A stretch of 64,000 nucleotides of DNA from Phycisphaeraceae bacterium (GTDB lineage: Bacteria; Planctomycetota; Phycisphaerae; Phycisphaerales; Phycisphaeraceae). Position numbers and translations under genes: made by a program. The notes beneath the pieces were generated by a model. The model worked only from the letters and a program-made list of their open reading frames with translations. It was not told the DNA's origin and ran no database searches. Below, one piece after another: positions 1 through 64,000 of this stretch. Where the stretch lies: contig JAJDCS010000028.1 in assembly GCA_029260715.1 (NCBI GenBank), positions 62,001 to 126,000 of the forward strand. Direction: 5' to 3'. Position 1 is the first letter of the stretch. Every line of letters begins with the position of its first letter.

Positions 1-656
1 ACATCGTAGAACAGCCGCAGGATCGACTCCGTGGTCGCGTGCTCCTCGTCGATCGCCCGCAAGAACGTCGTGGCGGGGATCTTCGTCGACTGGTCGATCC
101 GCATGTGCAGGACGTCTTTCTTGGAGACCTCCAGCTCGATCCACGACCCCCGCTCGGGGATGATCCGCGCCGAGTGCAGCAGGCGGTCGCCCTCGGCAGA
201 GGCGATCGCGAAATCCACGCCCGGCGAGCGGTGTAGCTGGTTCACAATGACGCGCTCGGCGCCGTTGATGATGTACTCACCGCCGCCCAGGATGATCGGG
301 ATCTCACCGAGATAGATCTCTTCCTCGGGGATCTCCGCCACGTCCTTGCGCGCCAGGCGCACACGGATGCGGAACGGACGGCCGTAGGTCAGCCGCAACT
401 GCCGACACTCGTCGGGCGTGTAGCGGGCTTCATCTAGGTTGTAGTCAACAAACTCCAACTGCATGTTCCCGTCGTAGCTGACGATCGGGAACACCTCAGT
501 GAGCAGCGAAGACAACCCCATGTGGGCGTCCCGCTTGTCGGGCGCCTTTGAGAGCTGTATGAGCCGCTCGTAAGCTGCTTGTTGAACTTCGACCAGGTTA
601 GGGATGGGTAGAGCATCCCCACGCTTGGAGTAGTCGCGCACCGTCTTCAGGAGCAT
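1..656 (-). CDS. rpoB: RNA polymerase beta subunit, N-terminal part (cut by window edge)
   Basis: Reading the minus strand from the ATG at 656 gives an open frame of 218 codons running off the left edge. It begins MLLKTVRDYSKRG and contains beta-subunit landmarks such as GEIPIILGGGEYIINGAERV, NQLHRSPGV and the IIPERGSWIE segment of the beta lobe. The product is the catalytic beta subunit of RNA polymerase. A GAGGTG ribosome site lies about 5 bases before the ATG and supports the start. The gene follows a type II secretion operon and a TPR lipoprotein gene rather than the usual rplJ-rplL pair, and has its own likely promoter at 745-773. Most of the gene, including the rifampicin region and active site, lies outside the window. 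Confidence 0.96.
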   Translation of the reverse strand, partial: MLLKTVRDYSKRGDALPIPNLVEVQQAAYERLIQLSKAPDKRDAHMGLSSLLTEVFPIVSYDGNMQLEFVDYNLDEARYTPDECRQLRLTYGRPFRIRVRLARKDVAEIPEEEIYLGEIPIILGGGEYIINGAERVIVNQLHRSPGVDFAIASAEGDRLLHSARIIPERGSWIELEVSKKDVLHMRIDQSTKIPATTFLRAIDEEHATTESILRLFYD

Positions 657-744
657 CGATCACCTCGGGCAAGCCAGAGTTAAGTTAGTTTTGACACAAT
701 GGTTACAGAAATCACTCGCGCGGAATCCATTTCGCAAGCAAGTC

Positions 745-773
745 AGTATAAACAAAAATAAACGCAATTGCAA
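745..773 (-). promoter_or_regulatory. Likely sigma-70-type promoter for rpoB
   Basis: On the minus strand a -35 box TTGCAA (768-773), a 17-base spacer and a -10 box TATACT (745-750) lie in the AT-rich gap between the TPR lipoprotein gene and rpoB. This predicts a start near 738 and a leader of about 80 bases. It suggests rpoB is transcribed independently of the upstream secretion operon. This is inference from consensus only. Confidence 0.55.
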
Positions 774-873
774 CAGCCTGCAAGCCGTATATTAACAAGA
801 ATCACCCGGATGTAAAATCGCATAGCCAAAGACCTAAACCCGGCCACGCCCGGCTTGCCGCCCCAACATGTGT

Positions 874-1473
874 TTATTGGTCAATTTTACCTAGCAAAGC
901 CAATCGCTGGCGCGCCCAATCCACCCACGGCACGCGCGTGTCTTTCATAATAAGGTCGCTCAATAGCTGCCGCACGCCGTCGCCACGGTCGCCCCGCCGC
1001 ACGCGGGCGCGGGCCAGGTTGCCAAGCAGGTTGGGGTTGTCCGGCTGGAGGTCCAACGCCTCGCCGTAAAGCGAGATCGCCTCATCAAGCTTCCCGACCG
1101 CCTCCAAAACCAGCCCCAGGTTATTCCGCGGCTCGGGGTGGTGGGGCATGAGCTTGATCGCGTACTGGAACTCCCACGCGGACAGGTAAAACTTGCTCTG
1201 GTGGTAGTACACCTTGCCCAGGTTGTTGTGCGCCGGGCCGAAGGTCACATCCGCAGCCAAAGCCTTCTTAAGTTGTACCTCCGCCTCGTCGTACCGGCCG
1301 TCTTCAAGCAACGCGACAGCCAAGTGGTTGCCTTCGCGGGCTTTGGTGTTGTCGCGGTTGGGCATGTCGCGCACGGTCTCGTACTGGGACGACGCTACCG
1401 ATGTGCTCGAACAACCCGCCGCGGCCATGGCTACGACGATTAAACCCGTCAATATAAAGTGTGCATGCCGCAT
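874..1473 (-). CDS. TPR-repeat lipoprotein (PilF/PilW-like)
   Basis: A 199-residue protein with a lipoprotein signal (hydrophobic run then AAAGCSS, lipid Cys at about residue 21). Tetratricopeptide repeats follow from about residue 45 to 165; typical TPR helices include AHNNLGKVYYHQSKF and PEPRNNLGLVLEAVGKLDEA. Outer-membrane TPR lipoproteins of this kind act as pilotins or assembly factors for secretins in type IV pilus and type II systems. It sits 16 bases after the last T2SS-like gene on the same strand, so a pilotin-like role for the secretin is a reasonable inference. It could instead be a general envelope scaffold. No catalytic motif is seen. Confidence 0.75.
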   Translation of the reverse strand: MRHAHFILTGLIVVAMAAAGCSSTSVASSQYETVRDMPNRDNTKAREGNHLAVALLEDGRYDEAEVQLKKALAADVTFGPAHNNLGKVYYHQSKFYLSAWEFQYAIKLMPHHPEPRNNLGLVLEAVGKLDEAISLYGEALDLQPDNPNLLGNLARARVRRGDRGDGVRQLLSDLIMKDTRVPWVDWARQRLALLGKIDQ

Positions 1474-1489
1474 GAATCCGCTCCCCTGA

Positions 1490-2053
1490 TCAAAATTGGC
1501 CGACGGCGCGGGCCCGATCGTCCTTGGTTATTCTCGGCGCGTAGATTAAGTAAGTCAACGTCACCTCCACAGACCACTGGTCCCCCGCTTCCTGCCCACG
1601 CGGCGCGGTTAGGCGGATGCGCGTGACTTGCGGGCCCGCGTCCTGGGCAGATAGCTGCTGAAGGAACCCCACCAAATCCGGCAGCGTCACGCGGTGGAAC
1701 AGCACCTGCGTCGGCTTCCGCTTGTACGACGTGTCGCCCACGCGTTTGGCCGGTTCGGGCCAGATGCGCACAAGGCTATCGAGCGAGATGCGCGACCGCT
1801 TGGCGGCGGTTTCTATCCGTTGTGTGAGTTCCTGGAGTTGTAATTCTTGCGACTCGGCCAGCGACGGCTGGTGGCGCAGGCTGCGGATATCGGCCACAAA
1901 GCGGGCGCACTGCTGGGCGTCGTCGACCGCCGCCCGCGCCGCGGCGCGGCTGTCCGCCAAGTGGCCGTTGAACCACAGCGTCACCACCAAGAGGCACGCG
2001 GCTAAACCCCCTGCCGTGAACAACGCCTTGCGCTCTATCTGTTGAATAGCCAT
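1490..2053 (-). CDS. Bitopic inner-membrane protein, GspM/PilO-like
   Basis: A 187-residue protein with a short cytoplasmic N-terminus, one transmembrane helix (about residues 12-30), a predicted coiled coil (about 35-90) and a small alpha/beta periplasmic domain (about 110-175). This is the plan of GspM and PilO, which pair with GspL/PilN in the inner-membrane platform of T2SS and type IV pili. Sequence identity to those families is not obvious by eye, so the call rests on topology and position. It lies 6 bases after the GspL-like gene and before the TPR lipoprotein gene. Confidence 0.6.
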   Translation of the reverse strand: MAIQQIERKALFTAGGLAACLLVVTLWFNGHLADSRAAARAAVDDAQQCARFVADIRSLRHQPSLAESQELQLQELTQRIETAAKRSRISLDSLVRIWPEPAKRVGDTSYKRKPTQVLFHRVTLPDLVGFLQQLSAQDAGPQVTRIRLTAPRGQEAGDQWSVEVTLTYLIYAPRITKDDRARAVGQF

Positions 2054-2059
2054 ACCGCT

Positions 2060-3421
2060 TTACCTCGCCCCTTCCGCGCCCAGCCCCGCGGCTGTGCCCC
2101 TGACGGTGAACCCGATGCCCCCGCTGCCGAGCTTTTCGGTGCGTGGCGGCTGGATGTCCCAGCCCGTGTGCTGCTTGACCGCCGTGGCGATGGTGTCGGC
2201 GCTGCCGTGGGTGTTGACTTGGCCTTCGATGTACAGGCTGTTCTCGTCAAGCTGCAACTCCAAAACCGTGTACCGCGTGTTTGTCGGCATGCCCTTGAGC
2301 ACGCTGTGCAGCAGCGGCAAAACCGACGCCGGGGCAGGCAGGGATGCTTGATCGCCCTTGCGCACGCCCGCTAAGCGGCGGTGCTCGCTGCTGAGACGCG
2401 ACTTGACGTTCAGCGGCACCGCCTGACCGGGGAACAGTTCTTGGTAGAGCGTCGCTTGCGTAGACTCGTGTTGCGCGGCGATGGCTTGGTAGCCATGCGC
2501 ACGCCACCACATTGCCCCCGTCAAACACACCCACAACACCAGCCCCGCAGCCACCGCCGCTTTCAACGGCACGCGCAACTGGCCCACCGGCCCCGCCGCC
2601 GCCAACGGCCCATGACAAAAGTTAACCCAAGCCGGCTGCCTGCCCGTCATCGCTCGGCCGGCCGCACGCACCGCCGCTACGTCCATCGCCGCGTCGACCG
2701 ACGATATCGCTTGACAGCCCGGCACCGCCTCGACCCGCCGGGTTAAATCCGGCAACGCGGGCGCCTGCAGCGCCACACGCAGCGGCGCATCACAGCCGGC
2801 AGCCAATACCCTTAAATGAACCTCCAAATCGCCCGTCTCAGCGGGCATTGTGTTCCAGCGAACCGGTGTGCCTCGGTCCAGGGTGAACAATTCCAGACGC
2901 TGGCCGTCCGTCCACAAGACCGCGTCGCACCCGTCGCCGGGGCCGGTCTCGGCGTGGTGCTGCAAGGCTAAGATCGCCGCCGGGCTGATCAACTCCACGG
3001 CGATCCCAGCCGACTTAAACGCGTTAATGACCGGCGACCACTTCTCGGTTAGCAGGCATATGCCCAAGGCGTGTTTTTCTCCCACAATAAAATCGGCCAT
3101 GACCTGCTCAGCCGCCACCGGCAGCTTCTCTTCGAGCCGGTAGAGCATGGCCGATCGCGCCTGGCGACGCGGCAGGCCCTCAACATCAATACCGGCACAC
3201 AGACACCCGTCCGACGGCAATACGAGGGCCAAGCCCTCGCCCGTGTAGCCGTGTTTGGTGAGTGTGTCGGCCAATTGCTTGACGGCCTCTTCGTACGACG
3301 CGTCGTTCTGCTCGTCTTTCAATACAACCTCGTCGATCGGCTCACCGCGATCGGGGTCGTCCGCCCAGACCCGCCACCGGTCGTGCCGCAACTCGATCAC
3401 CCAGCTTTCTTGGGCCATCAC
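2060..3421 (-). CDS. GspL/PilM-N-like inner-membrane platform protein
   Basis: A 453-residue protein with a large cytoplasmic domain (about 1-280) of the actin-like type found in GspL and PilM, one transmembrane helix (about 286-306), and a periplasmic region ending in a ferredoxin-like domain (about 360-445). GspL bridges the secretion ATPase GspE to the periplasmic parts of the T2SS. The start ATG overlaps the stop of the GspC-like gene by four bases (ATGA type), indicating translational coupling. Family assignment is from architecture and operon position, since GspL sequences diverge strongly. Confidence 0.65.
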   Translation of the reverse strand: MMAQESWVIELRHDRWRVWADDPDRGEPIDEVVLKDEQNDASYEEAVKQLADTLTKHGYTGEGLALVLPSDGCLCAGIDVEGLPRRQARSAMLYRLEEKLPVAAEQVMADFIVGEKHALGICLLTEKWSPVINAFKSAGIAVELISPAAILALQHHAETGPGDGCDAVLWTDGQRLELFTLDRGTPVRWNTMPAETGDLEVHLRVLAAGCDAPLRVALQAPALPDLTRRVEAVPGCQAISSVDAAMDVAAVRAAGRAMTGRQPAWVNFCHGPLAAAGPVGQLRVPLKAAVAAGLVLWVCLTGAMWWRAHGYQAIAAQHESTQATLYQELFPGQAVPLNVKSRLSSEHRRLAGVRKGDQASLPAPASVLPLLHSVLKGMPTNTRYTVLELQLDENSLYIEGQVNTHGSADTIATAVKQHTGWDIQPPRTEKLGSGGIGFTVRGTAAGLGAEGAR

Positions 3422-3906
3422 ATCCCCCCCTTCTTCTCGAGGGTCAGGTCGACCGTGCGCCCGTTGTGCCGCAGCGACACACGGTCAAGGGTAATGTCCA
3501 ATACCTCGGCGTCGTCCACGGCTTCGCCCACGGCTTTGAACTCGATCTTGCCGCTACGGGTAATGAACATGGCTACCGAGTGCCCCTGTTCGACGACCGT
3601 GCCGGCCAAACGAGCGGTTAACGACGACGGCGCCGCGGACGCGACGGCGGGGCGCGTTGGCGTCGGCTGGTCCTGCAACGGCTGGCGAAGGGGCGTGCGC
3701 CACACCGTGTCGCCAGCGGGCGGCAGCGCGGCCGCGTCTTGGGTGTGACCGCCTTGGGAGCGGGCCGAGCCGGCACGGGCGCTGACCACGCCATTACCCG
3801 CACGCTCATAAGGCAGCCACACCACCCCAGCCAACACAACCACCGCCCCGGCGCCCAGCACACCGGTCAAACACCAAAGCCACAATTTTATCCGCCGCAT
3901 ACGCAT
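3418..3906 (-). CDS. GspC-like inner-membrane protein without PDZ domain
   Basis: A 162-residue protein with a short basic N-terminus, a transmembrane helix (about 10-30), a low-complexity linker and a C-terminal beta-rich domain (about 95-160) reading like the HR domain of GspC (ARLAGTVVEQGHSVAMF, then EVLDITLDRVSLRHNG). GspC HR domains contact the N0 domain of the secretin. The usual C-terminal PDZ or coiled-coil region is absent, so this is a short GspC. It starts 3 bases after the gspK stop, an unusual place because gspC usually precedes gspD. Confidence 0.7.
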   Translation of the reverse strand: MRMRRIKLWLWCLTGVLGAGAVVVLAGVVWLPYERAGNGVVSARAGSARSQGGHTQDAAALPPAGDTVWRTPLRQPLQDQPTPTRPAVASAAPSSLTARLAGTVVEQGHSVAMFITRSGKIEFKAVGEAVDDAEVLDITLDRVSLRHNGRTVDLTLEKKGGM

Positions 3907-3909
3907 GGC

Positions 3910-4830
3910 TTACCACACAAACTCCGCCGTCACTTGTTGCTCGCCGCCGGGGGTGGGGTTGCCGCTGTCCGACGGCGTCGTGATTGCTACTGCTAGCCGG
4001 TGCCACACGCGACGCCCGTCGTTCGCCGCGACCCACAGCGAAAAACACGCGGAGCTATCCGTCAACAGTCCCGCCAGCTTGTCTTGCTTTTCTTTAATGA
4101 GTGCGAGCTGGGCCAGAGCCTGCTCCAACTCCAATTCCGGCTTGTCTTGGCGGTTGGTGATCAGTTGCTCAACGCCCCGGTCGTCCAACAAGCCGCGACA
4201 GACCGCGCGCAACGCCTCGCGCGAAGCAAGGCGGAAATTCAGCTTGCCGCTGCCCCAGCAGGTAAACAGCCCGATGGCCGGGCTTGGGTTACTTGCCGAG
4301 TTGAACAGCCGGCCGGGCGCGGCGTCGAAGACCTGCTCCAAGCTGCCGAAGGCCGGTAGCGCCGATGCACGCTTGTCCACCTGCTCGGACTGCCGCGGTT
4401 TCAATGGGGTAAGTCTCACCGCCACGGGCGGGCCGTCGGATGTGCGAAGCGTATCCTTGATCCGCTTCTCGGTGGTCTGCCGGTCGGTGTTTTGGTACAC
4501 GGTGTTGACGTTGGCCTTGGCCTGCTCGTCTGACAACAGCGCCTCGAACGCCATCCCCCCCAGCGAAACCGCCACGGGCACACTCGTCACCGGCTCACGG
4601 CTGTCTTCTTGGGCTTGCTCAAGTAGCTTTTGTGCATGCGGCAGCAACGCGGCCTGGCAACTGAGCTGGCCCCACCGCAGTTGCAACGCGTTGGCGGCGG
4701 TCTTGGCCTGCACCGCGCGGGCTAGCGACGCTCGGGCTATACCCGCCATCGTCACGCCCGCCACCGCGATCAGCAGCAGCGCCATCAGCAGCACGAAACC
4801 GCGTGGGTGTTGGGTATTGTCTCGTTTCAT
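3910..4830 (-). CDS. gspK: Type II secretion minor pseudopilin GspK
   Basis: About 306 residues from the ATG at 4830. A prepilin-like N-terminus (basic, then RGFVLLMALLLIAVAG) lacks the Glu at +5, which is characteristic of GspK. A large insertion-bearing globular domain follows, with the helix-rich SAM-like region of GspK. GspK caps the pseudopilus tip with GspI and GspJ. An upstream in-frame ATG at 4869 would add 13 residues and overlap gspJ by 32 bases. I prefer 4830 because it leaves a 7-base gap after gspJ and puts the prepilin motif at the proper distance from the N-terminus. Confidence 0.8.
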   Translation of the reverse strand: MKRDNTQHPRGFVLLMALLLIAVAGVTMAGIARASLARAVQAKTAANALQLRWGQLSCQAALLPHAQKLLEQAQEDSREPVTSVPVAVSLGGMAFEALLSDEQAKANVNTVYQNTDRQTTEKRIKDTLRTSDGPPVAVRLTPLKPRQSEQVDKRASALPAFGSLEQVFDAAPGRLFNSASNPSPAIGLFTCWGSGKLNFRLASREALRAVCRGLLDDRGVEQLITNRQDKPELELEQALAQLALIKEKQDKLAGLLTDSSACFSLWVAANDGRRVWHRLAVAITTPSDSGNPTPGGEQQVTAEFVW

Positions 4831-4837
4831 AGCAGCA

Positions 4838-5413
4838 CTACCGCAAAACAACGACCTGATCGACATCAACCCCCGCGTCGCCTTCCGAACGCACCACCAG
4901 CCTCAAGCGATCCGGCACGCCGGTATCTTCAATCCCCAGCAAAGCCGCGCGCCCCAGCCCCAACCCGGCCACATCAACAGGCCAAAGCTCGATACCCGCG
5001 ACACCGCCGCACACCAACTCCGACCAACTATTACGGTTGGTCAGCTCGTTTAGATGTACCTGCCTGCGGACCAGCCAACCCCGCTCGCCCTGGGGCCAAA
5101 CGAAGTACTCCACTCTTACCGGCTGATGTGTGGCCGGCTGATCGGGGCGGTCCCGCCCCTCGAAATGGGCACGGTCTAAGCAGCCATACCCGGTGAGTGT
5201 GATCTTGCCGTTACGCTGCGACAGCAATTTTGCGTGGGTAAGGTCCCACCGGATCAGGTCGATCAACCGCCCAGGGTTCACGCCCCGTAGTGCGGGCTGG
5301 TCTTGCAATAAGTCCGCCCGGATCGACGCCACCACGCGCAGCGACCCGGCCATCAACACGACCGCCAACGCCGTGGCCAGCAGCAACTCAACCGTGGTGA
5401 AGGCTCTGTTCAC
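4838..5413 (-). CDS. gspJ: Minor pseudopilin, GspJ-like
   Basis: A 191-residue protein beginning MNRAFTTVELLLATALAVVLMAG. This is a prepilin signal with Glu at +5 and Ala rather than Gly before the cleavage site, which prepilin peptidases tolerate less well. A beta-rich globular domain follows, with the order expected for GspJ (signal, long helix, then strands around VEYFVWPQGERGWLVRRQV). It overlaps the upstream gspI gene by four bases. The assignment to J rather than another minor pseudopilin rests on size and position between gspI and gspK. Confidence 0.8.
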   Translation of the reverse strand: MNRAFTTVELLLATALAVVLMAGSLRVVASIRADLLQDQPALRGVNPGRLIDLIRWDLTHAKLLSQRNGKITLTGYGCLDRAHFEGRDRPDQPATHQPVRVEYFVWPQGERGWLVRRQVHLNELTNRNSWSELVCGGVAGIELWPVDVAGLGLGRAALLGIEDTGVPDRLRLVVRSEGDAGVDVDQVVVLR

Positions 5414-5859
5414 GCTTCGTTGCCTTCCAAATCAGGGTCGGACGGTATTTCCTCCGCCGGCGCCTCGGGCACAAGCACGTCCACCGCGACAATCGGCGCG
5501 TCGCCGACTTGCGCGCGTTGGTCGTAAATCTCCAGCCGTGTGACAGCCACCTCGAACGCCGGGTGTGCCGCGTACGTTGCCGTGCGTGTTTGCCAGATCA
5601 AGCCGTCGGCGCCCGGAGCGGTCCCGCTGCCGGATCGCGGCAGCGACTGCGGGTCCGACCACCACCCGGTAAGCAACTGGTCGGCGGCGTCCACCGCTTC
5701 AATACGGCGGTCGGCGTCGGCCAGTTGCCGCGTAAATCGCGATTTGGCGAGCGTGGCCGCGGCCAGCAGCGTGCCCAACAACACCAAGCCCGCGAGCACC
5801 TCGATGAGCGTAAAACCCCTACGCCCAAAGCCGCTATGACGACAACTGTTCAAACACAT
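5410..5859 (-). CDS. gspI: Minor pseudopilin, GspI-like
   Basis: A 149-residue protein with a class III (prepilin) signal RRGFTLIEVLAGLVLLGTLLAAA and a small alpha/beta domain. GspI nucleates the pseudopilus tip complex with J and K. The gene overlaps gspH by 26 bases at its start. A later start is possible, but no ATG exists between residue 1 and the signal motif. The leader before the cleavage Gly is about 14 residues, somewhat long but acceptable. Confidence 0.78.
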   Translation of the reverse strand: MCLNSCRHSGFGRRGFTLIEVLAGLVLLGTLLAAATLAKSRFTRQLADADRRIEAVDAADQLLTGWWSDPQSLPRSGSGTAPGADGLIWQTRTATYAAHPAFEVAVTRLEIYDQRAQVGDAPIVAVDVLVPEAPAEEIPSDPDLEGNEA

Positions 5860-6355
5860 CTTCGACCTCGTCTTGGCTATCGAACTCCAATACCTGGCCC
5901 GTCAGCCCGGCGACCACGAGCCACGTCGCTTGATCATTCGGCCCGGTGATCCGCACCGCGTAGCTGGGGGTGTGCCCCTGCTTGGAGAACGGGACATTGG
6001 CCTGCCCCCACTCGTTTTGGCGGTTGTGCACAATGATCTTTTCCATCTCAAACCCGCTGGGCATGCTCAGCCGGTGGCCTTTTTCCCGGCCGCTCTCGCC
6101 GCCTTGGGATTGGCGGCGGTAAAGCTTGCCGTGTTCAATGTCGAACACCAGGTCCACGGCTTGCCCCGAACGCTGGGCGTGTTGCCTCGCCACGCGGTCC
6201 ATGAACACCACACGGTCCGCGGCGTCTTTGAGGCGGGCCGACTGAAACCATTGCGACGGGCTGAGCATCACCGCGCCGGCCAATAGCGCCACGATCAGCA
6301 GCACCGCCACGGTCTCCAGTAGCGTGAAGCCGCGTTGGCGTGATGCGCGGGTCAT
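5834..6355 (-). CDS. gspH: Minor pseudopilin, GspH-like
   Basis: A 173-residue protein with prepilin signal RQRGFTLLETVAVLLIVALLAGAV and a C-terminal GspH-type domain (about 45-165) rich in strands. GspH links the pseudopilus tip to the GspG shaft. Its ATG overlaps the gspG stop by four bases, consistent with translational coupling. The Glu at +5 after the cleavage Gly is present, as required for assembly and methylation of pseudopilins. Confidence 0.8.
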   Translation of the reverse strand: MTRASRQRGFTLLETVAVLLIVALLAGAVMLSPSQWFQSARLKDAADRVVFMDRVARQHAQRSGQAVDLVFDIEHGKLYRRQSQGGESGREKGHRLSMPSGFEMEKIIVHNRQNEWGQANVPFSKQGHTPSYAVRITGPNDQATWLVVAGLTGQVLEFDSQDEVEDVFEQLSS

Positions 6356-6771
6356 GAGCCGGTCTCCTCCAGGCTATCGCTGCTAATGTCACGGTCGGCG
6401 CCGTCGCCGCCTTCGCGACCATCGGCGCCGTAGCAGATCACCTCGTAAGCCTCGCTGCGTCCGGGCTGGTTGTACTGGTACGGCCGATTCCAGGGGTCTT
6501 TGGTGTTCTTGATCGGCAGGGCGCTTAGCCCCTGCTCATTGGACGGGTAAGCCCCGGTGTCGGCGTAGTACGACTCGACGGCGTTGACAATAGTCGCGAT
6601 GTCGGACCGTGCGCGGTTGAGCTTGGCCCGATCGACGTAGTCACTGACCTTGATCGCCACGGCCCCGGCAAGCAAGCCGATGATCACCACCACGACCATC
6701 ACCTCGATAAACGAGAACCCCCCCCGCCGGCCGGACGCACGCCCACGCATCGAAGCATTATTACAGCACAT
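6352..6771 (-). CDS. gspG: Type II secretion major pseudopilin GspG
   Basis: A 139-residue protein with prepilin cleavage site GG|FSFIEVMVVVVIIGLLAG and the classic GspG body (VNAVESYYADTGAYPSNEQGL, then DPWNRPYQY). GspG polymers form the pseudopilus shaft, and the C-terminal Asp-rich segment (DGADRDISS) matches the calcium-binding end of GspG. I keep the ATG at 6771 because a GGAGG site lies six bases upstream, inside the end of gspF. A later ATG at 6750 has no comparable site. The start overlaps gspF by 11 bases. Confidence 0.95.
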   Translation of the reverse strand: MCCNNASMRGRASGRRGGFSFIEVMVVVVIIGLLAGAVAIKVSDYVDRAKLNRARSDIATIVNAVESYYADTGAYPSNEQGLSALPIKNTKDPWNRPYQYNQPGRSEAYEVICYGADGREGGDGADRDISSDSLEETGS

Positions 6772-7966
6772 TGCCAGCCTCCAAGATCGGCATAAACGTA
6801 GCGAACGCGATGAAGCCCACCATCACCGCCAGTGCCAGGATCAGCACCGGCTCCAAAATTGACGTTAAGCGGTGCGCGGCCGTGGCGACCTGCTGGTCGT
6901 AGTCTTCGGCCAGCCGATCGAGCATTTCTTCAAGCCGACCCGACTGCTGCCCCGCAGCGAACACCTGGATCACCATCGGCGGGAACACGCCCGTGTCGTC
7001 CAGCGCCTCGGAGATATCGCTGCCTGCGTATACTGCCTTCTCGCAGGCGCTCAACGCGCGGCGGAGCACCAGGTTTTTCGTCGTGTTCTGAGCGATCTGG
7101 ATCGCCCGGACAAACGAGACCCCGCTTTTCATCAGCGTGGACACCACCATGGCGATCCGCACGATCGACTGCTTGCGCACCATCTGGCCCAGGATCGGCA
7201 TGCGCAGCGTTGTTTTATCAATGGCCCACCGCCCGCGCGGCGTGCGCCCGATCGCGCCGGCGCCCAGCACCGCCGCCACCGCCGCCGCACCGATCAGCCA
7301 CCACCACCCAAGCAGCAGATCGCTGACCGTCTGGACCACGCGCGTGGCCAGCGGCAGCGGGCGCCCCGCTTCCTGGAGCGTCGCCAAAAGATTGGGCACC
7401 ACGAACGTCATTAAGAAGATGCTCACCACCACGCCCGCCCCCAGCACCAGGCACGGGTACACCAGCGCCGAGGCTACGCGGTTTTTAAGGCGCAGCGACC
7501 GCTCCTTGAAATCCGCCAGCCGCTCCAACGCCGTCTCAAGCGTGCCGGCGCTCTCGCCCACCTCGACGATGTTGATGCAAAGCTCATCAAAAACCGCCGG
7601 GTGCTCGCGCATGGCCTCGGCCAAACCCACGCCCGACGACACGCGGTCCCGGATCAACAGCAGCACGGCGTGGAACCGGCCGTGGTGCTGCTTGGCAATC
7701 GTGTCGATCGCTTCGAGCATGGGGATGCCCACGGCCAGCAGCGTGGCTAGCTCGCGCACAAACGTGACAACCTCGGCTGTGTGGCGGCGTCGGATCGGCT
7801 TGGGCAGCCAACTGAGGCTGACCGTGGCGCGTTGACGCCAGACTTGCTGGATGGTCAGCCCGCGGGCGCGGAGGATGTCGCGTGCCTGGCGCGGGGTGTC
7901 AGCCGTGACGGTCCCGTTGACCGCCGCCCGGCCCGACTCAAATGCTTTGTACGCGAATACCGCCAT
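6761..7966 (-). CDS. gspF: Type II secretion platform protein GspF
   Basis: A 401-residue polytopic membrane protein with two GspF/PilC repeats (about 65-190 and 270-390) and three hydrophobic segments (near 175, 225 and 378). Typical motifs are FVRELATLLAVGIPMLEAI, VGESAGTLETALERLADF and the repeat copy AAGQQSGRLEEMLDRLAEDY. GspF sits in the inner membrane between GspL and the ATPase GspE and is thought to couple ATP hydrolysis to pseudopilin extraction. It lies 2 bases after gspE. Length matches the family. Confidence 0.95.
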   Translation of the reverse strand: MAVFAYKAFESGRAAVNGTVTADTPRQARDILRARGLTIQQVWRQRATVSLSWLPKPIRRRHTAEVVTFVRELATLLAVGIPMLEAIDTIAKQHHGRFHAVLLLIRDRVSSGVGLAEAMREHPAVFDELCINIVEVGESAGTLETALERLADFKERSLRLKNRVASALVYPCLVLGAGVVVSIFLMTFVVPNLLATLQEAGRPLPLATRVVQTVSDLLLGWWWLIGAAAVAAVLGAGAIGRTPRGRWAIDKTTLRMPILGQMVRKQSIVRIAMVVSTLMKSGVSFVRAIQIAQNTTKNLVLRRALSACEKAVYAGSDISEALDDTGVFPPMVIQVFAAGQQSGRLEEMLDRLAEDYDQQVATAAHRLTSILEPVLILALAVMVGFIAFATFMPILEAGNVL

Positions 7967-7968
7967 CG

Positions 7969-9699
7969 CTAGCTCTCCGCCCTCATGGTCACACGCTGGA
8001 CTTCCTCGATCGTGGTCTGCCCCAAGAGCATTTTATCCACGCCGTCTGCGGTCAGTGTTTTCATGCCGTTAGCTGCCGCCGTGTTTTTGATCTGCGACGC
8101 GGTGGCCCTAGCCTGGATCAGTTGCCGAACCGGCTCGTCGACCATGAGCAACTCAAACAGGCCCACGCGTCGGCGGTACCCGGTCTGGCGGCAAGCCGGG
8201 CAGCCGACGCCCCGGAACATAGCGGAGACGGGAACCTCGGCCGGGTCCACACCCAGCGAACGCAGCTCGCTGTCGATAGCGGTGAAGGGCTGGGCACATT
8301 TATCGCACACGCGTCGCACCAACCGCTGGGCCAACACGCCCACCACCGAGCTGGCCACCAAGTAAGGCTCGATGCCCAGGTCCAACAGGCGCGTGACGGC
8401 GCTTGCCGCGTCGTTGGTGTGCAGCGTGGAGAAAACAAGGTGCCCGGTCAGCGCGGACTGGATAGCCATGACCGCGGTCTCGTGGTCGCGGATCTCGCCC
8501 ACCATGATGATGTCCGGGTCTTGCCGCAACACGCTGCGTAAGCCGCTTGCGAAGGTCATGCCCTTCTTGTCGCTGACCTGCGTCTGGCTGATGCCCGGCA
8601 GTTGGTACTCGATCGGGTCTTCGAGGGTCAGGATGTTGCGTTCTTTGCTATTAATCTGCTGAAGCGCCCCGTAGAGCGTGGTGGACTTGCCGCTGCCGGT
8701 GGGGCCGGTGACCAAAATCAGCCCGTGCTCGATCGTGATCAGGTCAAGGAATTTGGCCAGCGTGCTTTTGGTCATGCCCAGTTGGTCGAGCGTGTAGAGC
8801 TGGGCGGTCTTGTCGAGCAGGCGGATGACGATCCGCTCGCCCAGGCTCGTGGGGATCGATGAGACGCGTAGGTCGATCAGCCTTTGACCGACCTGTACCG
8901 TGGCGCGGCCGTCTTGGGCCAGACGCTTCTCAGCGATGTTCATGTGCGACAGCACCTTGATTCGGCTGACCACTTCTTCCTGAAGGTGCTTGGGCAAAGC
9001 GAAGATGTCCGTGAGGATCCCGTCGATGCGCATGCGCACGGCCAGCCTGTCTTCGTACGGCTGAATATGCACGTCCGACGCCTGCAGCTTGACCGCCTCG
9101 AACAAGACGAGGTTCACCAGCTTGATCACCGGGGCGCGTGTGCCTACGTCCAGTAGGTCTTCGCGGGTGGATAGCTGCCCGACTTCGGCTAGGACGTCTT
9201 GGCGGTCGAGGTGATCGATGAATTGCTGTGCTTGGCCCTGGCGGTCCTGGTAGGCCTGGTTGATGGCGGCGGTAATCTGCTGGGGCGGCGCCAGCAGCGG
9301 CTCAACAGGCCGACCCAAGAAACGCGACAGCACCTCAAGCTGATCCCACGACTCCAGCCCACCGATCGCCACGGGCAGCCGGCCGTTGGCGCTCTCCAAC
9401 CCCAACACACCGTGCTGACGAGCGAAGCTGATGGGCACCCGCTCCACAAACCGCTCGCAGGCTTTGAGGGTGTCCAGGCTATCGGCGAACCGGACCCCCA
9501 GTTGCTTGGCTAACGAGCGCCCATCAGGGAGCGCTTCGGGTATCTGCCCGCTCCCCGCATCGCCCGGCACAACACCCGCGGCGGCGCTTGAATGTGGCAC
9601 AGCAACCCCCGCCTGCACCACGACCGGGGGCTTCTTGTTAATCGTTTTTTCTTGGGCACTCCCCGTCGTCATGGCAGCAGGATGGTTAAGAGGCAACAC
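7969..9699 (-). CDS. gspE: Type II secretion ATPase GspE
   Basis: A 576-residue hexameric secretion ATPase. It has an N-terminal GspE N1/N2 region (to about 190), then a RecA-like domain with Walker A GPTGSGKST (about 332-340), an Asp box around LEDPIEYQLPG, Walker B DIIMVGEIRD (about 396-405) and a His box GHLVFSTLHTND. A tetracysteine zinc module has Cys at about 465, 468, 500 and 503. The start is a GTG at 9699, just after the gspD stop. The ATG at 9672 is an alternative, and neither has a strong ribosome site. It powers pseudopilus assembly. Confidence 0.96.
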   Translation of the reverse strand: MLPLNHPAAMTTGSAQEKTINKKPPVVVQAGVAVPHSSAAAGVVPGDAGSGQIPEALPDGRSLAKQLGVRFADSLDTLKACERFVERVPISFARQHGVLGLESANGRLPVAIGGLESWDQLEVLSRFLGRPVEPLLAPPQQITAAINQAYQDRQGQAQQFIDHLDRQDVLAEVGQLSTREDLLDVGTRAPVIKLVNLVLFEAVKLQASDVHIQPYEDRLAVRMRIDGILTDIFALPKHLQEEVVSRIKVLSHMNIAEKRLAQDGRATVQVGQRLIDLRVSSIPTSLGERIVIRLLDKTAQLYTLDQLGMTKSTLAKFLDLITIEHGLILVTGPTGSGKSTTLYGALQQINSKERNILTLEDPIEYQLPGISQTQVSDKKGMTFASGLRSVLRQDPDIIMVGEIRDHETAVMAIQSALTGHLVFSTLHTNDAASAVTRLLDLGIEPYLVASSVVGVLAQRLVRRVCDKCAQPFTAIDSELRSLGVDPAEVPVSAMFRGVGCPACRQTGYRRRVGLFELLMVDEPVRQLIQARATASQIKNTAAANGMKTLTADGVDKMLLGQTTIEEVQRVTMRAES

Positions 9700-9701
9700 G
9701 G

Positions 9702-11942
9702 TTACTCAATAATAAGCGGCTCGCTAGCCGGGTATTCGCCGGGCAGTTGGGCTAAAGCGACCTGTCGCTGGGACAAAAATTTTAAGTCTTCAAATTTGTC
9801 GTCCCGCAGGATGACCGGGCGGATGAACACAAAAAGCGTCGACTGAGATTTGTTGTCGGTCTCGTTGCTGAACAGGTGCTTGATGATAGGGATCTGCCCG
9901 AGGATGGGTACCGCGTTGACGGTGTTTGTGTAGTCGGTGCGGTTGAGCCCGCCCACAATGACCGTGTTGCCGTCGGGCACGGTGACCTCGCTCTCCACCG
10001 AATTGGTCTGCCGGGGCGGCGGGATGCCGTCGGAGCCCTCGCCGCTGAAGCTGTTGAGCGAAACCGTGTACTCCAGACTCAGGTGTTCGCCCTCGCTGAT
10101 GTGGGGCGTCACGGAGATACTCGTGCCCGCTTCCACGAAACCGCCGAAGGTCGTCGTGTCACCCTGGTTGAGCGTGTTGATGCTGGTAAACGGCTGCTCA
10201 TCGATGCTCTCAAGCGTGCCCGTGGCGTTGTCATTGACCAAGATGCGCGGGGCGGACACCACCTTCGAGCGGATGTCGGTTTTCAACGCCCGGATGACGA
10301 AGTCGGCGATGTCCGGGCTGATTACCGCACCGTTGAAACCAAGGCCCGGCATCGGCACGCCCATCGAGTCCAAGAAATTCAAGCCGAACGAGCTGAACGT
10401 GAGCGTCTGGGTGTTGCCGGACGTGCGGTCCCTAGATATCTCCACACCAAGTGAAAAATTATCCGTGGTGTCGAGCACAACGATGGTGATCTCCACAAGC
10501 ACCTGCGGACGCCGCTGGTCGAGTTTATGGATCAGGCTTTCGTAGATGCCGTGGACCTCGGGCTTGGCCACGATGATGATGCTGTTGGTGTTGATGTCGG
10601 CTGTCATCACCGCCCGTTCGCTACGCACCGACAGAGACGATGGCCTAGCGGCGTCGCCGTCTTGGGCGGTCCGTTCGCTGCCGGGCTGATCAAACAGCGA
10701 CGGCGGCTGCCCCGCCCCGGCCCCCTGGGGTTGATCACTTTGAGTGCCGCTTAATGCGGCGCTGCCCTCCAACGCGCTGAGCGTGTCCAGCACGTCCGCA
10801 GCCGAGGCGTTTTCCAGCTTGTAAAAACGGATCGGGCTCTGTGAGTCCAGAGCCGGCACGTCCAGGTCTTTCTTGAGTGACTCAACCTTCTGATGGATTT
10901 GCGGCGTGCCGGTGACGACCAAGAACCCCATCTCCTGGTCGACGGCCGACCTGTACAAACGGTTAGCGTCCACCGGCCCGATCAGTTCCTTGGCCAGCCG
11001 GTCGATCCGCTCGGGCGACGCCACCTTGAATTGGTACACCTTCGTCTCAAGCCCCAGCGACACATCGAGGGATTTAAGAATCGCCACCGCGTCGGCCACG
11101 CGGTCGCGCTCGCCCACGGCGATAACCTGGTTCGTGCGGTCGTCGTGCGTCACGTCCACCGCCGGCTTGATCATACCCCCGCCACGCTGCAGCGACTGGG
11201 CTTGGATCTTCGCGCGGATCAGCTTGATCACCTGCTGGGCGAGCTTGCCCGCTTCTTGGTGCTGCACCGGAACAAACTCAATCCCGATCTCCTCAAACGG
11301 CTGATCGGCCAACTGGATCAACCCCGCAAGCCGGTCCATGTTCGACGCGTAGTCCGTGACGATCAGGACGTTGTGCTCATCAACGCTGACGCTGTTACCG
11401 CCCGGCTGGGTCAGGAACGGCTTAATCAGTTGGTCGGCCCGTTTGGTTTCCGTGTGATGCAGCGGGAACACGCGCGTCACGGCTGTGTTCGCACCCAGTT
11501 GCCCCTGGTCCGTTAATCGCTGCGTCTCTTTGGGACCACGCGCAATCGTGATCAGGTTTGCCGCCGGTACGATCCGCTTCCACCCAGGCTCGTCGCCGTC
11601 CACCAGCGCCAAGCCCTTCATCGCCAACGCGCTTTCGAGCAGCCCCAGCAGCGAGTCCTGCGGGATCGAGGCGGGGGTTTTGATCGTCACACGCCGGTTG
11701 CCCACCTGTTCGTCGTAAAGAATGTTGATCCCCAGCCGCTGGCTGACGTACTCGACCAGGACCTTCAACTCAAGATTTTCAGGGAAATTTAGGAGAATGC
11801 CCGCGTCTTGGTTATCCGCCTCCCGCCCGCCCTGGGCCACGAGCGGTGGGGGCGATACCCCAAGGCAAACACAGACAGCGACCGCGCAAAGAAACCACAG
11901 AGGCACTCGGACACGGTTCATCGATAAACACGTTCGTTGCAT
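9702..11942 (-). CDS. gspD: Type II secretion outer-membrane secretin GspD
   Basis: A 746-residue secretin with a signal peptide (about 1-36), N0 and several N1-type KH-like domains (about 45-480) and a C-terminal secretin domain with the hallmark VPDGNTVIVGGL motif followed by a VPILGQIPIIKHLF segment. A Gln/Gly/Pro-rich insertion near 405-445 is family-typical. It forms the outer-membrane exit pore. First gene of the operon; a gap of about 240 bases upstream probably holds the operon promoter. An alternative ATG at 11921 would shorten the n-region by seven residues. Confidence 0.95.
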   Translation of the reverse strand: MQRTCLSMNRVRVPLWFLCAVAVCVCLGVSPPPLVAQGGREADNQDAGILLNFPENLELKVLVEYVSQRLGINILYDEQVGNRRVTIKTPASIPQDSLLGLLESALAMKGLALVDGDEPGWKRIVPAANLITIARGPKETQRLTDQGQLGANTAVTRVFPLHHTETKRADQLIKPFLTQPGGNSVSVDEHNVLIVTDYASNMDRLAGLIQLADQPFEEIGIEFVPVQHQEAGKLAQQVIKLIRAKIQAQSLQRGGGMIKPAVDVTHDDRTNQVIAVGERDRVADAVAILKSLDVSLGLETKVYQFKVASPERIDRLAKELIGPVDANRLYRSAVDQEMGFLVVTGTPQIHQKVESLKKDLDVPALDSQSPIRFYKLENASAADVLDTLSALEGSAALSGTQSDQPQGAGAGQPPSLFDQPGSERTAQDGDAARPSSLSVRSERAVMTADINTNSIIIVAKPEVHGIYESLIHKLDQRRPQVLVEITIVVLDTTDNFSLGVEISRDRTSGNTQTLTFSSFGLNFLDSMGVPMPGLGFNGAVISPDIADFVIRALKTDIRSKVVSAPRILVNDNATGTLESIDEQPFTSINTLNQGDTTTFGGFVEAGTSISVTPHISEGEHLSLEYTVSLNSFSGEGSDGIPPPRQTNSVESEVTVPDGNTVIVGGLNRTDYTNTVNAVPILGQIPIIKHLFSNETDNKSQSTLFVFIRPVILRDDKFEDLKFLSQRQVALAQLPGEYPASEPLIIE

Positions 11943-12181
11943 GCTTGTCTCTGCGTCACTGAGGGCGTTGATAGCCCCTATCTAGCCCGCAAGCACAGCG
12001 CCCACGATAATAGTCTGGCACGATTCGCTTGTGTGTAAACCAATCGCGCGGACGTACCGGTAATCATAGGTACATACGACCGCTTGTAGCGATCGGATGT
12101 AAACCCGTCCATATTTTAGAGATGCATTATAGCACCTCTTTATGTAACGCTATGAATTATTGATGGATAATTAACATCTCT

Positions 12182-13594
12182 TTAGTGGGTGCGTCTGGAC
12201 TGGCTGCCCGATGCGTGGGTCTGCTTGATCTTCTCCACAAGCGAATCCTCCATCTCGGGGTCGCCCCCATAAAGCACGTGGCGGACCACCCCGTCGGGCG
12301 AAACCACAAAGTACATGGGCAGTCCCTGGAGCCCAAACGCTTGAGACGTCAGCCCGTGGTTGTCCAACACCGTCGGGTAGGTCGCCTGCTTGGCACGCAG
12401 CAGATTTTTCACCACGTTGGGCTGGTCGGCTTTTGTGCTCACGGACAGGAACGCCACGCCCGGGTCGTGAGTGAACTTCCGCGTCACCCGCTGGACCATG
12501 TGGATCGCCACCAAGCTATCAGGGCCGCTATCGGGCGACCAGAAAAACACCAACGCCGTCTTGCCGTTTAACGTCTCAGGCTCAAACGGCTCGCCCAGCA
12601 GGTCCACGCCGTCGATCTTGGGTAGCGCCCGCCCGACCCACTCCAGGCCCGGCTCTGCGGCTTGAGCGCCGTTCAACGCCTCCGGCTCGACCGCGGGCGC
12701 CTCCATCTCCGGGGCTCCGTCATCACCGGACAGCGAATAAGGCTGAGTCTGAAAACTGCTCACCAGCGTCATGTCTTTGGGTGCGACCACCGCAAACAAA
12801 GCCTCGGGGGTCTCCGCGTTGATCTCCACCGGAAACAAGTCGTAACGGACCTCGACGGTCTGCTTCTCCGACTGATCGGTCGGCCCCGACGGTGAGCCGG
12901 GCGCCTGCATCGTGGCGGTGGCATCAATATCGCAACGCAGAAGCAGTGAGCGAGCCGCGTCGATATACATCGCAATGCTTGCCTTGTAGACCGTGTTGTA
13001 GCGGATCACGTGGCAGGCGTGTCCGTCCACCTCGGCCTGCTCGGCGTCTATGCTGATCTTCGCGACGCGCGCGGCCCACCGCTCGTAGACGTCACTGCCG
13101 ATCAAAAACTCTAAAACTTCCGGGTAGCCCTCGTCCAGCCCACCGCCCGGCGCGCCGAAACGCACGTGCTCCATGTGCAGACTTTCCGGAGACGGCCCGG
13201 ACGTGTACTGACGCAGCCGATCGAGCACAACCTGCAACGTCTGGCCGTCGCTGACAATGGATTGTGCACCGCCGACCACCCGCAACAGGTTGGGTCGGCG
13301 GAACACAACCGAAGATGGCATCTCTGTCGTCTGAGCGACCCGGCCGCTGCCCTGACGCACGCTGACACGCGCGTCGTCCTTGTAAGACCGAGCCTCTTGG
13401 TACACCGCCAACATCCGCGTGAGAACCTTGTTGATCTGCGGCGTCATGCCGTGCGCACGCCCCACGGGCGGCTGACCGGCAAACCCCGGCCCGAAGCCGC
13501 CGTCCACCTGCGCCAACCCGGCCCGCGTCAACAAGAAAAACAACGCCCCCGCAAACACCACGCGGCGAACCGCTTTCAGATTCAGAAATGACAT
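12182..13594 (-). CDS. Secreted LolA-like (DUF2092-type) domain fused to thioredoxin fold lacking CxxC
   Basis: A 470-residue exported protein. After a signal peptide (about 1-29) comes a beta-rich lipoprotein-carrier-like domain (about 50-275; features include FRRPNLLRVV and DGQTLQVVLDRLRQYT). A TlpA/AhpC-type thioredoxin domain follows (about 318-458). The domain keeps the cis-Pro region GLPMYFVVSPDG, but the position of the redox motif reads FFWSPDSGPD, so both active-site cysteines are missing. It should therefore not act as a disulfide reductase by the usual mechanism; a binding or scaffold role is possible. It stands alone on the minus strand with gaps on both sides. Confidence 0.7.
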   Translation of the reverse strand: MSFLNLKAVRRVVFAGALFFLLTRAGLAQVDGGFGPGFAGQPPVGRAHGMTPQINKVLTRMLAVYQEARSYKDDARVSVRQGSGRVAQTTEMPSSVVFRRPNLLRVVGGAQSIVSDGQTLQVVLDRLRQYTSGPSPESLHMEHVRFGAPGGGLDEGYPEVLEFLIGSDVYERWAARVAKISIDAEQAEVDGHACHVIRYNTVYKASIAMYIDAARSLLLRCDIDATATMQAPGSPSGPTDQSEKQTVEVRYDLFPVEINAETPEALFAVVAPKDMTLVSSFQTQPYSLSGDDGAPEMEAPAVEPEALNGAQAAEPGLEWVGRALPKIDGVDLLGEPFEPETLNGKTALVFFWSPDSGPDSLVAIHMVQRVTRKFTHDPGVAFLSVSTKADQPNVVKNLLRAKQATYPTVLDNHGLTSQAFGLQGLPMYFVVSPDGVVRHVLYGGDPEMEDSLVEKIKQTHASGSQSRRTH

Positions 13595-13626
13595 ATGAAC
13601 CTTTCTAAAAATACGTTGTTACAAAA

Positions 13627-14295
13627 TTACCCAATCTGCCTGCGCGCGCGGCTCAGGCCCGTGGCCCATACACCGCCGAACAGCACAAACAACACACCGG
13701 CGCTGGCCGGCTCCGGCACCACCTCGACCGACGCGTTGGTAAAGGAAACCCCGCCGGTGATGTCGGCCTCGAAAATCTCAAAAAACTCCGGATCGAAGAA
13801 GATACCACCGTTCCCAAACGGGGGCGGCCCCGATAGCAGAACCTCTCCGATGCCAGGCGTGTTCCCGGCCCGTAGCGTGATGCTGCCCAGCTTGCCGCTG
13901 CTCTTGGCGCTGCCACGCGTATTGGACGGGGAAAGGTCATCGTCCACGATAGAGAATAGCACCGTATCGGCGTCGGCTAACTCGTCGTAGAGCGTTTCAT
14001 CCACCAACGAGAAGCTGGCTTGCTGATTGTTGATTCGATCTTCATCCAAGAATTCGCCCGACACGTCGTGCGACACGTACTCAAACAGCGAGCCGTCGAA
14101 ATCCACTACCAGATCAACCGCGTCCACTTCGGAAAAAGAGGAAAAACCGTCCACCGCGAGCGTGACCGTGAACTCCTCACCGAAGCCCACTGAAACCTTG
14201 TCAGACGTCGCCGAGATCGTGGCCGCACCGGCGCTCGTGGCCAGCGTCGCCACAGCCGCCAACGCGACCGTTTTTGTTAAATTCACAATACCCAT
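13627..14295 (-). CDS. PEP-CTERM exported protein with cohesin-like domain
   Basis: About 222 residues from the ATG at 14295. It has a signal peptide (MGIVNLTKTVALAAVATLATSAGAA), a cohesin/carbohydrate-binding-like beta domain (about 30-180) and a C-terminal PEP-CTERM sorting signal (VPEPASAG, a hydrophobic helix, then RARRQ). PEP-CTERM tails are recognised by exosortase/archaeosortase-type enzymes and typically direct proteins to the cell surface or exopolymer. I chose 14295 because a GGAG site lies about 8 bases upstream. The ATG at 14313 has none. No exosortase gene is in the window. Confidence 0.85.
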   Translation of the reverse strand: MGIVNLTKTVALAAVATLATSAGAATISATSDKVSVGFGEEFTVTLAVDGFSSFSEVDAVDLVVDFDGSLFEYVSHDVSGEFLDEDRINNQQASFSLVDETLYDELADADTVLFSIVDDDLSPSNTRGSAKSSGKLGSITLRAGNTPGIGEVLLSGPPPFGNGGIFFDPEFFEIFEADITGGVSFTNASVEVVPEPASAGVLFVLFGGVWATGLSRARRQIG

Positions 14296-14475
14296 CTCTG
14301 CTTCTCCTTTCATACAAGAGAAATTTGGTTAAACATGTTGAATTTCACCTTGCGGCGGGGCCACCGGCTTAACAAGCCAAACAAAGGCCTGTGCCGAACC
14401 CCCGACGCCCTTGACTCGATCCTTTGTCAGACGATCAAACACTTCACACGTGCAGCCAGCCAGAACGGACGGGCC

Positions 14476-14566
14476 GGGCGTGGCCGGGTGGCGATAAACC
14501 ACCCGCACACGCCCAGCCTCGCCCGCCGCTACGGCGCGGGCGCTGGGTCACACAACAGTGCGACCC
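14476..14566. other. Tandem hairpins between PEP-CTERM and Trp-rich genes
   Basis: Within the roughly 330-base gap, 14476-14514 forms a nested hairpin (7-base arms GGGCGTG/CACGCCC and 6-base arms GGGTGG/CCACCC around a 7-base loop). A GC-rich palindrome around 14520-14543 follows, then a third stem at 14545-14566 (GGGTC...GACCC). None is followed by a T-run, so they are not classic terminators on either strand. They may be an RNA processing or stabilising element after the Trp-rich gene. Confidence 0.45.
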
Positions 14567-14625
14567 CCCACCGGATTAACCACGCCGCCTGACTGACCAC
14601 ATCACCATTCATCTCTGAATCACAA

Positions 14626-16071
14626 TCATTGAGGATTCGTGCTGCCGTCCGTGTCCTCGGTGTCCTGGTTGGTGTCTTCTAGACGCTCAAGCAGGATGTT
14701 CCGGGGGACGTCCGACCGCGTGACGAACCCGTTGCCGTCGTTGTCGCCCAGCGGGCTTTCCTGTGGGCGAGCCGTGCAGAGCACGTCGGTATCGAAGAAC
14801 TGAGCGAACCGCTCGTCGGCGTCGCCGTGGTCGTACCCGCTATTCGGGTCAACATTTGGCGGCCCAGGCGGGAAGACCGGCTTGTTCATGTCGTCCAATT
14901 GTGCCTGGACCTCGTCGGGCAAGTCAGCAAACCCAGCACCAAATTGCGGCTTGGGAACAGCAAACGCCGCTTGGATCACCGGTGGGGAATACCGGTACGT
15001 CAGCCATGGGATGCAGCGGAACCAGTACCACCGCGTGCAGTACGAGCGAAACGGCCAGTACCTCACCCGCGGGTAGGGCCACGGGCGTATCCAGCCGCCG
15101 ACCGGCGACAGTGCGCTGTTAAGACCCGCGATCCGTGGCAACGCTTGGAATCTATTCGCGAATGGCGTGAAGTAGTACCGCAGCCCGTACAGGCACCACC
15201 GGCGGTACGTATTCACGTTGGTAACGTTCCAGACCCAGTTCGGGCCAACGCGGTGCCACACGGCGCGCGGTATGCACAGCGGCCGCCAGGGGTAAATGCG
15301 GGTCACGTTATTGACGGTATTCCAGCGGTACCACCACCACCGGCTCCAGCACCACGGCTGAAACCGCTTGTACGGCCACCGCACCCAGTACTGATAAACC
15401 GATTTCCGAGGTGTGCTCGCAAACACCGGGATGCAGATCCGGATCTTCAGGCAGTACAGCCCGTAGAACGGCGCGTGCCAGATCGGCTTGGCCTTAATGT
15501 CCGGGATGCTAAGCTCAATCTGCGAAGCCTCAGCGGCCCGCCTGGCATCATCAGCGTTTTCAGCCTCGGCCATCTGGTCGTCCAGCCAGTCCTGCATGGC
15601 TTCTTCGTTGTTCTCGTCGATGACCATCTCGTTGCCGTTGTCATCCATGAGGCCGCTAATCTCTACGAGCGGCTCGCCGGTGGAAGAGTCTTCCTTTAGC
15701 AAATCCTCTAAAGGCATGTTCCTGCCGGGCCAATCCGGGTTGGTCGTCTGGACGCTGCGGAGGATCTCGTGAGGCTGAAGCTTGTTGCCCGTATACGGGT
15801 TGATGAACCACGGGTTCACCGCGTAGTACCGGATCGTTAAGTAATAACGCTGTGGCAAGTTTGGGAGCAAGTCGTCAATATCCGGGGTCATCGGCTGTTC
15901 GCTGTGGATCCCGGGGACGGGCCGTAGCCCCCCAAAACTGTTCGTGCCCAGGCGCTCGGGGCCGGGCTGGTCTTCAAACGGTAGCTTTGGCCGTTCGCTG
16001 AGCTGGGCCCAAGCCGTGCCCGCGCACAGCCCCAACACAGCCGCGGCTACCGCGATCTTGCTTAAGTTCAT
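14626..16071 (-). CDS. Secreted Trp/Arg/Tyr-rich protein with EF-hand loop, function unknown
   Basis: About 481 residues from the ATG at 16071 (MNLSKIAVAAAVLGLCAGTAWA, a clear signal peptide). The ATG at 16092 would add an unlikely 7-residue n-region, and a GAAGGGT site precedes 16071. The central part (about 190-385) is extraordinarily rich in Trp, Arg, Tyr, Pro and Cys, with runs such as WCWSRWWWYRW and YCTRWYWFRCIPW; the whole protein has about 24 Trp. An acidic stretch lies before it. Near the C-terminus DNDGNGFVTRSD fits a single EF-hand calcium loop, reminiscent of dockerin-type modules. No known family recognised. Confidence 0.7.
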   Translation of the reverse strand: MNLSKIAVAAAVLGLCAGTAWAQLSERPKLPFEDQPGPERLGTNSFGGLRPVPGIHSEQPMTPDIDDLLPNLPQRYYLTIRYYAVNPWFINPYTGNKLQPHEILRSVQTTNPDWPGRNMPLEDLLKEDSSTGEPLVEISGLMDDNGNEMVIDENNEEAMQDWLDDQMAEAENADDARRAAEASQIELSIPDIKAKPIWHAPFYGLYCLKIRICIPVFASTPRKSVYQYWVRWPYKRFQPWCWSRWWWYRWNTVNNVTRIYPWRPLCIPRAVWHRVGPNWVWNVTNVNTYRRWCLYGLRYYFTPFANRFQALPRIAGLNSALSPVGGWIRPWPYPRVRYWPFRSYCTRWYWFRCIPWLTYRYSPPVIQAAFAVPKPQFGAGFADLPDEVQAQLDDMNKPVFPPGPPNVDPNSGYDHGDADERFAQFFDTDVLCTARPQESPLGDNDGNGFVTRSDVPRNILLERLEDTNQDTEDTDGSTNPQ

Positions 16072-16099
16072 GGTTTTACCCTTCAAAAACATTTTTTAC

Positions 16100-16717
16100 G
16101 CGGCGGTGGAATAACCACCCGCTGCGCATCGGTAATCAAACTGTTGCTTCTTGCTCGCCTTCGGTGATCCCGTGAGATAGAATCACCGACACACCGTGGG
16201 AAGGCATTCGCTGTTCAGGGCGGGCCCGTTTTCTGGAGCAATCCAGAGGCGGGTCCGTCTCTATTTCTTCCCGGTCTGTTGCCTGTGTGTTTAAAACTTG
16301 ATGGGCAAAAAGTGTGGAGGGGGCCTCTCGTTGGGCATACTGCCCAACCGGTTCTCTTTTTTGACCCCCAAGGCAGATACAGCCCTAGGTTCTTGCTGAA
16401 ACATTCGTATGCCTTTGGATCGCAGCGGCTCACCGATCGGCCATGGCGACTATTAATACTACTGTCGCAGTATCAGCGCGTGTTCGTAAAACACCGGCAG
16501 ATCAATTAGGGGATGCTAGGTCCGCATTAAGGCACCATCGCCAGGTGGGAGTGAGGTTGCTGTTCATCCAACCCCACCGGTGGCGGTGCCCCGGTTTCCT
16601 CTCAAGCTCTCCGGGTTATGCTCACCCCCTTTGGAACACAACGGAATCACCGAGAGACAAGTTACCCTTCCTTGATAACACAAGTGTTAATCTAGGTCAA
16701 CACTAAAACCGGTCATT
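16100..16717 (+). ncRNA. Candidate large structured RNA (hairpin field, no gene otherwise)
   Basis: This gap of about 750 bases has no credible gene but holds a dense series of hairpins. They are 16100-16125; 16162-16188 (7 bp, CGGTGAT/ATCACCG); 16219-16258 (nested, with TCTGGA/TCCAGA closed by a GCAA tetraloop); 16330-16348 (8 bp, GTTGGGCA/TGCCCAAC); about 16368-16417; 16531-16590 (four stacked stems); 16590-16614; and 16683-16704. A T-run follows at about 16711. Two stems contain pairs that are G-U in plus-strand RNA but A-C in minus, and the tetraloop is GNRA only on plus, so plus is favoured. It lacks the conserved motifs of RNase P RNA, tmRNA or SRP RNA. Confidence 0.4.
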
Positions 16718-16839
16718 TTTTTATAAAACACGACCCGGCCACACAAAAAGCTCGATCGGACAACGCTCCAACACAGCACTTGTGCCCGTGTCAAAAAGCG
16801 AAGCAACGCCAAGCCGCTCCGACCGCCCGGGCCGGATGT

Positions 16840-17415
16840 CTAATCCCCGTGCATCTGGCGCAGGCGTGTGCTCAAACGCAGCAATAAGTGCGCCCGCTCG
16901 AACTCCGGCACTAATTCATTGAGCACCTCCCGGACCGGGTCGGCGGGCGGCGGGGCTAAGACATTGGCCTGCTCGCCTAACGCCTTACGCGCCATCGAGC
17001 GGTACCGGCTAAGCGTGCGGTCGCCGAAAGCAGATACAAAGTGGAAGTCTTCGCTCAAGAACCAAGTCACCGGCACGCGCAGCCCGTCGTTGATCTTCGC
17101 TGCCACGACCAAGTCCGCGTGCTCATCGCAGCGGAGCACGAACCGCAGCCGTACCTTGTCGGGGTTCGCCTCGGCGATCCTCGCCATGGCCGAGCCCTGC
17201 AAGGCGCAGTCGCCGCACCACGTGCCGGTCAGGCACAACACGTTGACCTGCCTTGTAAACCCGCGCACCAGTTTTTCCTGATCGGGTGACAGCGATAGTT
17301 GGCTGTGCCGCTGGTGCCACTGGGCGTCGTGCCCCTCCGGCTCGCCCAGGGCGACGAAGCTGTTGTAATCAAGCCCCTGCTCGAATTTCTGACGCAGTAT
17401 TTCGGGACGGATCAT
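16840..17415 (-). CDS. Thioredoxin-family protein (CGDC active site)
   Basis: A 191-residue protein without signal peptide. A thioredoxin-like fold spans about 50-165, with the redox motif TGTWCGDCAL (Cys-Gly-Asp-Cys) and a later cis-Pro at VPVTWFLSEDF. It resembles cytosolic thioredoxin-like proteins of the thioredoxin_9 type. A GAGGA ribosome site lies about 6 bases before the ATG. Its partner is unknown. It lies 27 bases from the HEAT-repeat lipoprotein gene upstream on the same strand, so the two may be co-transcribed. Confidence 0.8.
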   Translation of the reverse strand: MIRPEILRQKFEQGLDYNSFVALGEPEGHDAQWHQRHSQLSLSPDQEKLVRGFTRQVNVLCLTGTWCGDCALQGSAMARIAEANPDKVRLRFVLRCDEHADLVVAAKINDGLRVPVTWFLSEDFHFVSAFGDRTLSRYRSMARKALGEQANVLAPPPADPVREVLNELVPEFERAHLLLRLSTRLRQMHGD

Positions 17416-17442
17416 CGGCTGTCCTCTTTGTGGGTTGGAGGT

Positions 17443-17997
17443 TTACGGGTCTTCGGGTTGGATCTCTTTCAACGCGCCCCGCGCGGTGGCCAACACAAGC
17501 TGCTCGTCTCCTGTGAGGCTAGCGTAGTTGCGCTGGCTGTAGGTCTCAACAAGCTCTTCGAGCACGGGCACACCCGCCGCGGCCGCCGGCCCCAGCTTTT
17601 CCAACGCCAACGCGCCGCGGTACCGCACGTCAAGGTCTTGGCTCCTGAGCATCTTGATCAGGCCGGGCACAGCCTTGGAGGGGTCGTTTGTTAAAGCGAT
17701 GATGCTCATGGCCGCGTTGATTCGCACGCGCCCGTCTTCCTTAGGTTTCGCCAACACCTCTTCTAATGCGGGGACGCCCTTCTCCACGGCCGACTCACCC
17801 ATCCGCCCGATCGCTTCGGCTGCGTCGCGACGCGCGCTAACGCCGCTATTGCTTAGCATCTCAACCCACTCACTGAGCGGTTTGCCCTGGTAGCTCGGCT
17901 CGATCACCGCGGCGCCGTCGAGCGAGTCGCCGTCACCACACCCCAACAGGGTAAGACAAAACACTGCCGCAAGGGCGGTGATACAAAATTGTTTCAT
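17443..17997 (-). CDS. HEAT-repeat lipoprotein
   Basis: About 184 residues from the ATG at 17997. It has a lipoprotein signal (MKQFCITALAAVFCLTLLGCGDG, lipid Cys at about residue 19) and HEAT/PBS-lyase-type repeats (for example SARRDAAEAIGRMGESAV and LDVRYRGALALEKLGPAA). Such lipoproteins are common scaffolds in planctomycete envelopes and have no catalytic motif. The frame stays open far upstream (to 18138), but the region before the signal peptide does not look coding. An ATG two codons earlier (18003) is equally possible, and the ribosome site (AGAGAG) is weak for both. Confidence 0.8.
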   Translation of the reverse strand: MKQFCITALAAVFCLTLLGCGDGDSLDGAAVIEPSYQGKPLSEWVEMLSNSGVSARRDAAEAIGRMGESAVEKGVPALEEVLAKPKEDGRVRINAAMSIIALTNDPSKAVPGLIKMLRSQDLDVRYRGALALEKLGPAAAAGVPVLEELVETYSQRNYASLTGDEQLVLATARGALKEIQPEDP

Positions 17998-18204
17998 AGT
18001 CATCTCTCTGCTGCTGAAATGTATGCCGCGATCTACCCGTGCGTGATTGACGGAGTTGACGTGTTCAACGAAACACAACCCGTAGTCTTTCTTGTTGTAC
18101 TCGATCCGCTTGCACATTGGCTCTAAAAAACACAACACAACTTAAAAACAAAAATACGCCGTTTGGCTTATTGCGTAAAGCGCTTCATGCCCGCATTATA
18201 TATA

Positions 18205-18259
18205 CATCTTTCTCCCCTCCGCCCTCGGCACAAATGAAAATTTGTACCGAGGGTTTTTT
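18205..18259 (+). ncRNA. Candidate short RNA ending in an intrinsic terminator, with C-rich 5' part
   Basis: In the gap between two minus-strand genes a strong plus-strand terminator (18222-18259) has no plus-strand gene before it. A possible promoter lies just upstream (TTGCGT at about 18170, spacer 17, CATTAT), predicting a transcript of about 55 bases. Its single-stranded 5' part reads TCTCCCCTCCGCC, complementary to Shine-Dalgarno sequences, as seen in C-rich small RNAs that block translation. The strand is set by the T-run. The -10 box is weak, so the promoter is uncertain. Confidence 0.4.
18222..18259 (+). terminator. Intrinsic terminator (orphan)
   Basis: Arms CCCTCGG and CCGAGGG, one C/A mismatch, then ACAAAT/ATTTGT closed by a GAAA tetraloop, followed by six T (18254-18259). 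There is no matching T-run on the minus strand, so it should stop plus-strand transcription. Confidence 0.8.
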
Positions 18260-18362
18260 CTTTGACTCAAATTACAGGCCCCATCAAGCGTCATGGCTTC
18301 CATCACCGCAGCGCGGTCGGCGACCCGTTTTTTGTGTTTTTGTTTGTTGGTTGGTGACGGTG

Positions 18363-18842
18363 TTAGCCTTCGGTCGGCTCGACTTGGGTGGCCACGGCAC
18401 GGAGGTAGCCCTCTAGGTACTGCTCGCAAAACACGTCCACCGCCGCCACGGTCAGGCGGTGGTCGGCGCCCCACACGCAGACGCGGAGGTCCACATACTC
18501 GGGGTCCAACTGGACGAGCATGTGGTTGTCTCGCACCCAAGCGGTAGGCAGCTTGTTGGCAAAGTAAGCGGACAACGCGTTCACTTCCGGGCCGCCGACG
18601 CTCACCGTCGGCAGCGATTGCAGGTCGCGTTGGTTGACGTACCAGATATCGCTGCAAACAACCGGCATAAGCGAGACGTTCATGCGGTCGTCGTGTGCCT
18701 TGAGCCACTTCTTGACGCGCTGGCTAAGCCGATACGCCAGGGGCCGATCGGCGACCTCGGCGCGCAGGTGCGCCCCCACAACGATGAGAAGCAGATTGCC
18801 TAATTCAAAACCGGGTGTGGCGCTGGGCGCGTGTTCATCCAT
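18363..18842 (-). CDS. Conserved-looking hypothetical protein
   Basis: A 159-residue soluble protein with no signal peptide, no membrane segment and no motif I recognise. It has a mixed alpha/beta composition and a core such as LLLIVVGAHLRAEVADRPLAYRL, which reads like a nucleotide- or effector-binding Rossmann-type start. An AAGGTGG ribosome site about 5 bases before the ATG and codon use like its neighbours support a real gene. It lies about 100 bases downstream of argF on the same strand and may be co-transcribed with it, but a link to arginine synthesis is speculative. Confidence 0.65.
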   Translation of the reverse strand: MDEHAPSATPGFELGNLLLIVVGAHLRAEVADRPLAYRLSQRVKKWLKAHDDRMNVSLMPVVCSDIWYVNQRDLQSLPTVSVGGPEVNALSAYFANKLPTAWVRDNHMLVQLDPEYVDLRVCVWGADHRLTVAAVDVFCEQYLEGYLRAVATQVEPTEG

Positions 18843-18942
18843 GTGTCCACCTTGACGTGATACAAAGCCGTCCGTGTATAAAATCGATCTCTAGACAACA
18901 AGCCCCTGCCTGGGCCGGAGCACACCCCCGCCCCGCCACCGG

Positions 18943-19866
18943 TCACGCCCCGCCCATCAGCACCGCAAGCAGCCCTTTCTGAGCGTGCAGGCGGTTGTGC
19001 GCCTGCGGGAACACGCGGCTGCGGGGCCCATCGATCACCGCGTCGGTAATCTCCACACCGCGGTAGGCGGGCAGGCAGTGCAGCACGATCGCGTGATCGG
19101 GCGCCGCTTTAAGCAAGGCCTCGTTGATTTGATAATCCGCGAACACGGCGCGGCGTTTTTCTTTTTCGTCTTCCTGACCCATCGAGACCCAGGTGTCGGT
19201 GTAGACCGCATCGGCCTGGGCGACCGCCTCGCGGCTGTCGTGGGTCGTGCGGAAATCCAGGCCCGGGTGGTGCGACTTGATCCGGTCGACAAAACGCGGG
19301 TGCAGCTCGTACCCCGGTGGGCTTGCCAAGACGAACCGCATGCCCAGCGTCCCGCACGCCATCGCCAGGCTGTGCGCTACGTTGTTCCCGTCGCCGATAA
19401 ATACAAGCGTGCGCCCCGACACGTCACGCCCGAACTCGTCCATGACCGTCATCACGTCGGCCAGCGCCTGACACGGGTGGGACTCGTCGCTCAAGGCATT
19501 GATCACCGGCACCTGGCTGTACTCGGCCAAATCGATCAGCTTCTGGTGCTCGTACACCCGGGCCATGATCCCGTGGACCATGCCGCTAAGCACGCGCGCC
19601 ACGTCTGCTGGGTGCTCGCGCTTGCCTAGGCCCACCTCCTCCCAACCCAGGCGGATCGCGTGCCCGCCCAGTTCGAGCATGGCCTGCTCAAAGCTCACCC
19701 GCGTGCGCAGGCTGGGCTTCTCGAAGATCATCGCCAGCGTGCGGTGGGCCAGGACCGGGTCGTTGGGCTTGTTCTGTTCGCGCTGCTTCCTTAGCAGAAA
19801 CGCTACGTCCAGCAAGTGGTCGAACTGTTCGCGTGTGACTTGAGCGAGTGATAAAAAATGCCGCAT
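18943..19866 (-). CDS. argF: Ornithine carbamoyltransferase
   Basis: A 307-residue enzyme that makes citrulline from ornithine and carbamoyl phosphate in arginine synthesis. It has a carbamoyl-phosphate motif SLRTRVSFE (a variant of STRTR), the HPCQALAD motif and the ornithine loop HCLPAYRG near the C-terminus. Length is typical. An AGGTG ribosome site lies about 7 bases before the ATG. It lies 76 bases or so after the argB stop on the same strand, so the two form a short arginine unit. argC, argD and argJ are not present in the window. Confidence 0.95.
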   Translation of the reverse strand: MRHFLSLAQVTREQFDHLLDVAFLLRKQREQNKPNDPVLAHRTLAMIFEKPSLRTRVSFEQAMLELGGHAIRLGWEEVGLGKREHPADVARVLSGMVHGIMARVYEHQKLIDLAEYSQVPVINALSDESHPCQALADVMTVMDEFGRDVSGRTLVFIGDGNNVAHSLAMACGTLGMRFVLASPPGYELHPRFVDRIKSHHPGLDFRTTHDSREAVAQADAVYTDTWVSMGQEDEKEKRRAVFADYQINEALLKAAPDHAIVLHCLPAYRGVEITDAVIDGPRSRVFPQAHNRLHAQKGLLAVLMGGA

Positions 19867-19942
19867 CGATCAGCACCTGTGCCGTTTCATGATGCCGTGA
19901 TACGCCCACGCCGCTTACGCGGCAGCGCCGGGGACACAGCCG

Positions 19943-20839
19943 TTACCGTAACACCACCTCCGTACCGATACCCTCCTGGGTATACACTTCGAGCATCAAC
20001 GAGTGGGGGATGCGTCCGTCGATGATGTGCACCTTGCCCACACCGGCGTTCAGTGCGGTGAGGCTGGCCTCGACCTTCGGCAGCATGCCCGCGGTGATCA
20101 CGCCGTCGTCGACCAGGCGCGTGATCTGATTTTTGGTCAGGTGCCCAGCCATGCTGTCGGGGTCGTCGGACGTGCGCACGCCGTGTGTGTCCGAAACCAA
20201 GACAAGCTTCTCAGCCCGCAGCGCCGCGGCCACGTGCCCCGCCACGCTGTCGGCGTTGACGTTGAGCTTACCCCCTGACGGGTCGCGCGCCACAGGGGCG
20301 ATGACCGGGATGTGCCCCGCCGACAGCAGCGGCGACAACAACTCCGCGTTCACCCAATCGACATCGCCCACGTACCCCAAGTCGACCCGCCGGCCGGGGC
20401 CGGTGCCGCCCGCCTCGGGCGGGACATTCAAGAAAAACCGCTTGGCGAAAACAACGCAGCTGACGAGGCTGTGCAGCCCCATGGCCTTGGACCCGAGCTT
20501 GTTGATCTGCGACACGATCCCCTTGTTGATCTCATTCACCAGCACATGCTCAACAATCGCAAGCGTCCGCTCGTCGGTGTACCGCCGGCCCTGGACGAAC
20601 TGCGCCTCGAGCCCGGCGCTCTCCATCGCCTTGGTAATCCCGTTGCCCCCGCCGTGGATAACCACCGGGTGCATCCCCACCGCGTCCATGAAACAGATGT
20701 CCTGGATCAGGCTCGCCAGCACCTGGGGCTGGTCCATGATCGACCCGCCGACTTTCACGACAATCACCTTCTCCTCGAAGCGGCGGATGTACTCATACGC
20801 TTCGACCAGCGTCGCGGCTTTGGCAATCGCGTCATTCAT
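19943..20839 (-). CDS. argB: Acetylglutamate kinase
   Basis: About 298 residues from the ATG at 20839, the second step of arginine synthesis. Motifs are VVKVGGSIMD (phosphate binding), VIHGGGNGITKAM, the FVQGRRYTDERTL region, NVNADSVAGHVAAAL (substrate and active site) and GMLPKVEASLTAL. The frame extends upstream to 20992, but the extra 51 residues are Arg/Pro-rich and unlike the family, so I start at MNDAIAKAAT, which matches the usual N-terminus. The N-terminal helix suggests the hexameric, arginine-inhibited type, though that is inference. Confidence 0.95.
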   Translation of the reverse strand: MNDAIAKAATLVEAYEYIRRFEEKVIVVKVGGSIMDQPQVLASLIQDICFMDAVGMHPVVIHGGGNGITKAMESAGLEAQFVQGRRYTDERTLAIVEHVLVNEINKGIVSQINKLGSKAMGLHSLVSCVVFAKRFFLNVPPEAGGTGPGRRVDLGYVGDVDWVNAELLSPLLSAGHIPVIAPVARDPSGGKLNVNADSVAGHVAAALRAEKLVLVSDTHGVRTSDDPDSMAGHLTKNQITRLVDDGVITAGMLPKVEASLTALNAGVGKVHIIDGRIPHSLMLEVYTQEGIGTEVVLR

Positions 20840-21076
20840 GGCTGTGTTCACACCTTGGAGCGAATCGCGGAGTGTAGCCCTGAGTATTGGTGCATGCAAA
20901 AAAGGGCGTCGCCGTGGCCTTTGATCAACGCCCATCCTAATCCCCCCCGTCTCGCGGCGGCTGGGGAGGATTCTAGGGACAAGATGGTCCACTTTTTGAT
21001 CTTACCGGCAGTGGTGTACCCGCCGTCACTTAAATCAACTCCGATCAGCAAACGGCGCCGCGGATTGGGGGGTGCG

Positions 21077-21199
21077 TTGCGGCGGTAGGTCGGTATTGAC
21101 TATAATGACGCCACCCGCCAGACGGGTTCCCGGCCCGTCTCACCGCTGTTGAGCGTTCTCGACAGCCCGGCACGATGGATGTTGCCACGAAGCAACATC
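21077..21199 (+). promoter_or_regulatory. Promoter-like boxes followed by two perfect hairpins
   Basis: In the roughly 500-base divergent gap between argB and the VanZ-like gene, TTGCGG (21077-21082), an 18-base spacer and TATAAT (21101-21106) form a good plus-strand promoter match. Immediately after come two perfect stems: 21120-21140 (AGACGGG/CCCGTCT) and 21178-21199 (GATGTTGC/GCAACATC). No T-run follows, so a separate small RNA is only one option; a long leader or binding sites are others. Confidence 0.35.
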
Positions 21200-21247
21200 G
21201 CCATGCAGACCTCGGCAAAACCACTCTGAGAAAAACGCTTTAATCTG

Positions 21248-21277
21248 TTGTTGAAATGAGACTTAGAATACTATTAT
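21248..21277 (+). promoter_or_regulatory. Likely promoter of the VanZ-like gene
   Basis: TTGTTG (21248-21253), an 18-base spacer and TATTAT (21272-21277) precede the VanZ-like gene by about 67 bases, in an AT-rich stretch. Five of six -10 bases match consensus. Confidence 0.45.
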
Positions 21278-21344
21278 GCTTCCGGCACCCGCATTGCGTT
21301 ATCGCGAACCATCTAGCGGGATCGCCCTTTAACGGAGTTTAACC

Positions 21345-21965
21345 ATGACCGATATGATTGCTCGTTCAGCTTGGTACTTAGCTCATCAGCGACTGCTCTT
21401 AGGGGCGTTGACGCTGAGCGGGTTCGCTTTTCTTTTCCTGGCTGGCAAGCTATTCGGAAACGACGGCATTGAATACCTGATCGACCACGAAACCTTGCAC
21501 ACCACGGGGCATATCTTCGTCTACGGAGCGCTGGCGGTCATGCTGGCGCGTGCCATGGGCGATCGGTACCTGCTGGCGTGGGTGGCGAGCAACCTGCTAG
21601 CCGCTGGCGAGGAGTACCACCAATTGGTGGTGCCGGGGCGCGTGGCGTCATTGGAAGACGCGGCGATAAATTTTGTTTCCATCAGCGCGTTCTTGCTGCT
21701 GGCGGTCCTTGCCCGGGGCGTGTTACACCGGCGTCGCAGCCGCCATGCAACCACCCCGCCCCAAGCACCCCAACCCGGCCTCGCACGCGCGACGCACCGG
21801 CTCGATGTCCTAGATGACAGGCTCCCAGCCCCAAAGGCTGCTATACTACTGGTTGGACAAACTAGTCACGGAGCCACTTCGCATGAGACACAAGGCGGTA
21901 TGGATTTGCTTCTGGATGACAGTCACGTACTGGCTGGGTGGCGTGTTCGGGTGCTCAAGCCCTGA
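21345..21965 (+). CDS. VanZ-like membrane protein
   Basis: A 206-residue protein with about four hydrophobic segments in its first 125 residues (near 17-35, 48-66, 72-88 and 105-124). The signature GEEYHQLVVPGRVASLEDAAIN matches the VanZ pattern (acidic-x-x-HQ, PGR, then D and N). VanZ-like proteins are linked to teicoplanin resistance in enterococci, but most bacterial members have no known function. CGGAG lies about 7 bases before the ATG. The C-terminal 70 residues lack family resemblance and overlap the next gene by 83 bases, so a recent loss of an earlier stop is possible. Confidence 0.7.
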   Translation: MTDMIARSAWYLAHQRLLLGALTLSGFAFLFLAGKLFGNDGIEYLIDHETLHTTGHIFVYGALAVMLARAMGDRYLLAWVASNLLAAGEEYHQLVVPGRVASLEDAAINFVSISAFLLLAVLARGVLHRRRSRHATTPPQAPQPGLARATHRLDVLDDRLPAPKAAILLVGQTSHGATSHETQGGMDLLLDDSHVLAGWRVRVLKP

Positions 21966-22515
21966 ACAACAAGCCTCGCCGCAACAAACTCAGGCCGACA
22001 CCCCGCAGGTGGCCGTGGCCACACAATCAGCCTCCGAAACCCGTAGCTCCATCCACAAATTTACACGCATGCCCAGCGAGAGCACGCCCTCGCTGCACAG
22101 CCTGGACCGCTCACACTGGGCCAAGGTCACGGTCACGCCCCTCGACGGCTCGATCGCGCCTCGGCCGGTCATGTTTGAAGACGGCATGATCCAAGTCGAG
22201 CATCAAAACTCAAAACTCGCCGCGGAAGAAGCCGACCCGTTATCCCACCAAGCGGTGGACCTCTCCGAGGTGAAGCTGCCGGCTGAAGATTTTTCCCGCG
22301 TGAACAAGAACACCGTCGAGGTTCAAAAGAAATTGGTGGAAGCCTTGGAAGGCGGCGAAGCGCAGAACTGGAGTCAAGAGAACGGCCTCAACGCCGTGGC
22401 CCAACCGATCAAGGCCGCCCTGGACCTTGTGACACTGCCGTTGCGTACCCTCGCCGATCAGGAAGCCGCCAAGGAAAAGGCCGCCCAAAAAAAGCCCGAG
22501 ACACCCGAGCCATAA
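21883..22515 (+). CDS. Secreted lipoprotein, function unknown
   Basis: About 210 residues from the ATG at 21883 (MRHKAVWICFWMTVTYWLGGVFGCSS), a lipoprotein signal with the lipid Cys at about residue 24. A low-complexity Gln/Thr/Ser/Pro linker and an alpha-helical C-terminal part rich in Glu, Lys and Ala follow. GGAG lies 9 bases before this ATG and decides the start over the frame opening at 21814. No known domain recognised. It overlaps the end of the VanZ-like frame by 83 bases, so translational coupling is possible. Confidence 0.65.
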   Translation: MRHKAVWICFWMTVTYWLGGVFGCSSPEQQASPQQTQADTPQVAVATQSASETRSSIHKFTRMPSESTPSLHSLDRSHWAKVTVTPLDGSIAPRPVMFEDGMIQVEHQNSKLAAEEADPLSHQAVDLSEVKLPAEDFSRVNKNTVEVQKKLVEALEGGEAQNWSQENGLNAVAQPIKAALDLVTLPLRTLADQEAAKEKAAQKKPETPEP

Positions 22516-22681
22516 CACCCGTTAGCGCACCGGGCCGTTACACCGCATCCGCGATCACAAGAAACGCCGGGCCTTGGGCGCACGCATTTCCATTACCGTC
22601 GCACGATTGCGTAACCGACACGCACATCCTATGTTGTGACGACGTTTCTACCGTCACGTTAAAGCCAACAACGGGGCTCCC

Positions 22682-25396
22682 ATGGCCACTGTGAGTTACG
22701 ACGAACAAAGTGTGATCATCGACGGTCGGCGTGCATGGCTGGTCAGCGGTGCGGTTCACTACGCACGCACGCCACGGGCCCAGTGGCGCAGCCGGTTGCG
22801 TGCAGCCAAACAGGCGGGCCTCAACTGCATTGACGTGCGCGTGTACTGGCACCTACACGAACCCACCCCCGCCCAATTCAACTTCGAACAAGAACTCGAC
22901 CTCAGACACTTCATTGAATTGATCGCCCAAGAAGGGCTGCACTGCGTCCTGCGCCCGGGCCCCTACCTGGGTGACGGCCGCGACCTGGGCGGGCTGCCCC
23001 CATGGCTGTTGGGCCAAGCCAACGGCGTCAAGCTGCGCCAGGCGGACGGGCCGTTCCTTGAGGCCTGCTCACGCTACCTCGGAGCCGTCATGGAGCAGGT
23101 GAAAGACCTGCAAGCCACTTCGTCCAACGGCGGGCCGATCCTGCTGGCGGCTGTTGAAAACCGATGGTTCTGCGGGCACCGCGACCAAGCCAAGGGGTAC
23201 CTGGGCGAATTGGCCCGTTACCTGCGCGAGAACGGCTGCGCGGTGCCGCTGATCAACTGCAACAACCTGTGGCCGGGCACCGACGAAACCATCGCCTGCT
23301 GGCACGGCACCGACCACCTGGCCGCGGACCTGCGGCAGCTTGGCTTGATCCAGCCCCACGCACCGCGCATCGCCGACCTTGAAACCACCGAGCCCTGCTT
23401 CTGGTCACAAAAGAAACCGTTCGTCACGAGCACGCCTTCGCAACACCTTTACCGTTTGGCGTCCGTGCTGGCCTCGGCGGGGCAGTACAACGACGCCGCC
23501 TTTCACGGCGCGCCGCATTGGGGGTTTGACGGCGGTCGTTCTTCGTCGTCACGGTTCGCCTTCGCCGCGGCCCAGGCGGTGTGCGACCCCGCGCTAAGCC
23601 AAACCGGCCAGCGGGGCGACAAATACCAGGCGACCAAACGGATCAGCGTGTTCGCCAGCCAATTCGGGCAGGTGCTGGCGCACCTCAACAGCGCCGACCA
23701 ACACGCCGCGCTGGCAGTGGATGGCGGCCAACCCGACGGCCCGGCGGTGGTCCATTTGCGTGGCTCGCAAGGGCAAACGGTGTTCCTGTTCAAGAGCGAG
23801 AAAGACAAACGCACGCAAACGAGTCTGCTGCTGCCCAACGGGCTGACGCTTGATGTCCCGCTGGGCACGGATACGGCTGCGTGGCTGCTGCTCGACGCCG
23901 ACCTCTCCGGCGTGGCGAAGCTGAACTACACGAACCTGCGCCCGTGGGCGTTTTTCGATCGGCAGGCGCTGGTGCTGTTCGGGCCCGCCGGGGCCCAGGG
24001 GCTTGTGTGCATCAACAACGCCCTGCTACGCGTCAAAGTGCCCACCGGCAAAACACCCGCTGTTGAACGGCACGAAGACCTGACGGTGATCGTCTTGAAC
24101 ACCGCGCAAGTCGACGCGGCATACCTAAGCCCGGCCGGGCTGGTGGTCGGCGCCGCGGGTCTGGACAGCGACGACAAGCCCATCCCGCTGCAAGGCTGGG
24201 GCAACGGCACGCTCGTCGCAGCGGACGGCCCAACCAAGCGGCTCACACCCCCGCCGGCCAAGCGCGTCATCGCGCCCAAGCGTGGCAAATGGGAGCAGGC
24301 GCCGCTTACCGATCTGATCAACGCAGACAGCGACCGATTTGAACCCATCGAAGGCCCGGTGAGCCTCGAATCGTTGGGCTGCCCCACGGGGTATGGGTGG
24401 TACAAGCTATCGCTTAAATCGCCGGTATCGGGCAAGGCGTTGGCAGCCGAGTCCGCCGATCGGCTGCACGTGTATCAAAAAGGCAAGCTTGAAGCTGTCT
24501 TAGGCGTCGGCCCCGCCGCCCAAGACGGGCCGACCCAACTGCGCCTAGCTGATGACACCGTGATCCTGGCTGACAACCTCGGCCACGCCAGCGACGGGTG
24601 GGCCATGGACCAATCCAAAGGGCTGTTCGGTCATATTTACACCGTCAAGCCTTTAAAGCTCACCAAACCAAAAATCATCAAGGGCCAAGCACCGGACCTA
24701 TTCGCGCTGAGCGGCTTCTTCCCTTACGCCCATAGCCAGGACCGCCCCGTTTCAGACGCGCTATCCTGGAAAATTAAGCCCGTGAAGAAAAACCCGTTGA
24801 TCTGCGAGATTGACGGTCTGCCGTGGCGGTGTGTGTTGATGGCCAACGGCGAACCGGTCGGCGCGTACGACCCGGCGCTCAGCGGCGGCTTTGCGCGGTT
24901 CGTGCTGCACGTGGGGCAAACGATCAAAGGCGGCGCGAACGATCTGCGGCTAGCGCTTTTCGATCAATACGACCCGCGCGCTTTGCCCGGCAAAGACCTG
25001 TCCAAACACGTGCGCCTTTACCAAGCCACCTTGCCCATGACCGCCAAAGCCCAATGGTCGTTCGCGAAGTGGACGCTGCCCGGGGACAACGACTTCAAGC
25101 CGGTAAGAAAATCAAAATCACCCGGACCTTGCTGGTACCGTTGTAACTTCCAGGTTTCGCACACCGACGCCCCGCTGTGGCTGGAGCCGACCGGCATGAC
25201 CAAGGGCCAAATCTATATCAACGGCCACAACGCCGGGCGGTACTTCGTCGCCACACACACGGGCCAGGCCGTGCCGCCCCAGCGGCTGTACTACCTGCCC
25301 GAAGGCTGGCTGCATACCGACCGCCCAAATGAGCTATTGCTCTTCGATGAGCACGGCCGCCCGCCGGCCAAGTGCCGGCTGGTCTACAGCCGCTAA
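22682..25396 (+). CDS. GH35 beta-galactosidase-like protein with altered catalytic site
   Basis: A 904-residue protein whose N-terminal TIM-barrel region (about 5-330) follows the GH35 pattern: WRSRLRAAKQAGLNCIDVRVYW, LHEPTPAQFNFE, LRPGPYLGDGRDLGGLPPWLL and NGGPILLAAVEN. In active GH35 enzymes the last motif ends ENEYG with the second Glu as acid/base. Here it is ENRW, so that Glu is replaced by Arg161. The first half of the AEWDFGG loop is also changed. Glu234 may be the nucleophile. C-terminal beta-sandwich domains of GH35 type follow (about 575-905). No signal peptide. It may be inactive or have an unusual specificity. Confidence 0.75.
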   Translation: MATVSYDEQSVIIDGRRAWLVSGAVHYARTPRAQWRSRLRAAKQAGLNCIDVRVYWHLHEPTPAQFNFEQELDLRHFIELIAQEGLHCVLRPGPYLGDGRDLGGLPPWLLGQANGVKLRQADGPFLEACSRYLGAVMEQVKDLQATSSNGGPILLAAVENRWFCGHRDQAKGYLGELARYLRENGCAVPLINCNNLWPGTDETIACWHGTDHLAADLRQLGLIQPHAPRIADLETTEPCFWSQKKPFVTSTPSQHLYRLASVLASAGQYNDAAFHGAPHWGFDGGRSSSSRFAFAAAQAVCDPALSQTGQRGDKYQATKRISVFASQFGQVLAHLNSADQHAALAVDGGQPDGPAVVHLRGSQGQTVFLFKSEKDKRTQTSLLLPNGLTLDVPLGTDTAAWLLLDADLSGVAKLNYTNLRPWAFFDRQALVLFGPAGAQGLVCINNALLRVKVPTGKTPAVERHEDLTVIVLNTAQVDAAYLSPAGLVVGAAGLDSDDKPIPLQGWGNGTLVAADGPTKRLTPPPAKRVIAPKRGKWEQAPLTDLINADSDRFEPIEGPVSLESLGCPTGYGWYKLSLKSPVSGKALAAESADRLHVYQKGKLEAVLGVGPAAQDGPTQLRLADDTVILADNLGHASDGWAMDQSKGLFGHIYTVKPLKLTKPKIIKGQAPDLFALSGFFPYAHSQDRPVSDALSWKIKPVKKNPLICEIDGLPWRCVLMANGEPVGAYDPALSGGFARFVLHVGQTIKGGANDLRLALFDQYDPRALPGKDLSKHVRLYQATLPMTAKAQWSFAKWTLPGDNDFKPVRKSKSPGPCWYRCNFQVSHTDAPLWLEPTGMTKGQIYINGHNAGRYFVATHTGQAVPPQRLYYLPEGWLHTDRPNELLLFDEHGRPPAKCRLVYSR

Positions 25397-25441
25397 AACG
25401 CGCCACCGCAAAGCCCCAAAACCGCAGCCGGGCACGACCAC

Positions 25442-25472
25442 TTTGATACCACCGGCCGATACCCTCTAGAAT
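25442..25472 (+). promoter_or_regulatory. Promoter-like boxes immediately before the GroES-like gene
   Basis: TTTGAT (25442-25447), a 19-base spacer and TAGAAT (25467-25472) end six bases before the ATG at 25479. If used, transcription would begin at or beside the start codon, giving a leaderless mRNA. This agrees with the absence of a Shine-Dalgarno sequence. Confidence 0.35.
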
Positions 25473-25478
25473 AGACCC

Positions 25479-25799
25479 ATGAACGGACCGACCAAAAACA
25501 AACCGGCCCTCGAAACGGTCGAGCCGGTCGGCGACCGCGTGCTGATCCGCAAAGACGAGGACAAGAAGCAGACCAAGTCCGGCATCCACCTGCCCGACAA
25601 GATGGAGATCCCCACGCTCACCGGGCGGGTCGTAGCCATATCGGCGCAAGTCCAAGCAGACGCGGATTACCCGATCGAGCAATACGACCGCGTGCTGTTC
25701 AACCCCAAAGAAGCCATCCCCGTGGACTTCGAGGGCGACAACCGCCTGTTCGTCGTCCCGGTTGAAAACATCGTCGCGGTCTTCCGCAAGCCGGCGTAG
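25479..25799 (+). CDS. GroES-like co-chaperonin
   Basis: A 106-residue protein with the 10-kDa chaperonin fold: VEPVGDRVLIRKDEDKKQTKSGI (first strands and start of the mobile loop), then DRVLFNPKEAIPVDFEGDNRLFVVPVENIVAVF. It caps GroEL-type chaperonins. The mobile loop IHLPDKMEIPTLTG differs from the usual IVLP-x-x-A pattern, and groEL is not adjacent, so it may be a second or divergent copy. No Shine-Dalgarno sequence is visible. A -10-like box sits six bases upstream. Confidence 0.85.
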   Translation: MNGPTKNKPALETVEPVGDRVLIRKDEDKKQTKSGIHLPDKMEIPTLTGRVVAISAQVQADADYPIEQYDRVLFNPKEAIPVDFEGDNRLFVVPVENIVAVFRKPA

Positions 25800-25866
25800 T
25801 CAATGGCCCATCACCCGGCGACGGCCCCAGCCGTCTACCCCGACCACCAGCCCAAAGAGGACCGCG

Positions 25867-27210
25867 TTGCCCCAGACACGAGCGATCAAACCGATCCAGG
25901 CCTTCAAAGCCACGGTCACACCGCCGGGCTCCAAGAGCCTGACCAACCGCGCGCTGCTGCTGGCGGCGCTTGCGCAAGGGCAGTCGGTCCTGCACAACCC
26001 GCTGATCGCCGACGACACACAGCAGATGCTCCAAGCGTTAGAAGAATTGGGGTTCGACGTCGCCCTTGAAAACGACCAATCCCGCGTGCGAATCACCGGC
26101 CGCAGCGGACGCATCCCCGCCAAGCAAAACCCCACCAAGCTGCACCTGGGCAACGCCGGCACTGCCTACCGCTTCCTCACCGCGGCCTGCTGCCTCAAAA
26201 ATCTCACTGAAAACGCGCAGCCGGTCCGTTACCAGCTTGACGGCATCGAGCGCATGCGCCACCGCCCGATCGGCCAACTGGTCGACCCCTTGCGGCAACT
26301 GGGCGCGGCCATCGCGTACCTGGACCAAGACGGCTTCCCGCCGTTGGAGATCACCGGCACCGGCCTGCCCGGCGGTGAAATCCAGATGCCAACCACCCTG
26401 TCGAGTCAATACATCAGCGCTCTGTTGCAAATCGCCCCCTGCTGCGAGCAAGGGCTAACGCTCCGCTTCACCGGCCCCGTGACCAGCCGCCCGTACGTGG
26501 AAATGACGCTGCGATTGATGGCCCACTTCGGCGTCCAAGCCGAAACCGACGCGGATCTGACCAGCATCACCATCTCCCCCGGCCATTACAGCGCCACCGA
26601 ATACGCCATCGAGCCAGACGCCTCGAACGCCAGCTACTTCCTCGCCGCCGCCGCCGTCGTGCCCGGCAGCCAGTGCACCATCGAAGGCCTGGGCAAGGCC
26701 AGCCTCCAAGGCGACGTAGGCTTCGCTGATGTGCTGCACCAGATGGGCGCCGGCCTGGTCTACGGGCGCGACTTCATCCAGGTCATGGCCCCGCCCAACG
26801 GCCAAACCCTGCGCGGCATCGACATCGACCTAAACCACATGCCCGACATGGCCCAAACACTCGCCGCCGTGGCTGTGTTCGCGCAAGGTGATACCACCAT
26901 CCGCAACGTCGGGAATCTGCGCGTCAAAGAGACCGATCGGCTCGAAGCCATGCGCGTCGAGCTCACCAAACTCGGCGTGGGCGTTGAGGTCGAAGATGAC
27001 GACTTGATCATCACCCCGCCCGCCGGCAACCGCCTGTCCATCGCTCCCGGCACGACGATCGACACCTATAACGACCACCGCATGGCTATGAGCTTCGCCG
27101 TGATCGGGCTGGGCGCACCCGGCATTGTGATCAACGACCCAGGCTGCGTTGAAAAGACATTCCCCGACTATTTTGATTATTTTGACAGGCTTGGCTCGCC
27201 GGACCAATAA
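25867..27210 (+). CDS. aroA: 3-phosphoshikimate 1-carboxyvinyltransferase (EPSP synthase)
   Basis: About 448 residues from a TTG start at 25867. It catalyses the sixth step of the shikimate pathway. Motifs are PGSKSLTNRALLLAALA, HLGNAGTAYRFLTA (PEP/glyphosate site), DGIERMRHRPIGQLV, STQYISALL-like LSSQYISALLQIAP, EPDASNASYFLAAAAV, NLRVKETDRLEAM and DTYNDHRMAMSFAV. The frame is open further upstream, but no ATG exists there. AGAGGA lies about 5 bases before this TTG, which decides the start. Spacing from the GroES-like gene is 67 bases. Confidence 0.95.
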   Translation: MPQTRAIKPIQAFKATVTPPGSKSLTNRALLLAALAQGQSVLHNPLIADDTQQMLQALEELGFDVALENDQSRVRITGRSGRIPAKQNPTKLHLGNAGTAYRFLTAACCLKNLTENAQPVRYQLDGIERMRHRPIGQLVDPLRQLGAAIAYLDQDGFPPLEITGTGLPGGEIQMPTTLSSQYISALLQIAPCCEQGLTLRFTGPVTSRPYVEMTLRLMAHFGVQAETDADLTSITISPGHYSATEYAIEPDASNASYFLAAAAVVPGSQCTIEGLGKASLQGDVGFADVLHQMGAGLVYGRDFIQVMAPPNGQTLRGIDIDLNHMPDMAQTLAAVAVFAQGDTTIRNVGNLRVKETDRLEAMRVELTKLGVGVEVEDDDLIITPPAGNRLSIAPGTTIDTYNDHRMAMSFAVIGLGAPGIVINDPGCVEKTFPDYFDYFDRLGSPDQ

Positions 27211-27256
27211 GATAAACCGGCGTTGAAGCGACCCCGTCGGCCGTGAGTAATCGACC

Positions 27257-29116
27257 ATGACTGTGCGCGACCCCATCTGGAAAACCGCTGGCGTGCTGCT
27301 GAACTACAAGCGGCAGATCTCGCTGGCGGTGGGTATCGCCCTGCTCACGGCTGTGTGCTTCGGCGGCGGGATCGGCATGGTCCTGCCCACCATGCAACTG
27401 CTGCTAGGCCAACAACAACCGCTCCATGGGCTGATCGAGCAACACCTGACTGCCCCCGACCAGCCCGAAGCGCTCCAGCAATTGGGCCACTACCTGCTGG
27501 CGTACATCCCGACCGACCCGTACGAATCGTTCGTCATGGTCATGATCAGCTTCGCTGTGCTCACCGTGGTGGGCAGTATCGGGCGGTATTTGCACGAGCT
27601 ATTATCACTGACCGTGGTGGCTAGGGCGGTGATGGTCTGGCGGGGCAGGCTGTTCCGGAGGCTCATCCACGCGCGCATGGACCAGGTCATGCTCCGCTCC
27701 AACGCCGACCACATCAGCCGCGTCATCGCGGACGCCGCCGTCCTGGGCCGCGGCCTCAACGCCATGCTCGGCAAGGCATTGGCCAAGCTGCTCAACGGCG
27801 CCGCGGCGCTGGCTGTGGCCGTCTGGATCGATTGGCGTCTGTCACTGATCGCCATGGTTGGGCTGCCGCTGATCGCGGTGCTGCTGCGAAAGTTCGGCAA
27901 GAAGATCCGCCGCGCGTCCAACCGCCTGCTCCAGCAGCAGGGTCGCATGATCGCGCTGCTCAACGAATCGCTAGGCGGCATCCGCGTGGTGAAGGTCCAC
28001 CACGCCGAGGGCTATGAGCGCCGCCGGTTCGCGCGCATCAACCGCAAGCTGTTCACCGAAGAGATGCGCATGCGCCAGGTCCGAGCTATGTCGTCGCCGA
28101 TCGTTGAGACGCTGGGGCTGTTCGGTGTGATGCTCGTCGCGACGATCGCCGCGTGGTACATATTCCGTCAAGACGTGACGCCCGCCCACTTCATGACCGT
28201 GCTCGCTGCGCTGGGCGCCGCCGCCGCCAGCCTCAAGCCCATCACCGACCTGAACAACCAGCTCCAAGAGGCCAACGCCGCGGCCGCACGCATCCTCGAC
28301 GTCATAGCCATCCCCACCGAGCCCACCGGGCGAACCGCCGACCAGCAAGCCCCCCCGCTGGGCCGGCACAGTAGCGCCGTGGTCTTCGACCGCGTCAGCT
28401 TCACCTACGGCGGGCAAGAGCGCCCGGCCGTGCGCGAAGTCGAGCTAAGCGTGACACACGGCCAAACGATCGCCATTGTCGGCGCCAACGGCTCGGGCAA
28501 AACCACCCTGCTGAGCCTAGTGCCGCGGCTTCTCGACCCCAGCGACGGGCGTGTGCTGATCGACGGCACCGACATCGCCGCCATAAGCCTGCGTAGCCTG
28601 CGCCAGCAGATCGCCGTTGTTACACAGCAAACCGTACTCTTCGAAGGCACCATCGCCCAGAACATCGCCTACGGCCGGCTGTACGAGCCGATCGAAAAAA
28701 TCGTCGCCGCCGCCAAAGCCGCCTACGCCCACGAGTTCATCCAAAGCCTGCCCAAAAAATACCAAACCGTACTCGGCGAAGGCGGCGAGGGCCTGTCGGG
28801 CGGGCAGCGCCAGCGGTTGTGCATCGCGCGGGCGATCCTGCGCGACCCGGCCATCCTCATCCTCGACGAAGCCACCAGCCAGATCGACGCCGACTCCGAA
28901 GCCAAGATCAACCGTGCCCTCAACGACTTTCGCCACGGACGCACCACGTTCATCATCGCCCACCGCCTAAGCACCGTCATCGACGCCGACCGCATCGTCG
29001 TCATGGACCAAGGCCAAATCATCGACACCGGCACCCACGCCCAACTACTCGACCGCTGCGACACCTACCGCGTGCTGGCACACTCCCAGCTACAAGCGGT
29101 GCCGGCGGGGTCGTAG
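27257..29116 (+). CDS. ABC exporter, MsbA/LmrA type (fused membrane and ATPase domains)
   Basis: A 619-residue half-transporter. A six-helix ABC membrane domain (about 20-340) is followed by a nucleotide-binding domain (about 375-610). The ATPase has Walker A GANGSGKTTLL, Q-loop VTQQTVLFEG, signature LSGGQRQR, Walker B ILILDEATSQID and H-loop IAHRLST. Such homodimers flip lipids or export hydrophobic compounds across the inner membrane. MsbA-type lipid A export fits the Kdo genes elsewhere in the window, but the substrate cannot be read from the sequence. It starts 47 bases after aroA. Confidence 0.92.
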   Translation: MTVRDPIWKTAGVLLNYKRQISLAVGIALLTAVCFGGGIGMVLPTMQLLLGQQQPLHGLIEQHLTAPDQPEALQQLGHYLLAYIPTDPYESFVMVMISFAVLTVVGSIGRYLHELLSLTVVARAVMVWRGRLFRRLIHARMDQVMLRSNADHISRVIADAAVLGRGLNAMLGKALAKLLNGAAALAVAVWIDWRLSLIAMVGLPLIAVLLRKFGKKIRRASNRLLQQQGRMIALLNESLGGIRVVKVHHAEGYERRRFARINRKLFTEEMRMRQVRAMSSPIVETLGLFGVMLVATIAAWYIFRQDVTPAHFMTVLAALGAAAASLKPITDLNNQLQEANAAAARILDVIAIPTEPTGRTADQQAPPLGRHSSAVVFDRVSFTYGGQERPAVREVELSVTHGQTIAIVGANGSGKTTLLSLVPRLLDPSDGRVLIDGTDIAAISLRSLRQQIAVVTQQTVLFEGTIAQNIAYGRLYEPIEKIVAAAKAAYAHEFIQSLPKKYQTVLGEGGEGLSGGQRQRLCIARAILRDPAILILDEATSQIDADSEAKINRALNDFRHGRTTFIIAHRLSTVIDADRIVVMDQGQIIDTGTHAQLLDRCDTYRVLAHSQLQAVPAGS

Positions 29117-29134
29117 ACACGTGAACATCCTTGC

Positions 29135-29206
29135 GTAGGCCCGGCACCCATGCCGGGCAATCGGGGCGACATGAGTCTCAAATGCCAGGCAAAATGCCTG
29201 GCCTAC
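29135..29206. repeat. REP-like inverted pair (BIME-like)
   Basis: Two units face each other. Unit one (29135-29158, plus) is GTAG followed by GCCCGGCA-CCCA-TGCCGGGC. Unit two (29184-29206, minus) is GTAG followed by GCCAGGCA-TTT-TGCCTGGC. Each has a GTAG head and a perfect 8-bp stem, the hallmark layout of REP sequences mobilised by RAYT transposases. The minus-strand gene at 29203-29880 takes its stop codon TAG from the head of unit two. Confidence 0.7.
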
Positions 29207-29880
29207 TTGCGGATGCCAACTCCGTCCTCAAACATTTTTGTCTCGTCTGGATACCAATTGCCATCGAGATTGATTGTGAGAACCTCCGACTTGGCACGTA
29301 CGTTTTTTGCCCCAATTTTAATATCAAGTTTGTATTCACCGGGAGCAACTATATATCGCTTATGATTTGCGAGAGACGTAAGGTCGAAAGCCAATGCGGT
29401 CTGGTCATCCTTAACCCATGGCACGTTTTCATTAATATTATCATTTGAGCGATGCTTGGGATCAGTAATATGAGCGACGTTGCAGTGCATACTCATATCA
29501 GGATTGATCCTCGGCAAGTAAGCAATGTGTTCGCCGTTAGCCCATCTAAGATTCATTGGGGAAAACGATTTAACGATTTCCCACGTACCGTCTATACATT
29601 TACGACGCAACTCCGCCGCGTATACCTCTACATTCTTAGCAGGGGAATTGCCCACATTCTTTACAAGAACTCGTAGGTAATAGGAATCCGCCAAAACGTC
29701 ACCTCTTGGCGTACACATCGGTACTTTCACACAGTCCGGTGGCTTGGTTTCAACGGAAACATCTAATTTTGCATAATAAAAGTATCCACGGATTGTCTTT
29801 CCAAAAACAGCTATCGCTCCAAGCGAGATCGTGCCTATCGCGGTCAACCAATCAGTCAGCGATGCCGTGCATAGGTTCAT
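29203..29880 (-). CDS. AT-rich hypothetical membrane-anchored protein
   Basis: A 225-residue protein with one N-terminal hydrophobic segment (about 10-28) and then a beta-rich region. YYLRVLVKNVGNSPAKNVEVYAAEL reads like a CARDB/immunoglobulin-type strand pattern common in surface proteins. The base composition is clearly AT-richer than its neighbours, with more rare codons, suggesting acquisition. It has no recognised enzyme motif. Its stop codon lies inside a REP-like element, so the original 3' end may have been altered. It points away from proS. Confidence 0.55.
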   Translation of the reverse strand: MNLCTASLTDWLTAIGTISLGAIAVFGKTIRGYFYYAKLDVSVETKPPDCVKVPMCTPRGDVLADSYYLRVLVKNVGNSPAKNVEVYAAELRRKCIDGTWEIVKSFSPMNLRWANGEHIAYLPRINPDMSMHCNVAHITDPKHRSNDNINENVPWVKDDQTALAFDLTSLANHKRYIVAPGEYKLDIKIGAKNVRAKSEVLTINLDGNWYPDETKMFEDGVGIRK

Positions 29881-30060
29881 AATATCTCTAATTGTAACAA
29901 CGTTTACCTGTGGTTCGGGTCAGATCATTGGACTGGCTTTCCCCTAAGCTTAATGGGAGGTAGGAAATCATTACCCACCCATCCCCCCAAGCTGCCGCAC
30001 CCCGCTCCCATATTTTCGTAAGATGTGCCGTCCGAGCCACGGCTCGGCTGGAGACTTTTC

Positions 30061-31944
30061 ATGCCCACCAAGTGGTCGCAAACGCTAATCCCCACGGCCC
30101 GGCAGGTGCCCTCCGAAGCCGAGGTGCCCAGCCACCAGCTCATGCTACGCGCCGGGTACATCCACAAGCTGGGCGCCGGTATATACGACTACCTACCGCT
30201 GGGCCTGCGAAGCCTCCGCAAAGCTATGGACATCGTGCGCCAAGAAATGGACCGCGTCGGCGCCATCGAGGTCATGCTGCCCACGCTTCAGCCGATCGAG
30301 CTGTGGGAACAGACCGGCCGCCGCGCCGCGTACGGCGAAAACCTGTTTGTGGTCAAAGACCGCCACGGGCGCGAGCAGGCCCTGGGCCCCACACACGAAG
30401 AGGTGATCACCCACCTCGTCGCCTCCTGCATCGAGAGCTACCGCCAACTGCCCGTGACGCTCTACCAGATCCAGACAAAATTCCGCGACGAGTTCCGCCC
30501 GCGCTTCGGCGTGCTGCGGTCGCGCGAGTTCCAGATGAAAGACGCGTACTCGTTCCACCTGTCGCTGGACGGCCCAGGCGGACTCGAAGAGACGTACCAA
30601 AAGCAATACGAAGCCTACCGCCGCATCTTCGAGCGGTGCGGCCTGCCTTACGAGATTGTCGAGGCGGAGAGTGGCCCCATCGGCGGGTCGGCCTCGCACG
30701 AGTTCATGGTGCCCTCGCCCACCGGCGAAGACGTGATCCTCAAAAGCGATAAAGGCAACTACGCCGCGAACGTCGAGAAATGCGAGATCGGCGGCCGCCC
30801 CCACAGCCTCGACGGCCCGTCCACCGGCGACCTCGAAAAAGTACACACGCCCGACAGCCCCGGCATCGACGACGTCGTCGCCTTCTTCAAGAAGCAACTC
30901 AAGACCAAGCTCAAACCGCAGAACATGCTCAAGACGCTCGTGTTTACCGGCCTGGCCGTGCCCAACCAACTCGCTGAAAAAATCATGCGCGAGCACGACT
31001 GGAAGACAAAGCTCGGCGATATCAAAGATCAACTCGTCGTGCAGTGGGTGCTGGCTGTTGTGCGCGGCGACCACGAGGTAAATGAAGCCAAGGTTTTGCA
31101 GTTGGCCAAAAAGTGGTGGCCGGGGCTGATCAAGCTCGAACTGGCGGACGACTCAGCTGTGCGCGAGCAGGATATCACCTTCGGCTACGTCAGCCCGCGC
31201 ATCGTGCTCGACACGCCGGGGCTGATGCGCCTGGCGATAGACCCCGACGCCGCCCAGGAACAGTTCTGGGTCACAGGCGGCGACGACGAGGGCTACCACG
31301 TCAAGCACTTCAACTGGAAGCGTGATGTCCTAGACCTGATGGACGACCGCTACAAGCAGCACGTCACCGTCGCCGACATCCGCAACGCCACCGACGGCGA
31401 CCCATCGCCCAAAGCCGACTGCGGCGTGCTCCAAGCCACCAAGGGGATCGAGATCGGCCACGTCTTCAAGCTCGGCTGCAAGTACGCCGAGTCGCTGAAC
31501 CTGACGGTACTCGACGAGGCGAACAAACGCGTGTACCCGATCATGGGCTGCTACGGCATCGGCGTAAACCGCATCTTGGCCGCGGCGATCGAACGCGAGG
31601 GTGGTAACGACGAGAACGGCATCATCTGGCCCGCGTCCATCGCGCCCTACAGCGTCTTGATCACCCCGATCAAATACGAAGGCGCCATGCGCGACACCGC
31701 CGACCGCCTGGCGGGTGAACTCGAAGCAGCGGGACTCGACACGCTCATCGACGACCGCGACGAGCGCCCGGGCGTGAAGTTCAAAGACGCCGACCTGATC
31801 GGCATCCCCCTGCGCGTCACGATCGGCGAAAAGGCGCTTGCCAACGGGCAGGTCGAGGTCAAACCCCGCCACGCCAAGCAAGCCGAACTCGTCGCCGTCG
31901 ACCAAGCAGCCAAACACATCGCGGGTATGCTACAACCGCTGTAA
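30061..31944 (+). CDS. proS: Prolyl-tRNA synthetase (bacterial type with editing domain)
   Basis: About 627 residues from the ATG at 30061, chosen because GGAG lies about 8 bases upstream and the family begins with this MPTKWSQTLIP-type segment. The frame opens earlier at 30025. Class II motif 2 is seen at FRDEFRPRFGVLRSREFQMKDAYSFH, and motif 3 at YGIGVNRILAAAIE. The inserted YbaK-type editing domain lies at about 250-390, and a C-terminal anticodon-binding domain follows. It charges tRNA-Pro and edits Ala-tRNA-Pro. The phosphatase gene follows by 15 bases. Confidence 0.96.
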   Translation: MPTKWSQTLIPTARQVPSEAEVPSHQLMLRAGYIHKLGAGIYDYLPLGLRSLRKAMDIVRQEMDRVGAIEVMLPTLQPIELWEQTGRRAAYGENLFVVKDRHGREQALGPTHEEVITHLVASCIESYRQLPVTLYQIQTKFRDEFRPRFGVLRSREFQMKDAYSFHLSLDGPGGLEETYQKQYEAYRRIFERCGLPYEIVEAESGPIGGSASHEFMVPSPTGEDVILKSDKGNYAANVEKCEIGGRPHSLDGPSTGDLEKVHTPDSPGIDDVVAFFKKQLKTKLKPQNMLKTLVFTGLAVPNQLAEKIMREHDWKTKLGDIKDQLVVQWVLAVVRGDHEVNEAKVLQLAKKWWPGLIKLELADDSAVREQDITFGYVSPRIVLDTPGLMRLAIDPDAAQEQFWVTGGDDEGYHVKHFNWKRDVLDLMDDRYKQHVTVADIRNATDGDPSPKADCGVLQATKGIEIGHVFKLGCKYAESLNLTVLDEANKRVYPIMGCYGIGVNRILAAAIEREGGNDENGIIWPASIAPYSVLITPIKYEGAMRDTADRLAGELEAAGLDTLIDDRDERPGVKFKDADLIGIPLRVTIGEKALANGQVEVKPRHAKQAELVAVDQAAKHIAGMLQPL

Positions 31945-31959
31945 CCAGCGAGACGGCCA

Positions 31960-34014
31960 ATGCCCAAACCTGTCTCAATCTACCGCAGCCTGGTCGGCAG
32001 CTTGCTGCTGGTCATTGTGCTGCTGAGCAGCGCCATCCTGGCCACCACGGTCTTCGGCATCCGCCGCGCCGTGCGCACACTTTCGGGGTCGCTCATTAGC
32101 AGGACGATCGACCAGTCCGAGTTGGAGCTAAGGCGGTTCTTAGGGCCGGTCACACGCGGGCTGGAGGTGGCTCAGTCGTGGGGCAAAGCCGGTATGCTCA
32201 ACCACGACGACACCGACCGCTTGGCGCGGTTCTTCGTGCCCATGATGCTCCAGTTCCCGCAGGTCTCCTCATTACTCGTCGCAGACAGCACCGGGCGGGA
32301 GTTCATGCTCCTGCGCACCGCCGACAAGTGGCGGGTCCGGCTGGCCAACCCTAATCAGTGGGGCGGACGCACGCGATGGTTCGAGTGGACAGAACAAGCC
32401 GGTGAGGTCAACGAGTATTGGAAAGACCTCGACTATGACCCCCGCAACCGCCCCTGGTACCAAGGCGCGATCAAACACAGAGACAAGATCGCCGCCGAAC
32501 CCCCCGACTCCCAAAGGCGGTTCGAGCGTGCGGTCCACTGGACAAGCCCGTACACTTTTTTCACCACCAACGCCCCGGGGATCACCGCGTCGGTGACGTA
32601 CGACGCGGGTGATGGGCTGGACCACGTCATCGGCTTCGACGTGCTGCTCGAGGACGTCTCAAAGTTCACCACCAACCTAACCGTCAGCCAACGCGGCATG
32701 GTGGCTGTGCTTACAGAAGACGACCGGTTTGTAGGGCTGCCACGCATGGAAGCGTTTACGAGCGAAGCGGGGCGTAAGGCGGCGCTACTCAAGCGACCCG
32801 ACGAGTTGGACATCCCGCTGATGCGCGATGCCGCCAAGGCGTTTAGCAAACACCTGCACGGCCCCGACCAGCAGGAGGTCGAGCCGTTCGAGTTCACCAG
32901 CGCCGGCCAGCCTTGGTGGGGCGCAGCCAAAGAGTTCCCCCTGTCAGCCGACCGGACGCTGATCATCGCGGTCGTCGTGCCCACCGCCGACATCCTCGGC
33001 ACGCTGCCGCAACTGAGGGTGTGGATCATCCTGATCACGGTGTGCGTGCTGACCATCGCGGTGCTCCAAGCCACGGCCCTGGCCAGGCGGTACAGCCGCC
33101 CGATCCAAGACATGGTCGAAGAAAGCGACCGGATCAGCCGCCTCGATCTCGAAAAACGCCACACCACTCTGTCGCCGATCGCCGAGGTTCGCCGCTTGGC
33201 AGAGGCGCACGAACGCATGCGAGCGTCGCTGCAATCACTATTAAAGCTAGAGCGTGATCTGCAGGTCGCCCGCCAAATCCAGCAGAAAACATTCCCGCAA
33301 CGATTACCGGCGCTCGACGGCTTCGACGTCGCCGGTCACACCCAGCCCGCCGACGAGACAGGCGGCGACAGCTACGACGTGATCGGCTACACGCAGGCAC
33401 CCGATGGCACCGCGGACCTGACCGAAAACCGGGCCGACTTCGCTGTGCTGATGATCGCTGACGCCACGGGCCACGGCGTGGGCCCGGCCCTGTCGGGCAG
33501 CCAGGCGCGTGCGATGCTGCGCATGGCCGTGCGCATGGGCCAGCCGCTGGTAAAAATCATCACGCACATGAACGAACAGATATATGCCGACATGCACGCC
33601 GGGCGGTTCGTGACCGCGTGGCTGGGCCTGATCAACGCCGCCGACCACACCCTCACCAGCTTCAGCGCCGGGCAAGCGCCGATCCTCCGTTACGACGCGA
33701 AACGCGACGCGTTTGAAAACCACGCAGCCGACGCACCGCCGCTGGGTGTCTTGCCCGAAATCAACGCGGATGTCTGCAAGTTGATGGCCATGCGGGAGGG
33801 CGACATCTTCGCGGTATTGTCCGACGGTATCTACGAAGCCGTGGACCGGCAGGGCAATCAGTTCGGCGTCGACCGTGTGATCGAGGTGGTCAAAGCGCAC
33901 CGCCAGAAGTCGGCTGATCACATCTTAAAAGCGGTCTGGCACGCCGTGGCGAATTTCACAGATGGCAGGCCACCCACCGACGACCGCACGGGCATCATCA
34001 TCAAGCGTGCCTGA
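31960..34014 (+). CDS. Membrane sensor phosphatase: Cache, HAMP and PP2C/SpoIIE domains
   Basis: A 684-residue signalling protein. TM1 (about 12-32), a periplasmic dCache-type sensor (about 50-335, with the typical DPRNRPWYQGAI motif), TM2 (about 348-368), a HAMP segment (about 370-425), then a PP2C/SpoIIE phosphatase (about 430-680). The phosphatase motifs are QQKTFPQRLP, ETGGDSYDVI (metal Asp), IADATGHGVGPAL (metal Asp), FSAGQAPILRY and LSDGIYEAVDRQGNQFG. Proteins of this kind dephosphorylate anti-sigma antagonists in partner-switching pathways. No anti-sigma gene is nearby. It starts 15 bases after proS. Confidence 0.93.
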   Translation: MPKPVSIYRSLVGSLLLVIVLLSSAILATTVFGIRRAVRTLSGSLISRTIDQSELELRRFLGPVTRGLEVAQSWGKAGMLNHDDTDRLARFFVPMMLQFPQVSSLLVADSTGREFMLLRTADKWRVRLANPNQWGGRTRWFEWTEQAGEVNEYWKDLDYDPRNRPWYQGAIKHRDKIAAEPPDSQRRFERAVHWTSPYTFFTTNAPGITASVTYDAGDGLDHVIGFDVLLEDVSKFTTNLTVSQRGMVAVLTEDDRFVGLPRMEAFTSEAGRKAALLKRPDELDIPLMRDAAKAFSKHLHGPDQQEVEPFEFTSAGQPWWGAAKEFPLSADRTLIIAVVVPTADILGTLPQLRVWIILITVCVLTIAVLQATALARRYSRPIQDMVEESDRISRLDLEKRHTTLSPIAEVRRLAEAHERMRASLQSLLKLERDLQVARQIQQKTFPQRLPALDGFDVAGHTQPADETGGDSYDVIGYTQAPDGTADLTENRADFAVLMIADATGHGVGPALSGSQARAMLRMAVRMGQPLVKIITHMNEQIYADMHAGRFVTAWLGLINAADHTLTSFSAGQAPILRYDAKRDAFENHAADAPPLGVLPEINADVCKLMAMREGDIFAVLSDGIYEAVDRQGNQFGVDRVIEVVKAHRQKSADHILKAVWHAVANFTDGRPPTDDRTGIIIKRA

Positions 34015-34053
34015 GCGTAACCGCCGGCGTCGCTTGGCCGCCGTGTGATCGGG

Positions 34054-34482
34054 CTAACCCGCTGCGGCTTGCCGGCCTCGCAGCACCGTTGGCAGGCTTC
34101 GGACCAACCCTTCGTTCGCGGGCGGGAATCGGTATTCGCTTAGCTGACTGGGCCGCACCCACCGGTGCTCCGCCACGCCGATATTCGTTGGCCGACCCGA
34201 CTCAAGCGAACACAAAAACGGATTCAGCCGCACCGTCCCGTGGTCGTATTGGTAATCGATCGCGTCGAGCGATTCGCCCACGCGCACCGTCACCCCCAGT
34301 TCCTCTTCAAACTCGCGCACGAGGCACCGCCGCGTTGTTTCGCCCGGTTCAACCTTGCCGCCTGGGAATTCCCAGTAGCCGCCATACACCGAGCGATCAG
34401 GCCGACGCGAGATCAAAACAACAACCTCACCGCCCTGAACCCTCACCAGCACCCCCATCGCCACCTCAATTGGGCTTGTCAT
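34054..34482 (-). CDS. Nudix hydrolase, MutT-like
   Basis: A 142-residue protein with a complete Nudix box, GGKVEPGETTRRCLVREFEEELG (pattern GX5EX7REUXEEXGU), on a MutT-like fold preceded by YGGYWEFPGG. MutT-type enzymes hydrolyse 8-oxo-dGTP to protect DNA, but substrates of Nudix proteins cannot be assigned from the box alone. Short length fits MutT. It is the convergent neighbour of the sensor phosphatase gene, and the gap upstream holds a small-RNA candidate on the opposite strand. Confidence 0.85.
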   Translation of the reverse strand: MTSPIEVAMGVLVRVQGGEVVVLISRRPDRSVYGGYWEFPGGKVEPGETTRRCLVREFEEELGVTVRVGESLDAIDYQYDHGTVRLNPFLCSLESGRPTNIGVAEHRWVRPSQLSEYRFPPANEGLVRSLPTVLRGRQAAAG

Positions 34483-34675
34483 GACGTGGCTCCTAACATT
34501 AATTTTCGCGGACAGATCATAAACACCTTGGCTTCATTGCCTTACGAAAAATTCATGCAAACTCTCTTACAAGGCAGAGTTGCGTCGAACGCGCTATTTA
34601 TCGCACCCTGAAAAACCAATTAAACTCCTGAAATCAATGATCTTACGGATATACACATGTCTTCAAAAACTCTAA

Positions 34676-34705
34676 TTGACAGCGGTCCGAAACACCCGAT
34701 ACGAT
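34676..34705 (+). promoter_or_regulatory. Promoter of the orphan small RNA
   Basis: A perfect -35 TTGACA (34676-34681), an 18-base spacer and TACGAT (34700-34705, four of six -10 bases) predict transcription starting near 34711. There is no coding gene between this and the terminator at 34774-34820. Confidence 0.55.
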
Positions 34706-34710
34706 TGATA

Positions 34711-34820
34711 GAAGCCAGCCGGAGCCTGACGCTCTAAAGCAAATGACATGCTTTCGATTGTCAGCCGTGGCGCGCCTCCGCCAGCAGGATCGGAGCCCTG
34801 TGGCGGAGGCTCTTTTTTTT
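34711..34820 (+). ncRNA. Candidate small RNA with own promoter and terminator
   Basis: An orphan unit in the roughly 470-base gap between the Nudix gene and trmD, both on the minus strand. The promoter boxes predict a start near 34711. The transcript folds into a nested hairpin (CTGAC 34726-34730 with GTCAG 34760-34764; inside it AAAGCA with TGCTTT, 34736-34754) separated by a symmetric 5x5 internal loop, and ends in a perfect intrinsic terminator. No ORF of note lies inside. Size (about 110 bases) and layout fit a trans-acting or housekeeping small RNA. The SRP core motif is not seen. Confidence 0.55.
34774..34820 (+). terminator. Intrinsic terminator of the small RNA
   Basis: A perfect 10-bp stem GCCTCCGCCA/TGGCGGAGGC, extended inside by CAGG/CCTG, is followed by TCTTTTTTTT. 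The T-run is on the plus strand only, so it cannot serve the minus-strand genes on either side. Confidence 0.88.
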
Positions 34821-34953
34821 CACACATACAAAATCACAAACGCGACAGACCATCGCTCACGCAATCAAACATTCATATAAACCATGCACAGTTCATATTT
34901 TGATTGCGCGTCGAACACGTCACCTTCACACAAATGATTAACACAACCCCACG

Positions 34954-35721
34954 TCACGACCCGCGCGTGTTTTCATTTTCAACACCATCGCTGTCAGGCG
35001 CAATCAAATCAGGCCGACGCGCGACAGTGCGCCGCTGCGATTGTTCACGTCGCCACGCCTCGATACGCGCGTGATCACCGCTCACAAGCACGCCCGGTAC
35101 TTCCATGCCCTGCCAAATCTGCGGGCGTGTGTAGTGCGGGTGGTCTAGCAGCCCGTCGCTTCCGTCTGAAAAACTCTCGCAACACGCTGACTCGTCATCG
35201 CCCAGCACGCCCGGCAGCAACCGCACCACCGCGTCAATCAACACCATCGCCGGCAACTCGCCGCCCGTCAAGACGTAATCGCCAATGCTGATCTCCTGTA
35301 TCGGGTTTAGTTTTTCAATCACGCGCTCGTCGATGCCCTCGTAGTGCCCCGCGATGATCAGCAGCCTCCGCTCTTTCGACAGTTTTTGCACAATGCCCTG
35401 ATCCAGCGTTCTGCCTTGCGGGGTCATCAACACGCGCATCGCCGGACGCGGGTCTTGCGATTCGACCGCGCGCACCGCGTCCCAGATCGGCTGACACTGC
35501 ATCACCATGCCGGGCCCACCGCCGAACGGGCGGTGGTCCACCTTCTGGTGCTTGTCTTGGGTGTGGTCGCGGATATTCGTCAGGTGGTAGCTCACCGCGG
35601 GCGGGCGCGGCGATTGCTCGTCTTTGGGGTCTTCAAGGGATTGCCCCGCCCGCTTGAGGATGCTCGAGCCCAGCACACCCTCAAACATCTCAGGGAATAG
35701 CGTTAGGATATCAAAGCGCAC
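34954..35721 (-). CDS. trmD: tRNA (guanine37-N1)-methyltransferase
   Basis: A 255-residue SPOUT methyltransferase that methylates G37 of tRNA next to the anticodon, preventing frameshifts. It has the N-terminus MRFDILTLFPEMFEGVLGSSIL, the VDHRPFGGGPGMVM segment and the trefoil-knot SAM site GHYEGIDERV and EISIGDYVLTGGELPAMVLIDAVVRLLPGVLG. The C-terminal tail is long and Arg/Asp-rich. It follows rpsP by 83 bases on the same strand. rimM and rplS, which usually complete this operon, are not seen around it. Confidence 0.96.
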   Translation of the reverse strand: MRFDILTLFPEMFEGVLGSSILKRAGQSLEDPKDEQSPRPPAVSYHLTNIRDHTQDKHQKVDHRPFGGGPGMVMQCQPIWDAVRAVESQDPRPAMRVLMTPQGRTLDQGIVQKLSKERRLLIIAGHYEGIDERVIEKLNPIQEISIGDYVLTGGELPAMVLIDAVVRLLPGVLGDDESACCESFSDGSDGLLDHPHYTRPQIWQGMEVPGVLVSGDHARIEAWRREQSQRRTVARRPDLIAPDSDGVENENTRGS

Positions 35722-35804
35722 AGGCCCACCTCATCGTTTCACGCGGGCTTCGGACCGCCCCACTTTACTACGATGATAGGCCCCGACGCGTTGTGTTGAA
35801 AGGT

Positions 35805-36077
35805 CTAGCTAACCGCTTTGCCAGGCGTGGGGTCGATCCCGGCCTTCTTGAGCAGGGACCGCACCGTAGTCGAAGGCTGAGCACCCACGCTCAACCAATA
35901 CTTCACCCGCTCCTGATTAAACTGCACCGCTTTGTCAGCCGCGGGCTCGATCGGGTCGTAGAAACCCAACTCCTCGATGGACTTGCCGTCGCGCGGCGAG
36001 CGCCCATCGATAGCATTGAGCCTGTAAAACGGGCGGTGCCGCCTGCCAAAACGCTTGAGTCTAAGTTTCACCGCCAC
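35805..36077 (-). CDS. rpsP: 30S ribosomal protein S16
   Basis: About 90 residues from a GTG start at 36077: MAVKLRLKRFGRRHRPFYRLN, then SIEELGFYDPI and ERVKYWLSVGAQPSTTVRSLLKKAG. All match S16, an assembly protein of the small subunit. The frame opens at an ATG 10 codons earlier (36107), but AGGAG lies about 7 bases before the GTG, and the family starts at AVKLRL, so GTG is preferred. It lies just upstream of trmD. Confidence 0.95.
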   Translation of the reverse strand: MAVKLRLKRFGRRHRPFYRLNAIDGRSPRDGKSIEELGFYDPIEPAADKAVQFNQERVKYWLSVGAQPSTTVRSLLKKAGIDPTPGKAVS

Positions 36078-36213
36078 GGATGATCTCCTCGGTTCAAATC
36101 GATCCATTCAAAATACAGCCCCTTATCATAGCGGCTGCTGGCTGCTATTCAATCCCGGTCCATGCAAGGGGCTAGGAGCCCGATTGCGCCGCCGCCACCG
36201 CCCGCCAATCCAC

Positions 36214-36726
36214 TTATATCGCGTACCGCTCGATCACCTCGTCCCACCTGCCCTGCGCTTTGAGGATGTGCTCGATCGCGTCGCGCGCCGCCCCTCGCCC
36301 CCCCCGCACCGCCGTGACATACCTCGCCTCGCTGCGCACCTCCGCCACCGCGTCCGCCACCGCCATCGGATACCCACACCGCAGCATGGCTGGCAGGTCG
36401 ATCAGGTCGTCCCCCAGATACGCCGCTTCCTCCGGGGCCACGCCCGTCTGCTGGCACAGCGTCTCAAACCCCACCGCTTTGTCGCCGGCCCCCTGGATGA
36501 AGTGCTTCACGCCCAAGTCCAGCATGCGAATAGTCACAGCCCGCGTCGACCGCCCCGTCAACACCCCCACCTTTAGCCCAAGCGACATCGCAGCTTTGAT
36601 CGCGAAACCGTCACGCACGTGGAACCGCTTCGACTCAACCCCGTGGTCGTCGACATGGATCGCCCCGTCCGTCAGCACGCCGTCCACGTCGAAGATCAAC
36701 AGCTTGATAGCGGACGGGTCGCTCAT
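36214..36726 (-). CDS. kdsC: 3-deoxy-D-manno-octulosonate 8-phosphate phosphatase
   Basis: A 170-residue HAD phosphatase of the KdsC type. It has motif I FDVDGVLTDG (nucleophile Asp and DxD), GVLTGRSTRAVTIRMLDLGV with motif II, an invariant Lys in GDKAVGFETL, and motif IV YLGDDLIDLPAML. It releases Kdo from Kdo-8-phosphate in the lipopolysaccharide inner-core pathway. Being short and lacking a cap domain is typical, since the enzyme works as a tetramer. kdsD lies upstream on the same strand, separated by a repeat-filled 205-base gap. Confidence 0.9.
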   Translation of the reverse strand: MSDPSAIKLLIFDVDGVLTDGAIHVDDHGVESKRFHVRDGFAIKAAMSLGLKVGVLTGRSTRAVTIRMLDLGVKHFIQGAGDKAVGFETLCQQTGVAPEEAAYLGDDLIDLPAMLRCGYPMAVADAVAEVRSEARYVTAVRGGRGAARDAIEHILKAQGRWDEVIERYAI

Positions 36727-36768
36727 AATGAGAATCGGTGTCGGGTTTTAGTCTTAAAAGCTGTTTAA

Positions 36769-36872
36769 AACCCCTCTCCCCTTGAGGGAAGAGGCTGGGT
36801 GAGGGGTGAGAGCCTGAAAAAAACACGAACCCGACCCTCCCCTAACCCCTCCCTGAGAGGGAGGGGGATTTT
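36769..36872. repeat. Inverted pair of CCCCTC-rich palindromic repeats
   Basis: In the gap between kdsC and kdsD, 36769-36812 (CCCCTCTCCCC, short centre, GGGTGAGGGG) and 36833-36872 (hairpin CCCCTCCCT/AGGGAGGGG, 36846-36866) are similar sequences in opposite orientation. Each is bordered by a run of A or T on the inner or outer side. The layout matches widespread intergenic repeats of the CCCTCTCC type. The T-run at 36869-36875 could also act as a plus-strand terminator, but no plus-strand gene precedes it. Confidence 0.6.
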
Positions 36873-36931
36873 TTTGAAACGGCTTCCTATTTAAAAAAGA
36901 AGGCCGCTTTAATAAAGAAGTCCACATCGCC

Positions 36932-38047
36932 CTACTCCTCGATCACCTTCAACGCGATCAGGTCTTGCACGTCCAACAGCCCCAGCGGCCGACCCTGCGC
37001 GTCCACCACGGGCAACTCGTCGATCCGGTATTCACGCACCATCTGCACCGCGTCGCGCACCAGGTTCGCATCCGTCAGCCGCCGCGGGTTGGCCGTCATC
37101 ACACCGCTGATCGGCTGATTGAGCCCGTCATACCCTTCGCGGATCAGCAACCGCCGCAGGTCGCCATCCGTAAAAATACCCGCCAGCTTGCCGCTTGCGT
37201 CCACCACCAGCACCGCCCCCGCCCGCCGCGCGCCAGCCGACGGCACTTCCGCTCCGATCGCCTGCGCCACCGTGGCGCTAACCGGCACCAGCGGTAGATT
37301 CTGATCGGCCCGGAACCGCATCGCGTCCACCACAGGCATAAGCTTGCGACCCAGCACACCGCCAGGGTGAACCTTGCGGAAGTCGTCCACGCTGAAGCTC
37401 CGTCGCCTGCTCACCGCCATAGCCAGCGCGTCGCCCAACGCCAGCATCGCCGTCGTGCTCGCCGTCGGCGCCAGGTTCAGCGGGCAGGCTTCTGTTACGT
37501 CACCCACGCACAGCACCACCGTCGCTAGCCTCGCCAGGTCGCTCTGGTCTTGACCCACAATCGCGATCACAGGCACGCGGTCCTGCTTGAGGATCGTCGC
37601 CAGCGTTACCACCTCTTCCGTGCTGCCGCCGAACGAGAGGATCAGCACCACGTCCCCGCGTCGCACGCGCCCCAGGTCGCCGTGCAGGGCTTCGGTCGGG
37701 TGCAAAAAGTGGCTGGGCGTGCCGGTCGACGCCAGCGTCGCGGAAATCTTCTGCCCAATTAGCCCGCTCTTGCCCAAGCCGCTGACGACGACCGTCCCGC
37801 CGCCCGCCTCGCGGCGTTGCCCATCCGCGGAAGCCGTCGCCTCCAGGATCAACCCGATCGCCTGATCGAACGCCGGGGTAATCTCGATCCGCCCGATCGC
37901 CTCGGCCTCGACACGCAACACCTCGCGCGCGTACGCCGCGTCGGACTGGGCCTCCCCCCCCTCCTGCTGCGCACCGCCCGCCGACAACTTTGTCGGGCCC
38001 GGCTTGGCGCCGGCGCGTCCCACGGCTTGACCTTTGGCTTGGTTCAT
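36932..38047 (-). CDS. kdsD: Arabinose-5-phosphate isomerase (SIS plus two CBS domains)
   Basis: A 371-residue enzyme of the KdsD/KpsF family converting ribulose-5-phosphate to arabinose-5-phosphate, the precursor of Kdo. It has an N-terminal SIS domain with SGLGKSGLIGQKISATLASTGTPSHFLHPTEALHGDLG and LSFGGSTEEV, then two CBS domains (about 245-300 and 310-370). About 35 Gly/Ala/Gln-rich residues precede the usual start, so translation may begin further in. It is divergent from scpA across a 92-base gap. Confidence 0.9.
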   Translation of the reverse strand: MNQAKGQAVGRAGAKPGPTKLSAGGAQQEGGEAQSDAAYAREVLRVEAEAIGRIEITPAFDQAIGLILEATASADGQRREAGGGTVVVSGLGKSGLIGQKISATLASTGTPSHFLHPTEALHGDLGRVRRGDVVLILSFGGSTEEVVTLATILKQDRVPVIAIVGQDQSDLARLATVVLCVGDVTEACPLNLAPTASTTAMLALGDALAMAVSRRRSFSVDDFRKVHPGGVLGRKLMPVVDAMRFRADQNLPLVPVSATVAQAIGAEVPSAGARRAGAVLVVDASGKLAGIFTDGDLRRLLIREGYDGLNQPISGVMTANPRRLTDANLVRDAVQMVREYRIDELPVVDAQGRPLGLLDVQDLIALKVIEE

Positions 38048-38139
38048 AGGCTAAACACGGGTAAGCTTATACATAAGTTACATGAGTCCGCGTCACGCGA
38101 CGCTGACCCACCGCACCCTTTGTTGCAGCACCATATCCT

Positions 38140-39129
38140 ATGCAAGATTACCGCGTCGAGCTTGATTCATACAGCGGGCCTCTGGACCTGCTGCTCTACC
38201 TGGTGCGTCGTCACGAGATCGACCTGCATGATATACCGATCGCCCAGCTAACGGAACAGTACATCCAGCACATCAAGCTGATGCAGCAGATCGACGTGGA
38301 GATGGCCGGCGAGTTCCTCGTCATGGCTGCCACCCTGCTGGAGATCAAAAGCGCCACGCTCCTGCCCAAGCCCACCATCGACCCTGACGAGCCCGAAGAA
38401 GCGGAAAACCCGCTCGACCCGCGCTACGAACTGGTCCAGCAACTGCTCGCCTACAAGCGGTTCAAAGACGCCGCCGCCTCGCTCGAAGACCGCCGCAGGC
38501 TCTGGGAGCAGCACTACCCCTATCAGCCGGTGCGCTCGATCTTCCTCCAACCCGACGCGGACCCCGACGCCGACGAACCCCAAGCCATCGAGATCGACCT
38601 CGAAGACGTCAGCGTCATGGACCTTTGCGAAGCCTACACGCGCGTGCTCGAATCCGTGGGCAAGCAGCCGGCTTTCCACGAGATTGTTTACGACGACACC
38701 CCCATCGCCCTGCACGCCGAGGACATCGTCGACCGCCTCACCCGCGAAGGGGCGATGAGCCTGCAGAAGATGTTCGTCGGGCGTGAGTCGCGCAGCGAGA
38801 AGATCGGGCTATTCCTAGCCGTGCTCGAACTGGTCCGCCAGTCCAAGATCACGTTCCATCAAGACGACAACAACCAAATCCGCTTAGAGATCCGCCCCAC
38901 CGAGGACACCCCGGAAGACACCCCGCCCGACTCAGACGCGCCGCCCCGCTGGCGCGATCCAGAGACCGGAAAAGTGCAATACGACTGGCCAGACGAAGAG
39001 ACCCGCTTACGCGCCGAACGCAGGGCACACCTGCGCGCGGCTAGAGCGGAAGGGAAAGAAGAGGAGAGTGAAGGTCTTGAGGATGACGAGCAGGACACGG
39101 TGGGGCAAAACACAATCAACGACAATTAA
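38140..39129 (+). CDS. scpA: Segregation and condensation protein A
   Basis: A 329-residue kleisin that bridges SMC heads and partners with ScpB in chromosome condensation. The N-terminal signature is DSYSGPLDLLLYLVRRHEIDLHDIPIAQLTEQY, then GEFLVMAATLLEIKSATLLPKP and ELVQQLLAYKRFKDAA. The winged-helix C-terminal part includes RSEKIGLFLAVLELVRQSKI. A charged C-terminal tail of about 75 residues extends past the usual end. scpB is not adjacent. Confidence 0.93.
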   Translation: MQDYRVELDSYSGPLDLLLYLVRRHEIDLHDIPIAQLTEQYIQHIKLMQQIDVEMAGEFLVMAATLLEIKSATLLPKPTIDPDEPEEAENPLDPRYELVQQLLAYKRFKDAAASLEDRRRLWEQHYPYQPVRSIFLQPDADPDADEPQAIEIDLEDVSVMDLCEAYTRVLESVGKQPAFHEIVYDDTPIALHAEDIVDRLTREGAMSLQKMFVGRESRSEKIGLFLAVLELVRQSKITFHQDDNNQIRLEIRPTEDTPEDTPPDSDAPPRWRDPETGKVQYDWPDEETRLRAERRAHLRAARAEGKEEESEGLEDDEQDTVGQNTINDN

Positions 39130-39133
39130 TCGC

Positions 39134-39204
39134 GCAGGGTGTGCTTCAGCACACCACGATCTAACCGGTGTTTCGCAAACGGTGTGCTGAAGCACAGCCC
39201 TACC
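39134..39204. repeat. Second REP-like inverted pair
   Basis: Unit one (39134-39155, plus) is GCAG followed by the palindrome GGTGTGCT/AGCACACC. Unit two (39181-39204, minus) reads GGTAG followed by GGCTGTGCTTCAGCACACC, the same palindrome with one changed pair. Head and layout match the pair at 29135-29206, although the stems differ. It lies just before the AT-rich channel gene. Confidence 0.65.
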
Positions 39205-39213
39205 CGACTTAGC

Positions 39214-39930
39214 ATGAACAAACAGTCGACAACACTACTCAAACGGACCATTGAGGACAGTGATACGAAATGGGGGCGTGTATTCGACCTAGCTATCCAA
39301 TCGTTAATTGTCTTTTCACTTATCACCTTTTCCTTTGAAACACTTCCTGGCTTATCGGATTCGACAAGATATTGGTTGTCGCTCGCCGAACTGGCAACTA
39401 TTTCAGTCTTCACCATTGAATATCTGCTTCGGGTATATGTCTCCGATCATAAATTGGCATATATTTTCAGCTTTTTCGGCCTCGTGGACTTGATTGCGAT
39501 AATCCCGTTCTACATCGCACCCGGGGTAGACCTTCGGTCGATCAGAGCGTTTCGGCTGTTACGCCTTTTTCGGATTTTCAAGCTCGTCCGATACAGTATG
39601 GCATTGAGACGATTTCATCGTGCCTTTTTAATTGCCCGGGAAGAAATCATCTTATTTTCCTGCGTGACGATGCTTTTGCTTTACCTCTCAGCCATTGGAA
39701 TCTACTACTTCGAACATAGTGTTCAGCCGGATAAATTTTCGTCTATTTTTCATAGCCTTTGGTGGGCTGTTGTTTCCTTTACAACAGTTGGCTATGGCGA
39801 TATGTATCCCGTTACGACAGGCGGAAAAATGTTCACGTTCTGTGTTTTGCTATTAGGCGTTGGGGTTATTTCTGTTCCAGCAGGCTTAATAGCGTCTGCC
39901 CTTTCTAAAGCAAGAGAATTTGAGGAATAA
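39214..39930 (+). CDS. Voltage-gated potassium channel (six-helix)
   Basis: About 238 residues from the ATG at 39214. There are five outer helices, an S4 voltage sensor with regularly spaced Arg (RAFRLLRLFRIFKLVRY), a pore loop with the K+ selectivity filter TTVGYGDMYP, and S6 (CVLLLGVGVISVPAGLI). The frame opens earlier inside a repeat (39139), but that part is not protein-like. The gene is notably AT-rich against its surroundings, suggesting transfer. No ribosome site is clear. It likely sets membrane potential or K+ flux. Confidence 0.9.
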   Translation: MNKQSTTLLKRTIEDSDTKWGRVFDLAIQSLIVFSLITFSFETLPGLSDSTRYWLSLAELATISVFTIEYLLRVYVSDHKLAYIFSFFGLVDLIAIIPFYIAPGVDLRSIRAFRLLRLFRIFKLVRYSMALRRFHRAFLIAREEIILFSCVTMLLLYLSAIGIYYFEHSVQPDKFSSIFHSLWWAVVSFTTVGYGDMYPVTTGGKMFTFCVLLLGVGVISVPAGLIASALSKAREFEE

Positions 39931-40318
39931 CCATATCGATTGATTGATGACTCAATTCTGAAACCACTCACGTCAGGTGACGGTGTGACATCTCTAAAAA
40001 GGTTCCCGTCGTCAAGCATGGATCGCGTGTTGGGTCAGGGGGGTTCCCAAGCATCTCTGCGGGCTCGTGTGTCCCATATGGTTGGTGCGACGCTGGGCAT
40101 CCCAATCACGCACCCCCACCGCGTTATCGCACCCTCCCGTCAATCTCTACCAATTCTGACACCTGTATTCGCGCTATCCGTATACACCGCATGGCAATCG
40201 CGTTGATAGGCGTTCCGATTCATCCGAAACGACAGTACGGCGTTGTTTGTTCGCTGGGCGTTACCGGACGCAAGCAACGCGTGACCACGAACCGCCAACC
40301 GGCCTGAAGGAAACTCCC
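39931..40318. other. Gene-free gap before transketolase
   Basis: About 390 bases of mixed composition. A short open frame (39940-40206) has no ribosome site, no recognisable protein and odd composition, so I do not call it. A weak promoter-like pair (CTGACA, then TATACA 19 bases on, near 40157-40187) may serve the transketolase gene. Confidence 0.4.
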
Positions 40319-42406
40319 ATGACCACCCCCACGGCACCAAACAGCAGCATCGAAGAGCTCGCCATCAACACCATCCGCACGCTGAGCATGGACGCCGTAC
40401 AGGCCGCCAACTCCGGCCACCCCGGCACGGCCATGGCCATGGCGCCGCTCGTCTACCGGCTGTGGAACCAGCACCTGCGGTTCGATCCCAACGACCCTAT
40501 TTGGCCAAACCGCGACCGGTTCGTCCTGTCAGCCGGGCACGCGTCCATGCTGCTGTATTCCATGTTGCACCTGACGGGCGTCAAAGCCGTCAACGAAAAA
40601 TACGAGAAGCTCGGCAAGCTGTCGGTCACGCTCGAAGACATCAAGAATTTCCGCCAGCTCGACAGCAAGTGTCCCGGCCACCCCGAGTACCGCTGGACGT
40701 CGGGCATCGAGACGACGACCGGCCCGCTGGGGCAGGGCGTGGCGACGAGCGTGGGCATGGCCATCGCCAGCCGGTGGAGCGCCAAGCACTTCAACCGCGT
40801 CGGATTCGACATGTTCGGCTACAACGTCTACGCCCTGTGCGGCGACGGGTGCATGATGGAGGGTGTGTCCAACGAGGCAGCCTCCCTGGCCGGACACCTC
40901 AAGCTCTCCAACCTCTGCTGGGTCTACGACAACAACCGCATCACCATCGAGGGCAGCACGGACCTGGCATTCAGCGAAGACGTGGCCACGCGCTTCATCG
41001 CCCTGGGCTGGAACGTCACGCGCGTCGGCGACGCCAACGACCTGGACATGATCGACCGCGCATTCAATACCTTCCGCCAAGAGACCAACCGCCCCACGCT
41101 GATCATCGTCGACAGCCACATCGCGTTCGGCGCGCCCACCAAGCAAGACACCGCAGATGCTCACGGCGCCCCCCTGGGCGACGAGGAGATCAAGCTGACC
41201 AAGCGTTTCTACGGCTGGCCCGAGGACAAGAAATTCCACGTGCCCGACGAGGTGATCAAGCACTTCAACGAGGGCATCGGCACGCGCGGCGGTGGCATGC
41301 GCAATCAGTGGATCGACCGGTTCGGCTCGTATCAGCAGGCCCACCCCGAGTTGGCCGACCAGGTCTACAAGATGATGCACCGCCAGTTGCCAGACGGGTG
41401 GGACAAAGACCTGCCTGTGTTCGAGGCGGACCCCAAGGGGTTGGCCTCGCGCGTGTCGTCGGGCAAGGTGCTCAACGCGTTGGCTAAAAACGTGCCCTGG
41501 CTCATGGGCGGGGCCGCGGACCTGGCGCCCTCAACCATGACCAACCTGACCTTCGAAGAAGCCGGTGATTTCTCCGCAGCCACCCCAGGCGGACGGAACT
41601 TCCACTTTGGCGTACGCGAACACGCGATGAGCTCGATCCTCAACGGCCTAGCCCTATCCAAAATACGCCCGTTCGGCGCGGGGTTCCTGATCTTCAGCGA
41701 CTACGCCCGACCGACCATCCGCTTGGCGGCACTGATGGAAATCCCCACGCTGTTTATCTTCACGCACGATTCAATCGGTGTGGGCGAAGACGGCCCAACG
41801 CACCAACCCGTGGAGCACATCGCGTCGCTGCGGGCCATCCCCGGCGTGGTCACGCTGCGCCCGGGCGACGCCAACGAAGTCATCGAAGCGTGGAAGGTCA
41901 TCCTGCAGCAAAGCCGCGAGCCGGCTGTGCTGGTGCTGTCGCGACAGAACCTGCCCACGCTTGACCGCAACCAATTCGCCCCGGCTTCGGGCGTTGCCCA
42001 AGGCGCGTACGTCCTTGCCGATGCGCCCAACAAGAAACCCGATGTCATTTTGATCGGCACCGGCAGCGAGCTGAGCCTGTGTGTGCAAGCCTACGAGCAG
42101 CTCAAAGCAGAAGGCGTGGCGGCGCGCGTGGTCAGCATGCCCTCGTGGGAATTGTTCGACAAACAGTCGCAAGAGTACCGAGACACCGTGCTGCCCCCGC
42201 ACGTCACCGCGCGCGTGGCGGTCGAGCAAGCGTCTACCTTCGGGTGGGAGCGATACGTCGGCGCCTCCGGCGCGATCATCGGCATGAACACGTTCGGTGC
42301 GTCTGCCCCGCTCAAGGAGTTGCAGTCACGGTTTGGGTTCACGCCCGAGGCGGTGGCGGGGGCGGCTAAGAAGCAACTCGAAACAGCGCGACGCGTGGCG
42401 GCGTAA
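40319..42406 (+). CDS. tkt: Transketolase
   Basis: About 695 residues from the ATG at 40319, with GAAGGA about 7 bases upstream; the frame opens earlier at 40247. It has thiamine-diphosphate domains in order: NSGHPGTAMAMAP, LSAGHASMLLYS, TTTGPLGQGVATSVGMAIA and the TPP/Mg motif GDGCMMEGVSNEA to YDNNRITIEG. The pyrimidine domain has FHFGVREHAMSSILNGLAL and HDSIGVGEDGPTHQPVEH, followed by a C-terminal domain. It interconverts sugar phosphates in the pentose phosphate pathway, supplying ribose and erythrose-4-phosphate for aroA-type aromatic synthesis. Confidence 0.97.
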   Translation: MTTPTAPNSSIEELAINTIRTLSMDAVQAANSGHPGTAMAMAPLVYRLWNQHLRFDPNDPIWPNRDRFVLSAGHASMLLYSMLHLTGVKAVNEKYEKLGKLSVTLEDIKNFRQLDSKCPGHPEYRWTSGIETTTGPLGQGVATSVGMAIASRWSAKHFNRVGFDMFGYNVYALCGDGCMMEGVSNEAASLAGHLKLSNLCWVYDNNRITIEGSTDLAFSEDVATRFIALGWNVTRVGDANDLDMIDRAFNTFRQETNRPTLIIVDSHIAFGAPTKQDTADAHGAPLGDEEIKLTKRFYGWPEDKKFHVPDEVIKHFNEGIGTRGGGMRNQWIDRFGSYQQAHPELADQVYKMMHRQLPDGWDKDLPVFEADPKGLASRVSSGKVLNALAKNVPWLMGGAADLAPSTMTNLTFEEAGDFSAATPGGRNFHFGVREHAMSSILNGLALSKIRPFGAGFLIFSDYARPTIRLAALMEIPTLFIFTHDSIGVGEDGPTHQPVEHIASLRAIPGVVTLRPGDANEVIEAWKVILQQSREPAVLVLSRQNLPTLDRNQFAPASGVAQGAYVLADAPNKKPDVILIGTGSELSLCVQAYEQLKAEGVAARVVSMPSWELFDKQSQEYRDTVLPPHVTARVAVEQASTFGWERYVGASGAIIGMNTFGASAPLKELQSRFGFTPEAVAGAAKKQLETARRVAA

Positions 42407-42461
42407 GGGCTACTCAAGTCCCGTGTCAGTTCAATGACCTGACCTACAGATTACATTGTGA

Positions 42462-43145
42462 TCATGAGCCGTCGCCGCGACGCGCCCGCGGCGCACGCCC
42501 CGCGTCGGCCCAGTGGGGGTAGCCCATGCGCTGGCTGATCCGCGCACGGAGGTTACGCACGACTTGATTCACAGCCGCGTCGTCACGGGTCGCGGTCAGG
42601 TGCCCCTCCAAAGCCGCTTCGCCCAGCAAGTCTTCGAAGCCGGCGCTGCGGTCGGTTAGCCGTAGCGTAACTTCCCAAATATCAGCGCGAAAAATCGGCC
42701 CGCCGGGGTTGTCGACCGGGTACACAAACCCCGCGCCGCTGTACACGCCCACCTCACGGCCGCTGGGGCCGCTGAAGATGGCGTAGTGGACCGTGGCGTT
42801 GGTGGCGGTCGGGTCGATCGGGGTTCGCCCGGCGCGCGGCTTCCAGAAGACACGGATCGTCGCGACCTGACGCGCGTCTTGCTTCGCCCCGTCCGTCGGG
42901 CCGTCCAGCAAGACGAGTGTGAGCGTGTTCGTGTCGTTCATGCTGTAAAGCGCGGTCTGGAACTCGCCCAGCAGCAGCCGATCGGGCCACGTCTGGCTGG
43001 TCACCACCAACCCGTGTTGGTGATACGTCGTACACCCCGCGAGCATCAAAAGGAAAGCCAGCAGGCAGGCGTCATGGCGGCGAGCCGCCCTCAAAAAGTG
43101 TTGCCCGCACCGCACCGCTTGTAAGCACCAGCCGTGCGTGGTCAT
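42462..43145 (-). CDS. Lipoprotein of unknown function
   Basis: A 227-residue protein with a lipobox FLLMLAGC (lipid Cys at about residue 38) and a beta-rich body (for example TLTLVLLDGPTDG and VHYAIFSGPSGREVGVYSGAGFV). The n-region before the hydrophobic stretch is about 27 residues, longer than normal. A GTG at 43115 would shorten it. I keep 43145 because the ATG overlaps the upstream stop in an ATGA arrangement, indicating coupling with the amidohydrolase gene. No known domain recognised. Confidence 0.65.
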   Translation of the reverse strand: MTTHGWCLQAVRCGQHFLRAARRHDACLLAFLLMLAGCTTYHQHGLVVTSQTWPDRLLLGEFQTALYSMNDTNTLTLVLLDGPTDGAKQDARQVATIRVFWKPRAGRTPIDPTATNATVHYAIFSGPSGREVGVYSGAGFVYPVDNPGGPIFRADIWEVTLRLTDRSAGFEDLLGEAALEGHLTATRDDAAVNQVVRNLRARISQRMGYPHWADAGRAPRARRGDGS

Positions 43146-44221
43146 TCGCCGTGCCCTTCCGTGGCGGTGTGGTGGGCCACCTTGGGTTTGCTTGACCCGT
43201 TGCCGTTGGTCTGCGGGTCGACCGGGGCACCATTTGGCGCCTCGGCGTGATGCGTTGGCTCACTTTGCGGTTGCTTCAAGCCTAAACACGCCAATGTGTC
43301 GCGTTCCACAATGCCGCGGAGCAGTTCGCGTGGCACAGCGGGCAACTGCGTGCCGTGGATCGTGCTGTTGACCGAGTAGATATTCAAAACCGCCTGCTGG
43401 GGCGTGTTGAACGGGAAGCCGCTGCCTAATAGCAGCTTGCTTGTCACGCCGTGCTGGTGAGCCAACACGAGCACGTTGTATAGCTGCCACGGCCGACTGA
43501 CCACGCCCGACAGGTCCGCGTAGCAGTGCGGGTGTTTGCCGATGAGCACCATGGCCTGCTCGGCCCACGGCGAGCACGCCCCGGCCAAGACCACTCGCAG
43601 GTCGGGGAACGACCTGGCCATCTCATCAAAAAGATACGGCTGGGTGTACTCCATCGCCGCGCGCGGGCCCATGTGTGCCCCGAGTTGGAACAACACGGGC
43701 AAGCCCATCTCTTCGCACCGCTCGTAGAGGCGCATCGCGCGGGTGTTGCTGGGGTGGAACCCCCCGGCCGGCGGGCTGACGGTGACGCCGATCAAACCAA
43801 GGTCCACGGCTTGCTTCACCGCTGATAAATACCCTTCTCCGATCGGGTCGATCCCGGCGAAGCCCATGTATTTGTCGGGCTGACGAGCGACGTATTTGGC
43901 GACCTGTTGGGCGGGAATGGAGGCGCTGATGTGCCGGCCCTCCAGCCCCAAGATCACGGCGTATCGCACGGGCGTCATGGCTTCGTCGTAAGCCTCGGGC
44001 GATACGTCGGGTCGCTGCCACGGCGTGGCCACGGCGGCGCGGACCTGCTGGGCGGTTTCCGGGCCTAGCTGGTCGAGCGACTCCCACAGGTGGGTGTGCA
44101 GATCGACGATCATCCCCGGACGCTGCGCCGAGGCGCTGGGCGCTAACCCTGAGGGTGTGCCGATACTTGCGGGGCCTGACGCGCCCCCTGACGCGGAACG
44201 TGGTGGCTTATCTTTGGACAT
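43142..44221 (-). CDS. Amidohydrolase-2 family metal-dependent hydrolase
   Basis: About 359 residues from the ATG at 44221. The frame opens at a TTG (44260), but the later ATG is preferred. A TIM-barrel amidohydrolase begins after a Ser/Pro/Gly-rich tail: IVDLHTHLWESL (metal His pair), then YMGFAGIDP, FQLGAHMGPRAAMEYTQPYLF, PDLRVVLAGACSPW, CYADLSGVV and the closing LLLGSGFPFNTPQQ. This resembles the ACMSD-like decarboxylase/hydrolase family. The substrate is unknown. The usual final Asp of the metal site is not obvious in the GSGFPF motif. Confidence 0.75.
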   Translation of the reverse strand: MSKDKPPRSASGGASGPASIGTPSGLAPSASAQRPGMIVDLHTHLWESLDQLGPETAQQVRAAVATPWQRPDVSPEAYDEAMTPVRYAVILGLEGRHISASIPAQQVAKYVARQPDKYMGFAGIDPIGEGYLSAVKQAVDLGLIGVTVSPPAGGFHPSNTRAMRLYERCEEMGLPVLFQLGAHMGPRAAMEYTQPYLFDEMARSFPDLRVVLAGACSPWAEQAMVLIGKHPHCYADLSGVVSRPWQLYNVLVLAHQHGVTSKLLLGSGFPFNTPQQAVLNIYSVNSTIHGTQLPAVPRELLRGIVERDTLACLGLKQPQSEPTHHAEAPNGAPVDPQTNGNGSSKPKVAHHTATEGHGE

Positions 44222-44317
44222 GCTATTTACTATGTTAACCCAGGAATGATAGGCAGCCAAACACCGCGATCAAAAGAGGTTAGTCCGTGGTGCCACGCCG
44301 ACGCATAACGAGCCTGG

Positions 44318-44704
44318 TTATCGCGACGCGGCGATCTCACGGTCATAGTCCGCGGCGCTCATGAGCATTTCGAGTTGGGCCGGGTCGCTGGGGCGGACCT
44401 TGATCAGCCAACCCCGCTCGTAAGGGTCTTGGTTAATGATCGCGGGGTTCTCGATGACCTCGGTGTTGATGCTTGAGATCACGCCGTCAACGCCGCAATA
44501 CATCTCGCTGGTGGCTTTGACGGATTCGATCTCGCCGAACACCTCGCCCGCCTTGATCGGGCCTTCCGTCTTGACCAAGTCGATATAAGTGATGTCGGTC
44601 AGTTCATCGACCGCGAACTTCGACAAGCCGATCACGATTTGCCCGGCGTCGGGCTTGTGCCATTCGTGCGTCTGGATATACCGGCGGTCGGTGGGTGCGG
44701 GCAT
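44318..44704 (-). CDS. gcvH: Glycine cleavage system H protein
   Basis: A 128-residue lipoyl carrier that shuttles the aminomethyl group between the P, T and L proteins. Motifs are HEWHKPDAGQIVIGLSKFAVDELTDI and the lipoylation segment GEIESVKATSEMYCGVDG, with Lys at about residue 65. The C-terminal tail WLIKVRPSDPAQLEMLMSAADY is typical. Length matches the family. gcvT and gcvP are not nearby; glyA, which feeds the same one-carbon pool, is about 4 kb away. Confidence 0.95.
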   Translation of the reverse strand: MPAPTDRRYIQTHEWHKPDAGQIVIGLSKFAVDELTDITYIDLVKTEGPIKAGEVFGEIESVKATSEMYCGVDGVISSINTEVIENPAIINQDPYERGWLIKVRPSDPAQLEMLMSAADYDREIAASR

Positions 44705-44754
44705 GGGGTTAGGGCTCTCTGCGTTGCGTCTTGTCTACGGATACCTGGCGGGCG

Positions 44755-45933
44755 TCAGACCGACTGCGCCCACTTGATCAATATATCCGCAACCTCGGGG
44801 CGGCTGAACTCCTGGGGCGGGCGCTGGCCTTCTTTGAGCAGGTCTCGCACCTTGGTGCCGGACAAGAATATTTGGTCCCCCTCGATCTTGGGGAACGTCT
44901 TGCTGCTGACCATGCCCTGGGCTTTCTTGCTGTAGGCGGCGTGCTCGAACTTCAGCGGCTCGATGAGGATTTCGCCATCATCGAATTCATCAAAGATCAG
45001 CTGCGCGTCGTAGGTGCCGTAGTAGTTGCCCACGCCCGCGTGGTCGCGGCCGACGATGAAGTGCGACACGCCGTAGTTCTGGCGGACCAGCGCGTGCAGC
45101 ACCGCCTCGCGCGGCCCGGCGTAGCGCATGGCTGCGGGCATGACCGATAGCATGGTCCGGTCTGCCACGTAGTAGTGCTTGATGATCGTCTGGTAGCAGT
45201 TCATTCGCACGTCGGCGGGGATGTCGCCGGGCTTGGTCTCGCCCACCAGCGGGTGGATCAATAGCCCGTCGCAGATCTCCGTGGCACACTTGGTCAGGTA
45301 CTCGTGGGCGCGGTGGATGGGGTTACGCGTCTGGAACGCGGCGATGGTCCTCCAGCCACGGTCGGTGAACGACTGACGCGTCTTGGCGGGTGGCAGGCGG
45401 TGCTCGGTGAACTGCTCGCCGGGCTCTTTCTCGGGTGTGACGGTGATCACATCAATCGGGCCGCCCACGAGCCAATCGCCCTCGTCCATAACCGCTTTGG
45501 CGCCTGGGTGTGCCTCGTCTTCGGTGCGGAAGACGTTGGGGATTTCCAGCTTCTTGTCGTGCGGGTAAATCTCGTTGATGTTGATCACAGCCATGAGCGT
45601 GCCGTCGTGGTGGGCCAGCGCCGCCTTGCCGCCCTCTTTGAGGGTCGCCTTCACGGCGTCGTCGACCGCCAGGGTGACGGGAATGGGCCACGCCGCCCCG
45701 CCGGCCAGGTGCATCTCCTTACAGACGCGCTCAAAGTCGGCCTTGCCCACGAACCCCGCGAGCGGGCTGAACGCGCCGATGGCGATCATCTCTAAGTCAC
45801 ACGCCTGCTTGGCGCTTAGCGTGATTTTAGGCAAACCTTTGGCTTCCGACTTGAGCTGCTTGGCCTTGTCGGGGCTTGCGATGCGGTTAACGAGCGTCCC
45901 GCCGTGAGGCGAGATAAGCGTTCTTTTTGACAT
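44755..45933 (-). CDS. sat: Sulfate adenylyltransferase (ATP sulfurylase)
   Basis: A 392-residue homo-oligomeric ATP sulfurylase making APS from sulfate and ATP. It has a PUA-like N-terminus with SPHGGTLVNR, then the active-site motifs QTRNPIHRAHEYL, LIHPLVGETKPGDIP, MRYAGPREAVLHALVRQNYG and GRDHAGVGNYYG. A C-terminal zinc-free domain ends LSGTKVRDLLKEG. Length and motifs match assimilatory and dissimilatory Sat alike. A GGAG site lies about 11 bases before the ATG. It starts the sat-gcvH pair on the minus strand, 50 bases apart. Confidence 0.95.
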   Translation of the reverse strand: MSKRTLISPHGGTLVNRIASPDKAKQLKSEAKGLPKITLSAKQACDLEMIAIGAFSPLAGFVGKADFERVCKEMHLAGGAAWPIPVTLAVDDAVKATLKEGGKAALAHHDGTLMAVININEIYPHDKKLEIPNVFRTEDEAHPGAKAVMDEGDWLVGGPIDVITVTPEKEPGEQFTEHRLPPAKTRQSFTDRGWRTIAAFQTRNPIHRAHEYLTKCATEICDGLLIHPLVGETKPGDIPADVRMNCYQTIIKHYYVADRTMLSVMPAAMRYAGPREAVLHALVRQNYGVSHFIVGRDHAGVGNYYGTYDAQLIFDEFDDGEILIEPLKFEHAAYSKKAQGMVSSKTFPKIEGDQIFLSGTKVRDLLKEGQRPPQEFSRPEVADILIKWAQSV

Positions 45934-46167
45934 TGTTTATGTTCTCCAGTCTGGCCCCTCTGTGTGTACTAGTCGCAGAGGGATAGTAGTGGCCAAACCC
46001 CTCTGCTGCAAACAGCGGGTTTAAACCGGTGATATGGGCGCGGAAGTGTATAATCTTCCGAAACATGCGAGCCGATGAGAAAAAAAGCCGCTTTGGGAAT
46101 GATCCACGGCTCAAGCGACTTCTATATAGTGAACAAGCCTCAACACCCTCTTAACGGAGCCCCACCG

Positions 46168-46686
46168 ATGCTGACCAAACGGCTGTTGCTACCCCTGCTT
46201 ATCTTTACGGTGTTGTCCGCGGCTATCACGGCTGTGTCGGCCGGCTCGGGTCACCCTTCCGAAGGCCAACCCGCCCCGCCTATCAACCTTAAGACGGTCG
46301 ACAGCCAGCCCTTCAGCCTGGACCGGGTCAAGGCCGACGTGGTCGTGCTGGACTTCTGGGCCACCTGGTGCCCCCCCTGCCGCAAGGGGCTGCCGCTGCT
46401 CCAAGAATTCAACGACTGGGCCAAGAAAGAGAAGAAGTCCGTCATGGTCTACACGGTGAACCTGCGTGAAGACGCCGGCAAGGTCCGTGAGTATTGGCGG
46501 CAGCAGAAGTTCAACATGCAGGTGCTGATGGACACCGACGGCGGTGTGGCGCAGGCCTACGGTGTGACCGGCATCCCCCACACAGCCATCCTCCACAAGG
46601 GCAAGATCGCCCGCGTCCACGTGGGGTACACGCCTGAGATGACGAACATTCTCAAACGTGAGGTCAGCCAGTTGCTGGGGGAGTAG
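46168..46686 (+). CDS. TlpA/ResA-like thioredoxin, exported
   Basis: About 172 residues from the ATG at 46168, preceded by GGAG nine bases upstream. The frame opens earlier at 46075 without a ribosome site. An N-terminal signal or anchor (LLLPLLIFTVLSAAITAVSA) and a TlpA fold follow, with FWATWCPPCRKGLPLLQEF (redox CPPC) and cis-Pro VTGIPHTAILHKG. It probably reduces disulfides or cytochrome c apoproteins in the periplasm. Unlike the fused protein at 12182-13594, its active site is intact. Confidence 0.9.
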   Translation: MLTKRLLLPLLIFTVLSAAITAVSAGSGHPSEGQPAPPINLKTVDSQPFSLDRVKADVVVLDFWATWCPPCRKGLPLLQEFNDWAKKEKKSVMVYTVNLREDAGKVREYWRQQKFNMQVLMDTDGGVAQAYGVTGIPHTAILHKGKIARVHVGYTPEMTNILKREVSQLLGE

Positions 46687-46931
46687 CGGTACGGGCATCA
46701 GAAAGCCCGATCGTACACGCGTGATACGGCTTAGGATGAATACATGCGTATTAAGCTAACCATGAGGACCGCGCCCTAATCCGCCTGAGGCGGACGACTC
46801 GTTTTGGTTACGCATGCATTAATCCGGACCCGTATTACACACAGCACCCTGACGGGCCGCTGTGTGGCGCCCAACTGTTCAAGGGTTTCTTCCAGAGGCG
46901 ATGAACGCCGTGGCGACCCCACGGCCGCATT

Positions 46932-46961
46932 AAAAAACCGGCTGCCCTTGTGGGCAGCCGG
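46932..46961 (-). terminator. Intrinsic terminator of the pseudopilin-like gene
   Basis: A perfect 10-bp stem CCGGCTGCCC/GGGCAGCCGG with a TTGT loop is flanked on its left by six A, giving a T-run on the minus strand 40-70 bases after the stop at 47001. The rest of the roughly 310-base gap holds a short palindrome (46780-46794) and no gene. Confidence 0.85.
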
Positions 46962-47000
46962 GTGTGGTCTGAGTAAAAAGTCCCGCGGTAAATGCGGTGG

Positions 47001-47756
47001 TTAGTTTAAGATCTCGTCACCGGCAGCGTCGCCGTCGTTGATGATGATCATGTGAGCGTCAATAAGACCTGCAGCGATAAACATATTATCGCCCGTTTGA
47101 GGGGCGCCTGTACCATATACCGTATCAGGCAAGGGATCCTGTCGGAAAGTAACATGGTTGTCATTCCAACCCAGGCTGCCGCTCCAACCGTCTTGCGAGT
47201 GTATGCTGTCATACGTCGCGACGGTAGCAATGGTGGCACCAACAAGCCGGTCGGATACCACAATCGCTTGTGAGTTGGTCGAGTCCGCCCATTCAGGGCG
47301 TCGTTGGGTGGTCGTGATATCTATGTTTAACAGTGAGAAGGAATAATTACCTGTAGCATTAAACGCTACCGGGGTAACCGCCGGAAGCGCGGCGAATTGA
47401 TACTGCACTTTTCCGGTGGTATCCGACGGGCTGATCAAGATCGCCGGCGGAACAAGACGCTCCTCGAGCATCACCGCGTAGCGGCTCTGCACGTCGTTAC
47501 CATCGGTCGCTGAATACGCGATATCAGCCGCAGCTAAGGTAGCACCGGTTTCGTTCCTACCCGGGTAGTTTCCACCGTTGCCCTGAGCGTATAGGACCAT
47601 GGCTTGGTGGATGCCGCGAACTTTGGTCGAGCCTTCCATCCGTCTCGCCGTGGCGCGTGCCGCGCCGAGCGCCGGCAGCAGGATCCCGATCAGAAGGCCT
47701 ATGATCGAGATCACCACCAGCAACTCAATCAGTGTAAATGCTTTTCTGCGTTGCAT
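47001..47756 (-). CDS. Pseudopilin-like secreted protein (prepilin N-terminus)
   Basis: A 251-residue protein with a textbook prepilin/T2SS-type N-terminus, RKAFTLIELLVVISIIGLLIGILLPALGAARATARR (Ala rather than Gly before the cleavage Phe, Glu at +5), and a Gly/Asn/Thr-rich beta body ending in GDNMFIAAGLIDAHMIIINDGDAAGDEI. Planctomycetes carry many such single-gene pseudopilin-like proteins whose role is unknown; they may use the T2SS at the window start. An intrinsic terminator follows, and a structured leader precedes it. Confidence 0.8.
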   Translation of the reverse strand: MQRRKAFTLIELLVVISIIGLLIGILLPALGAARATARRMEGSTKVRGIHQAMVLYAQGNGGNYPGRNETGATLAAADIAYSATDGNDVQSRYAVMLEERLVPPAILISPSDTTGKVQYQFAALPAVTPVAFNATGNYSFSLLNIDITTTQRRPEWADSTNSQAIVVSDRLVGATIATVATYDSIHSQDGWSGSLGWNDNHVTFRQDPLPDTVYGTGAPQTGDNMFIAAGLIDAHMIIINDGDAAGDEILN

Positions 47757-47898
47757 GGGTACTCTCCCTGAACAGATAAGGAATGAAATAAAGACACACT
47801 CACTTGCCGGGTCTTTGAGCCTCGCACGGTAGACAGGCCGTTGGTCCCGCCATGCCGACCTTCGGCACGGGCGTATGAGACGGACGCTTGGGTTGCCT

Positions 47899-47953
47899 TA
47901 TCGGTCCTGCCGTGTTGGCTCCTGAGCCGGCGTAAAACGCCTGTTTTCCGATA
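47899..47953 (-). promoter_or_regulatory. Three-way-junction leader of the pseudopilin-like gene
   Basis: About 145-200 bases upstream of the start, arms TATCGG and CCGATA pair to close a domain that contains two adjacent hairpins, GGCGT/ACGCC and GGCTC/GAGCC. Further hairpins lie between this and the start. The layout resembles a riboswitch or other regulatory leader, but I cannot match it to a named class. The rest of the roughly 560-base gap (47757-48317) has only isolated hairpins, such as CGGTCC/GGACCG at 48102-48124. Confidence 0.4.
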
Positions 47954-48317
47954 CCCCAGATCAAATTCGGCCCAATTGTATCACGGGCTTAAAATTATAA
48001 CTATTTTAACCACCGATTCGGCCTCCCCACCCCGCACAACCGTTACGACCCGCGTGTTTTCACGCTGCTAGGCGGTTTTATGAGGCCCAAAGGCCGTATC
48101 TCGGTCCGTTACATTATAGGACCGAATCACGCCGCAGGCTGTGAAGCAACGAAGCTTCCTCACTTGGATACGCGTAAACACCCGCGTTCTTGCCTCTGAG
48201 CGTGCATGAAAACTCTTTTTTAAGCAGGGGATGCGTGCTCACGATCGGAGGATTCCGCCACCCGGACCACTCCCTGACGGTCGCGGCTCGTGGCGTGACA
48301 GGGTTTCCAAACACGCT

Positions 48318-49610
48318 CTAATGCGGCAACGGGAATTGCCGGCAGAGCTCTTGTAGTTCGTTTCTGACTTGCTTGGTCGCGGCCTCGTCGCCTTGGCCTG
48401 CGATGGCGCGGTCGATCCAATCGGCGATCTGGGCCATGTGCCCTTCGTTGAGGCCTCGCGTGGTTGTCGCGGGTGTGCCCAGGCGCAGGCCGCTGGTCAC
48501 GCGAGGCGGGCGCGGGTCTTGGGGGATGCCGTTCTTGTTGACGATGATGCCCGCCGCTTCGAGCCACCCCTCTGCCTGGGCGCCGGTGAGGTCGGCGTCA
48601 CGCGAGCGGAGGTCGACGAGCATCAGGTGGTTGTCCGTGCCGCCGCTGGTCAGGCGGTAGCCCTTCTGCTCTAGATTGCTTGCCAAAGCTTGGGCGTTCT
48701 TGACCACCTGCTTGGCGTACTGCTTAAAGGCGGGCTGCAGCGCCTCGCCGAAGCAGACGGCCTTGGCGGCGATGACGTGCATCAGCGGGCCGCCCTGTGT
48801 GCCGGGGAACACCGAGCGGTTGATCTTCTTGGCGATGTCGGCGTCGTTGGTCATGATCATGCCGCCGCGCGGGCCTCGCAGCGTCTTGTGCGTCGTGGTG
48901 GTCACGACGTGGCAGTGCGGGAACGGCGAGGGGTGCGCCCCGCCGGCGATGAGCCCGGCGATGTGCGCGATGTCAGCCATCAGGATCGCCCCGCACTCGT
49001 CGGCGATCTCCCTGAACCGCTTGAAATCGATCACGCGTGGGTAGGCTGAGTACCCACACAGCACCATCTTGGGTTTGTGCTCCATGCAGACGCTGCGCAC
49101 GGCGTCGTAATCGATGCGCTCAAAGTCGGGCGACCCGCTGTCATAATTCAACGGGTAGTGCACGGGCTGGTAGTACTTGCCGGAGATGTTGATCTTCATG
49201 CCGTGGCTGAGGTGCCCGCCGTCGGCGAGGACGAGGCTGGCGAACTTGTCGCCGTGGTCCATCAGCGCGAAGAAGACCGCGGCGTTGGCCTGGGCGCCCG
49301 AGTGTGGCTGGACGTTGACGTGCTCGCAGCCGAATATCGCCTTGGCGCGGTCGCGGGCCAAGTCTTCGACCTGATCCACAAACTCGCACCCGCCGTAGTA
49401 ACGCGCGCCGGGGTAGCCCTCGGCGTATTTGTTGGTCAGGCATGTGCCCATGGCGGCGATGACCGCGGCGCTGGCGTGGTTCTCACTGGCGATCAGTTCC
49501 AGCGTGTTTGCTTGGCGCTGCGACTCGTTTTGGATGTACTGCCAGACCTGTGGGTCTTCGGCGGCCAGGGGGTTCGTGTCGGTGATGGGTTCCAATCCGC
49601 TGATGTTCAT
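48318..49610 (-). CDS. glyA: Serine hydroxymethyltransferase
   Basis: A 430-residue PLP enzyme interconverting serine and glycine with transfer of a one-carbon unit to tetrahydrofolate. Motifs are [66 protein letters not shown] and the PLP lysine segment [15 protein letters not shown]. The C-terminal domain [12 protein letters not shown] is typical. TGGAG lies about 6 bases before the ATG. It is about 180 bases downstream of the giant TPR/PQQ gene on the same strand. Confidence 0.97.
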
Positions 49611-49786
49611 GATCGGCTCCAGGAGCGTGAATCGGTGTATTGTCCAGGCTTACCCGCCGCCTTGGGGTCTCGCCTTATTCTTAGGCGGACGAATCCGTCA
49701 AATACAGCGGGAAGTCACTCCGGGGCATGATACACACCAGCCCAAGGCGCGTCGCGTGGCGCCGCCCGGCGCTGCCGGGGCATAGG

Positions 49787-52700
49787 CTAATGCACGCCTC
49801 CGCCCCCCGAAATGACCCATGTTTTGGCGCCGGTCGTCAGCACCACCCTATTTTCAAGCAGCGTCGCCCTGCCGGTATCGATCGGCTGGTCCAGCGGTTG
49901 GAGCTTGTGCTCGTATAGGACCTCGCCGCTTGCTCGGTCCAGGAGGTAGAGCGTGTAATGGAACTGCCCCATGCCGGCGCGTTGCAGCCGCATCACCTCG
50001 ACCGTCAAGACCGCCACGACCTGCTTGCCGACCAGTTGCAGCACGCGGGCCTGGTCGTCTTCGGTGTAGATCGCGTCGCGCCACTGAAGCCGCCCCTCGT
50101 CATCCAACGCCGAAACGTTGCCGGGGGTTACCAAGTGCCACTGGTCTTCGGCGTGGACCACGCCCAGCTTTGTCGTGTCGGACGCGGGAAACATATTGAC
50201 GTGCCGGTGCAGGACCTGACCCGTGGCGGGCTTGACCACGACAAGCGTCCCGTTGAGGCTCTCTTTCTTCATCAGCATCTGGCTTCCGTGGACCCACCCG
50301 CCGCCCCGCGCGCCAAGCCCCTGCTCGATCACGCCCCACTCGTCCTGGCCGGTGCGCAGATCCCTCGCCACCACCTGACCCGGCACCGCGTAAATCAACA
50401 GCCCCTCGTCGCTGAGCCCGAGCCACTCGATTTGCTTATTCTCCGCCTGGATCGACGCCAAAGACTCGCCCGTGACGCAGTCAAGCACAACGACCCTGCC
50501 CGACGCGTTCTGCCCACCCGCGAACGCGACGGCCTCGTCGTCGACCACCATGTGGCTGACCCAGTCCAACCCGGTGTGCGCTTGCCAGAGCACCTTGCCG
50601 GTTTGCCTGTCGATCACCACAACGCCGTTGCTGTGTGTCACGGCCACCACAAGCTCGTTGACGCCCCACCGGTAGGCACGCGGGGTGGTCGGTCGGTCGT
50701 CGTTGATTAGGCCGGCTTCGAGCAAGCCACGGCGTTCAATCTCTATGATCTTTTGTCGTTGTGGGTTTTCGTCTTGCGGGGCCTGCTTGGCTGCGGGGGG
50801 CTGCGCCTCCTGGGCGAGTTGTTGCAATTGGTCGGCGATGTCCGTGCTGTGCCAGATAAATTGGCCGGTCCGGGTATCGATCGCCAGCAGCGCGCGTGTC
50901 TCCGCCAGCCACAACAACACCTGCTTGTCGGTCAGCGACAGCAACTCAATACCCCCCGGTTGGACGCGTTGTGACCACCGCTCTTTAAGGGTGTCGCCGT
51001 CGTATAGCCGCAGCACACCGCCCGTCGCGGTCAGAAACACGTCGCGCGCCCACGAGCCGCTGTCCTGCGCGGTGGGCGTGAGCAGCCGGCCCGGCACAGC
51101 CACAAGGTCGCCCAGCGGCCAATTCAGCCGGGGCAGGTGGTCGTCCGTGGCGGACCGCCCTTCGAGCTGCGCCAGCCACTGGCTCACGGGCACCGGCCTG
51201 CCGTTGAGCATCGGGTTGAGCCCGGGGTAGTCGCGTCTCACCCGCCTCAGCCACTGAACCGCCAGCCGGGGCCTGCCCGACGCTTCGTAAAGCTTGACCA
51301 TCAGCCCGACGATCCGCTGCACAAGCCCGACCTCATGCGCGTGGCGGTAGGCCCGGCGCAATTGCCCGATCGCCGCTTGGCGGTTGCCCTGTTTGGCCAG
51401 CGCCTCGCCCGCGGCCAACATGGCCATCGGCGCCGTGCGAGAAAGCCAATACTTCCGCGCCAACTCGATCAACGCCGACACGTCCGGCTGATCGGTGCCG
51501 GTCAGTTCCAGCAGTTGCTGGGCGGCTTCGGCTTCGTAACGCGCGTAGACCTGTGGGCCGAATTCATCGACCAATTTGGTCAGGCGGGCCTTGGCCTCGA
51601 TCCCGGCCTGGCGACGCACCGAATCCTGGTAGTGCATCTGCGCCGAGAGCGTTGAGTCGCTCAGCACGGTTTGGTAGTGGTCCACGGCGTTGGCGGGTTG
51701 GGCTTGCGCCTCAAAAAAAGACCCGATCGCCAGGTGATACGCCACCTCGTCCTGGGGCCCGGCCGTGACCATGGCCAGGCGGTTGAAGATCAATTTCCGG
51801 ATCGCGGCGTTGGCGGTCTGTTGGGCGGTGGACAGGTCCAGCAAGTGTTCAAAGACCTGCCGCTGAACCGCCTCGGCACTGGCGCCGCCTTCTTCGGGTT
51901 GCGGCTGCGACGCGTAGCGGGTCATCGCGGCGATCGCCTGGTCGATGCCCTCCATGACCGCGTCGGATTTGTGCACCGCCATCGCCACATGCGCTAACGC
52001 CAGCCCAGGGGCGGGGTCGTTGGGCTGATCGAGGATCTGCTCGGTGAGTTGCGCGTAAGCGCGCTCCCACACCAAGTAACCGCGCAGCGACGACGGCCCG
52101 GCGATCACCACCTGATCGGGCAACGCCAACACATTGCCGGGTTCTGTGATCGGGTAGCGGCCCAGGGTCTTGCCGTCGGACAGGTCAAACATGACCAAGT
52201 CTTTCTCGGTGGGGATCAACACGCGTCCCTCCATCACCGCGGCCAACCCGGCTGGACGCTGGTGTAACGACCCACCAAGTTTTTTCGTCCAGCGGGGCTT
52301 GAGGGTTACGCCATCCAACAGCGACACGGAAGCGCCGACCAGCAACACCCCCCCACCGTGCGTTGACACGGCGTAGCCCCCGTCCGCCCAGAGCGGGCCC
52401 TCCAACGGCCGCAACACACGCCCCGTGTCCGGGTCCAGCAACACCGAGGCGGATTGGCCCGCGCGGGCGATGATCACCCCGGCGTGCGTGACCACCGGCC
52501 AAACACTGAGCCACTGAGTCTGCGACAGCACCTGCCTGGATACAGCCCGACCGTCATCATCATCGCCCCCGCCCAACACGGTCAGCCACCGGATCGACCC
52601 GTTGCGCGCTTGGAGACACGCGGCGTTGCCGACGCTGTCGCTGACAAAAATCCGGCTGCCGTGCATGGTCGTCTGGATCAGGTGCTGACCGATGCCCCGC

Positions 52701-54121
52701 CCCATGGTGACGCTGAACAGGTGCCGCCGCCAAACCAACCGGCCCGTGGCGGTATCAACGGCGAGCATGTATGTGTCGCGGAACCCGGATCGCTGGCCTT
52801 TTGTCACAATCACGTACACCTGCCCGTTCCCGCCCACCGGCCCACAGCGAAAATCGCCGCCTTCGAGTGACGGGTCGAGGTCTTCGGGGCTGGCGTGCCA
52901 CCGCAGCCGACCATCCGAAGGGTCCAGGCTCACCAGACGCGTGCGGTTGTCATCGCCCTGCACGCTGCGCCGGTTGTACACGTTCAGGACACCCACCACC
53001 GCCGTCAGCCGGTCTTGCTCAACATAAACCGACCGGTAATCCAAGAGCCCGCCGGAGTAGACGAACGCCCCACGGAGCAACTCGGCGGACTGGTTCGGAT
53101 CGGCAGGGGACTCCAAGCGGTACGCCCAGTGCTGGCGGCCCGAGCTGCGGTCGATGGATATGACCGAATCGATATCGGCGACAAAAAGCCGGTCGGCGTA
53201 GGCGGTGGGCACCACCGAGTGCGGCATCGGGGTGGCGTTGTTGCCGTTGCGCCAGGCCTGGGCAACCTGCCCGCGGATGCGGATCTGACCCTGCAAATGG
53301 ACCCGCCCTTTCATGGCTTGGGCCAAGTCTTCCTCCAATGCCTCCGTGCGCTGGAGCGTCCACAGCGGCACGCCCAGCGGCTGAGGGGTCTGCACGGTAG
53401 GCTGCGGGCCGAGGCTGTCGATCTGCGTGACCGGTTGGGGTGGGTGTAGCTGGGCGGCCCAGCTTTCTATCTGTGCCAAGGCGTCCCGCTCACCCAGCCT
53501 GCTTAGCGCTTGGGTGTGTGTCTCATAGCGATCCGGTTGGCCGGCATACAGCCCGGTCGCGGCTTGGAGTAAGTGCCACCGCCCCAGATTCGCTTGCAAG
53601 TCGGGGTGATCCGCCAACTCGTCGAGCACGGCGCCGGCCTCTAAGGCATTGGCGCTCTCTAAGTAGATCGCCGCCAGCCACAGCCCGCTGTCCAGACCCG
53701 CCCGGCAGAGGCTGTACCGCTCCGTCACGCGCCCCAACGCTTCATCGGGGCGTTGGGATTCCATGGCTTCGTGCAAGGCCCTCTGGGCGGCGGCGGCTTG
53801 TAAACGGCGGTAGGCGTCTAGCAATTGCTCATCGGCGGCGATCGCGTGTCGGACCCACCGCGCGGCGTCGGTGTGCAGCGTGTCCTCTTTGGCCATCAGC
53901 TTACGCGGGTAGTGGTCGAGCACCTGCTGGTACACGGCGACGGCCTCGGCCACGCGGCCCTGCGCGCGCAGCCGCTGGGCCTGCTCCACCAAGTCTTGAG
54001 CGGCAGGCGAGTCTTCGAGGTAGACCGACACCGGCGGCATCTGAAGCTGCGCCAGCACGGCGGCGTTAAAAGCCACCACCGCCGCCCAACACAACACACT
54101 GACTGACTTACACCTAAGCAT
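49787..54121 (-). CDS. Giant exported TPR and PQQ-propeller protein
   Basis: A 1444-residue protein with a signal peptide (about 1-25). An N-terminal TPR-like region (about 30-230) is followed by a PQQ-like beta-propeller (about 290-690; blades such as GRQHWAYRLES and GRLVWRRHLFS), then a second helical TPR region (about 700-1000) and another PQQ-type propeller (about 1030-1440; TGQFIWHSTD, TGKVLWQAH). PQQ-like blades also occur in BamB, which helps fold outer-membrane proteins, but no enzymatic cofactor site is evident. It probably acts as a large protein-protein scaffold in the envelope. No membrane anchor besides the signal. Confidence 0.85.
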   Translation of the reverse strand: MLRCKSVSVLCWAAVVAFNAAVLAQLQMPPVSVYLEDSPAAQDLVEQAQRLRAQGRVAEAVAVYQQVLDHYPRKLMAKEDTLHTDAARWVRHAIAADEQLLDAYRRLQAAAAQRALHEAMESQRPDEALGRVTERYSLCRAGLDSGLWLAAIYLESANALEAGAVLDELADHPDLQANLGRWHLLQAATGLYAGQPDRYETHTQALSRLGERDALAQIESWAAQLHPPQPVTQIDSLGPQPTVQTPQPLGVPLWTLQRTEALEEDLAQAMKGRVHLQGQIRIRGQVAQAWRNGNNATPMPHSVVPTAYADRLFVADIDSVISIDRSSGRQHWAYRLESPADPNQSAELLRGAFVYSGGLLDYRSVYVEQDRLTAVVGVLNVYNRRSVQGDDNRTRLVSLDPSDGRLRWHASPEDLDPSLEGGDFRCGPVGGNGQVYVIVTKGQRSGFRDTYMLAVDTATGRLVWRRHLFSVTMGRGIGQHLIQTTMHGSRIFVSDSVGNAACLQARNGSIRWLTVLGGGDDDDGRAVSRQVLSQTQWLSVWPVVTHAGVIIARAGQSASVLLDPDTGRVLRPLEGPLWADGGYAVSTHGGGVLLVGASVSLLDGVTLKPRWTKKLGGSLHQRPAGLAAVMEGRVLIPTEKDLVMFDLSDGKTLGRYPITEPGNVLALPDQVVIAGPSSLRGYLVWERAYAQLTEQILDQPNDPAPGLALAHVAMAVHKSDAVMEGIDQAIAAMTRYASQPQPEEGGASAEAVQRQVFEHLLDLSTAQQTANAAIRKLIFNRLAMVTAGPQDEVAYHLAIGSFFEAQAQPANAVDHYQTVLSDSTLSAQMHYQDSVRRQAGIEAKARLTKLVDEFGPQVYARYEAEAAQQLLELTGTDQPDVSALIELARKYWLSRTAPMAMLAAGEALAKQGNRQAAIGQLRRAYRHAHEVGLVQRIVGLMVKLYEASGRPRLAVQWLRRVRRDYPGLNPMLNGRPVPVSQWLAQLEGRSATDDHLPRLNWPLGDLVAVPGRLLTPTAQDSGSWARDVFLTATGGVLRLYDGDTLKERWSQRVQPGGIELLSLTDKQVLLWLAETRALLAIDTRTGQFIWHSTDIADQLQQLAQEAQPPAAKQAPQDENPQRQKIIEIERRGLLEAGLINDDRPTTPRAYRWGVNELVVAVTHSNGVVVIDRQTGKVLWQAHTGLDWVSHMVVDDEAVAFAGGQNASGRVVVLDCVTGESLASIQAENKQIEWLGLSDEGLLIYAVPGQVVARDLRTGQDEWGVIEQGLGARGGGWVHGSQMLMKKESLNGTLVVVKPATGQVLHRHVNMFPASDTTKLGVVHAEDQWHLVTPGNVSALDDEGRLQWRDAIYTEDDQARVLQLVGKQVVAVLTVEVMRLQRAGMGQFHYTLYLLDRASGEVLYEHKLQPLDQPIDTGRATLLENRVVLTTGAKTWVISGGGGVH

Positions 54122-54250
54122 GCAATTGATTGTAGCCCTGGCAGATAACCGCAGCAGCCGATCACACCGACCCGCTTGCTTCGGCGGAGCACAAGCTTAA
54201 CCCCTATAACACTTCGGCCAAACCACGTCGCCATCTGCTGCCGACACGGG

Positions 54251-54256
54251 TATAAT
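54251..54256 (+). promoter_or_regulatory. Likely -10 box for asd
   Basis: A perfect TATAAT 48 bases before the asd start lies in the gap divergent from the TPR/PQQ gene. No convincing -35 box is seen, so the promoter is tentative. Confidence 0.4.
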
Positions 54257-54303
54257 GCTAGACTTTTGTCACCCGCACCGAGCTGTGTAATGAGGCCTTA
54301 ACC

Positions 54304-55353
54304 GTGAATCAATCGACTCTTAACTCGCCAAGCGTGGCCGTAGTGGGCGTTACCGGCGCCGTGGGCCAAGAATTTTTAGCCGTACTTGAGCAGCGGAACT
54401 TCCCCATCGGGAAGCTAACGCTGCTGGCCAGCGCCCGCAGCAAAGGCAAGACGGTCACGTTCAAAGGCAAAGAATACACCATCGAAGAGCTGACCGAAGA
54501 CAGCTTCAAGGACGTTGATTTGGCGTTGTTCAGCGCCGGCGGGTCGATCAGCAAGCGTTTCGCGCCGATCGCCAGCGACGCCGGGGCGACCGTAGTGGAT
54601 AATAGTTCCGCGTTTCGGATGACGGACGGCGTGCCGCTGGTTGTGCCGGAGGTGAACCCCGAGGCGGCCGGTGGGATCGAACTGGGCAAGGGCGGGATTA
54701 TCGCCAACCCGAATTGCTCGACGATCATCATGCTCGTGCCCGTCACACCGCTGCACCGTGAGGCGGTGGTCCAGCGCATGGTGGTGAGCACTTACCAAGC
54801 CGCCAGCGGCGCCGGCGCCGCGGCGATGGCCGAACTCGAGCAACAAACGCGCGAGGTCTTGGCCGGACAGAAGCCGACCTGCGACATCTTCACCCAGCAG
54901 TACGCGTTCAACCTATTTAGCCACAACTCGGACATCGGCCCCGAGGGGTACAACACCGAAGAGATGAAGATGGTCCGCGAGACGCACAAGATCTGGGGCC
55001 AGGACGCGTCGAGCAAGACGGCGATCACCGCCACGTGCGTGCGCGTCCCAGTAATGCGCGCCCACGCGGAGAGCATCAACCTCCGGTTCGAGAAGCCGCT
55101 GAGCGCAGACGCGGCAAGGGAGATCCTGCGCAACGCACCGGGCGTGTCGATCATTGACGAGCGCCAACAAAACCGCTTCCCCACGCCGCTGGACGCCACC
55201 GGCAAAGACGACGTCTTCGTCGGGCGGGTCCGCCGCGATATCAGCCTCAACGGGTCCATGACCGACCACGGGCTGGACATCTTTGTCTGCGGCGATCAGC
55301 TACGCAAAGGCGCGGCGCTCAACGCGGTGCAGATCGCGGAACTGTTGCTGTAA
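54304..55353 (+). CDS. asd: Aspartate-semialdehyde dehydrogenase
   Basis: About 349 residues from a GTG start at 54304. It reduces aspartyl-4-phosphate to the semialdehyde for lysine, threonine and methionine synthesis. A Rossmann start VAVVGVTGAVGQEFLAVLEQR is followed by the catalytic region IIANPNCSTIIM (active-site Cys), STYQAASGAGAAAMAEL and the substrate-binding segment CVRVPVMRAHAESINLRFEKPL with its conserved Arg-His pair. The family's usual length matches. A weak ribosome site lies upstream. Confidence 0.95.
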   Translation: MNQSTLNSPSVAVVGVTGAVGQEFLAVLEQRNFPIGKLTLLASARSKGKTVTFKGKEYTIEELTEDSFKDVDLALFSAGGSISKRFAPIASDAGATVVDNSSAFRMTDGVPLVVPEVNPEAAGGIELGKGGIIANPNCSTIIMLVPVTPLHREAVVQRMVVSTYQAASGAGAAAMAELEQQTREVLAGQKPTCDIFTQQYAFNLFSHNSDIGPEGYNTEEMKMVRETHKIWGQDASSKTAITATCVRVPVMRAHAESINLRFEKPLSADAAREILRNAPGVSIIDERQQNRFPTPLDATGKDDVFVGRVRRDISLNGSMTDHGLDIFVCGDQLRKGAALNAVQIAELLL

Positions 55354-55388
55354 ACCCGCCGGCGGTATCGGCCGACCCCAGTAGCAAG

Positions 55389-56051
55389 ATGCAGCACCAA
55401 TGGCTCATTGTTATCGGCATCGGGTTGGCCGCGGTGATCGGCTTGGGCCTCGCCGCTTACTACCGCCGCCGGCGTCGCCAGCAGCTTGAGTTGTTGGCCA
55501 TGGAGTGGGGCTTTACCTACGACCACGACGGCGCGACGGCGGGCGGTGACAACGGCCTGGCCCAGCTCGACCTTTTTCAGAAAGGTCGCGGCGGCAAGTT
55601 TCAAAGCTGCCTGCGGGGCGCGCTCGAAGACGTAAAAGTAGCGATCTTCGACTACCGTTACACGACGGGGTCAGGGAAAAACAGGCGGACAACGCACCAG
55701 ACCGTGGCGGCGTTCGAGGTGCCCTCGGCTGCGCTGCCGGCGTTCACGCTGCGACGCGAGCACTTCTTCCACAAGATCGGCCAACTGTTCGGCTACCAGG
55801 ACATCGACTTCCCGGACTACCCGCTGTTCTCCAAGAAGTACCTCCTGCGGGGCCAAGACGAGCAGGCGATCCGTGGGCTTTTTTCCGACGAAGCCATCCG
55901 CTACTTTGAGCAGCTTGACGCCAAGTACGTTGTCGAAGGCCACGGGCCTTGGGTGATCGTCTACACGGGGGGCAAGCGCATCAAGCCGGCGCGGCTGCGT
56001 GATTTTTTGACGCGGTCGTGGGAGGTTTTTCTGACGCTGCCGACGGCATGA
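55389..56051 (+). CDS. Membrane-anchored protein of unknown function (DUF3137-like)
   Basis: A 220-residue protein with one N-terminal transmembrane helix (about 6-24), an Arg-rich segment and a soluble domain with FDYRYTTGSGKNRRTTHQTVAAF, reminiscent of DUF3137-type proteins (a common signature is a short beta strand followed by a G-x-G-K-x-x-R-x-x-x-H loop). Function unknown. It starts 36 bases after asd on the same strand, so the two may share a transcript. Confidence 0.65.
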   Translation: MQHQWLIVIGIGLAAVIGLGLAAYYRRRRRQQLELLAMEWGFTYDHDGATAGGDNGLAQLDLFQKGRGGKFQSCLRGALEDVKVAIFDYRYTTGSGKNRRTTHQTVAAFEVPSAALPAFTLRREHFFHKIGQLFGYQDIDFPDYPLFSKKYLLRGQDEQAIRGLFSDEAIRYFEQLDAKYVVEGHGPWVIVYTGGKRIKPARLRDFLTRSWEVFLTLPTA

Positions 56052-56057
56052 CGGCGG

Positions 56058-57581
56058 CTACACCACCGGGTCTTGCTCCTGTGTCACGGTGTCTTGCCGT
56101 GTAAACCCACACACACGGTTGCGCCCCATGGCTTTGGAGGCGTAGAGCGCCTGGTCGGCGGCGTGGATAAAGTCGCCCTTAGAAGCAAACCGGTGTGTCA
56201 CCCACGACGCTACGCCGACACTTACACTCGTATGCACAACCAACCCCAAACCGCACTCGATGGGGGTCGACCCGACGCGCTGGCGCACGCGCTGGGCCAC
56301 GCGCATGGCGTCGGGCAGGTCGTGATTTAACAGCACCACGGCGAACTCGTCACCGCCGTAGCGCGCGACGAGCGCCGACGCGGGCAGGACGGACTTAATG
56401 GCGTCGCTGACCGCAGCGAGCACGCGGTCGCCCGCTTGGTGGCCGTGGCCGTCGTTGAGGCCCTTGAAGTTGTCCAGGTCCATGAACAGCAAACTCGGGT
56501 ACCCCATCCCTCGCCCGGCGCGTTCGAGCTGTTCCTGGAAGTATTCATCAAACAGCCTGCGGTTGCCCGCGCCGGTGACGGGGTCGGTGAAGAGCTGCTT
56601 GGCCAGGCGCAGGTTCTGCTGCTTGAGCTGGCTGGCCTTCTGCTGCTGGTCGAGGCTGATTTTCAGCATGGCGTCGCGGGCGCGGGCGAGCATCTCCTCG
56701 GGGCTTTCGATCCCGCCGCTGGGCATGTTGAAAAGCCACGCGGCCTGCATCGTCTCTTTGTAGGTCTCGGCGAGCAGCGCGTCGGCTTGCGGCTCGGAGA
56801 GGCCGAACCACTGCTTGAGCCGGGCGCGGTAAGCCCCCAGCGACCGCTTTGAAAACTGATCGAGAAACACCGTGGCCGCGTCGCTGCCAAGAGCGACACA
56901 GCGCACCTGCGGCAGCCACTTGTCCGAGCCGTCGTCGGGTTGGGTGTGGTAGCGGATCGGTTCGACCAGCACGGGCGGCAAGTTCCACTGATCGGCAAGC
57001 GACACGCCCAGTTGGACGTGGTCGTAGTGGCAGTGGGCGCGTTCAAGCTCGATCAGCTTGGCGTGGTCGTGGCCTGCCTCTTCGACGAGCGACGGGTAAA
57101 CCGCGCCGAAGGACTGCGCCATGGCCACCATGCCCAGGTCCAGCAGCAGGGCGCTTAGGAACGCCTCTTCGCTGTGAGCCAGTTGCAGCCGCCGCGCCAG
57201 CGAGCGGGCCGACATCGCCGAATAGATGCTGCGCTTCCAAAACGCGAGCAGGTCCAGGCTCTCGTGGGTGAGCCCGGGCAGGTGCTCGGCTAAAGAAAAC
57301 CCCAACGCAAGTGACTTCACGGTGTCCAAGCCCAAAATAGCCACAGCGCTGCTGATGGTGCCGACCTCGCGGCAAGGGCCGTAGTAACCCGAATTCACCG
57401 TCTTTAAAATGCGGCTGGTCAGGGCCGGGTCGTGGCTAATCACGTCGGCGATGGCGGTGATCCCCACGTTCTCACGCTGAACCAGGCCGATGACCTCCAA
57501 CGCCACGGTCGGCAGCGTGGGGAAACCCGATAGGCTTATCGCCTGCCCCGTCCCTTGTTGATCCAAGAATATTTGTCTCAT
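56058..57581 (-). CDS. HDOD-GGDEF signalling protein
   Basis: A 507-residue protein with an N-terminal HDOD domain (about 15-220; FPTLPTVALEVIGLVQ, ISHDPALTSRILKTVNSGYYG) and a C-terminal GGDEF diguanylate cyclase domain (about 335-495; DPVTGAGNRRLFDEYF, then ARYGGDEFAVVLL). The GGDEF core is intact, so it probably makes cyclic di-GMP. The product-inhibition I-site (RxxD five residues before GGDEF) is absent, with PASA instead. HDOD domains bind unknown ligands and usually couple to signalling. Confidence 0.9.
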   Translation of the reverse strand: MRQIFLDQQGTGQAISLSGFPTLPTVALEVIGLVQRENVGITAIADVISHDPALTSRILKTVNSGYYGPCREVGTISSAVAILGLDTVKSLALGFSLAEHLPGLTHESLDLLAFWKRSIYSAMSARSLARRLQLAHSEEAFLSALLLDLGMVAMAQSFGAVYPSLVEEAGHDHAKLIELERAHCHYDHVQLGVSLADQWNLPPVLVEPIRYHTQPDDGSDKWLPQVRCVALGSDAATVFLDQFSKRSLGAYRARLKQWFGLSEPQADALLAETYKETMQAAWLFNMPSGGIESPEEMLARARDAMLKISLDQQQKASQLKQQNLRLAKQLFTDPVTGAGNRRLFDEYFQEQLERAGRGMGYPSLLFMDLDNFKGLNDGHGHQAGDRVLAAVSDAIKSVLPASALVARYGGDEFAVVLLNHDLPDAMRVAQRVRQRVGSTPIECGLGLVVHTSVSVGVASWVTHRFASKGDFIHAADQALYASKAMGRNRVCGFTRQDTVTQEQDPVV

Positions 57582-57865
57582 GCGGTGTGCTCGTTGCTAT
57601 TGAAACGGCCTGCGTAGGCCAAGCCGGATCGGGTGAAATATCAACACGGAATGTCAGACCATGCGGCTGTTTACTTCCGCGGGCAGGCTACATGCATGGC
57701 GGGATACGCCCCTCTCTAATCGACGTGGGTAATGTTGCGAGACACTTCAATCGGCCAATTGCTGAGCTTCTTTAACTCTTGTTTAATTAAAAAATATAGA
57801 TACCCGTATGGGTCGGGCAGGCGTGACATTAGGCAGGAATAATGGGTGGGATGCGCCTTAGATCC

Positions 57866-57900
57866 GAAAAAAACGCCCTATTTGTTTAAAATAGGGCGTT
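57866..57900 (-). terminator. Intrinsic terminator of clpC
   Basis: A perfect 12-bp stem (AACGCCCTATTT/AAATAGGGCGTT, loop GTTTA) is flanked by seven A on its left, giving a long T-run on the minus strand 50-85 bases after the clpC stop. The rest of the roughly 370-base gap to the HDOD-GGDEF gene shows only a short GGCCT/AGGCC palindrome and no gene. Confidence 0.92.
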
Positions 57901-57952
57901 GTGCGTATTCCGGTTGTAGGGTGTGTACCGCTTGGCGCGGACACGGCAGTTT

Positions 57953-60460
<2,508 letters not shown>

Positions 60461-60750
60461 TTAGGCCCCTAATCTTTATTAGGTTTAGTCTGTTGCTTCT
60501 GCTTTACTCATTCATATCACGGCTGGGGCATTCGCCCCGTGAAGGATTATAGCGCTTATTACCTATCACTACATGCCGCGTCGTCGGCTTGTTCGGCTTT
60601 GGCTGTGCAAACACCGCTGATTACAAAACTTAATTGCAATTATCAAAATCATCGACAGGCACCCAGATTTATCGGCATCGGATGGTTGTATTATCGACCA
60701 ACCCTGGTTCCAAACCGCCAAAAACAATCGCGACCCCCCTTCGAAGCCCT

Positions 60751-61881
60751 CTAACCGTCCGAAAACAATGCCATCTGTCCGCTGGCGCCGAGAATCGGGG
60801 GCCTAAAACCCGCCGAAGACACCGGCCCCAGCTTGTTCTTTCGGCCGTCTAGGCCGTGCCGACGGGCGTAGATTTTGAACATCTCGGCGATGTGAGCGGC
60901 GAATGTGCCGGTGCCTCGCATTCGCACGCCGTATGTAGCATCGTATAACTCGCCGCCGCGCGTGTCGCGGATGAGGGTTTCAACGTGCTTGGCGCGGTTG
61001 GGGAAGTGCTTGACCAGCCAATCTTTAAAAAGAGTCTTGATCTGGTAGGGCAATCGAAGCAGCACGTAATGCGCCCCGATGGCGCCGGCCTGGGCAGCGG
61101 CCTCCAAGATATTTGGAATCTCGCGGTCGTTAATCGCAGGGATGATCGGCGCGACCATGACGACCACGGGCACGCCGGCCTGATTTAGCTCTTTAATGGT
61201 GTGCAGGCGGTCGGCGGGGCTGCTGGCGCGAGGCTCCATTTTCGCGGCCAGGTGCGGGTCGAGCGAGGTGAGGCTGACGGCTACACGCACGGCGTTGTGC
61301 CGGGCTAACTCTGTCAGCAGGTCCAGGTCGCGCAGAATCAGCCGGTTCTTGGTCACGATCCCCACCGGCTGGCGGCACTCGGCGAGCACTTCCAGGCAGC
61401 CCCTCGTAATCCGCAGCCTCGCTTCGAGCGGCTGGTAGCAGTCCGTGACGCCCGACATGGCGATTGTCTCGCCCTTCCATCGCGGGCTGGCTAACTCCTT
61501 TCGCAGCAGCTTGGGCGCGTCGAGCTTGGCGATGATTTTGGTCTCAAAATCCAGCCCGCTGGATAAGCCAAGCATCTCGTGAAACGGACGAGCGTAGCAG
61601 TAGATACACCCGTGCTCACACCCGCGGTACGGGTTGATCGACCAGTTGAAGCCGATGTCGGGGCTATCGACCCGATTGATGGCCTTGCGCGTGTGGTCGC
61701 GGAAGACTTGCGTGGCGACCTGCCCGGCTGTGCCGCCGATTTCGATGGCGACTTGGTCGAGGTGCTCACCCAACACGTGCAGGCGGACAGCCTCGAACCG
61801 GTTGCCGGGGTTGAGCCCCGCGCCCCTTCCCCGCACCGCCCCTTGTGTTAGGCCGTCCTGGTATTCGAACGACTCAGGCAT
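60751..61881 (-). CDS. Radical SAM protein, SplB/PA0069-like
   Basis: About 376 residues from the ATG at 61881 (the frame opens three codons earlier). It has a radical SAM core with the cluster motif RGCEHGCIYCYARP (CxxxCxxC) and TIM-barrel-type strands with IAMSGVTDCYQPLEARLRITRGCLEVL. A C-terminal part follows with RHGLDGRKN. The layout matches the PA0069/SplB-related radical SAM family, in which several members are annotated as spore-photoproduct-like, though that reaction is not expected here. Substrate unknown. Confidence 0.85.
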   Translation of the reverse strand: MPESFEYQDGLTQGAVRGRGAGLNPGNRFEAVRLHVLGEHLDQVAIEIGGTAGQVATQVFRDHTRKAINRVDSPDIGFNWSINPYRGCEHGCIYCYARPFHEMLGLSSGLDFETKIIAKLDAPKLLRKELASPRWKGETIAMSGVTDCYQPLEARLRITRGCLEVLAECRQPVGIVTKNRLILRDLDLLTELARHNAVRVAVSLTSLDPHLAAKMEPRASSPADRLHTIKELNQAGVPVVVMVAPIIPAINDREIPNILEAAAQAGAIGAHYVLLRLPYQIKTLFKDWLVKHFPNRAKHVETLIRDTRGGELYDATYGVRMRGTGTFAAHIAEMFKIYARRHGLDGRKNKLGPVSSAGFRPPILGASGQMALFSDG

Positions 61882-62026
61882 GCCTAACATTATATTAACA
61901 TCAATCGCCTGTCAACCATACGCTTTGGCGATGTATCACCGCCTCGCGTCACCGCCTCGCTGGAGCGTGGGTCGGATTACCGCCTAACTACAATCCGAAT
62001 TCAAGATTGCATTACAATCCTCACTT

Positions 62027-63742
62027 ATGACGAATCGTAACGTCGTTACCCGTTTCGCCCCCAGCCCCACCGGCTTCCTGCACATCGGCGGGGCGCGCAC
62101 GGCCTTATTCAACTGGGCGTTCGCGCGCAAGCACGGGGGGACGTTTATCCTGCGCATTGAAGACACCGACCGCGCGCGCTCGACACCCGAGAGCACGCGG
62201 GGGATCATCGAGGATCTGAAGTGGCTTGGCTTGGACTGGGATGAGGGCCCCGACGCCGGCACAGCCAACCCCTACACCGCTCAGACCGGCCACTACGGGC
62301 CTTACTTCCAGAGTCAGCGTCTTGAGCAATACCGCCAACAAGCGGTCAAGCTCATGCAAGACGGGCGCGCGTATAAGTGTTTCAAGACGCCTGAAGAGTT
62401 GGCGGTGGACCGCGAAGAGGCTCGGCAGTTACGCCGCCCGTACAAATACGACCGGACCCAGGCGATCAGCCTCACGCCTGACACCATCACCCGCTACGAG
62501 CGCGAAGGCCGCCCCTGCGTCGTCCGGTTCCGCATGCCCGATACGGATATCACCGTGCGCGACAGCGTGCTTGGCAACGTCACCGTCAAAGCAGCGGAGC
62601 TGGAAGACTTCATCATCGTCAAATCGGACGGGTACCCCACGTTTCACCTGGCCAATGTGGTTGACGACGCGGCGATGAACGTGACCCATGTGCTCCGTGC
62701 CCAAGAGCACCTGATGAACACACCCAAGCACGTGGCCCTGCAAGAGGCGCTGGGCTTTGACACGCCCCGGTACGCGCACATGCCGCTTATCTTCAACCCC
62801 GACGGTTCGAAGATGTCCAAGCGCGACAAAGCCAAAGCCGCGAGACAAGGCGCCAAGGCTTACCTCAAAGAACACGGCAACGACACGGCCCAACTCGCAC
62901 GCAAGGCGGGCTCGCTGGGCGCCAACGAGATCGAGGCGTTTGTCAACAAAAAAACGGACGACACGACCATCGCCGCGCTGCTGGCCGACGCCCTAGGCGT
63001 GGAGCTACCCGAAATCGACGTGCACGACTTCAAGCAGAGCGGCTACCTGCCCGAGACCGCGCTGAACTACATCGCTTTGCTGGGTTGGTCGCCGGGTAAT
63101 AATGTTGAGCGGTTCGACCTGGATTTTCTTGTTGAGCAGTTTGACTTGGGACGCATCGGCAAAGCCAATGCCCGATTCGACCGCGCCAAGCTGCTGGCCT
63201 TTAACACTGAGTCCATCGCCAAGCTCCCGCCGGAAGTCTTCCTTAAGCATTTGGCTGCGCACGACGCCGAATTCCACCACCGCGCGTACCTGGAAAAACT
63301 GGGCAAGCAGAACTTCACGGTGTTCGCTGAGAGCTACCGCCCCCGCTGCCGGACGCTTCAAGAGCCGTTTGTGAACGGGCGGTTCTTCATCGTGGCTGAC
63401 GACGCGTTCGACTACCAACCCGACGCGGTGAAGAAGAACCTTCAGAAAGACAACGGCGAGGGGTTCGGCGTGTTGCAGGACCTGCGCCCGCTGCTGGCGG
63501 ACTGCCAGCCTTGGTCGGCGGCGCAACTCGAAATCGTGGTCAAGCAATACGCCGAAGACAAAAGCCTGGGCCTGGGCAAGGTGGCCCAGCCGCTGCGCGT
63601 GGCGGTGAGCGGGTCGACCGTGAGCCCGCCGATCTACGACACGCTGGCGATCCTAGGCCAAGCCGCGACGCTCGCTCGCATCGACCGCTGCATGGAACTG
63701 GCAGCCACGCAACCCCAACAACCCCAAACACAAGGGCACTGA
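62027..63742 (+). CDS. gltX: Glutamyl-tRNA synthetase
   Basis: A 571-residue class I synthetase. It has the HIGH-type motif RFAPSPTGFLHIGGARTALFNW, RIEDTDRARSTPESTRGI and the KMSKS-type loop SKMSKRDKAKAA, followed by a helical anticodon-binding region. It is about 80 residues longer than many GltX proteins, mostly in the middle and the C-terminal part. Almost no leader is present: a -10-like TACAAT (62013-62018) ends eight bases before the ATG, and there is no ribosome site. Confidence 0.96.
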   Translation: MTNRNVVTRFAPSPTGFLHIGGARTALFNWAFARKHGGTFILRIEDTDRARSTPESTRGIIEDLKWLGLDWDEGPDAGTANPYTAQTGHYGPYFQSQRLEQYRQQAVKLMQDGRAYKCFKTPEELAVDREEARQLRRPYKYDRTQAISLTPDTITRYEREGRPCVVRFRMPDTDITVRDSVLGNVTVKAAELEDFIIVKSDGYPTFHLANVVDDAAMNVTHVLRAQEHLMNTPKHVALQEALGFDTPRYAHMPLIFNPDGSKMSKRDKAKAARQGAKAYLKEHGNDTAQLARKAGSLGANEIEAFVNKKTDDTTIAALLADALGVELPEIDVHDFKQSGYLPETALNYIALLGWSPGNNVERFDLDFLVEQFDLGRIGKANARFDRAKLLAFNTESIAKLPPEVFLKHLAAHDAEFHHRAYLEKLGKQNFTVFAESYRPRCRTLQEPFVNGRFFIVADDAFDYQPDAVKKNLQKDNGEGFGVLQDLRPLLADCQPWSAAQLEIVVKQYAEDKSLGLGKVAQPLRVAVSGSTVSPPIYDTLAILGQAATLARIDRCMELAATQPQQPQTQGH

Positions 63743-63746
63743 CCCC

Positions 63747-64000
63747 ATGGCCTATTGGCTGGTGAAATCCGAGCCTGGCGCGTGGTCGTGGGAGGACCAT
63801 GTCAAAACCAAAGTCACCGACTGGGACGGCGTGCGGAACCACCAAGCCGCTAACCACATGAAAGCCATGAAGGTCGGCGACAAGGTTTTCATGTACCACT
63901 CGGTCAACGAGAAGCGGATCGTCGGCGTGCTGGAAGTGGTCAAGACGTACCGCCCCGACCCCAGCGACAAGACGGGGCGGTTCGGCATGGTGAGCCTCAA
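63747..64000 (+). CDS. EVE-domain protein, N-terminal part (cut by window edge)
   Basis: An 84-residue open frame from the ATG at 63747 running off the window. It starts MAYWLVKSEPGAWSWEDH and continues DGVRNHQAANHMKAMKVGDKVFMYHS, the signature of EVE domains, which are PUA-like modules that often bind modified nucleobases. It begins 4 bases after the gltX stop, so it is likely co-transcribed. The remainder is not visible. Confidence 0.9.
   Translation, partial: MAYWLVKSEPGAWSWEDHVKTKVTDWDGVRNHQAANHMKAMKVGDKVFMYHSVNEKRIVGVLEVVKTYRPDPSDKTGRFGMVSL

Follow-up and report, generated by a model that had tools for sequence, protein, structure and literature searches.

The segment 34676-34820 of the 64,000-nucleotide stretch of Phycisphaeraceae DNA analysed here (the window) is probably an independent gene of a Phycisphaerae small RNA family, the product of which would be independently transcribed, act in trans and not depend on Hfq. 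Its conservation, covariation, single copy, promoter, terminator and independence from the neighbouring genes are established computationally. The family is a new one of a known kind, the small RNAs, and appears to be previously undescribed. An earlier note, made from the letters of the window, had proposed a small RNA gene equipped with promoter and terminator and yielding a transcript of about 110 nt, and comparative evidence supports such a gene.

Promoter, predicted transcript and terminator

Table 1. Features of the small RNA locus and its divergent neighbour, in window coordinates
Feature	Position	Strand	Basis and remarks
-35 element TTGACA	34676..34681	+	Sequence; conserved among relatives
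-10 element TACGAT	34700..34705	+	TAGGAT or TACGAT in relatives; TATA[AG]T in other orders
Predicted small RNA transcript, about 110 nt	34711..34820	+	Start inferred from promoter; about 68-124 nt in relatives
5' nested hairpin, variable sequence, counterpart of H1 in relatives	34714..34771	+	Fold
Sequence-conserved core within GCCGTGGCGC; class form GCCGUGGC(G/A)C	34764..34773	+	Alignments A1, A3 and A5
Hairpin H2, terminator stem-loop	34774..34810	+	Fold; paired changes in alignments
Apical-loop motif TCGGAGC, contains GGA	34790..34796	+	Invariant columns in A1 and A3
Terminator U-run, eight T	34813..34820	+	Sequence; T-run kept in all alignments
mutT-like Nudix gene, outside the RNA	34054..34482	-	TIGR00586, 98.8 bits against a cut-off of 97.9

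The promoter TTGACA-N18-TACGAT (34676-34705) agrees with the consensus at 10 of 12 positions, and neither strand carries a second such site between 34480 and 34960. Judged from its sequence, it is a housekeeping, sigma-70-type promoter. Two such sites were found in 4 kb where 1.4 are expected in shuffles; the promoter by itself is at chance level, and the case for a small RNA therefore rests on conservation. The same chance-level match would suit an explanation in which there is no RNA gene, just a promoter-like sequence arisen by chance and a terminator that ends antisense transcription or read-through, but promoter, core and terminator travel together through about 100 genomes, and we find this explanation scarcely credible. 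A promoter score of at least 10/12 is reached by 47% of 99 loci in relatives and by 2.6% of shuffles. In the family, every one of the 25 loci with a promoter score of at least 9 has a spacer of precisely 18 bases. The promoter and 18-base spacing described earlier are therefore not only present in the window but conserved among relatives.

The fold of the predicted transcript (-51.6 kcal/mol, z = -3.7, none of 200 shuffles equally good) exceeds shuffles by 3.7 standard deviations, in agreement with the nested hairpin claimed for it. The terminator had been described as a 10-bp stem followed by eight T, and this is what the locus contains: the arms GCCTCCGCCA (34774-34783) and TGGCGGAGGC (34801-34810) form a perfect stem of 10 bp with four further inner pairs, and the stem covaries. 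A terminator scan with a loop limit of 8 did not report the 34774-34820 terminator, probably because its long loop exceeds that limit. The part upstream of the core is variable, measuring 19-76 nt in the home family. Over 95 aligned copies (A5), H1 is a short hairpin with GCCGUGG in its 3' arm; in other families it takes the form CGCGG..CCGUG with paired changes, while in the home family it adopts other registers, and in the window's copy the 5' end is paired to the core.

Distribution and covariation of the RNA family

The search comprised a DNA search of 60 relatives, which detected the conserved 3' module in most genomes of the same family, and then three covariance-model rounds (R1, R2 and R3). 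R1 gave strong matches in 36 of 51 Phycisphaeraceae genomes and extended detection to further families of the order; R2 gave matches in 114 of 301 genomes sampled for the order and, at the level of the class Phycisphaerae, in 116 of 397. Strict filters on large samples limit detection, so these fractions are lower bounds. The locus, formerly called an orphan, is thus wrongly named, since it belongs to a class-wide family. In R3, a phylum sample of 392 genomes returned no match outside Phycisphaerae, to which the family is, as far as sampled, confined by these model matches. The copy number is almost always one full-length match per genome. Four RNA-less genomes searched with the filters off held no diverged copy of the RNA beside mutT.

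Several single matches deserve mention. The named contigs bearing the DNA motif are labelled, almost without exception, Phycisphaeraceae, Phycisphaerae or Planctomycetota; one DNA-motif match lies on a contig labelled Burkholderiaceae (L048, CAJYPV010000027.1), which may be chance, a mis-binned contig or a transfer. Two near-identical RNA copies on short contigs of one genome (C139 and C38 of G010; L004 and L030) probably represent different strains that share a metagenome bin. Weak DNA matches of the first search outside the family (L027, L029) and in genome G003 (L028) had neither promoter nor terminator and were judged to be chance.

The core GCCGUGGC(G/A)C is unchanged across 95 aligned copies while the terminator stem varies, and the loop UCGGAGC is fixed, with minor variants, in the home order and also in family f11. 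The covariance model from homologous regions that had been suggested as a check was built over the three rounds, and it supports the structure. Two helices, H1 and H2 (the terminator), are supported in alignment A5 (95 copies), with both-sided changes in 12 of 13 pairs and a covariation score of 0.480; shuffled alignments reached 0.177 and slid structures no more than 0.112, so that both controls of the test for conserved secondary structure are exceeded; A5 is fitted to the covariance model and leans towards it. For H2, seven of the eight outer pairs have changed on both sides and 96.6% of cells are paired, and the family-only alignment A1, which was built without the model, gives the same H2 covariation. 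We regard the module as non-coding because it shows one-base length changes and, in some rows, stops in every one of the three frames, consistent with the claim that no reading frame of note lies inside.

Neighbouring genes

The small RNA sits between the mutT-like gene and trmD, which is convergent in the window. At 48 of 99 loci, spread over seven families, mutT is adjacent and divergent, and other orientations were never found; in the home family, mutT adjoins the RNA in all 23 RNA-bearing genomes with a mutT match. Such an arrangement could mean that the RNA regulates the divergent mutT or is co-regulated with it as a bidirectional partner. However, 13 of 36 RNA-bearing family genomes have no mutT match and seven of 15 RNA-less genomes keep one, co-occurrence in the home family is not significant (Fisher p = 0.35), and no conserved complementarity of the RNA to mutT leaders was found, so we consider this partnership very unlikely. 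In the window the core could pair through GCCACG with the ribosome-binding region of mutT, but relatives do not conserve this pairing and the idea was discarded. The mutT-like gene of one RNA-less relative contains an in-frame TGA (G071:C1:1449999-1450391, L200).

On the other side, 15 of the 20 loci that come from other orders have pyrK shortly downstream on the same strand, which raises the idea of a cis-acting leader or attenuator whose terminator controls the downstream gene, ancestrally pyrK. This idea is highly improbable: pyrK is downstream at none of the 79 home-order loci, the downstream gene is convergent at many of them, as trmD is in the window, and the 5' region is variable, with no conserved antiterminator seen. 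At loci L123-L136, L140 and L141, which belong to other orders of the class, the RNA directly precedes a co-oriented pyrK. The arrangement mutT-RNA-pyrK occurs complete at a few loci, and from this we infer that it is probably the ancestral gene order.

Because the RNA persists without mutT, without a downstream pyrK and with a convergent next gene, we interpret it as a gene of its own and not as the leader of a neighbour. A scenario raised in the earlier note, in which a longer transcript originating in the Nudix region ends at this terminator, was rejected as a misfit: the promoter directly upstream accompanies the RNA among relatives, many of which carry the RNA but have the Nudix gene elsewhere or not at all. 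Elsewhere in the window (36846-36876), the plus strand between two minus-strand genes carries CCCCTCCCTGAGAGGGAGGGG, an inverted repeat without mismatches, and then seven T; this may be a repeat element or a terminator.

Related RNAs and possible mode of action

A search of Rfam 15 for 6S, SRP or any other family, as had been advised, returned no family at its gathering score in the window, and loose thresholds gave nothing real for the locus and eight class-level loci. SRP RNA was dismissed as an identity for the locus on this result. So was 6S RNA (RF00013), a likewise single-copy bacterial non-coding RNA that differs from the Phycisphaerae RNA in size and shape; the same genome has a separate 6S gene outside the window (G000:C13:136452-136631, L193; 63.8 bits, above the cut-off), the only one above the cut-off among the 31 genomes searched, the others scoring below it. 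The resemblance to the Neisseria sigma-E small RNA nse_sRNA (RF02270) in the terminator stem GCCUCCGCCA is put down to chance: the match scores 17.7 bits (E = 2) where the family's gathering score is 75, which leaves homology unsupported.

The deep conservation over the class would fit a structural or housekeeping RNA too, namely a ribonucleoprotein part or a regulator of polymerase or ribosome instead of a regulator of selected mRNAs. A single copy throughout the class, a strong promoter and a fixed core and loop are in keeping with such a role; the RNA was, however, not found in several nearly complete Phycisphaeraceae genomes, and 6S is encoded separately, which makes this role quite unlikely.

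With bacterial intergenic small RNAs the locus shares the sigma-70-type promoter, 5' hairpin, conserved core, intrinsic terminator and a length of about 70-125 nt; it differs from them in general in that its hosts are without Hfq, in its conservation over a whole class of Planctomycetota and in having no known target. The Rhodopirellula-1 motif is listed as a candidate structured RNA of Proteobacteria and Planctomycetes (Weinberg et al. 2010, PMC2864571); by that listing it spans both groups, whereas the models of the Phycisphaerae RNA match nothing beyond the class, and the two are set apart by description only. A survey counted eight Rfam small RNA families for the entire PVC group (PMC9029176). 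A literature search, covering neither preprints nor most subscription journals, found nothing relevant on Phycisphaerae non-coding RNA.

We propose that the housekeeping-type promoter would start an RNA of about 110 nt consisting of a variable 5' hairpin, the core GCCGUGGC(G/A)C and the terminator hairpin, whose loop would display UCGGAGC in the home order. This RNA would act in trans and without Hfq, and the conserved core, the loop or both would contact target mRNAs or an RNA-binding protein. Hfq was detected in none of 41 genomes of relatives, although five control genomes were positive, and an Hfq-dependent small RNA was rejected on that account. Since the core does not change, it may be a seed for base-pairing or the place where a protein binds; in our view the likeliest mode of action is base-pairing with mRNAs, and binding would run via GCCGUGGC or via the GGA loop, which may be a site for CsrA. 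No target emerged: sequences exactly complementary to the core number 53 in the window's genome, not enriched over the 63 of the reversed control, and the few that lie near possible starts form no pattern.

CsrA is encoded in all 41 genomes, most often by two paralogues whose scores differ clearly, and 90 of the 99 loci have a motif with GGA in the loop region of H2, its sequence setting taking at least four forms (UCGGAGC, GUGGAUG, CUGGAGG and AGGAU). With Hfq absent, the GGA of the terminator loop might be a CsrA site through which the RNA titrates CsrA or cooperates with it. CsrB/RsmY-type RNAs likewise carry GGA in a hairpin loop, but they have several such loops while the Phycisphaerae RNA has one, with no enrichment in its 5' region (55 GGA observed against 49 +/- 6 expected), and a CsrA sponge of that type was rejected. 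The loops of five families (f8, f15, f17, f19 and f22) contain no GGA. The CsrA consensus has an A two bases before GGA, whereas the base at this position is usually U here. Taken with the single site, these points render CsrA binding unlikely.

Trans-acting regulation by an independent small RNA therefore stays our preferred reading. More speculatively, and with little confidence, the RNA could be regarded as class-defining in an Hfq-less lineage, its fixed GCCGUGGC core and GGA loop working with the universal CsrA; if so, the RNA would be a global regulator of the Phycisphaerae and its terminator hairpin would also serve for protein docking. Almost no small RNAs have been characterised in Planctomycetota, and a single-copy RNA retained across Phycisphaerae, the sampled members of which lack Hfq, offers a tangible way into the study of post-transcriptional regulation there.
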